Shown piece after piece: positions 1-24,382 of a DNA stretch of 24,382 nt. Position numbers and translations under genes: made by a program. The stretch lies in the IMG/VR virus record IMGVR_UViG_3300022209_000016, positions 1 through 24,382 of that record; one strand, written 5' to 3'. This DNA is from a virus. The notes beneath the pieces were generated by a model. It had not been told where the DNA came from, searched no databases, and was given only the letters and a program-made list of their open reading frames with translations. The stretch's first letter is position 1; every line of letters begins with the position of its first letter.

Positions 1-1
1 T

Positions 2-43
2 CAGATGGGCTACGTCTACAAGGGGGAGATGAAACAGATATGA
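2..43 (+). CDS. 3' end of a gene entering from the left
   Basis: Frame 2 is open from the window edge and ends at TGA 41-43, giving the C-terminus ...QMGYVYKGEMKQI. The stop shares ATGA with the next gene's ATG at 40, which is the junction style used throughout this window, so this is probably the real tail of an upstream gene. Too little is present to assign a function. It shows that the left operon extends beyond the window. Confidence 0.55.
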   Translation, partial: QMGYVYKGEMKQI

Positions 44-729
44 AAACGACCTGGCATAAGTCACACAGCGGTGCAGTTCACCCATTGCCACCCAACACAC
101 CTGAGAACCCACACGGTTTGCTCCTGGGCAGGTTTGACTTTGACTGGGAGAACAATGAGGACGAGTGGGAGAACACACTCACAACCTGGTCACCTGCTCT
201 TGGCCAGGTGGTGCCTGGTGATCAGCTGTCAGGCATGTCCGTGGAGATGTTCAATGCACTGACTCAAGACTCTTATGACACTGAGGACCAGAGGGGTGAG
301 TGCAGTCTGTATATTCGACGTGCTGAGATCGATGGTGACCACTCGTTCGACATGGATGGTGACATCGTGAACCTTGACGACACCTACTACACCATCGCCA
401 AAGAGGATAAAGAAGTGCTGCACAAGATCCTGTTGCACAAAGAACACAGTGACATTGACTGTGACAAAGCCATTGGCAGGTGTCTGCAAGGCGTCAGAGT
501 CCAGTTCACAGTCACTGACGTGGATCTCAGTGAGTGCAACAAAGGCCCGTTTGAGGGCCTGTCCATGAGTATCAGCTGCTCGTATGCCTACTACTGCCAC
601 GAGTGTGGAGACAGTGGTGACTACGGAGAGGCCAGCGAGGCTGAGTGCGAAGCTGAGCAGCATGTGGCAGAGAATCACCCAGGGTACACGTTCGACTCGT
701 ACGCCATAAGTGAGGGTGAGCATGAGTGA
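40..729 (+). CDS. Acidic hypothetical protein with C-terminal zinc-finger-like motif (229 aa)
   Basis: The start is ATG 40 in an ATGA overlap with the preceding frame, with GGGGAG about 12 nt upstream. The product is strongly acidic (many Asp/Glu). Residues from about 85 to 180 read like a compact globular domain. The C-terminus has YYCHECG followed by an acidic Cys/His stretch ending EQHVAENHPG, which resembles a single Cys2-His2 finger. I do not recognise the family. It opens a chain of five overlapping small genes and so is probably co-transcribed with them. A zinc-binding role is inference from the Cys/His spacing only. Confidence 0.8.
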   Translation: MKTTWHKSHSGAVHPLPPNTPENPHGLLLGRFDFDWENNEDEWENTLTTWSPALGQVVPGDQLSGMSVEMFNALTQDSYDTEDQRGECSLYIRRAEIDGDHSFDMDGDIVNLDDTYYTIAKEDKEVLHKILLHKEHSDIDCDKAIGRCLQGVRVQFTVTDVDLSECNKGPFEGLSMSISCSYAYYCHECGDSGDYGEASEAECEAEQHVAENHPGYTFDSYAISEGEHE

Positions 730-1042
730 CAAGCAGATCCCAGAAGAACTGAGATGCAAGGTCGTCTCAGACTGCCCCAACTACGGCGAGGTGGTTGTGT
801 ACCCCACCCAAGAGTACTGGGACTCGGTCAGACGACACATACCAGACACGACAGACTGGCGTGATGGACTCAAAGGCTGCTCCAGGCACGCTGGCGAAAT
901 GACTGACCCACAGATGGTGGACGATACAGGCAGGCCCAGCTGGGTGCTGAAGAAGCCTGAGTACAAGACAGACTGCCCCCGTGAGTTCGCTGATGACCTG
1001 ACCATCACGGTCACAGAGGACGACTTTGGAGGTGAGTCATGA
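722..1042 (+). CDS. Hypothetical protein (106 aa)
   Basis: I chose ATG 722 because GAGGGTGA lies just upstream (712-719); a GTG at 710 in the same frame is less well placed. It overlaps the previous gene by 8 nt. The product begins MSDKQIPEELRC, contains four scattered cysteines, and has an acidic end (TEDDFGGES). No recognised domain, signal peptide or membrane segment is visible. Its stop overlaps the next start (ATGA at 1039), so it is likely translationally coupled. Function unknown. Confidence 0.75.
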   Translation: MSDKQIPEELRCKVVSDCPNYGEVVVYPTQEYWDSVRRHIPDTTDWRDGLKGCSRHAGEMTDPQMVDDTGRPSWVLKKPEYKTDCPREFADDLTITVTEDDFGGES

Positions 1043-1407
1043 CACCGCACGACTGGGAAACACTTGGATTCCTGACTCTGACCACAGCAGTGGTTGTGGG
1101 AATCGTTGCGTTCGTGAAATGGGTCCACGAAGCTGGCGAGGATGTGTCCCCAGAGGTCCATAAACAGCTCTCACAGCGTTTTCCTGGCCCAGACGACCCA
1201 GAAGTCCTGGAAAAAGCAGGAAGATCTTACAAGGGCATTATGAACCAATGGCATGCTTATCCGTTTGACCGCCCAGGGTCATCGGGGGACGCCCCTCCCC
1301 CGATCAAGGTCAACGGCATGGGTGTGTGTGGCACCTGCAATGCACGTGGCGCGATCATCTGCACGGCATGTGGTGGGGAGGGCATGATCCATGACAAAAG
1401 AGCTTGA
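1039..1407 (+). CDS. Membrane-anchored protein with DnaJ-type CxxC zinc motif (122 aa)
   Basis: ATG 1039 overlaps the upstream stop (ATGA). Residues about 9-27 (FLTLTTAVVVGIVAFVKWV) form one hydrophobic segment, suggesting an N-terminal membrane anchor. Near the C-terminus CGTCNARG and CTACGGEG form two CxxC(x)GxG units, as in the zinc-binding region of DnaJ-like proteins. That motif is known from DnaJ and from small phage proteins that lack the J domain, and no J domain is present here. A membrane-tethered zinc protein is the best description. The partner and role are unknown. Confidence 0.75.
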   Translation: MTPHDWETLGFLTLTTAVVVGIVAFVKWVHEAGEDVSPEVHKQLSQRFPGPDDPEVLEKAGRSYKGIMNQWHAYPFDRPGSSGDAPPPIKVNGMGVCGTCNARGAIICTACGGEGMIHDKRA

Positions 1408-1801
1408 CCGTTGGCATAACGGTGAAGACCACCATGTGGAAGCAGAGCAGCCTCACGAGTGGACGTGGGACCTCAAGGCCAAAGACATGGGGCAGAAAGG
1501 GCCAAGTGAGTGGTTCGACGTGGTTGGCTATGAGCTCAGGGTCATATGCAGGGACTCGCTTGAGAAGGCCTGTGGCCACTCACTTGGCGATGAGGTCACA
1601 GTCAGTCTGTCAAGAGACAAGAACGGCAACCTGAAACTCGTGACTGGGTATTTCTCTGACCAGCCTGCATTTGAGCTGGATGGGTATGGGTACCTGGGTG
1701 GAAATGACTACAAGTTCTTACTCCGTGAGGCTGGCATAAACCCAGAGAAGCAGAAAGGCCTGCGATTCAGGTTGGAGACATGGGAGCCACCGAAGCCATG
1801 A
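1391..1801 (+). CDS. Hypothetical protein (136 aa)
   Basis: The gene starts at ATG 1391 inside the end of the previous gene (17-nt overlap) and ends at TGA 1799-1801. The product looks globular: a His/Trp-rich N-terminus, then a mixed region around EWFDVVGYELRVICRD and DEVTVSLSRDKNGNLKLVTG that reads like beta strands. No membrane segment or signal peptide is seen. I do not recognise the family. It is coupled downstream through ATGA at 1798. Confidence 0.75.
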   Translation: MTKELDRWHNGEDHHVEAEQPHEWTWDLKAKDMGQKGPSEWFDVVGYELRVICRDSLEKACGHSLGDEVTVSLSRDKNGNLKLVTGYFSDQPAFELDGYGYLGGNDYKFLLREAGINPEKQKGLRFRLETWEPPKP

Positions 1802-2031
1802 GCCTACGTAAACACCACGACCAAGAGCCATATGTGCATGACTGCAAGAGCTGCAAGTGGGTTGGATGGCTGTCCAACTTCATGCCAGGCAAGAACAACA
1901 TGGGCAACGTCTACCTGTGTGTCGGCACTACACCACCAAGCGTGCTGATCCGGTTCGGAGATGAACCAGGAGCATACTGGTCCATGAGCGTGTCCGACAT
2001 GACACCAAGCAGCGTCAGGATTCACTCCTGA
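1798..2031 (+). CDS. Small hypothetical protein with CxxCKW motif (77 aa)
   Basis: The start at ATG 1798 overlaps the preceding TGA (ATGA), the usual coupling here. An in-frame ATG at 1780 has GGAG only 2 nt away, too close to function well. The product has DCKSCKW at about residues 20-26 and a further Cys near residue 41, suggesting half of a zinc site or a disulfide. It is the last gene of the left operon and is followed by a strong hairpin. Function unknown. Confidence 0.7.
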   Translation: MSLRKHHDQEPYVHDCKSCKWVGWLSNFMPGKNNMGNVYLCVGTTPPSVLIRFGDEPGAYWSMSVSDMTPSSVRIHS

Positions 2032-2067
2032 CACAGCACTCTGAGGCCTCCCCTCATGAGTGCATCC

Positions 2068-2103
2068 GACCCCTCAGTGGAATCGAACGCCCACTGAGGG
2101 GTC
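2068..2103 (+). terminator. 13-bp hairpin, probable terminator of the left operon
   Basis: A perfect 13-bp inverted repeat (arms 2068-2080 and 2091-2103, GACCCCTCAGTGG and its complement) surrounds a 10-nt loop. It lies 37 nt after the last stop codon. It is followed by TTCTGT rather than a clean U run, so efficiency is uncertain. Its symmetry means it could act on either strand, but all nearby genes are on the plus strand. Confidence 0.7.
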
Positions 2104-2105
2104 TT

Positions 2106-2185
2106 CTGTACCGCCAACCTGTGACCTCTGCTGTACCGCCAGCCTCTCATCCTCACCCACCATGCACACCATGCACACCATGCAC
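2106..2185. repeat. Two families of short direct repeats in a non-coding stretch
   Basis: CTGTACCGCCAACCT (2106-2120) recurs as CTGTACCGCCAGCCT (2131-2145), 14 of 15 bases identical and 25 bp apart. Immediately after, the 9-bp unit CATGCACAC repeats 2.8 times in tandem (2161-2185), followed by CCACACTCCACCACACAC. The 320 bp from 2032 to 2351 contain no convincing gene, so these repeats are probably protein-binding or replication elements; which of the two is unknown. Confidence 0.65.
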
Positions 2186-2224
2186 TTCCACCACACTCCA
2201 CCACACACATTAGAGCGCGGATTT

Positions 2225-2294
2225 TGGGTCAAATCACCCAGGATACTGGGTCAAATGGCCCAGAAGTAAATGGGTCAAATGACTTGTTTACAAG
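2225..2294. promoter_or_regulatory. Three TGGGTCAAAT iterons plus a CTTGT-TT-ACAAG palindrome
   Basis: The 10-mer TGGGTCAAAT occurs exactly three times, at 2225-2234, 2247-2256 and 2271-2280. Spacings of 22 and 24 bp (about two helical turns) place all copies on one face of the helix. The first two copies are followed by ACCCA or CCCA, forming TGGGT...ACCCA inverted pairs. A further palindrome lies at 2283-2294. The block sits directly upstream of the gene at 2352. Operators for that gene or origin iterons are both possible. I could not identify a convincing -35/-10 pair here. Confidence 0.55.
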
Positions 2295-2351
2295 GGGTTG
2301 TAGAGTTTGGCATGCTTGGTTTGCGCCCAAAAACGACACGGAGAGACCACA

Positions 2352-2552
2352 ATGCAAGCAAAACTCATCAAGCGCAATGGCCAGACGTTCTTGCAAATCG
2401 AAGTACCATACGTGACCAAGGACCAGGCCAACCCCTCATCCAGCGGCAAGACTCTTATCCTGGCCACGTCTGGGGGAAACCAACCCGTCTCAATCGATGG
2501 GGAAGTAGTCAAAATCGGTGTCAATGCATTCGTCGCAAACCCCGATGCCTGA
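2352..2552 (+). CDS. Small conserved-looking phage protein (66 aa)
   Basis: ATG 2352 is preceded by GGAGA at 7-8 nt. The product MQAKLIKRNGQTFLQIEVP... continues through a Ser-rich segment and SGKTLILATSGGNQPVSIDGEVVKIGVNAF, which reads as a compact beta-strand protein. I recall similar short proteins of this pattern in aquatic phages, but no function is known to me. It follows the three-iteron block, so it may be controlled by it. It overlaps the next frame by 8 nt if that gene starts at 2545. Confidence 0.7.
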   Translation: MQAKLIKRNGQTFLQIEVPYVTKDQANPSSSGKTLILATSGGNQPVSIDGEVVKIGVNAFVANPDA

Positions 2553-2766
2553 CAACACATGCAGAGAGTGTGGGGCAAATGCCCCACACGTCCTATGCGG
2601 GCCATGCGTCCGCGATCTGGACGCGATCACCATGGACGCACTCGAAAACGCAGCACGCGGCGTTTCTGGACTTCTTAGACGCACTGTATGTGAGGCCTCA
2701 CATGCGTTCACACACACTCGCGATGCTGTGCGCTCAATGCTCCCGCCCCACACAAGGTATGTATGA
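2545..2766 (+). CDS. Zinc-ribbon-like small protein (73 aa)
   Basis: ATG 2545 overlaps the upstream stop. In-frame ATG 2524 and GTG 2518 are alternatives, and none has a good Shine-Dalgarno, so the start is uncertain. The first 25 residues hold CRECG and CGPC, a CxxC-x(9)-CxxC pattern typical of small zinc ribbons. The remainder is helical (DLDAITMDALENAARG). Function unknown; the zinc-ribbon call is inference from cysteine spacing. Confidence 0.6.
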   Translation: MPDNTCRECGANAPHVLCGPCVRDLDAITMDALENAARGVSGLLRRTVCEASHAFTHTRDAVRSMLPPHTRYV

Positions 2767-2820
2767 CAACAGAGAAGGGATTGACAGTCTGACGTAACAC
2801 CTTCACATACAGGCACTTAC

Positions 2821-2851
2821 AAGCCCACCTGGAACCCCAGCAGGTGGGCTT
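2821..2851 (+). terminator. 11-bp hairpin after the small-gene pair
   Basis: Perfect 11-bp arms AAGCCCACCTG (2821-2831) and its complement (2841-2851) enclose a 9-nt loop. The hairpin starts 54 nt after the stop of the gene ending at 2766. No U run follows (CAGTGTGCC), so it may be a weak or factor-assisted terminator, or a 3'-end stabiliser. Confidence 0.5.
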
Positions 2852-2982
2852 CAGTGTGCCCAGTGGTGTCTCTCCCCCACGGCATGAACTCGCTCTGATA
2901 TGAGGTGAGGTGACCCCCGGCCGATCATATTGGTCTCAGAAAAGTAGATAGTTGTGGTAGCGCAGGAGTGTCTGGTTGTAGA

Positions 2983-3045
2983 GGAGAGGGTCGTGAGTGC
3001 TGTCTACTCAGCCCTCTCCATGGAGCCGCCTATGACAGCGGCGGC
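2983..3045. ncRNA. Possible structured RNA: two adjacent stem-loops in a gene desert
   Basis: Positions 2852-3227 contain no gene I can support. Within them GGAGAGGG (2983-2990) pairs with CCCTCTCC (3012-3019). Inside that, TGAGT (2994-2998) pairs with ACTCA (3006-3010) over a 7-nt loop, giving a two-tier stem. Five nucleotides later GCCGCC (3025-3030) pairs with GGCGGC (3040-3045). No promoter could be identified. A structured RNA, a replication-origin structure or chance pairing are all possible. Confidence 0.3.
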
Positions 3046-3227
3046 GCTGGCACACGTCCTTTTGGAGTCGTACTGGCGTCCGAGATCTTGAAAAGCGAAG
3101 CGAATTTGTAGTAGTATTTTTGGGTTCCGGGATCGGCCGCGAACTTCGTTCACTGCCTCTACTAGCATGATAGCATGTGCGTCAAGGGTTCCCCGAAGTC
3201 GTTGTCGATGTGCGATTTATCTAACGG

Positions 3228-3262
3228 TCCACAATTTGTCCACATGGTTTTCCACATGGTTG
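3228..3262. repeat. Phased TCCACA repeats resembling DnaA boxes
   Basis: TCCACAATTTG, TCCACATGGTTT and TCCACATGGTTG start at 3228, 3239 and 3251, so units are 11-12 bp, about one helical turn. Read as 9-mers they include TTGTCCACA (3236-3244) and TTTTCCACA (3248-3256). The first matches the DnaA box form common in actinobacteria; the second is close to TTATCCACA. A further TTTTCCACA lies at 3661-3669. They sit just upstream of the gene at 3276, so an operator role is an alternative. Confidence 0.45.
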
Positions 3263-3275
3263 GGGAGGGCTGATT

Positions 3276-3659
3276 GTGTCGGATTACAGGGATGAGGACA
3301 TCAAGCGGTTGATTGCTGAGGAGACGCGTCGATACAGGGACCGTGTGGAGGCTCGTGTTGAGGAGTTGTTGAAGGGTGCCCCGAAGACGGGCATGGGGTC
3401 TTCGGTGCATGATGATGGGCGCGGTGGTTCCCGGCGATTGTCGATGCCATCGAGGGACGGATCGAGTCATCCGAGTTTATCTGAGGCTCAGAGTTTGGCC
3501 TCTGCCACGAAGAAGCGTCCGTGTCGGATCTGCGATGCCCCTTTGGAGTTTTACAGTCTTCCTGGGCGTCATGCTGGTCGCTGGTGGGTGTACGAGACGG
3601 ACACTGGGATCCGGCACACGGTGAAGGGTTGTCGTCTCAGGATGCGTCGTTCTGCATAG
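3276..3659 (+). CDS. Zinc-ribbon protein with basic/helical N-terminus (127 aa)
   Basis: GTG 3276 has GGGGAGGG 6 nt upstream. Residues about 1-35 are a charged helix (RDEDIKRLIAEETRRYRDRVEARVEELLKG), followed by a Gly/Ser/Arg-rich linker. The C-terminal domain has CRICDAPLEFYSLPGR...HTVKGC, the Cys-x2-Cys ... His-x4-Cys arrangement seen in many small phage zinc proteins of unknown function. The gene converges on the minus-strand operon with only 33 bp between stops. TAG ends it; readthrough would add only eight residues. Function unknown. Confidence 0.75.
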   Translation: MSDYRDEDIKRLIAEETRRYRDRVEARVEELLKGAPKTGMGSSVHDDGRGGSRRLSMPSRDGSSHPSLSEAQSLASATKKRPCRICDAPLEFYSLPGRHAGRWWVYETDTGIRHTVKGCRLRMRRSA

Positions 3660-3692
3660 GTTTTCCACAGCGTTGCCATCGTTTGAGTTCGT

Positions 3693-4016
3693 TCATGGTC
3701 CATCCTCGTGGTCCCCGTGATTGGGGCAGTTGGGGTTACGGATGCGGTGTCCGTCGTATGGGTCAAGCGGGCAGGAGCACCTTTGCTCATCGAGGCCCTC
3801 CACGATGATGCGGGCCACCTCAAAAACTTTACGCACTTCACTATGGTCTACAGACCATTGATGAGCACTACTAAACAATGTGTCTTTATCCACTGCAAGT
3901 TCTTTGTACTCAGGTAGCTTGGCGAGGGCACGCACGAACAGCACCATCGCCCTTTGTGGTGAGCTAAGGGGTGCGTCTAGCCACTCCTTCACGTCGTTTG
4001 GACAAAGGAAGTCCAC
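3693..4016 (-). CDS. Hypothetical protein with Cys-rich C-terminus (107 aa)
   Basis: The GTG start at 4016 is preceded by AGGAGG at 7 nt, a near-perfect Shine-Dalgarno. Residues 1-85 are helical (PNDVKEWLDAPLSSPQRAMVL). The tail holds CSCPLDP and CPNHGDHEDG, four cysteines and histidines that could bind zinc. It is the last confidently supported gene of the minus operon and overlaps the preceding 53-residue gene by 53 nt. Family not recognised. Confidence 0.75.
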   Translation of the reverse strand: MDFLCPNDVKEWLDAPLSSPQRAMVLFVRALAKLPEYKELAVDKDTLFSSAHQWSVDHSEVRKVFEVARIIVEGLDEQRCSCPLDPYDGHRIRNPNCPNHGDHEDGP

Positions 4017-4125
4017 GCCTGATCCTCCTCTCCCATATTTTACGCAGCCATGACTTTCGCGCCCGGCGGATCTTTGCTTTCTCTGCCTGTTCTTTGACCT
4101 GCGCGGGGTCTAGCCAGTCACTCAT
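3964..4125 (-). CDS. Very basic small protein (53 aa)
   Basis: ATG 4125 overlaps the upstream stop and has GGAGG about 7 nt before it. After MSDWLDPAQVKEQAEKAK the protein is dominated by Arg/Lys (RRARKSWLRKIWERRIRRG), so it probably forms one amphipathic, nucleic-acid- or membrane-surface-binding helix. It ends with TAG at 3966-3964 inside the next gene. No family recognised. The unusual 53-nt overlap with the next gene is the main reason for caution. Confidence 0.6.
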   Translation of the reverse strand: MSDWLDPAQVKEQAEKAKIRRARKSWLRKIWERRIRRGLPLSKRREGVARRTP

Positions 4126-4351
4126 CGAGCCCCTCCAAGAACCTGCGCACATCGCAGTCAACACACATCTCATCCTTGGGACACAGCGCAACATATTCAT
4201 CGTCGCGGTACTTTCGCTCCAACAACTCCACCGCTTCGATCAGCGCAGCGCGGTAGCCACAGAATGGCACAGTGTCATCAACGTGGCTTTGGTGCTGGTC
4301 AAAGGCTTCTTTGCCGTGCTTGGCATCCACCCACTTCGCTACGTCACTCAT
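4118..4351 (-). CDS. Small Cys-containing hypothetical protein (77 aa)
   Basis: I placed the start at ATG 4351 (MSDVAKWVDAKHG), which overlaps the preceding stop at 4344 by 8 nt and has an AGGAG-containing stretch upstream. A longer open frame reaching 4552 only shadows the neighbouring gene. The middle is helical (YRAALIEAVELLERKYRDD) and the end carries CPKDEMCVDCDVRRFL, three Cys including CVDC. Possible zinc binding; function unknown. Confidence 0.7.
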   Translation of the reverse strand: MSDVAKWVDAKHGKEAFDQHQSHVDDTVPFCGYRAALIEAVELLERKYRDDEYVALCPKDEMCVDCDVRRFLEGLDE

Positions 4352-4559
4352 CGCTCCTACCTTCCGATGGCCACAGGTGCCCCGCTGCTGGTGGCTGTTC
4401 GTATCCTGTGCATTCACCGTCACACAAACCGTTGTCCATGGAGTCACGCCCGATAGGTTTTTTGCGTCGAGCGCACACCACGCAAACGGGCAACTCCCAA
4501 CAAGCCGCAGTACAATACGGGCCGCACTCATCAAGCCGCGTCCAGCGCTCATTGCTCAT
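4344..4559 (-). CDS. Cysteine-rich small protein (71 aa)
   Basis: ATG 4559 has GGAG 7 nt upstream and overlaps the previous stop (ATGAGCAATGA). The product has eight cysteines in its first 55 residues (ECGPYCTAACWELPVCVVC, then CDGEC), a density that implies one or two zinc sites. The tail is Pro/Gly-rich. It is one of several adjacent Cys-rich proteins in this operon, but I see no sequence resemblance between them that would prove duplication. Confidence 0.65.
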   Translation of the reverse strand: MSNERWTRLDECGPYCTAACWELPVCVVCARRKKPIGRDSMDNGLCDGECTGYEQPPAAGHLWPSEGRSDE

Positions 4560-4752
4560 CGAACAACTCCAGCTGATTTGAGGGCTCATCGTCGTCGTCG
4601 TCATCGTGGTCGTCGTGGTCGTCGTGCATGCAGCGACTGCCACGGCAGAACTTCGTGCAGTTGTAGTTTGTCCGGTGGCAGGAGTACTCAGAGCACCACC
4701 ACTCCAGCTTGCAGGTCGGACACCTATGCATATGCTCACGCACCGGACTCAC
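4549..4752 (-). CDS. Cys/His-rich protein with His-Asp repeat tract (67 aa)
   Basis: I chose GTG 4752 because it forms a GTGA overlap with the upstream stop; a TTG at 4764 is the longer alternative. The first 45 residues contain HRCPTCKLEWWCSEYSC, NYNCTKFC and CMH. They are followed by HDDHDDHDDDDDDE, a run of His/Asp ideal for binding divalent metal. The tract is encoded by the (GTC)n-type simple repeat on the opposite strand at 4587-4626, so its length may vary between relatives. Function unknown. Confidence 0.65.
   Translation of the reverse strand: MSPVREHMHRCPTCKLEWWCSEYSCHRTNYNCTKFCRGSRCMHDDHDDHDDDDDDEPSNQLELFDEQ
4587..4626. repeat. Imperfect trinucleotide repeat (GTC/GAC)n
   Basis: About 40 bp of GTC-type triplets interspersed with ATC and GTG encode the His-Asp tract of the minus-strand gene at 4752-4549. 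It stays in frame, so slippage would only change the number of acidic/His residues. Confidence 0.8.
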
Positions 4753-4880
4753 GGCCCGAACCAATCGTGTAAGGCGTTGTGGAAGGCCCCCCAGGCGAAC
4801 AGAGACCCAATCAGGAGGGCTGGGGCCACCAGGAACATGATGATCAGGAACTTGCGGTCAATCGGGTCCTTCCAGTTCAT
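4749..4880 (-). CDS. Single-pass membrane protein (43 aa)
   Basis: ATG 4880 overlaps the upstream stop (ATGA). The product MNWKDPIDRKFLIIMFLVAPALLIGSLFAWGAF... has a charged N-terminus and one strong transmembrane segment at about residues 10-32, then a short His/Trp-containing end. The size and topology fit small phage inner-membrane proteins. With no signature, holin or superinfection-exclusion roles are only possibilities. It is nested in the zinc-protein operon, away from the peptidase gene at 7953. Confidence 0.7.
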   Translation of the reverse strand: MNWKDPIDRKFLIIMFLVAPALLIGSLFAWGAFHNALHDWFGP

Positions 4881-5089
4881 CGATTGATCATCCTCTCGCA
4901 GCTCGCACAGCGCTTCATGCCGCTGTGCGCCTCGATCCGGTGGTACCCCTCTCTTGTGGACATCTTGGCCCGTCCACAGATGGATTCTCCACGGTTGTTG
5001 TCGAAGAAGTGCAACTTGCGGCGGTGCAAGGCCATGAAGTGGCCTCTGTAGTCGTAAGCCTTTGTGTACCAACCACTTGGGTTCTTCAT
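4877..5089 (-). CDS. Small basic hypothetical protein with CxxC (70 aa)
   Basis: ATG 5089 forms ATGA with the upstream stop. The product MKNPSGWYTKAYDYRGHFMALHRRKLHFFDNN... continues into ESICGRAK and a terminal MKRCASCERM. The arrangement of an early single Cys, a conserved-looking HRIEAHSG and a final CxxC near the C-terminus resembles small phage zinc proteins of the general pattern H...C...C-x2-C. Function unknown. Confidence 0.7.
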   Translation of the reverse strand: MKNPSGWYTKAYDYRGHFMALHRRKLHFFDNNRGESICGRAKMSTREGYHRIEAHSGMKRCASCERMINR

Positions 5090-5364
5090 CTGTCGCTCAG
5101 CCTCTTCCTGATGCCTCTGACCTGCGTTGCCAGGTCGAACAGGGCGTCCGTTTGGACCATCTGGGTCTTGACCAGCAGGAAGACGGCCAGGGCGATCGGC
5201 CGCATATCGTTCGGTTCCTGCTCAGCGACAGCGAGCATGATGCTGGCGATCTGGTCGGCATGTGGCGTTTCTTCAGGTTTCTTGAGCTTGTCCAACTCCT
5301 CTTCGAGCTTCTCCTGGAACTGCTTGAAGATCTCTTCTTTGCTCGGTTGCGGCTTCTCTGACAT
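5086..5364 (-). CDS. Coiled-coil-like hypothetical protein (92 aa)
   Basis: ATG 5364 (MSEKPQPSKEEIF) overlaps the previous stop as TGATG. Residues about 8-35 are densely charged (KEEIFKQFQEKLEEELDKLKKPEE), predicting a coiled coil. The rest (HADQIASIMLAVAEQEPNDMRPIALAVFLLVKTQM) is helical and moderately hydrophobic. It is one of the few members of this operon without cysteines. No enzymatic motif; function unknown. Confidence 0.7.
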   Translation of the reverse strand: MSEKPQPSKEEIFKQFQEKLEEELDKLKKPEETPHADQIASIMLAVAEQEPNDMRPIALAVFLLVKTQMVQTDALFDLATQVRGIRKRLSDR

Positions 5365-5600
5365 CACTGAACCTCCAGGTCCTCTACAGTGCAGTTGCGC
5401 TCTCCACAGTCGAAGGTCATCTTGCGCACGATCTGGTGACACTTCGTGCATGGGTCGCTGATGACGACGTACTTGACCCCAGGCATTCCGTCGTCGTCCC
5501 TGGCAGCCAAAATCTTGGATGCCTCCTCATCGGGTATCATGAAGCTCGATTCGGCCCCACAGAGCCGACATTTGTCCTCGTAGTCGTCATTTGCGTTCAC
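5364..5600 (-). CDS. Zinc-ribbon small protein (78 aa)
   Basis: GTG 5600 forms GTGA with the upstream stop. CRLCG near residue 11 and CTKC near residue 51 form the two halves of a CxxC...CxxC zinc ribbon, and CGERNC follows near the end. The intervening segment (DEEASKILAARDDDGMPGVKYVVISD) is acidic. The spacing is good for one zinc site, but the family is not recognised. Confidence 0.7.
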   Translation of the reverse strand: MNANDDYEDKCRLCGAESSFMIPDEEASKILAARDDDGMPGVKYVVISDPCTKCHQIVRKMTFDCGERNCTVEDLEVQ

Positions 5601-5929
5601 TTGCCCCCCTCAGAGGTGGTTGTGACCGTGTTCCGTTGCTCCTGGCCCCATTCGTCAAAATAGCTGACCGTCGTGTCCGTCCTGACCAGCTGAAACCCGT
5701 CCTCGTAGACCAGATCCGGCACCGGCAGGACCTCAGGACTGCTTGAGAACATTCCCATCAAGTCCTTGAATTTGGGGAACTTGACTCGCTTGTAGCTCTC
5801 CACCACCTCGGCATGGGCCTCGCATTTGTCGCAGACGTAGTCGTTCACGAGCACAATGCCCCGGATGCTGTTTCTGCGGCTCTCAGGCCCGGTTTTCGCC
5901 CAGGCATGCTGCTCGTTGAAGCAGATCAT
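5597..5929 (-). CDS. Hypothetical protein with central CDKC (110 aa)
   Basis: ATG 5929 forms ATGA with the preceding stop. A Cys at residue 3 and CDKCEAH near residue 33 could form a zinc site. Downstream residues (YKRVKFPKFKDLMGMF, then YEDGFQLVRTDTTVSYFDEWGQEQRNTVTTT) read as a beta-rich domain with a Thr-rich end. No signal peptide. Function unknown. Confidence 0.7.
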   Translation of the reverse strand: MICFNEQHAWAKTGPESRRNSIRGIVLVNDYVCDKCEAHAEVVESYKRVKFPKFKDLMGMFSSSPEVLPVPDLVYEDGFQLVRTDTTVSYFDEWGQEQRNTVTTTSEGGK

Positions 5930-6240
5930 TGCTTCTTTTTCCCGTGTTGGTATAACTCGTGTTTAATCCGGCACTTACGGTGGTATCTGCGCCCAGAGCA
6001 CTGGACTCGATGGCACGTGAACGGCACGACATCCACGTCACCCACGTCGTTGCACCACGAGCAGCGGCCAAGGATCTCCTTGCGGGCCTCCTCCAGCTCT
6101 TTGCACTGGGCCGGGATGTGCTCTGGGTTGGCCCTCCCAGGAGATCCTGCGACTCTCGGACCCTTTTTCTTGTACACGCGAGTGCCCTTCTTGCGCTTCG
6201 GCCTCATCGGGGTGACCCAGCGCTGGTACAGATCGCTCAT
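5926..6240 (-). CDS. RING/PHD-like Cys-His protein (104 aa)
   Basis: ATG 6240 forms ATGA with the stop of the gene before it. After a basic N-terminus (RPKRKKGTRVYKKKG) comes a ligand series: CSWC, then after 11 residues CH, three residues, C, five residues, H, two residues, C. This Cys2...Cys-His...Cys...His-Cys order resembles a compact RING- or PHD-type double zinc site. Such folds bind proteins or nucleic acid, and are uncommon in phages. The ligand spacing is what I see; the fold is inference. Confidence 0.65.
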   Translation of the reverse strand: MSDLYQRWVTPMRPKRKKGTRVYKKKGPRVAGSPGRANPEHIPAQCKELEEARKEILGRCSWCNDVGDVDVVPFTCHRVQCSGRRYHRKCRIKHELYQHGKKKQ

Positions 6241-6614
6241 GGCCGACTCCTGGATTGCGGGGCCTGGGGCTGAAGGTTGACTGATTTCCGTACATATACG
6301 CTTCTGGAGAGAGGCTCAGCTGTGGACCAGTTGTCCTGAATCTCCCTTACGTCAGCGGCGACCTCGTACATGGCTGACTGCAAAACAGTCCAATCCAACA
6401 TGAACACCCCCAGAAAGCAGTTCGCACAGAAGTCGTAGTACCCAGGCTGCAACAGGTTGGCCCCCTGAGTGATCCCAAACGTGACGAAGTCCTCAGGGTT
6501 GCTTTTGAAGTAGCATTTTCGGCATGTCAGCAGGGTCTTTGTAGCTGATGGGCCACCTAACCCTGGAGCCGCCCGAGAAGGCTTTCCTAAGAGCTTCTCG
6601 ACCTCTGTCGGCAT
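6237..6614 (-). CDS. Zinc-ribbon hypothetical protein (125 aa)
   Basis: ATG 6614 has GGGAGG 6 nt upstream; an in-frame ATG at 6629 lacks this. CRKC near residue 31 and CANC near residue 63 form a long-loop zinc ribbon, with YYDF before the second pair. The C-terminus is polar and Pro/Arg-rich. It begins inside the previous gene, overlapping by 122 nt in another frame, which is unusually long; the strong Shine-Dalgarno argues that the start is nevertheless real. Confidence 0.65.
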   Translation of the reverse strand: MPTEVEKLLGKPSRAAPGLGGPSATKTLLTCRKCYFKSNPEDFVTFGITQGANLLQPGYYDFCANCFLGVFMLDWTVLQSAMYEVAADVREIQDNWSTAEPLSRSVYVRKSVNLQPQAPQSRSRP

Positions 6615-6810
6615 TGTCTTCCTCCCCATGTTGCACGTGAAACACTCTTCGTCCGGTCTCGCACAGCCAGCGTTCGAGGGCGTTCACTGGGTGTTGCCTA
6701 TCGTCAAACTCCCCCAACGGCACTCCCCGGTTCCTGAAATGCTCTATCAGCGGGATGGCGCTGTGGATGTGGTCAGCGAGTTCGGTCCTGCTGGGTTGGT
6801 TGAGAGCCAT
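6493..6810 (-). CDS. First gene of the minus operon, hypothetical (105 aa)
   Basis: ATG 6810 has GGAGG 5 nt upstream and lies directly downstream of a -10 TAAAAT/-35 TTGCTT pair. Residues 1-70 (RTELADHIHSAIPLIEHFRNRG, EFDDRQHPVNALERWLCETG) look like a helical globular protein. The last 40 residues lie over the following gene in a different frame and look less protein-like. Family not recognised. As first gene of a divergent operon it could be regulatory, but no helix-turn-helix is evident. Confidence 0.65.
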   Translation of the reverse strand: MALNQPSRTELADHIHSAIPLIEHFRNRGVPLGEFDDRQHPVNALERWLCETGRRVFHVQHGEEDNADRGREALRKAFSGGSRVRWPISYKDPADMPKMLLQKQP

Positions 6811-6921
6811 CTGACCTCCGTAACTCGTTGAAATTTCGCGCTTTCGGCATTTTAAACTGGACTTTTGGAATAAGCAAGTTCATAATTTCGAAAATCGAAT
6901 TTTCCGCGTTTCGGAGGCCCA
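6811..6921. promoter_or_regulatory. Divergent overlapping promoters with palindromic operators
   Basis: This AT-rich 111-bp gap separates the leftward and rightward operons. Rightward: -35 TGGACT (6858-6863), exactly 17 bp, -10 CATAAT (6881-6886). Leftward: -35 TTGCTT (6877-6872), exactly 17 bp, -10 TAAAAT (6854-6849). The two promoters interleave, so they should compete or be co-repressed. The inverted repeat GAAAATCGAATTTTC (6890-6904) covers the rightward start, and GAAATTTC (6830-6837) lies just past the leftward start. Each first gene has GGAGG nearby. Hexamer scores are by eye. Confidence 0.65.
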
Positions 6922-7185
6922 GTGAAGTGCACCACCTGCGGACACGATGACTCTGTACACGTGTCCCTCGGTCAAAACGACCCACAGAAGGCCTCGATCC
7001 CAGGAAGGATCTGTCACACATGCTATCCGAAGTGCCAGGACATGACAGCCCCCCTGCCGGGGACGCATCTGAAGCCGATGACAAAGACGAAGTGGGTCAG
7101 GCAGGGGAAGGACAAGATAGCGACACCGAAGAAGCACTACGTGCGCGAGGTCGATCGCTTTCTCCACAGGAAAAACGAGCCCTGA
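6922..7185 (+). CDS. Zinc-binding small protein (87 aa)
   Basis: GTG 6922 has GGAGG 5 nt upstream. The N-terminus MKCTTCGHDDSVH and later CHTCYPKC supply a CxxCGH...CxxC zinc-binding set. The remainder is basic (THLKPMTKTKWVRQGKDK). Third codon positions are strongly G/C up to the stop, supporting coding over the whole frame. First gene of the rightward operon, after the divergent promoter. The CxxCGHxxxxH start resembles that of the next protein, whose motif is CxCGHxxxxH. Function unknown. Confidence 0.75.
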   Translation: MKCTTCGHDDSVHVSLGQNDPQKASIPGRICHTCYPKCQDMTAPLPGTHLKPMTKTKWVRQGKDKIATPKKHYVREVDRFLHRKNEP

Positions 7186-7472
7186 CCAGAGGGCTCCCAC
7201 AGTGCTGGTGCGGCCACGAGGCCTGGATGCACCAGCTGGTCGATACGCAGCAGAAGTGGCCCTGCCAGGGGAATCACGGCAAAGGAGGGTGCGTCGTCAG
7301 ATGCGAAGGGTTCATGCCCCACACGTGGGACCAGAGAAAGATCATGAGACAGTCGAAGACATCGGAGATGACGAAATACGTCAGCTCACGGACGCGGCGC
7401 GGCCTGGTCGATTCCCAGGGTTCGCCAACACGCTCAAAGCCATCATCGCCCTCGGAATCACAGGAGGACTGA
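7182..7472 (+). CDS. Cys/His-rich protein, probable CTG start or frameshift product (about 96 aa)
   Basis: The domain CWCGHEAWMHQ...CQGNHGKGGCVVRCEGF is a convincing zinc motif like those of small actinophage proteins. The frame is open from ATG 7020, but from 7020 to 7184 its third positions are A/T-rich while the overlapping gene is G/C-rich, so coding probably begins near 7182. There CTG 7182-7184 overlaps the upstream stop as CTGA, parallel to the ATGA, GTGA and TTGA junctions elsewhere, with AGGA at 10 nt. Alternatives are a -1 frameshift from the upstream gene, a true start at 7020, or a sequence indel. Its last 50 residues overlap a membrane-protein frame. Confidence 0.55.
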   Translation: MTRGLPQCWCGHEAWMHQLVDTQQKWPCQGNHGKGGCVVRCEGFMPHTWDQRKIMRQSKTSEMTKYVSSRTRRGLVDSQGSPTRSKPSSPSESQED

Positions 7473-7507
7473 TCGTTGGATTTCTACGAGTTGTTACGGG
7501 TTGGTGA
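7301..7507 (+). CDS. Small C-terminally anchored membrane protein (68 aa)
   Basis: ATG 7301 follows AAAGGAGG at 12 nt; a GTG at 7322 is an alternative start. The first 40 residues are charged, and the end FANTLKAIIALGITGGLIVGFLRVV is one clear transmembrane helix. It overlaps the preceding Cys-rich frame by 172 nt, so one of the two may be shorter than drawn; the hydrophobic C-terminus is the firmest part. A tail-anchored protein one to two genes before a lytic peptidase could be a holin-like or spanin-like protein, but this is inference. Confidence 0.5.
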   Translation: MRRVHAPHVGPEKDHETVEDIGDDEIRQLTDAARPGRFPGFANTLKAIIALGITGGLIVGFLRVVTGW

Positions 7508-7679
7508 CATCGCGTACGAGGTGCGATCGACCAGGCTGACTATGCCATTCCCAACCCTGCTGGCAGCCTCAAATGCCACTGATGGCGTCCCTGGGGCTGA
7601 GATCTGGAAGGTGGAGATCGGCTTCATGGAGTTCGGCTCTGAGCGGCTGGTCGGACGGAACGCGGAGGTAAACTGTTGA
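7476..7679 (+). CDS. Small hypothetical protein (67 aa)
   Basis: TTG 7476 is preceded by AGGAGG at 8 nt, a strong site that decides the start despite the rare codon. The product MDFYELLRVGDIAYEVRSTRLTM... has an alternating hydrophobic pattern suggesting a small beta-rich protein. There is one Cys at the very end. It overlaps the upstream membrane gene by 32 nt and the next gene by TTGA. No family recognised. Confidence 0.65.
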   Translation: MDFYELLRVGDIAYEVRSTRLTMPFPTLLAASNATDGVPGAEIWKVEIGFMEFGSERLVGRNAEVNC

Positions 7680-7969
7680 GAGTAAAGAAGAAGACCCCAA
7701 CGTACGAGGTCGAGATCCTCGAAGACCCGGTGAACATCGGCGGGCTCCAGGGGCGCCCAGGCGACTACATCCTCAAGGGCACAGACGGCTCGAAGGCCGT
7801 CATGCCGCGGGAAGATCTGATGCGCGACTACGTACCACATGATCTGCACGCCCAGGGGGGCATCTGGGGCAACCAGGAACCTCGCTGGGATGATGACACC
7901 TTGGTCCCGGGCGTCATGCCCGAGAGAGACCACCGCGATCAAGAGGTGCTCGATGTCAGCCCGGAGTAG
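7676..7969 (+). CDS. Hypothetical protein of KOW-like style (97 aa)
   Basis: TTG 7676 overlaps the previous stop as TTGA, with GGAGGT 7 nt upstream. Residues about 10-50 (TYEVEILEDPVNIGGLQGRPGDYILKGTDGSKAVMPREDLMRDY) follow a pattern I recall in small phage proteins: a strand, then GDYIxKGxDG, then a helix. I know no function for it. The C-terminus is acidic and ends with TAG at 7967-7969, inside the start of the peptidase gene. Confidence 0.7.
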   Translation: MRVKKKTPTYEVEILEDPVNIGGLQGRPGDYILKGTDGSKAVMPREDLMRDYVPHDLHAQGGIWGNQEPRWDDDTLVPGVMPERDHRDQEVLDVSPE

Positions 7970-8348
7970 AATCAAGCTGTCTGAGCACTTCTGGCTGCAC
8001 GAGTTCCACTCGTACGCGAACAACGGGCAACTCCTTGAGAAGTACCCGACCAGATGGCAGGGAACTGTCCTGATTCCACTGGTTTACGACCTGGAGACCA
8101 TGCGGGCTGCGTATTATGCCATCCCGCCCATCGGGGAGAAACGCATCAAGATCTTCTCTTGCTACAGATCCCCCGCTCGAAACGTTGCTGTCGGCGGCAA
8201 ACCCGGTTCGCGTCACATTACCGGGGATGCCGTTGACAAAGGCGTCTACACCAAAACCGGACAACTCGTTGACAATCAACAGGTTGTGAAGGTTGACCGC
8301 AAGCTTATCTCTGATGGCCTGATCCGCGACGGTGGATCGGGATGGTAG
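7953..8348 (+). CDS. Peptidase M15-type endolysin, interrupted by in-frame TAG (131 aa before the stop)
   Basis: ATG 7953 (AGAGGTG upstream) starts a protein whose residues 66-95, FSCYRSPARNVAVGG...SRHITGDAVD, match the M15 D,D-carboxypeptidase / L-Ala-D-Glu endopeptidase signature SxHxxGxAxD. His88 and Asp95 are the first two zinc ligands. Enzymes of this family cut peptidoglycan peptides and commonly serve as phage endolysins. The frame ends at TAG 8346-8348 after GGSGW, before the third zinc ligand. The missing part (PGSGTTHYDHGAGGRRW) continues in the same frame after the TAG. The 131-residue product should therefore be inactive unless the amber is read through or is a mutation. Confidence 0.85.
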   Translation: MSARSRIKLSEHFWLHEFHSYANNGQLLEKYPTRWQGTVLIPLVYDLETMRAAYYAIPPIGEKRIKIFSCYRSPARNVAVGGKPGSRHITGDAVDKGVYTKTGQLVDNQQVVKVDRKLISDGLIRDGGSGW

Positions 8349-8444
8349 CCAGGGTCTGGGACGACCCACTACGACCACGGTGCCGGTGGGCGTCGTTGGA
8401 AAATCGGAAAGACCTCTGGCGGGAAAGCCCCGAAGAAGCTATAA
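8346..8444 (+). other. In-frame C-terminal extension of the M15 peptidase beyond the amber codon
   Basis: Reading through TAG 8346-8348 gives 31 more residues to TAA 8442-8444. They begin PGSGTTHYDHGAGGRRW, which fits the conserved C-terminal segment of M15A peptidases (GxGxYP...HVD...RRW). His139 and Asp141 in HYD would be the third zinc ligand and its neighbour. The amber sits where a Tyr or similar residue is usual (GWxPGSG), so a TAC/TAT-to-TAG change or a readthrough codon explains it. Full length would be 163 residues, a normal size for the family. Confidence 0.75.
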
Positions 8445-8445
8445 T
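8417..8445 (+). promoter_or_regulatory. Possible promoter with perfect TATAAT
   Basis: TATAAT occupies 8440-8445. The best -35 at 17 bp spacing is TGGCGG (8417-8422), a weak match. A transcript from about 8452 would meet the terminator at 8483-8530 after some 80 nt, so it would yield a short RNA or a leader for the virion genes that start at 8603. Confidence 0.35.
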
Positions 8446-8455
8446 CACCCGCTGA

Positions 8456-8530
8456 GAGTGCCTTACGTGTCCGCACTCAAGGCCCCAGGCAGTCACCTGA
8501 TCACACGGGGAAGACGCCTGGGGTCTTTTT
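8456..8530 (+). terminator. Leader stem-loop plus intrinsic terminator before the virion genes
   Basis: GAGTGC (from about 8455) pairs with GCACTC (about 8473) over an 11-nt loop. It is followed by CCCCAGGC (8483-8490) pairing with GCCTGGGG (8516-8523), then TCTTTTTG. The second is a classic GC-stem/U-run terminator, although its loop is long (25 nt). It separates the lysis/small-gene operon from the terminase operon. The tandem arrangement could also act as an attenuator. Confidence 0.7.
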
Positions 8531-8602
8531 GTCTGTTGACACACATCCTGCTTATCCCGTACTGCCCCACATAGCTTAGGGTTGTGGGGGAGATCTCCCA
8601 AG

Positions 8603-9295
8603 TTGGCGAAAGTTCAGCCGTTACTGGATCCACGGACCATCGAAGTCATCGTGGATCGACTCGTCCTGTGCGAGTCGCCTCGTTCTATTGCCTCCAATCT
8701 GGGCATGGCAGAGAAGGCGATTCGTGAGATCCAAAAAGAGAACGAAGGCGAGATCTGGCGTCTCAGGGCGTCATGGCAGGACTGGGTCTCAGACGCTGAG
8801 CCACTGGCCAGCGACTTCAACCGCATCGTTTTCATGGGAGCCATCGCCCGGCGAGCCTATAAAACCGACCGTCTGAGAGAGGCAACCGACGCACTCAAGG
8901 CCATAGGTGATGTCATGGCCAAGGTGAAGAAGTCCTCTGCTGCTATAGCTGACCTCAATATCCTCGACAGAATCCACAAAGGCGAGTGGGACGAAGCGAT
9001 GCGGCACCTGGAGAACGCAGAGGCCGCCCGTCGTGAGAACCCCATGCTGGAGGACAGAACGGCTCAGCTCGGCGTCATGGGCGAGGGCGACCATACGCCC
9101 ACGTACAAGAAGGACAAGCACGCAGACGAAGCTGAAGAGATCGTCGCGAAGGGGAAGAAGCGTGAGCAGGTACGGCGGAAAACCAAAGCCAAAACCAAAA
9201 CCAAAGCCTCGATGAGCCTGGTCGAGGGTTCCAGGGGCAAGGACGAACGCAAGCGGGACAACAAAGGCCTCCAAGAGATCCCAGAGGTTGACTGA
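8603..9295 (+). CDS. terS: Putative terminase small subunit (230 aa)
   Basis: It lies immediately before the large terminase gene (TGATG overlap). The N-terminus (TIEVIVDRLVLCESPRSIASNLGMAEKAIREIQKEN) has the spacing of a helix-turn-helix, as expected for the subunit that recognises phage DNA for packaging. A long helical middle (KTDRLREATDALKAIGDVMAKVKKSSAAI) could oligomerise. The tail is very basic (KTKAKTKTKAS, encoded by an AAAACC/AAAGCC mini-repeat near 9178-9210). I chose TTG 8603, 10 nt after GGGGAG; TTG 8582 is the longer alternative with a weaker site. The small-subunit role is inferred from position, the helix-turn-helix and size. Confidence 0.65.
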   Translation: MAKVQPLLDPRTIEVIVDRLVLCESPRSIASNLGMAEKAIREIQKENEGEIWRLRASWQDWVSDAEPLASDFNRIVFMGAIARRAYKTDRLREATDALKAIGDVMAKVKKSSAAIADLNILDRIHKGEWDEAMRHLENAEAARRENPMLEDRTAQLGVMGEGDHTPTYKKDKHADEAEEIVAKGKKREQVRRKTKAKTKTKASMSLVEGSRGKDERKRDNKGLQEIPEVD

Positions 9296-10038
9296 TGGCT
9301 TTCACTGGCGCGCACCTGACAGACCAAGGCAGCCATGCCAGTGAACTCGATGCGTGGCTGTACAAGAAGCTCAACATCGCGAAGCCAGGATATGAGCCTG
9401 ACGCTCTGACCGCTGCTCGCATCTGGAAACACTGTCGCGACAACGAAGACTTTTTCATCTTCAACTTTGTCCGCACACGTGACGAACACGATGCCGAGTC
9501 ACCAGTCAAACCGTTCCCGGACTGGCCTTACCTGCGAGAGATCCTGCATCACATACGCAGCTACCCGATCACAGCAATCGCCAAGTCGCGTCAGATGACC
9601 GTGACCTGGCTTCTCACCGCGCATGCAATCTGGCATGCACGCTTTTGGCCACACAGACTCATTTTCATCCAGTCCAAGAAAGAAGAAGACGCAGCCAACC
9701 TGGTGTTCAACCAGGACTGGGTCAACGCTCGTGGCAGCTTTATCGAGCTGAACCTGCCGAAGTTCTTACGCATGCGAGGACTCAAGGCGAAGTATGGACA
9801 ACTCTTCTACCCAAACGGATCGCATATCTGGGGCATCCCGCAGGGAAGCCATATCATCCGCTCGTACACTGCGAGTGAGATCATCATGGATGAAGCTGCA
9901 TTCCAACCCCAATTTGAAGAGGCATACACAGCTGCATTGGCAACGGTAAAGGGTGGCGGCCGACTGGTCGCGTGTTCCACGGCTTTGGCAAACACATTCT
10001 TCGCAAAGATCTGTGGACAGGATGAGAACGATGACTGA
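9295..10038 (+). CDS. terL: Terminase large subunit, ATPase half (247 aa)
   Basis: This is the packaging motor's ATPase domain. Residues about 85-125 contain PITAIAKSRQMTVTWLLTAHAIW, the Walker A-like motif of a TerL family that lacks the usual GKS/T, then IFIQSKKEEDA. Later come GIPQGSHIIRSYTASEIIMDEAAFQ (Walker B, DE) and GGGRLVACSTA (motif III). The protein stops at TGA 10036-10038, just after NTFFAKICGQDENDD, where a normal TerL runs on into its nuclease domain. That domain is encoded by the gene at 10422. Together the halves total 544 residues, a normal TerL length, so nothing appears lost. Confidence 0.9.
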   Translation: MAFTGAHLTDQGSHASELDAWLYKKLNIAKPGYEPDALTAARIWKHCRDNEDFFIFNFVRTRDEHDAESPVKPFPDWPYLREILHHIRSYPITAIAKSRQMTVTWLLTAHAIWHARFWPHRLIFIQSKKEEDAANLVFNQDWVNARGSFIELNLPKFLRMRGLKAKYGQLFYPNGSHIWGIPQGSHIIRSYTASEIIMDEAAFQPQFEEAYTAALATVKGGGRLVACSTALANTFFAKICGQDENDD

Positions 10039-10049
10039 GGAGGATTATC

Positions 10050-10421
10050 TTGGGTGACATGGAATTTCTGATAGGCAATGGCCTGGGCTTCGTGCTCAAG
10101 CGGTTTGCTCCAAACTTTTCGAACAAGGCCATCCCGGTGGCGCTGTTCGTGTGGAACATGTTCTACCACATGTTGAAGACGTACGACCCGACGTTCCAAG
10201 GCATGCCCGTCGAGGGTGCCTCGATGATGACTGCAAGCATGGGCGATCCAGTCATGGTGCAGGTTGGGTTCTTCAGCGTCATTGGCGGTCTGTTCCAAAC
10301 AGCAGCAGTCGAGACAGCGAAACAGATGGCTGCACACGCAGTCGGCAAGAACACGTTTGCTCAGTTCCTGCTGCCAGCGATCAACGACAAGATCGGTCTT
10401 GTCAAAACGAAAAGACGCTAG
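10050..10421 (+). CDS. Unrelated 123-aa gene inserted between the two terminase halves
   Basis: The TTG start at 10050 has GAGGAGG 6 nt upstream, one of the best Shine-Dalgarno sites here; ATG 10059 is an in-frame alternative. The product is hydrophobic/amphipathic (KAIPVALFVWNMFYHMLKTY, later VQVGFFSVIGGLFQTAAVETAKQMAAHAVGKNTFAQFL) and ends KTKRR. It has no homing-endonuclease, intein or transposase motif. Its pattern reminds me of small membrane-associated or holin-like proteins of aquatic phages, but that is a weak impression. The stop TAG abuts the ATG of the nuclease half in the same frame. Confidence 0.7.
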   Translation: MGDMEFLIGNGLGFVLKRFAPNFSNKAIPVALFVWNMFYHMLKTYDPTFQGMPVEGASMMTASMGDPVMVQVGFFSVIGGLFQTAAVETAKQMAAHAVGKNTFAQFLLPAINDKIGLVKTKRR

Positions 10422-11315
10422 ATGAAGGGCATGTCGTCATACGAGACACAAGACCGTGTGCACGTGGTGATGTGCCATTACTCGACCATGCATGACCCCG
10501 ACACTCCAGAGGGTCGGGAATGGGTCGCAGCCGAGTCTATGGGGTATCCCGGTGGAATAGATGGCACTCAGTGGCGTCGTGAAATGGAAATTGATTTCAC
10601 GGTGCGCGGGTCATCACTTGTCTTCAAGGACTGGCGAGAAAGATCTGACAATGTCGTTGTCGATCCTAGAACCATTCCCGACCACTGGATCATTCACTTT
10701 GGGTACGACTACGGGTATCGAGAGCCGTTTGCAGGCCTGTTCATTGCCTACAACGGTCGCTTCGAGGCGTTTGTCGTGGATGAGATTTACGAGAAGGGTC
10801 TGCCTGTTACAGAGCATGCACGTCTGATCAAGCAGAGCCCGTACTGGGAACGTGCCAGGTTCAAAGTCGGGGACCCATCGATCTGGCACAAAACGCAGCA
10901 TGTGGGTCACCGAGTGACCTCTGTTGGCGACCTCTTGGCGCAGCAGGGCGTTCATCTACAGAAGGGTCGTAAGGAGCCAGGAATAGATGTGGCATTTCGA
11001 GACATGCTGCTTGGTACGTACTGGAAGAACAAGGAGGCACCCAAGCTCAAAATCTTTCGCACGTGTCACAACCTGATCCGTGAACTGCAACGGCTCAAGT
11101 TCCGTGACTACATCACGAAGGTCGCAGCTGAACGCAGTGACATGATGGAAGAGATTGCGTCCAAGAAGACGCACGCATGGGACTGCATGAAGTACGTGAT
11201 GATGGGGCATCCGATCGTTGAACCAGACGATCTGCCACCACCAGAGGGCTCACTCGAACAGGTGAAGAGACAACTCAAGGCGTTGAGACGCAAACAGAAA
11301 TACTTGCTGCAATGA
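10422..11315 (+). CDS. terL: Terminase large subunit, nuclease half (297 aa)
   Basis: The start ATG 10422 directly follows TAG 10419-10421; there is no good Shine-Dalgarno, so translation probably relies on coupling. The product begins MKGMSSYETQDRVHVVMCHYS, the segment that normally follows motif III in TerL, and continues through WRREMEIDF. The RNase H-like nuclease has acidic residues in HFGYDYGYREPFAG, KVGDPSIW and HAWDCMKYVMMG. This domain cuts concatemeric DNA during packaging. The C-terminus is Lys/Arg-rich. It would have to act with the separate ATPase subunit. Confidence 0.85.
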   Translation: MKGMSSYETQDRVHVVMCHYSTMHDPDTPEGREWVAAESMGYPGGIDGTQWRREMEIDFTVRGSSLVFKDWRERSDNVVVDPRTIPDHWIIHFGYDYGYREPFAGLFIAYNGRFEAFVVDEIYEKGLPVTEHARLIKQSPYWERARFKVGDPSIWHKTQHVGHRVTSVGDLLAQQGVHLQKGRKEPGIDVAFRDMLLGTYWKNKEAPKLKIFRTCHNLIRELQRLKFRDYITKVAAERSDMMEEIASKKTHAWDCMKYVMMGHPIVEPDDLPPPEGSLEQVKRQLKALRRKQKYLLQ

Positions 11316-11563
11316 TCATCACGCTGTGTGACGGATGCCAGAAAGACCTGAAGGATACGATATACGCGAAGGTGCGCGTTCGAGGGCGTGAGTTGGATCT
11401 CTGCAAGTCGAGAAACGAACCCAACGATGGGGGATGTCTCAAGTTCTTCCCTGACTACGAACGTCAGGTTGACGACCTTGCAGACAAAACAGACAAAGAC
11501 ATCGACGCGAAGCACGCGGAGATCGAAGCCCACTTTTGGGAACAGGTGAGACGTGGCCGCTAG
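11312..11563 (+). CDS. Small Cys-containing protein between terminase and portal (83 aa)
   Basis: ATG 11312 forms ATGA with the terminase stop. CDGCQKDL near residue 6 and further Cys at LCKS and GGCLKFF form a CxxC...C...C pattern, likely a zinc site. The second half is acidic and helical (DDLADKTDKDIDAKHAEIEAHFWEQV). It overlaps the portal gene start by 11 nt. Function unknown. Confidence 0.75.
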   Translation: MIITLCDGCQKDLKDTIYAKVRVRGRELDLCKSRNEPNDGGCLKFFPDYERQVDDLADKTDKDIDAKHAEIEAHFWEQVRRGR

Positions 11564-13553
11564 AAAAAAGAAAACGTCCAAGAAGCCCGTTGTCCACGCA
11601 AAGCGGACTGGTGACGAGATCGTCTCAGAGGCTGTGCGGCAGACACGGAAAACGCGCCGCGACAAACACGTTGAGGCCGACATCTGGCGCAACAGGCTCA
11701 CCCTGTCGCAACAGGTGTACGACCCGTACCTCGCCACGTTCCAGCGCAACAGAGAGTTTTACGTTGGGCAACAGTGGGACGACGGCGAGATGCTGCGCAG
11801 CGAGGAGACCGAAGAGAGCCTGCTGACCGTCAATCGGCTGCTCCCGTCGCTCGCAACGCAGAACTCCCAGATCATGTGGAAGCTTCCCTGGTTCAGAGTC
11901 ATTCCACGTAGAGCACTCGGCGGCATTGGCCTGGAGCAGGCGAAGGTCGCAGAGATGACCTTGAACCACATCATGCAACACCCCAAAAACAACGTGCTGC
12001 TTCAGGCACGCCTAACAGTGTTGGCAGCCCATATGGGCTACGGTGCGCTCAAAGTCTCATACACCCCAGATGAGGGTGTCCCACTGGACAATGCCGAAAA
12101 GGAGGAGGTATGGGGTCAGGTCATCACTGAGGATAACGGCGCGGGGGACCTCGTAACGGATGTTCTCGGTGGCGTCCCTTGGACTGACCCTGAAACTGGT
12201 GAGATGCGTCGAAAGGGGGACCTCCTCCTAATCGACACCAGGGACCCAGCGGCGCTCTACCGCATTGACTGGGTTGACTGGATGGACTTGAGGCACGATC
12301 CAGAGGGCGGGAACCAGTTCGAAGATCACGGCTGGATTGCACAGCGCATGTCTTGGAGGTATGACGAGTTCATGGAGAATGAACTCTTCACGGAAAAAGA
12401 CGGCATCGAGTCGGCTGCCAACAGTATTGCGAACACCGGGATCATGCATCACACGGGTGGTGCAACAGCGACCAGGAAAATGCGTTTCGGTCGCGGCTCC
12501 GTCAGTCAAAGCGCTGACCAAGGCGTTGATACAGAAGCCGCGAAGGACATGATGCGGTTCCACGGATGGCAGATTCACGACTTCGTGAATGGCAAAGTCA
12601 TCTACATGGTGGACGACTGGGACCGCATTGTCGGCAAGGACTCGATCCCCAGGTGGATCGACCACTCGCCGTACTCGTTCGCAAAGCTGCACGAGGTGCT
12701 CGGTGAGTGGATGCCATACACCGAGATGGAGGCTGGACGACCACTCATCCGCAGCTACAACAAGACACGGAGCCAGGTTCTCAATCACCGCAGACGCTTC
12801 AACCGCAAGTACGAAGTACTCAAAGACTTCGTGACGTTTGACGAACTGGAGAAGCTCAAGGACCCAGCAGACGGAACGATCGTCTTTGTCGAGCAGGCAG
12901 GGTCGATTGTTCCCATCCAGGACGCACCGCTTGACCAAGCGTTGTACAAGGATCTTGAGCTGGACATCCGTGACATGTCCGAGATCTTTGGCGCGACCCC
13001 CGAAGGGCGCGGTTCTTCTGCGTCCAAAACGGCCACGCAAGCAGCCATCATCGAACAAAGAGGAAGCTCTCGCGAAGACGACAAGCGGACAATCATTGGC
13101 AACGCTTTGTCAAAGGCAGCGGGGAAACTACTCAATGCTCTCCAAGCAAACTTGGACAAAAAGATGGCAGTGAACATCGTTGGTCCGTCAGGGCAAGCGT
13201 TTGAGCGTCACGTGAGTCGCGTACAGCTGACCGGCGACTACGACGTGAAGGTTGAGATCAGCGACATGCAGCCCAACGACTTCGCGACAGAGGAAGCCAG
13301 GCTGCTGAAGTTCGCACAGGTCATGGGTCCTGTTGCGTTCCGCAGTCAGCGTTGGATGTCACGGCTCGTACGCAACATGAACATGGACGACCCAGACATG
13401 GTCAATGAGCTTGTTGCGCTGTTCGAGCAGGCTGCGACCGAAGAGTTGCAGCAGCAAAGACAAGAGGCTGGTGGACCACCAGAACAGTCTGGGACACCAA
13501 GCCAAGGCAGGCAAGAAGGCCGGAACGTCCGATCCATCGGGGGAACCTCGTGA
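11553..13553 (+). CDS. Portal protein (666 aa)
   Basis: The start is GTG 11553 with AGGTGAG just upstream. The protein forms the dodecameric ring at the capsid vertex through which DNA enters. Supporting features are REFYVGQQWDD followed by NRLLPSLATQNSQIM near residues 70-105, a typical portal opening. Near residues 480-550 there is FGATPEGRGSSASKTATQAAI...REDDKRTIIGNALSKAAG, the long helical region with a conserved ATQAAxxEQRG-type stretch. The C-terminus is Gln/Gly-rich (EELQQQRQEAGG). Position between terminase and capsid genes agrees. Size is within the range of podovirus-like portals. Confidence 0.9.
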   Translation: MAARKKKTSKKPVVHAKRTGDEIVSEAVRQTRKTRRDKHVEADIWRNRLTLSQQVYDPYLATFQRNREFYVGQQWDDGEMLRSEETEESLLTVNRLLPSLATQNSQIMWKLPWFRVIPRRALGGIGLEQAKVAEMTLNHIMQHPKNNVLLQARLTVLAAHMGYGALKVSYTPDEGVPLDNAEKEEVWGQVITEDNGAGDLVTDVLGGVPWTDPETGEMRRKGDLLLIDTRDPAALYRIDWVDWMDLRHDPEGGNQFEDHGWIAQRMSWRYDEFMENELFTEKDGIESAANSIANTGIMHHTGGATATRKMRFGRGSVSQSADQGVDTEAAKDMMRFHGWQIHDFVNGKVIYMVDDWDRIVGKDSIPRWIDHSPYSFAKLHEVLGEWMPYTEMEAGRPLIRSYNKTRSQVLNHRRRFNRKYEVLKDFVTFDELEKLKDPADGTIVFVEQAGSIVPIQDAPLDQALYKDLELDIRDMSEIFGATPEGRGSSASKTATQAAIIEQRGSSREDDKRTIIGNALSKAAGKLLNALQANLDKKMAVNIVGPSGQAFERHVSRVQLTGDYDVKVEISDMQPNDFATEEARLLKFAQVMGPVAFRSQRWMSRLVRNMNMDDPDMVNELVALFEQAATEELQQQRQEAGGPPEQSGTPSQGRQEGRNVRSIGGTS

Positions 13554-13894
13554 TCTACGACTTCAAGTGCGCGGCGTGCAAGAAGACGGAAACTGTCTCG
13601 TGGCTGGCAAGCCAATACGACGACATGCAGAAACCGAGCTGTTGCGGAAGTTCGATGGGTCGGATTTTCAACTGCGCTGGGATCGACATGCAATCCAAGG
13701 GGTACTTCCCCCAGGTGTTCCACGACCTCGGGCACGAGCCTGTGATGATCAACGATGCAAAGCACTTGCAGCGTGAGATGAAGGCACGTGGCCTGGTTGC
13801 TGTCAGAGACAGAGGTATCAGCGACAGGACCAGAGACAAGGTCCGTGAACTAACACGCACCACCGTTGCGATGGGAAGTCGTCGTGGCCGATAA
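13550..13894 (+). CDS. FmdB-like zinc-ribbon protein (114 aa)
   Basis: GTG 13550 overlaps the portal stop (GTGA). The N-terminus MIYDFKCAACKKTETV with a later CC (SCCGSSMGRIF) matches the FmdB/regulatory zinc-ribbon pattern: Y-x-F-x-C-x2-C, about 20 residues, Cys pair. Such proteins are frequently found beside phage portal genes. The second half (PVMINDAKHLQREMKARGLVAVRDRG) reads as a helical domain. Role unknown. Confidence 0.75.
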   Translation: MIYDFKCAACKKTETVSWLASQYDDMQKPSCCGSSMGRIFNCAGIDMQSKGYFPQVFHDLGHEPVMINDAKHLQREMKARGLVAVRDRGISDRTRDKVRELTRTTVAMGSRRGR

Positions 13895-14201
13895 GCTGTT
13901 GAATGCAATCACGAAGCAACGTCAGAAGAAGAAAAAAAAGAAGCCATCAGCGAAAACATCCGCTGGAATCAAGAAAATGGCCGAGATGGGTGGGAAGGGT
14001 GCATTGCTTGGAGGCGCTCTCGGGGGACTGATCACCAAAAGTTTAATGGGTGCAGCAGGTGGCGCACTTGCCCTTGGCCTTGGTGGCAACATTCTCGGCA
14101 CGCATCTAGGGAAAAAGAAGTTCGAAGAACAGACCAAAAATTTGTCCCGGAAGCGCAAGACAGCGGCGCAGTCGCGTGACAGGAAGGGAAGGCATTTCTG
14201 A
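13884..14201 (+). CDS. Gly-rich hydrophobic protein with poly-Lys (105 aa)
   Basis: I chose GTG 13884, 5 nt after GGGAAG; it overlaps the previous stop by 11 nt. After a run of lysines (QRQKKKKKKPSAK) comes a Gly-zipper-like hydrophobic stretch (GALLGGALGGLITKSLMGAAGGALALGLGGNILG), then a basic tail. Glycine-rich hydrophobic segments can insert in membranes, so a DNA-ejection or membrane-active virion protein is conceivable. The Lys run is encoded over an A8 tract (13932-13939), a possible slippage site. Family not recognised. Confidence 0.7.
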   Translation: MADKLLNAITKQRQKKKKKKPSAKTSAGIKKMAEMGGKGALLGGALGGLITKSLMGAAGGALALGLGGNILGTHLGKKKFEEQTKNLSRKRKTAAQSRDRKGRHF

Positions 14202-14566
14202 TGGCTGCACGACGTGTACCGGCAGATTCGCCCCGCGCAAGGGCGGCGCGAGCAAGGACGCAAGGGAAACGCGGGGATCGCCCGCAGGACCTGGATGCGG
14301 AGTTCAACGCGAAACGCACGCGGGACTCAGAGCGCCGTAATAGCCCGTCAGGCATCGCGCAGGCATTTCTTGATGCTGCCGTGTCAAAAGCGACTTCGAA
14401 GGGCGTAGGCGTCGATTCTGGGACAAAGAAGAAAAAGAAAAAAAAGAAGGCAGCGTCCCCGCTTGCTGGCGGTGCCATTGGACCGGCACGTCGTCAAGGC
14501 GAAGCGGATGCGATCGCAGAGATCGACAAGCTGAGCCCGAAGCCGAAGAAACGTGTGGTGAAATGA
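14201..14566 (+). CDS. Basic low-complexity protein with poly-Lys (121 aa)
   Basis: ATG 14201 overlaps TGA 14199-14201. The product is dominated by Arg/Ala/Lys, with eight consecutive lysines (over an A8 tract at 14438-14445) followed by AASPLAGGAIGPARR. A helical patch (GIAQAFLDAAVSKAT) sits in the middle. Both this and the preceding protein carry a Lys run followed by Ala/Gly, hinting at related design. It is likely a nucleic-acid-binding or disordered virion-assembly protein, but no family is recognised. Confidence 0.65.
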   Translation: MAARRVPADSPRARAARARTQGKRGDRPQDLDAEFNAKRTRDSERRNSPSGIAQAFLDAAVSKATSKGVGVDSGTKKKKKKKKAASPLAGGAIGPARRQGEADAIAEIDKLSPKPKKRVVK

Positions 14567-14567
14567 C

Positions 14568-15002
14568 ATGGCTGCTGGACCACGACACATCCTGTACACA
14601 CCGGCTGATCTCGGTCTGTCTGAGGTTGACACGAACAGCGCTGCAACAACAACCGGGAACGTTGTCAGCATCGACGGTGCGATAGCTTTGTGCTTTTACG
14701 TAACAGTATCTGCTGCGGCAACGGCAACGGCAGACTTCATCATACGTCCGTTTATGAACGGCGTAGCAGAATCAAACAACATTCTCCTGAATGCAAGCGC
14801 AACTCCGTTCGTGCTGACGAGCAAAAGTGGCACCACGTTCAGCATGGGGCCAGGGGTTGGTGCCGAACAAACCCCGTCAGGCCAGATTACCAATGTTTGT
14901 GCAAGCCTCATTGGCATGCAAGAGATACGCCCAGCGATTTCGATTGCGGGCGTTGCAGTCGGCTCTGTCTCGCTGAGCCTTTACGCATTGATTGGGAGGT
15001 GA
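14568..15002 (+). CDS. Putative virion surface/accessory protein (144 aa)
   Basis: ATG 14568 follows the previous stop by 1 nt. The sequence is Ala/Thr/Ser/Gly-rich with alternating strands (VVSIDGAIALCFYVTVSAAATATADFIIRPFMNGV, then SLSLYALIGR), suggesting a beta-sandwich. It resembles the short protein at 21261 in style. Position between the portal and scaffold genes fits a head or fibre accessory protein. No signal peptide. The identification is tentative. Confidence 0.65.
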   Translation: MAAGPRHILYTPADLGLSEVDTNSAATTTGNVVSIDGAIALCFYVTVSAAATATADFIIRPFMNGVAESNNILLNASATPFVLTSKSGTTFSMGPGVGAEQTPSGQITNVCASLIGMQEIRPAISIAGVAVGSVSLSLYALIGR

Positions 15003-15005
15003 ATG

Positions 15006-15122
15006 ATGCCAGGACCGACGAAGCAGCCCCAGAAGCAAGTCCACCAAGGTGGTGGGGGCAACGAGAACAAGGACCTGAAGGTGTCGAAACCATCGACGCC
15101 AAGCCATTACGGCAAATCGTAA
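15006..15122 (+). CDS. Tiny Gly/Lys/Pro-rich protein (38 aa)
   Basis: ATG 15006 is 5 nt after GGGAGGT; ATG 15003 is an adjacent alternative that is too close to that site. The product MPGPTKQPQKQVHQGGGGNENKDLKVSKPSTPSHYGKS is hydrophilic and probably disordered. It lies between two clear genes, with its own strong ribosome site, which is the main support for it being real. A linker, head-completion or scaffold accessory peptide is possible. Confidence 0.6.
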   Translation: MPGPTKQPQKQVHQGGGGNENKDLKVSKPSTPSHYGKS

Positions 15123-15142
15123 TCTGACCGGGGAGACACACA

Positions 15143-15940
15143 GTGACAATGGGAGCAGGAGACAGAACACAGGGTCTGGGCAGCGGTGCTGCCGACGCTC
15201 GCGAGGCCGACGCCATGGAAGCGATCCGGCAACTCGCAGCTGATCCTGTCGGTTCTGAAACTGAGGAATCCGAAGAAACTGGCGGCGGTGCCGCTGACGA
15301 TGTTCCTGAGGGTTTCGAGCTTCGTGAAGACACTGTTGACCAGTTGCCGGAAGCACTGCAAAGCAAAGCCCGCATGGTCTTGGCCCGCGAGCAAGCTCTT
15401 GCACAGACCACTGGTACCGGACAACAGACCGAAGAGATTGAAGAAGAGGAGCCTCTGCCTGAGTTCGACTACGACGTTGATGTAGGCGAAGTCGAAGGTG
15501 CAGAGAAGATGAACTCGTTCTTCAAGCAAATGGGAGAGCATTTCGATCAGCGTATGAGAGCCATCGAGAAGCGGGAGCGTGCGCATGCCAAAGCGGTTGC
15601 CATGACTTCTGCATCTCAAGACCTTATGGATTTCCGTGCTGACCATCCTGACTGGAAGAAGCATGAGAAGGCAATGCTGCAACACTCGATCGACGCGCCG
15701 TCCCTGCTCGACAGCAAGGCAGGTCTCGACAAGCTGTACAAGCTTGCGAAGGCTGATGAGCTGGAGAAGCAGGTCAAAGAGGGCCGGATCGACAAGCAGG
15801 CTGCCAGACGTGCTGGGGCTTCGCCCCGTTTCGAGTCGAAGAGTCAACGTTCGCGAGAACGTTTGCCAGGTCAAGCGGATTCCCTTGAAGAAGCGATGAG
15901 GATGGCTGCCAAGCAGATCGATGCTGAGAGTCTTCTGTAA
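15143..15940 (+). CDS. Scaffold-like capsid assembly protein (265 aa)
   Basis: GTG 15143 has GGGGAG about 7 nt upstream (ATG 15149 is also possible). The gene directly precedes the major capsid gene. The first 130 residues are acidic (EETGGGAADDVPEGFELRED; EEIEEEEPLPEFDYDVD). The second half is helical and charged (FFKQMGEHFDQRMRAIEKRERA; LDKLYKLAKADELEKQVKEG), ending with a basic/helical segment. Acidic N-terminus, coiled-coil character and location are the usual hallmarks of phage scaffolding proteins that guide shell assembly. No protease signature is seen. Identification rests on context and composition. Confidence 0.7.
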   Translation: MTMGAGDRTQGLGSGAADAREADAMEAIRQLAADPVGSETEESEETGGGAADDVPEGFELREDTVDQLPEALQSKARMVLAREQALAQTTGTGQQTEEIEEEEPLPEFDYDVDVGEVEGAEKMNSFFKQMGEHFDQRMRAIEKRERAHAKAVAMTSASQDLMDFRADHPDWKKHEKAMLQHSIDAPSLLDSKAGLDKLYKLAKADELEKQVKEGRIDKQAARRAGASPRFESKSQRSRERLPGQADSLEEAMRMAAKQIDAESLL

Positions 15941-15962
15941 GCCAAAAAGGAGTTTCTGAACA

Positions 15963-17057
15963 ATGGCAGCGACGACACTGACTCGTGTCTACGACTCTTT
16001 GTTGACGCTGACGCTTGACAACTACAGGGCAAAGCTCGCGGACCAGATTCACACATCTGTGCCGCTGTTGTACTGGTTGGAGAAGCGTGGGCGTAACGCA
16101 AATGGCGGCGGCATGAGAATGGATGAGGGTGGCACGTTGATTCGTGTTCCCGTCATCAACCAAAAGAACGAGAACGCAGGATCGTACGAGCGGTACGACC
16201 AGTTGCCTCTCGCACCAACAGAAGAGTTCACGACAGCCTTCGAGACGTGGTCCGAGTTGGCCACGACCATCGGTATCAGCCGTCGTGAGATCCGTGAGAA
16301 CTCGGGAGCCTCTCGCATTCTGAGCATCCTGACTCAGAAGATGAAGGTTGCCGAGATGGGCCTGCGCGAAGAGTTGGAGACCCAACTCATCCAGGGCGAG
16401 CTTCCCGCAGTCGGTTCCGCGTTCATCCGTGGAAACAGCGGGAAGGACATGGTGCCTCTGACCGTGTTGATCGACCCGACGCCAGCGACGGGGACGATTC
16501 ACAACGTGAACTCGGCCAACGAAGCCTGGTGGAGAAACCGCATCAGCGACCGTGCTGGTATCGCTGAATCCTGGCAGACAGATTTCCTGCCTGCTCTGAA
16601 CCAGCTGTACAACGACTGTTCGAAGGGCAACACGACCGACTTCCCGGATATGCTGCTCAGCGACCAGTACGTCTTCGAGGCCCACGAAGCGCGTTTGTTC
16701 TCGCTGCAGCGCTACGGCGGGTTTGACGACGAGAAGTCCGCGTCGGTCGGCTTCCAGTCCTTGAAGCACAAGGGTGCTTTGTGGATGTGGTCCGAACTGG
16801 TGCCAGGAGTCAATCCGGGTGCAGAGGACGTTCGTGCGAACATCACGACCGCTGCTGACAGCACCATCTACCTCATCAACTCGAACTGGCTGGAACTCGT
16901 CGTGGACAAAGAGTCCAACTTCGTGAACACACCGTTCGAGGAGCCCGTGAACCAGACTGCGATCTTCTCCAAGATCCTGTTCATGGGCCAGCTGATGGTC
17001 ACCCAACGTCGTAAGCACGGTGTCATGTTCGACATCGATGCGACGCAGTGGACATAA
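15963..17057 (+). CDS. Major capsid protein (364 aa)
   Basis: ATG 15963 follows AAGGAG. The N-terminus (LTRVYDSLLTLTLDNYRAKLADQIHTSVPLLYWL) and the run EGGTLIRVPVINQKN...SYERYDQLPL, plus the later central WWRNRISDRAG, are the pattern I recall in major capsid proteins of uncultured aquatic phages with HK97 fold. The C-terminal KILFMGQLMVTQRRKHGVMFDIDA also fits. Length and place after the scaffold agree. It forms the icosahedral shell. No protease cleavage site is evident, and the N-terminus lacks a delta domain. Confidence 0.85.
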   Translation: MAATTLTRVYDSLLTLTLDNYRAKLADQIHTSVPLLYWLEKRGRNANGGGMRMDEGGTLIRVPVINQKNENAGSYERYDQLPLAPTEEFTTAFETWSELATTIGISRREIRENSGASRILSILTQKMKVAEMGLREELETQLIQGELPAVGSAFIRGNSGKDMVPLTVLIDPTPATGTIHNVNSANEAWWRNRISDRAGIAESWQTDFLPALNQLYNDCSKGNTTDFPDMLLSDQYVFEAHEARLFSLQRYGGFDDEKSASVGFQSLKHKGALWMWSELVPGVNPGAEDVRANITTAADSTIYLINSNWLELVVDKESNFVNTPFEEPVNQTAIFSKILFMGQLMVTQRRKHGVMFDIDATQWT

Positions 17058-17071
17058 GGGAGGTGTTGTAA

Positions 17072-17497
17072 ATGCAAATCCAAGGACCACACACTGGCCC
17101 AGGGTTGGCGAATACGCACAACCCGACGTACGAAGCGATCTGGATCCACTGCAAAGCTGGTGCTGCGATCACTCGTGGCTTGGCGGTCGAGTACGACTTG
17201 GCCTCTACCGGTGACGAGTTGGGGTTCCAGGTCGCACTCGCTGGGGCAGCAACCGATGGAGTCTGTGGAGTTGCTGCCGAGACGAAGGCGGCTGACGAGC
17301 TGATCCTCGTTCAGTGCTATGGCATCTGTGACTTCGCAACGACAGACGGCACTGTTGCAGACGCTGGACAGTGCGATTCCAATGCATCGGGTGTCATTTC
17401 CGCCGCTGCGGTGGCGGATGTGATGGCGAACTTTGCGTACGCCATTGATAACGATGTTGGCACTGTCGGCAAGATCTTCATCAAGAACTGCATGTAA
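17072..17497 (+). CDS. Decoration-type capsid protein, copy 1 (141 aa)
   Basis: ATG 17072 has GGAGGTG 8 nt upstream. Small, Ala/Gly/Asp-rich, no Lys/Arg clusters, just after the major capsid gene: the profile of head decoration proteins (compare DUF2190-type). Its start MQIQGPHTGPG and internal LVQCYGI...DGTV recur in the next gene, so the two are tandem paralogues. The end KIFIKNCM matches the other copy's KILVKCM. It presumably binds the capsid exterior to stabilise it. Confidence 0.7.
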   Translation: MQIQGPHTGPGLANTHNPTYEAIWIHCKAGAAITRGLAVEYDLASTGDELGFQVALAGAATDGVCGVAAETKAADELILVQCYGICDFATTDGTVADAGQCDSNASGVISAAAVADVMANFAYAIDNDVGTVGKIFIKNCM

Positions 17498-17504
17498 GTG
17501 GCCT

Positions 17505-17526
17505 GGGGGTGGGGCAACCCACCCCC
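17505..17526 (+). promoter_or_regulatory. Perfect 9-bp hairpin with GCAA tetraloop between decoration genes
   Basis: GGGGGTGGG (17505-17513), loop GCAA (17514-17517), CCCACCCCC (17518-17526). A GNRA tetraloop on an all-GC stem is very stable. No U run follows, so it is probably an mRNA-stability or partial-attenuation element that tunes the second copy's level. The next gene's Shine-Dalgarno (GGAGG at 17535-17539) lies just past it. Confidence 0.6.
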
Positions 17527-17545
17527 TCCCGAATGGAGGATTGAA

Positions 17546-18043
17546 GTGCAGATTCAAGGGCCACACACAGGTCCAGGTGAACGCGGTGTCACCGCGAACG
17601 AAACGTTTGAAGCAGTGTGGATTCGCATGAAAGCAAACGGTGTGCAGTCGTTTCGTAAAGGCGAGCCAGTTGATTACTACAGCACAACCGCTGGGGCTCT
17701 CCTTGGTGTTGAGGCCTCACGATCCACACAGGGCAACAACCGTGTTGCAGGCATTGCTTACGAAGACGCGGCTGCTGGCCAGTACTTCATGGTTCAGTGT
17801 TACGGAATAATCGTTGCCGACACGGACGGATCGGTCAACGCTGGCAATGCGGTTCAAGCGGCTGGAGATGTCACGAACCGTGACGTTGAACAGGCAAATA
17901 CCGTGCAGATTGGTACCGTTGCCGGTGCTGTATCTACGGCGACTGGGAACGGTGTCGTCAGCATTATCGGTGCAGCAATCGAGGCTGACAGTGCACAACC
18001 CAATGGGCGGCAGGGGGCGAAGATTCTCGTCAAATGCATGTAG
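17546..18043 (+). CDS. Decoration-type capsid protein, copy 2 (165 aa)
   Basis: GTG 17546 has GGAGG 6 nt upstream and begins MQIQGPHTGPGE, aligning with copy 1, so the in-frame GTG at 17498 is not the start. Shared features with copy 1: MVQCYGI, an acidic DGSVNAG turn, hydrophobic Ala/Gly segments, C-terminal KILVKCM. It is 24 residues longer. TAG at 18041-18043 falls at the same aligned end as copy 1's TAA, showing that TAG works as a stop in this genome. Either the two copies form a mixed decoration layer or one is an alternative. Confidence 0.7.
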   Translation: MQIQGPHTGPGERGVTANETFEAVWIRMKANGVQSFRKGEPVDYYSTTAGALLGVEASRSTQGNNRVAGIAYEDAAAGQYFMVQCYGIIVADTDGSVNAGNAVQAAGDVTNRDVEQANTVQIGTVAGAVSTATGNGVVSIIGAAIEADSAQPNGRQGAKILVKCM

Positions 18044-18411
18044 ACACTGTTGTCAAAAACGTCATCGGTGAGAAACCCAAAGGGCTCAAGGATCGAATTG
18101 ACTGGAAGCTCGCTGAGTGGGCTGTCCGAAAATGTGCATGGTCGAGCGAAGACATTGTGTACACGAGATGTTACGGGTGCGGGAGACTGCATTGTCGGCG
18201 CAGGATGGACGAACACCCATGCCCATGCGGAAGCAGAAGGTATCGAAACACGATGGTCACAACCAAGAGGGCTTTGCTGCACGCTCTGAGACACCATTGG
18301 ATGAGGAATGAACCGAAGTACGATCCGCCAAAACGTTCTGGAACACCTGAGGGAAGACCCCAGCAATCCAGTGAGATGGAGCGTTGGCGAAGTAAACAGG
18401 TACATCGATGA
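18034..18411 (+). CDS. Zinc-ribbon hypothetical protein (125 aa)
   Basis: ATG 18034 overlaps the preceding stop by 10 nt; the Shine-Dalgarno is weak. The centre has CYGCGRLHC...CPCGSRRYRN, two Cys pairs spaced as a zinc ribbon. The N-terminus is helical and charged. The last 35 residues overlap the next gene by 104 nt in another frame and look disordered (PPKRSGTPEGRPQQSS). It may assist virion assembly, given its place among head genes; function unknown. Confidence 0.65.
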   Translation: MHVDTVVKNVIGEKPKGLKDRIDWKLAEWAVRKCAWSSEDIVYTRCYGCGRLHCRRRMDEHPCPCGSRRYRNTMVTTKRALLHALRHHWMRNEPKYDPPKRSGTPEGRPQQSSEMERWRSKQVHR

Positions 18412-19018
18412 CGGCTACCAGGAAGTGGTGGAACGTACGGGGGCAGTGGTTGACACTACGGTCTTGACGGCAGCGGGTAACAACCCGTACGTCACGCTCC
18501 CTGAGAACACCCTCTACCCCATAGCCCTTAAAGATGTCACGACAGACATGCCAATCGATCCCGTCCACTGGAAGGTGATCGACAACGAGGACAGCCAATG
18601 GGTCGGACGTGTGACACCAACACGTCCTGACCTGTTTGCCCCTTGGGGCTTATTCGAAATCATCCTCTTCCCGGCTTATGCCAACGAATCGACAGTGTCG
18701 CTGATCCATGCCATCGATCCCGGCCCACTGGCCAGCGACTCGGCAGAGCCTGACATCCCGACGCAGTTCCATTACTCGCTGGTCGAGTATGCGATCTGGC
18801 GATGCATGATCAAGGACGCTGACCAGGAGCGGTTGCAGCGCGCACAGATGCACTTCCAGCACTTCGAGGAGAAGATGGGTGGCGTCACGCGCTGGACCAA
18901 GGACCGCAACAGGGGAATCTTCTCGGCCATCTATGGCGAACGACTGAGAGGCGTTGACCGCAACGTCGCTGGCGTCGGCCGCAACAGGTCGCAGGGTGGA
19001 GCGCACACACGTGGCTGA
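18308..19018 (+). CDS. Head-tail connector/adaptor-type protein (236 aa)
   Basis: The start MNRSTIRQNVLEHLREDPSNPVRWSVGEVNRYIDDGYQEVVERTG is a pattern I recall in phage proteins following the head genes, with ALKDVTTDMPIDPVHWKVIDN and HYSLVEYAIWRCMIKDADQERLQRAQMHFQHFEEKMG continuing it. These are gp6/gp4-like connector proteins that attach to the portal and lead to the tail. A GAGGA lies immediately before the ATG. The C-terminus (VDRNVAGVGRNRSQGG) is disordered. Moderate confidence in function. Confidence 0.65.
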   Translation: MNRSTIRQNVLEHLREDPSNPVRWSVGEVNRYIDDGYQEVVERTGAVVDTTVLTAAGNNPYVTLPENTLYPIALKDVTTDMPIDPVHWKVIDNEDSQWVGRVTPTRPDLFAPWGLFEIILFPAYANESTVSLIHAIDPGPLASDSAEPDIPTQFHYSLVEYAIWRCMIKDADQERLQRAQMHFQHFEEKMGGVTRWTKDRNRGIFSAIYGERLRGVDRNVAGVGRNRSQGGAHTRG

Positions 19019-20864
19019 AGGTCGAAACATACGGGCTGGTGACAACCACAACCTCCTCTCCAACAGAACTGTCGGAGACCCACACCCTCAATATGCAAAG
19101 AGGTCTGGTGGAACCATAACGGGTGGAATGACTGTGGGGTGCCCGTTCATCGTTGCTGGCGACAGCTCTTGGCTCGGTGTGCCTGAAACAGGCAAAGGCT
19201 GTGTTGAGTTTCGCAACTCTTCTGGAGATGTCCACTACCGCTATTTCAACCAAGACACAAGCCTGCCAATCGGAGTGTTGCAATACGGACACACGTTTGT
19301 TGGCAACGTCAGCATCGAAACGTCGCTGGGCTCAGGACAGTTCCACACCATCGGCGGAACGCTGACTGGCGGTTCTGCATACTTCAACGCAGGTGAGTCT
19401 GTCGGATTCTCTATCGGTGCAGGGGCAGCAACATACCTGGCGCTGACAGGTGCGGCGACCGTTTTTTACCCAGGTGCACGACGCAACTTGAATCTTTCCG
19501 ACTCACACGATCTCACGGTGCAGGCAGCAACACGGATGATCGGAAGCTTCCGTGTCAGCTCGAAGACGATCACACTTGAGGGTCAACTGATGAGCGAGGA
19601 TGTAGACATCCTCGGCAAGTCGATCGTGAAGATGGAGTCTGAGGGCGTAGGCGAGTTCAACGAGGTTTGGCTGCACGAATTTGTTGGGGACACATACACA
19701 GACATCACAACAGATGCACAGACACCTGGTGGCAGCCGCGACATCTATCTCAATGACGATGACTGGGTCTATGTAGGGTACGACAAGCCGTTTGAAGGTG
19801 TACGGTTCACCCTCACCACACTCCCGAGCGGTAACGTGTGGGGCGGTTCGATGTCTGTGCAGATCTCTGTCGGGCACCCAACTGGCTGGGGAAGTAGTGG
19901 TAGCGGTGCAGCCTGGGTTGACGGCACAAACTTGCTACAGCAAGACGGTGATGTCACGTGGCTCAATTTTGGTGTTGGGGCATCGTCTCACTTTCCACCA
20001 ATCGTGACCACACACCCTTGGAACCTCCAAGCTCCTGATGCTGGTACCAACCCTGCTCCCCCAGGCGGATCCCAGTATTGGATGCGCATTCGACGCGACC
20101 AACCTGCCGGTATCACACTGCCTGCGATTGGGCAGATCCAAGTGCTACCTTCTCGCCCTGAGATACACAGCATGCTCGCTGACACGCTGCTTGCAGCTGG
20201 TGACGACAACATCCTGATCGACCTGATCAACTCTGGTGACTCTGACATCCTGTTCAAAGATGACTCGCTTGGTGAGTTCGTGTTTCCTGCTGTACTGCTC
20301 GAAACGACTGGCCCGGTGTACACGGACATCACGGCTGAAGCGAAATCCTCCACGGTTGATGTCTCAATGTATGTGGCCAACGGGGATGCGGTGCTGGTTG
20401 GAAGCCCCACCCCGTTCGGAGGCATTCGATTTGCGCACAACACGCTTGCGAGCGCGTCGATCACGCCGCTGATCCAGTACTCAACAAACGGTGTGCCAGC
20501 ATTCAGAACCTTCGGTTCGTTCCTGGGGAGTCCAGCTACAGACGGGACCGTGGGGCACACGCAGGATGGGGACATAACATGGGTGCGCAAAGACGTGCAC
20601 GATGTGCTCTCTGCCCTGAACTGGGAGAGTGCAACAATTGACGGCAAAGACATGTACTGGGTTCGGATCGAGCGTCAGAACGCGAGTGGAATCACGGTGC
20701 CAATCGAAGACAACATGTCAATGCTGACGTTTGCTGACGACAGAGTGCTTACTGGCGCAGGTGACTGGTCCCTCGCTCAGAACGATACAACTCGCGCGTG
20801 GTACGACAAGTTCGCGACTTCAGACAGCGACACCGTGAACGCTGGCAGATGGAGGCTGATGTGA
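19011..20864 (+). CDS. Tail fibre/appendage protein with duplicated domain (617 aa)
   Basis: GTG 19011 (GGTGGAG upstream) overlaps the previous stop by 8 nt; the TTG/ATG-type starts further upstream shadow the connector gene. Near residues 20-35, TVGDPHPQYAKRSGGTITGG matches the common fibre motif DPHPQYL. Residues from about 200 onward contain two copies of one domain. Copy A runs from YTDITTDAQ through DGDVTW to YWMRIRRDQPAGITLPAIG; copy B from YTDITAEAK through DGDITW to YWVRIERQNASGITVPIED. It probably binds receptors or forms the tail tip. No chaperone or peptidase domain is evident. Confidence 0.75.
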   Translation: MAEGRNIRAGDNHNLLSNRTVGDPHPQYAKRSGGTITGGMTVGCPFIVAGDSSWLGVPETGKGCVEFRNSSGDVHYRYFNQDTSLPIGVLQYGHTFVGNVSIETSLGSGQFHTIGGTLTGGSAYFNAGESVGFSIGAGAATYLALTGAATVFYPGARRNLNLSDSHDLTVQAATRMIGSFRVSSKTITLEGQLMSEDVDILGKSIVKMESEGVGEFNEVWLHEFVGDTYTDITTDAQTPGGSRDIYLNDDDWVYVGYDKPFEGVRFTLTTLPSGNVWGGSMSVQISVGHPTGWGSSGSGAAWVDGTNLLQQDGDVTWLNFGVGASSHFPPIVTTHPWNLQAPDAGTNPAPPGGSQYWMRIRRDQPAGITLPAIGQIQVLPSRPEIHSMLADTLLAAGDDNILIDLINSGDSDILFKDDSLGEFVFPAVLLETTGPVYTDITAEAKSSTVDVSMYVANGDAVLVGSPTPFGGIRFAHNTLASASITPLIQYSTNGVPAFRTFGSFLGSPATDGTVGHTQDGDITWVRKDVHDVLSALNWESATIDGKDMYWVRIERQNASGITVPIEDNMSMLTFADDRVLTGAGDWSLAQNDTTRAWYDKFATSDSDTVNAGRWRLM

Positions 20865-21010
20865 GAGCCTGGATATTGGCCTTGTTGATGGCGCTGATTG
20901 TGATGTTCAACTGGTGCTTGCGATTGCCGGGACAGTCGCTGCCGAAGGACGGCAGCTGTGACGTACCTGTCGATCCGAGCTTGACACCACCGGGACCGTG
21001 GAACCCATGA
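20861..21010 (+). CDS. Small membrane protein (49 aa)
   Basis: GTG 20861 overlaps the fibre gene stop (GTGA) with GGAGG 5 nt upstream. The first 20 residues (MRAWILALLMALIVMFNWC) form one hydrophobic segment like a signal anchor. The rest is Pro/Gly-rich with another Cys. The position inside a fibre operon is odd for a membrane protein. A lytic accessory or host-membrane protein is possible. Confidence 0.6.
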   Translation: MRAWILALLMALIVMFNWCLRLPGQSLPKDGSCDVPVDPSLTPPGPWNP

Positions 21011-21114
21011 ACTTTTGTGACTTACCACCACAGGCACAGATCGCAATATGGCGTGCGCTTGAACGTGGCGCAGAGGTGCTTCGTGGTTGGATATGCGATG
21101 TGTGGCCAGTATGA
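21007..21114 (+). CDS. Tiny protein (35 aa)
   Basis: ATG 21007 (ATGA overlap with the previous gene) to TGA 21112-21114. The product MNFCDLPPQAQIAIWRALERGAEVLRGWICDVWPV is amphipathic helical with two cysteines. Its two-sided ATGA coupling supports being real, though there is no recognisable domain. Confidence 0.5.
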   Translation: MNFCDLPPQAQIAIWRALERGAEVLRGWICDVWPV

Positions 21115-21260
21115 GTAAGAAACTTGCAACACCAGATCCAAACCAAGCGACTGAAGGCCAGGTGCTGACAGTCAAGAAAACCGAGCCGCTGAAGACATCT
21201 TGGGAAACCCCAACTGGTGGCGGTGGAGGCGGGGCACTTCAGCACATGGGGTGGAACTAG
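21111..21260 (+). CDS. Small fibre-type protein with GQVLTV motif (49 aa)
   Basis: ATG 21111 (ATGA overlap) to TAG 21258-21260. The product DPNQATEGQVLTVKKTEPLKTSWETPTGGGGGG carries the GQVLTV...W-x-TP motif that recurs in phage tail fibres, normally as one link in a larger protein. A free 49-residue copy followed by a poly-Gly run is unusual. TAG is immediately followed by the in-frame ATG of the next gene, so readthrough would fuse the two. The next gene has its own GGGTGG. Confidence 0.6.
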   Translation: MSKKLATPDPNQATEGQVLTVKKTEPLKTSWETPTGGGGGGALQHMGWN

Positions 21261-21578
21261 ATGGCTGGAACATTTACTCCGAAGCTGTTGGCTGAGGGTC
21301 AGGTGGCCAACTCGAAGACAGCGATGTACACGGTGCCTGGGGCTACGTCTGCGTACGTACGAACCATGAAGTTCTACAACACCAACGTGGCGACACAAAC
21401 CATCAACCTGTACATCAGCACCGGAACAAGCAGGCAGACATACAAGTTCGAGCTGGCAACAGATGAGTCCGCAGAGGTGGATGACAGGCTGACGCTTGAG
21501 ACTGGGGACCTGATCGAGGCTGACACGACGACTGCGACAGCTGTGGACTTCACGGTCCATGGGGTGGAGGAGACATGA
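21261..21578 (+). CDS. Putative tail/fibre accessory protein (105 aa)
   Basis: ATG 21261 with GGGTGG 6 nt upstream. The product MAGTFTPKLLAEGQVANSKTAMYTVPGATSAYVRTMKFYNTNVATQTINLYI... alternates strands and turns, consistent with a beta-sandwich. No Cys. It ends in a 4-nt overlap with the fibre gene. The TPKLLAxGQVAxSKTxxYTVP opening is typical of small fibre-associated phage proteins in my recollection. Exact role unknown. Confidence 0.65.
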   Translation: MAGTFTPKLLAEGQVANSKTAMYTVPGATSAYVRTMKFYNTNVATQTINLYISTGTSRQTYKFELATDESAEVDDRLTLETGDLIEADTTTATAVDFTVHGVEET

Positions 21579-24097
21579 GCCTCAAAATCTACGGAACAGA
21601 CGGCGTACTCAAGTCGTCCACGGGTGGTGCTGGGCAGTCGAACACCGGCAGCAACATCGGCACAGATGGAGTCGGTGTCTTTGACCAGAAGGTCGGTGCT
21701 GATCTCCAGTTCAGAAACCTCGCGTCTCTCAACCCAGAGTTCCTGGACATCGCACTCGACGCTGGCGACAACGACATCGACTTCACGATGCTCGGGTCAC
21801 CAACCGTCAAGATCCTGGCGCAGAAGGGCTCTGCCGGTACGATCAATCCTGGCGACGTTGTGTACATGAGCGGCTTTGATTCTGGCGATGGCGTCATCGA
21901 GGTCGAGCTTGCGGATTCGGACAACTCGTCTGCGATGCCGTCGATCGGAATTGCCGAAGACACGATCGACCAGACAACCACGGGGTCTGTCATCGTTGTC
22001 GGGCCAGCCACGGTCAACACGACTGGTGAGTCTGTCGGAGATGGGATCTACGTTGACACCACGCCTGGGACATGGACGACAACAAGGCCGACAGGGACCA
22101 CGACAGCGATCCAGCGTCTTGGAACCATCTCGAAGATCGGTGCATCTGGCACGGTGTTCGTTGCTGGTGCCTTGCGCTCGAACGATGTGCCCAACCTGGA
22201 AGACGCGAAGTTCTGGGTTGGGAATGCGTCGAACGTTGCAACTGCCGTGTCGATGGGTGGCGAGGCCACGATGGCCAACGACGGCACAGTGACCGTTGCT
22301 GACGGCGCAGACGGCACGGCCATCCACGACGACGTGGCAGGTGAGATCGCAGCTGTCACCCTGAAGGCATCGCCCGTATCGGGTGATTTCATCTTGATCG
22401 AGGACTCGGCGGCTGCCAACGCGAAGAAACGCATCACCATCGGCACTCTCCCGGCAGGCGGAGAGATTAACGACCTGGCTGGCGATGGGATCAACGGGAT
22501 TGCCGACGATCAGATTGCGATTGGGTCGGGAGCCAGCACGGCTGCGTACCACACGTTGCCCAACGGTGCCGTTTCGTATGCTACCGGCACGAACACCGTC
22601 TCGCAGGCTGCTCTCGCGAATCTCTCGGACGTAACGGGCACGACCGGTACTGGCTCGACCGTTGTGTTTGATACGAGTCCGACCATCGTGACGCCGACGA
22701 TCGCGAGCTTTGTGAATGCGACGCATAATCACGAGGCAGCTGCGGGCGGGAACACCCTGGCCAGTGCTGCGACACCGACCGCGATTCACGATGACGTTGC
22801 ATCGGAGATCAGTGCGGTTGCCTTGAAGGCATCTCCGGTCAGCGGGGACTTCTTGCTGATTGAAGACAGTGCGGCAGGCAATGCCAAGAAGCGCATCACG
22901 ATTGGGACACTTCCAGCAGGGGGTGAAATCAATGATCTGGCCGGTGACGGTATTAATGGTATTGCTGACAACCAGCTTGCTGTCGGCACTGGCGCTTCTA
23001 CTGCTGGATACCAGACGCTTCCTACGTCGCAGGCACTTGCGTTTAATGGCACCAGCTTCACGCACGCGACGTGGGCACAGCTCAACAAGGCCACCAGTGA
23101 TATTGCGGATATTACCACCAAGTCACACACGTCGCTAACGGATGTCGGGACCAACACGCACGCGCAGATCGACACGCACATCGCGCTGACGAACGAGCAC
23201 ATCGATTGGACGGGTGCTGGTGCCGGGACGATCCACACCGACAACTACATCGAGGGTGGTGCGGGCACAGACACGACCGCAATCCACGATAATACGGCGA
23301 GTGAGATTTCTGCGATCACGGTGAAGGCCAGTCCGGTGAGCGGTGACTTCCTACTCATCGAAGACAGTGCAGCGGGTAATGTGAAGAAGCACATCACTGT
23401 TGGGTCGCTGCCCGCAGGGAGTGAGATCAATGACCTGGCTGGCGATGGTATTTCTGGGATTGCTGACAATCAACTTGCTGTTGGCACTGGTGCTGGCACT
23501 GCGGCCTACGCGACGCTATCCACAGCTGGTGCTGTTGCGTTCAACGGGACCGCGTTCAGTCAAGCCGCGTCCACGGACCTGAGCGATACAGCAAGCATTG
23601 TGTTGCTCACGGGTTCACAGACCCTGACCAGCAAGACGTTGACGGCACCGATTATCACTACGGATCAGACGCTCACGACAGCCGGGCAGATTACGGTTGA
23701 TACGACCGCCACTGATGGGCAGTTCGTTTATTACGATGCGGCTGAGCAGGTATTGACTCCACATCGGTGGTGTGGTGTTCCGTTCACAGATCCAGCGACA
23801 CTTGATGAAAACATCATGATCATGCTGGAGTACGACATCACAATTCAGGAGGTCAAAGCTTGTGGGCGCGGAGGAACCAGTGTCGCTTGGGAGCTTCGGC
23901 ATTCGACTGATGCTGATTCGGCAGGAACTCTGATTGAGGGGAACACGACGACAACGAACGGGCTGGTGGACAGTCACACGACGCTTACATCTGCGTCAGT
24001 CAGCGCGGGCGAGATCATCTGGGTCGAACTCGATACGGTGACTGGGACTGTGGACGACTTCACAATCCAGTTCCGCTACAGAATAGACCGCTCATGA
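21575..24097 (+). CDS. Tail fibre protein with three domain repeats (840 aa)
   Basis: ATG 21575 overlaps the preceding stop (ATGA). Three repeats of about 82 residues each contain KASPVSGDF(I/L)LIEDSAA...KK(R/H)IT(I/V)G, then INDLAGDGI(N/S)GIAD. Repeats of this kind form trimeric beta-helical fibre shafts. Downstream, LTSKTLTAPIIT is a standard fibre-shaft motif. The C-terminal about 130 residues (from about WCGVPFTDPATLDENIMIMLEYDITI) form a distinct beta-rich tip with a TLDENIMI-type turn, probably the receptor-binding head. No depolymerase or intramolecular chaperone motif is apparent. Confidence 0.85.
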   Translation: MSLKIYGTDGVLKSSTGGAGQSNTGSNIGTDGVGVFDQKVGADLQFRNLASLNPEFLDIALDAGDNDIDFTMLGSPTVKILAQKGSAGTINPGDVVYMSGFDSGDGVIEVELADSDNSSAMPSIGIAEDTIDQTTTGSVIVVGPATVNTTGESVGDGIYVDTTPGTWTTTRPTGTTTAIQRLGTISKIGASGTVFVAGALRSNDVPNLEDAKFWVGNASNVATAVSMGGEATMANDGTVTVADGADGTAIHDDVAGEIAAVTLKASPVSGDFILIEDSAAANAKKRITIGTLPAGGEINDLAGDGINGIADDQIAIGSGASTAAYHTLPNGAVSYATGTNTVSQAALANLSDVTGTTGTGSTVVFDTSPTIVTPTIASFVNATHNHEAAAGGNTLASAATPTAIHDDVASEISAVALKASPVSGDFLLIEDSAAGNAKKRITIGTLPAGGEINDLAGDGINGIADNQLAVGTGASTAGYQTLPTSQALAFNGTSFTHATWAQLNKATSDIADITTKSHTSLTDVGTNTHAQIDTHIALTNEHIDWTGAGAGTIHTDNYIEGGAGTDTTAIHDNTASEISAITVKASPVSGDFLLIEDSAAGNVKKHITVGSLPAGSEINDLAGDGISGIADNQLAVGTGAGTAAYATLSTAGAVAFNGTAFSQAASTDLSDTASIVLLTGSQTLTSKTLTAPIITTDQTLTTAGQITVDTTATDGQFVYYDAAEQVLTPHRWCGVPFTDPATLDENIMIMLEYDITIQEVKACGRGGTSVAWELRHSTDADSAGTLIEGNTTTTNGLVDSHTTLTSASVSAGEIIWVELDTVTGTVDDFTIQFRYRIDRS
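22316..23521 (+). repeat. Three diverged domain repeats within the fibre gene
   Basis: Repeats begin at 22316, 22778 and 23276 (offsets 462 and 498 bp), each with about 245 bp of recognisable similarity at the protein level. Comparing 48 codons of copies 1 and 2 (from 22364 and 22826) by eye, about 34 differ synonymously and only 2 change the residue. The repeats are therefore far more alike as protein than as DNA. Confidence 0.85.
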
Positions 24098-24382
24098 GTA
24101 GCCCCGTAGCAGAGTGGCCAGAGGTGGTGCACGGAGAGCTGGCTTCAGATCGTGTGCTGGGGTGGATCGCGCTGTATTGGGATGGGGCTGGAGGGCTCAA
24201 CAATGCGGACATCTATTCGTCCGTTGTGCTGCCGTGGAACTTTGTGGTCCATGAGCCGGACCCCGAGAATCTGCCGCTTGTGAATTTGCAGGTGTACCTG
24301 CTGTTCTACAGGCGGCATGGGCAGATCTATACGGTTTGGCTTGATGGTGATGACGAATTCTGGCTGTGGGGCAAGAGCCAGG
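24094..24382 (+). CDS. Fibre-associated or tail protein, truncated at the window edge
   Basis: ATG 24094 overlaps the fibre stop (ATGA). The 96 visible residues (MSSPVAEWPEVVHGELASDRVLGWIALYWDGAGGLNNADIYSSVV..., then LPLVNLQVYLLFYRRHGQIYTVWLDGDDEFWLWGKS) are Trp/Tyr-rich and beta-rich. The gene continues past the window, so neither length nor family can be judged. Confidence 0.7.
   Translation, partial: MSSPVAEWPEVVHGELASDRVLGWIALYWDGAGGLNNADIYSSVVLPWNFVVHEPDPENLPLVNLQVYLLFYRRHGQIYTVWLDGDDEFWLWGKSQ

Follow-up and report, generated by a model that had tools for sequence, protein, structure and literature searches.

The window analyzed here, a stretch of 24,382 bases from an IMG/VR virus record, carries a large terminase (TerL) in two pieces within a plus-strand block of packaging genes. 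A probable small-terminase-like gene of 237 aa (8582–9295, +), whose product has no family match and whose identity is assigned by position only, lies 5' of the gene for the TerL ATPase half (9295–10038, +, 247 aa) and overlaps its start codon with its own stop (TGATG). The ATPase gene ends in a TGA (10036–10038, +) placed directly after ATPase motif III, and this stop overlaps the Shine-Dalgarno sequence GAGGAGG (10037–10043, +) of an intervening orphan gene of 123 aa (10050–10421, +), six bases ahead of its TTG start at 10050. The TAG of the orphan gene (10419–10421) directly abuts the ATG at 10422 of the gene for the TerL nuclease half (10422–11315, +, 297 aa), whose stop is overlapped (ATGA) by the start of a small CxxC-containing gene (11312–11563, +, 83 aa) located between TerL and the portal gene. 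The ATPase, 123-aa, and nuclease genes are in tandem and translationally coupled. Gene order, coordinates, and lengths (247 + 123 + 297 aa, the two halves summing to 544), as well as the Shine-Dalgarno sequence, are as the initial annotation had described them.

The surrounding genes provide the context expected for a TerL, with a P22-type portal protein of 666 aa (11553–13553, +; PF16510, 1.3e-11) and a major capsid protein of 364 aa (15963–17057, +; phrog_9953, 3.7e-42) encoded downstream, the window's own small terminase (TerS) being assigned by position only. A PF03592 TerS gene adjoins the ATPase gene in the relative L206, and reversed-order relatives (see below) carry such a gene at the position beside the ATPase gene, matching the placement of 8582–9295. 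Just upstream of the packaging genes, the window encodes an M15-family endolysin-like protein (7839–8348; PF08291, 1.5e-7; phrog_894). After the capsid gene, two adjacent ORFs of 141 and 181 aa (17072–18043) have the motif QIQGPHTGPG in common and are alike in their later segments, which suggests that the gene for a small structural protein was duplicated in tandem, and farther downstream an 840-aa protein (21575–24097) contains at least three imperfect repeats of GEINDLAGDGI(N/S)GIADxQ(I/L)A and is tail-fibre-like.

Both halves match TerL families, in agreement with their original reading. The ATPase half matches phrog_2 (3.6e-13), and its confident AlphaFold model (pLDDT 88.9, pTM 0.86) has T4 gp17 (3cpe, E 4e-15) as best match in the PDB. 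It is a P-loop ATPase with a deviant Walker-A-type motif (K97-S-R99-Q), a Walker B D199-E200, and the motif III STA, in which K97, D199, and E200 are invariant across 38 aligned sequences. Fold, Walker B DE, and motif III are those of T4 gp17 (3cpe, 3ezk, 2o0h); however, gp17 is one polypeptide, whereas the window protein has no canonical GKT, carries its lysine first in the motif, and ends at around gp17 residue 298, its profile aligning with gp17 residues 103–298. The nuclease half matches phrog_5653 (2.1e-9) and phrog_2 (5.3e-9), and its profile matches the SPP1 TerL nuclease 2wbn (4.5e-8). Its AlphaFold model is good (pLDDT 85.9, pTM 0.70) and resembles D6E TerL (5.9e-9) and the P22 nuclease (1.5e-8). 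This half is RNase H-like, with the putative catalytic residues D96, D151, and H251/D254; D96 and D151 are invariant, and H251 nearly so, in 40 aligned sequences. It shares this fold and the conserved acids with the nuclease domains of SPP1 G2P (2wbn), P22 gp2 (4dkw), and D6E TerL (5oe8), from which it differs in being encoded by its own gene, one that also carries the linker.

Exact-pattern scans and phage records provided no close relatives of the window halves. Patterns built from one sequence each (nuclease half, capsid protein, or 123-aa insert) returned no matches, and the ATPase half alone, used as a pattern, yielded one distant intact TerL in viral contigs and none in genome contigs. 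The family was found by a degenerate motif search (A4), based on an ATPase-half fragment alignment to which two hand-written variant rows were added to loosen the pattern; these rows served pattern choice only, and matches were confirmed by tblastn against the window ATPase sequence. This search yielded 80 viral contigs at 43–56% identity and three genome contigs, and further family members came from a second scan built around an intact relative. Because the search patterns were confined to the ATPase half, they are not biased towards split genes at the expense of intact ones. Once identical sequences were removed, the family set comprised 97 distinct sequences including the window (about 96 relatives), all of them records of linear contigs, among which no complete or cultured phage was found. 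The window is one of the most divergent members, with about 38–40% identity to its nearest relatives across both halves.

Across this set, the two TerL domains are encoded by separate genes in 80 sequences (the window and 79 further ones), TerL is intact in five, and twelve have no clear nuclease gene, counts which also answer the question, raised in the initial annotation, of whether relatives retain an intact gene. Most of the twelve resemble types with reversed gene order in which the contig ends just upstream, and partial nuclease genes are visible at some of these contig ends; for two (L254 and L258), a contig end is a poor explanation. The latter, an Acidobacteriota MAG contig (QHYE01000107.1), carries a chromosomal ATPase-half gene, and no nuclease-half gene was found in its genome record. 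As a control, outgroup TerLs, i.e. families returned by searches with distant TerL alignments and nearly all intact, were handled alike and were full length in 70/72 cases when found via the ATPase and in 70/72 when found via the nuclease. The corresponding family ORFs were full length in only 2/75 (untruncated ATPase) and 2/69 (nuclease), the remaining 73/75 and 67/69 being short. Two T4-like outgroup contigs (L024 and L030) also have short ATPase ORFs, of 286–288 aa. A phrog_2 search of 30 related records gave one match each in 29, at the family ATPase gene, and a nuclease-profile search of 40 records gave one match each in 30; no second TerL was seen in the 30 related records, which are linear contigs of unproven completeness. 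Since dozens of independent metagenomes yield this two-gene layout, an assembly chimera at the window junction is very unlikely.

Among the 80 split pairs, the nuclease gene lies downstream of the ATPase gene in 58 and upstream in 22. The reversed-order contigs L206, L218, and L251 illustrate the latter arrangement, with the nuclease gene followed by two or three genes, including a conserved one of unknown function, then by a TerS-type gene, and finally by the ATPase gene. In nearly all contigs with reversed order, a gene for this conserved protein (~190–215 aa; L206:8703–9266) separates the nuclease gene from the TerS gene; the protein was considered as a second nuclease, for which profile comparison gave no support.

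Despite this variation in layout, the split point itself is identical across the family. ATPase genes end soon after motif III, typically with SSAxPGxF and a short tail, and nuclease genes begin with MxG[IL] shortly ahead of HYSADP; in the window, the end of the ATPase half (STALANTFFAKICGQDENDD*) and the start of the nuclease half (MKGMSSYETQDRVHVVMCHYS) both agree with this pattern. An intact relative of 525 aa (L032), related to both halves, aligns straight through the split point. The window halves cover adjacent, non-overlapping stretches of phrog_2 (256–414 and 439–594 of 807), so that nothing substantial is missing from TerL. The initial proposal of a cut between domains without loss therefore holds with respect to loss, but the cut is not exactly at the boundary between ATPase and nuclease domains. 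Because it falls just past motif III, the nuclease polypeptide carries at its N-terminus the linker and probably ATPase subdomain II as well. For T4 gp17, we take subdomain II to consist of residues 1–58 and 314–360; with these limits, the cut would separate subdomain I from subdomain II, the remainder being part of the nuclease chain.

In contrast to the split point, the content of the slot between the two genes is variable. Where the nuclease gene lies downstream, the spacing ranges from overlaps of 1–7 nt to gaps of about 1.3 kb, and gap contents differ among relatives, consisting mostly of small unrelated ORFs; in one case (L239:3384–3818), the gap holds an HNH endonuclease gene (phrog_826, 1e-45). 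For the 123-aa gene of the window, searches of Pfam, PHROGs, phages, IMG/VR patterns, and the PDB gave no significant match, and comparison with every ORF of at least 45 aa in the related loci found no relative. Its codon-position GC (0.54/0.37/0.72) is similar to that of its neighbours. The inserted protein had been described as hydrophobic, which is correct to a moderate degree (GRAVY 0.32), but its best 19-residue Kyte-Doolittle mean (1.54) is under the usual membrane cut-off, and with weak hydrophobicity and no relatives, the suggested membrane or lysis role finds no support in these data; the endolysin-like gene at 7839–8348 lies close by. Judging from sequence comparison, the 123-aa gene is probably a lineage-specific passenger that settled between already separate genes.

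Both halves are under purifying selection, with median dN/dS of 0.10 for the ATPase half and 0.18 for the nuclease half across 40 non-independent pairs of related loci; as the window has no close relative, these figures come from relatives and do not include its own halves. In a joint tree of both halves, whose root is weakly resolved and whose outgroup branch is long, the reversed gene order forms one clade (100/99). One intact gene, L188, nests among split genes, and a split clade excluding it was rejected (p-AU 8e-8), so L188 looks like a re-fusion. The other four intact sequences, L255, L260, L261, and L262, may lie outside all split genes, a placement with a likelihood slightly above that of the free tree, so that the test does not reject a single fission (p-AU 0.57). 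With L188 nested and the other intact genes placeable outside, the tree can be accounted for by one fission, a single change of gene order, and one re-fusion. We do not claim that the halves originate from two TerL families (a T4-like ATPase and an SPP1/P22-like nuclease), given that some TerLs related to both halves are intact (L032, L188, L255, and L262).

The split, its conservation, the catalytic residues, the folds, the purifying selection in relatives, and the lack of a second TerL in the records searched are all computed observations, and we conclude that the window very probably encodes a naturally two-gene large terminase, derived from an ancient single cut after motif III, the subunits of which assemble in trans. 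The physical assembly and the motor function of the halves are the parts that we infer. Under this scenario, a single cut just after motif III would have divided terL in the common ancestor of a broad clade of tailed phages from the environment, giving one gene for the ATPase and another for the linker plus nuclease, each with its own start and stop and both retained. Most likely, the two proteins associate at the portal vertex and together reconstitute a normal TerL motor in trans, with DNA translocation presumably performed by the ATPase subunit and concatemer cutting by the nuclease subunit. The separated genes would then have drifted apart as small unrelated genes gathered between them (the 123-aa orphan in the case of the window), with the nuclease gene coming to lie upstream of the ATPase gene in one sub-clade. 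The two complementary TerL halves are confirmed, and the earlier suggestion that they would need to work in trans is supported. More tentatively, the nuclease might be a dissociable partner, in a ratio to the ATPase ring that may differ from one to one, although we lean against this version; if true, translocation would be uncoupled from cutting, and the covalent ATPase-nuclease tether would not be needed for DNA packaging.

A stricter functional separation, in which the ATPase alone would act as a phi29-like motor and the nuclease as a separate, transiently recruited cutter, appears unlikely. The genes are indeed separate, sometimes kilobases apart and sometimes reversed, and the phi29 packaging ATPase gp16 offers a precedent for a packaging motor whose chain has no active nuclease, its nuclease domain being only vestigial (PMC7672431); the window family differs from gp16 in keeping an active-looking nuclease in its own gene. 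The nuclease chain, however, keeps a ~60-residue segment between motif III and the nuclease (compare the intact L032), and the ATPase half stops before gp17 subdomain II (limits as assumed above), so that it probably needs the nuclease partner to complete its domain.

A two-gene terminase of ancient origin also accounts for the window better than a recent event in this genome. The initial annotation had read the locus as a TerL gene split by a foreign insertion, in which case the 123-aa gene would have recently interrupted an intact terL, with the result that the packaging gene is now either broken or a pair of parts that work in trans. The window layout alone would fit, given that the halves amount to a normal TerL length and cover phrog_2 without overlap. 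This reading is nonetheless largely contradicted, and we regard it as very improbable: the split is ancient and clade-wide, occurring in the 79 other distinct sequences, many of which have no insert (the genes overlapping by 1–7 nt) or quite different, unrelated inserts, and some of which have the nuclease upstream, and the catalytic residues are intact in both halves.

Equally improbable is a self-splicing group I or II intron, or an intein, between the halves, from which a full TerL would emerge after splicing. Good documentation exists for terL genes split by introns, and their splicing has been shown in Jug phages (PMC12363816) and in Shewanella phage KASIA (PMC8541194), which resemble the window in having a terL that is discontinuous on the DNA, its parts separated by small genes, and the HNH endonuclease gene in the gap of L239 would fit as well. 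Unlike in these phages, however, each piece here is a complete gene, and the pieces may overlap, leaving no intron space in many relatives, or be reversed, as in the 22 sequences with an upstream nuclease. No Rfam match was found up to E = 1 in window 9295–11315, nor any at the gathering threshold in eight related gap-bearing loci, and the halves begin and end close to the junction, with no intein-sized or split-intein extension; the earlier statement that the window has no intron or homing-endonuclease signature is thus borne out. Least probable of all is the production of a fused TerL through programmed frameshifting or readthrough of a stop codon at the junction, for which the 1–7 nt overlaps in several relatives and the in-frame ORFs of L253 (1–1677), parted by a single TAG directly before the nuclease ATG, could speak, but which is unworkable in reversed-order relatives and in the window, where the gap is 383 nt, the frame differs, and stops intervene, making it a minority mechanism at best. 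Reversed order and overlapping genes exclude splicing, frameshifting, and readthrough alike as a general rescue.

In the open-access literature searched, neither a TerL stably encoded by two genes nor a reversed order of the two has been described. Some actinophage annotation schemes have separate names for the terminase ATPase domain and nuclease domain, so isolated split-TerL cases may have been noticed earlier. TerL serves as a marker gene for tailed phages and is regarded as one motor with two domains. A clade that stably encodes it in two genes, even in reversed order, would represent a natural test of the need for the tether in translocation and of the coupling between cutting and packaging. 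Since none of the halves tested reached the Pfam curated cut-off or matched NCBIfam, marker-gene pipelines may overlook these phages or label their terL genes broken. An undivided counterpart is found in MW202803 (Podoviridae sp. ct52p938), whose major capsid and portal proteins are related to those of the window: its gene order (packaging gene, TerL, small gene, portal, capsid) is similar, including a small gene ahead of the portal in the same place as the 83-aa gene of the window, but its TerL is, unlike that of the window, one intact gene of 560 aa.
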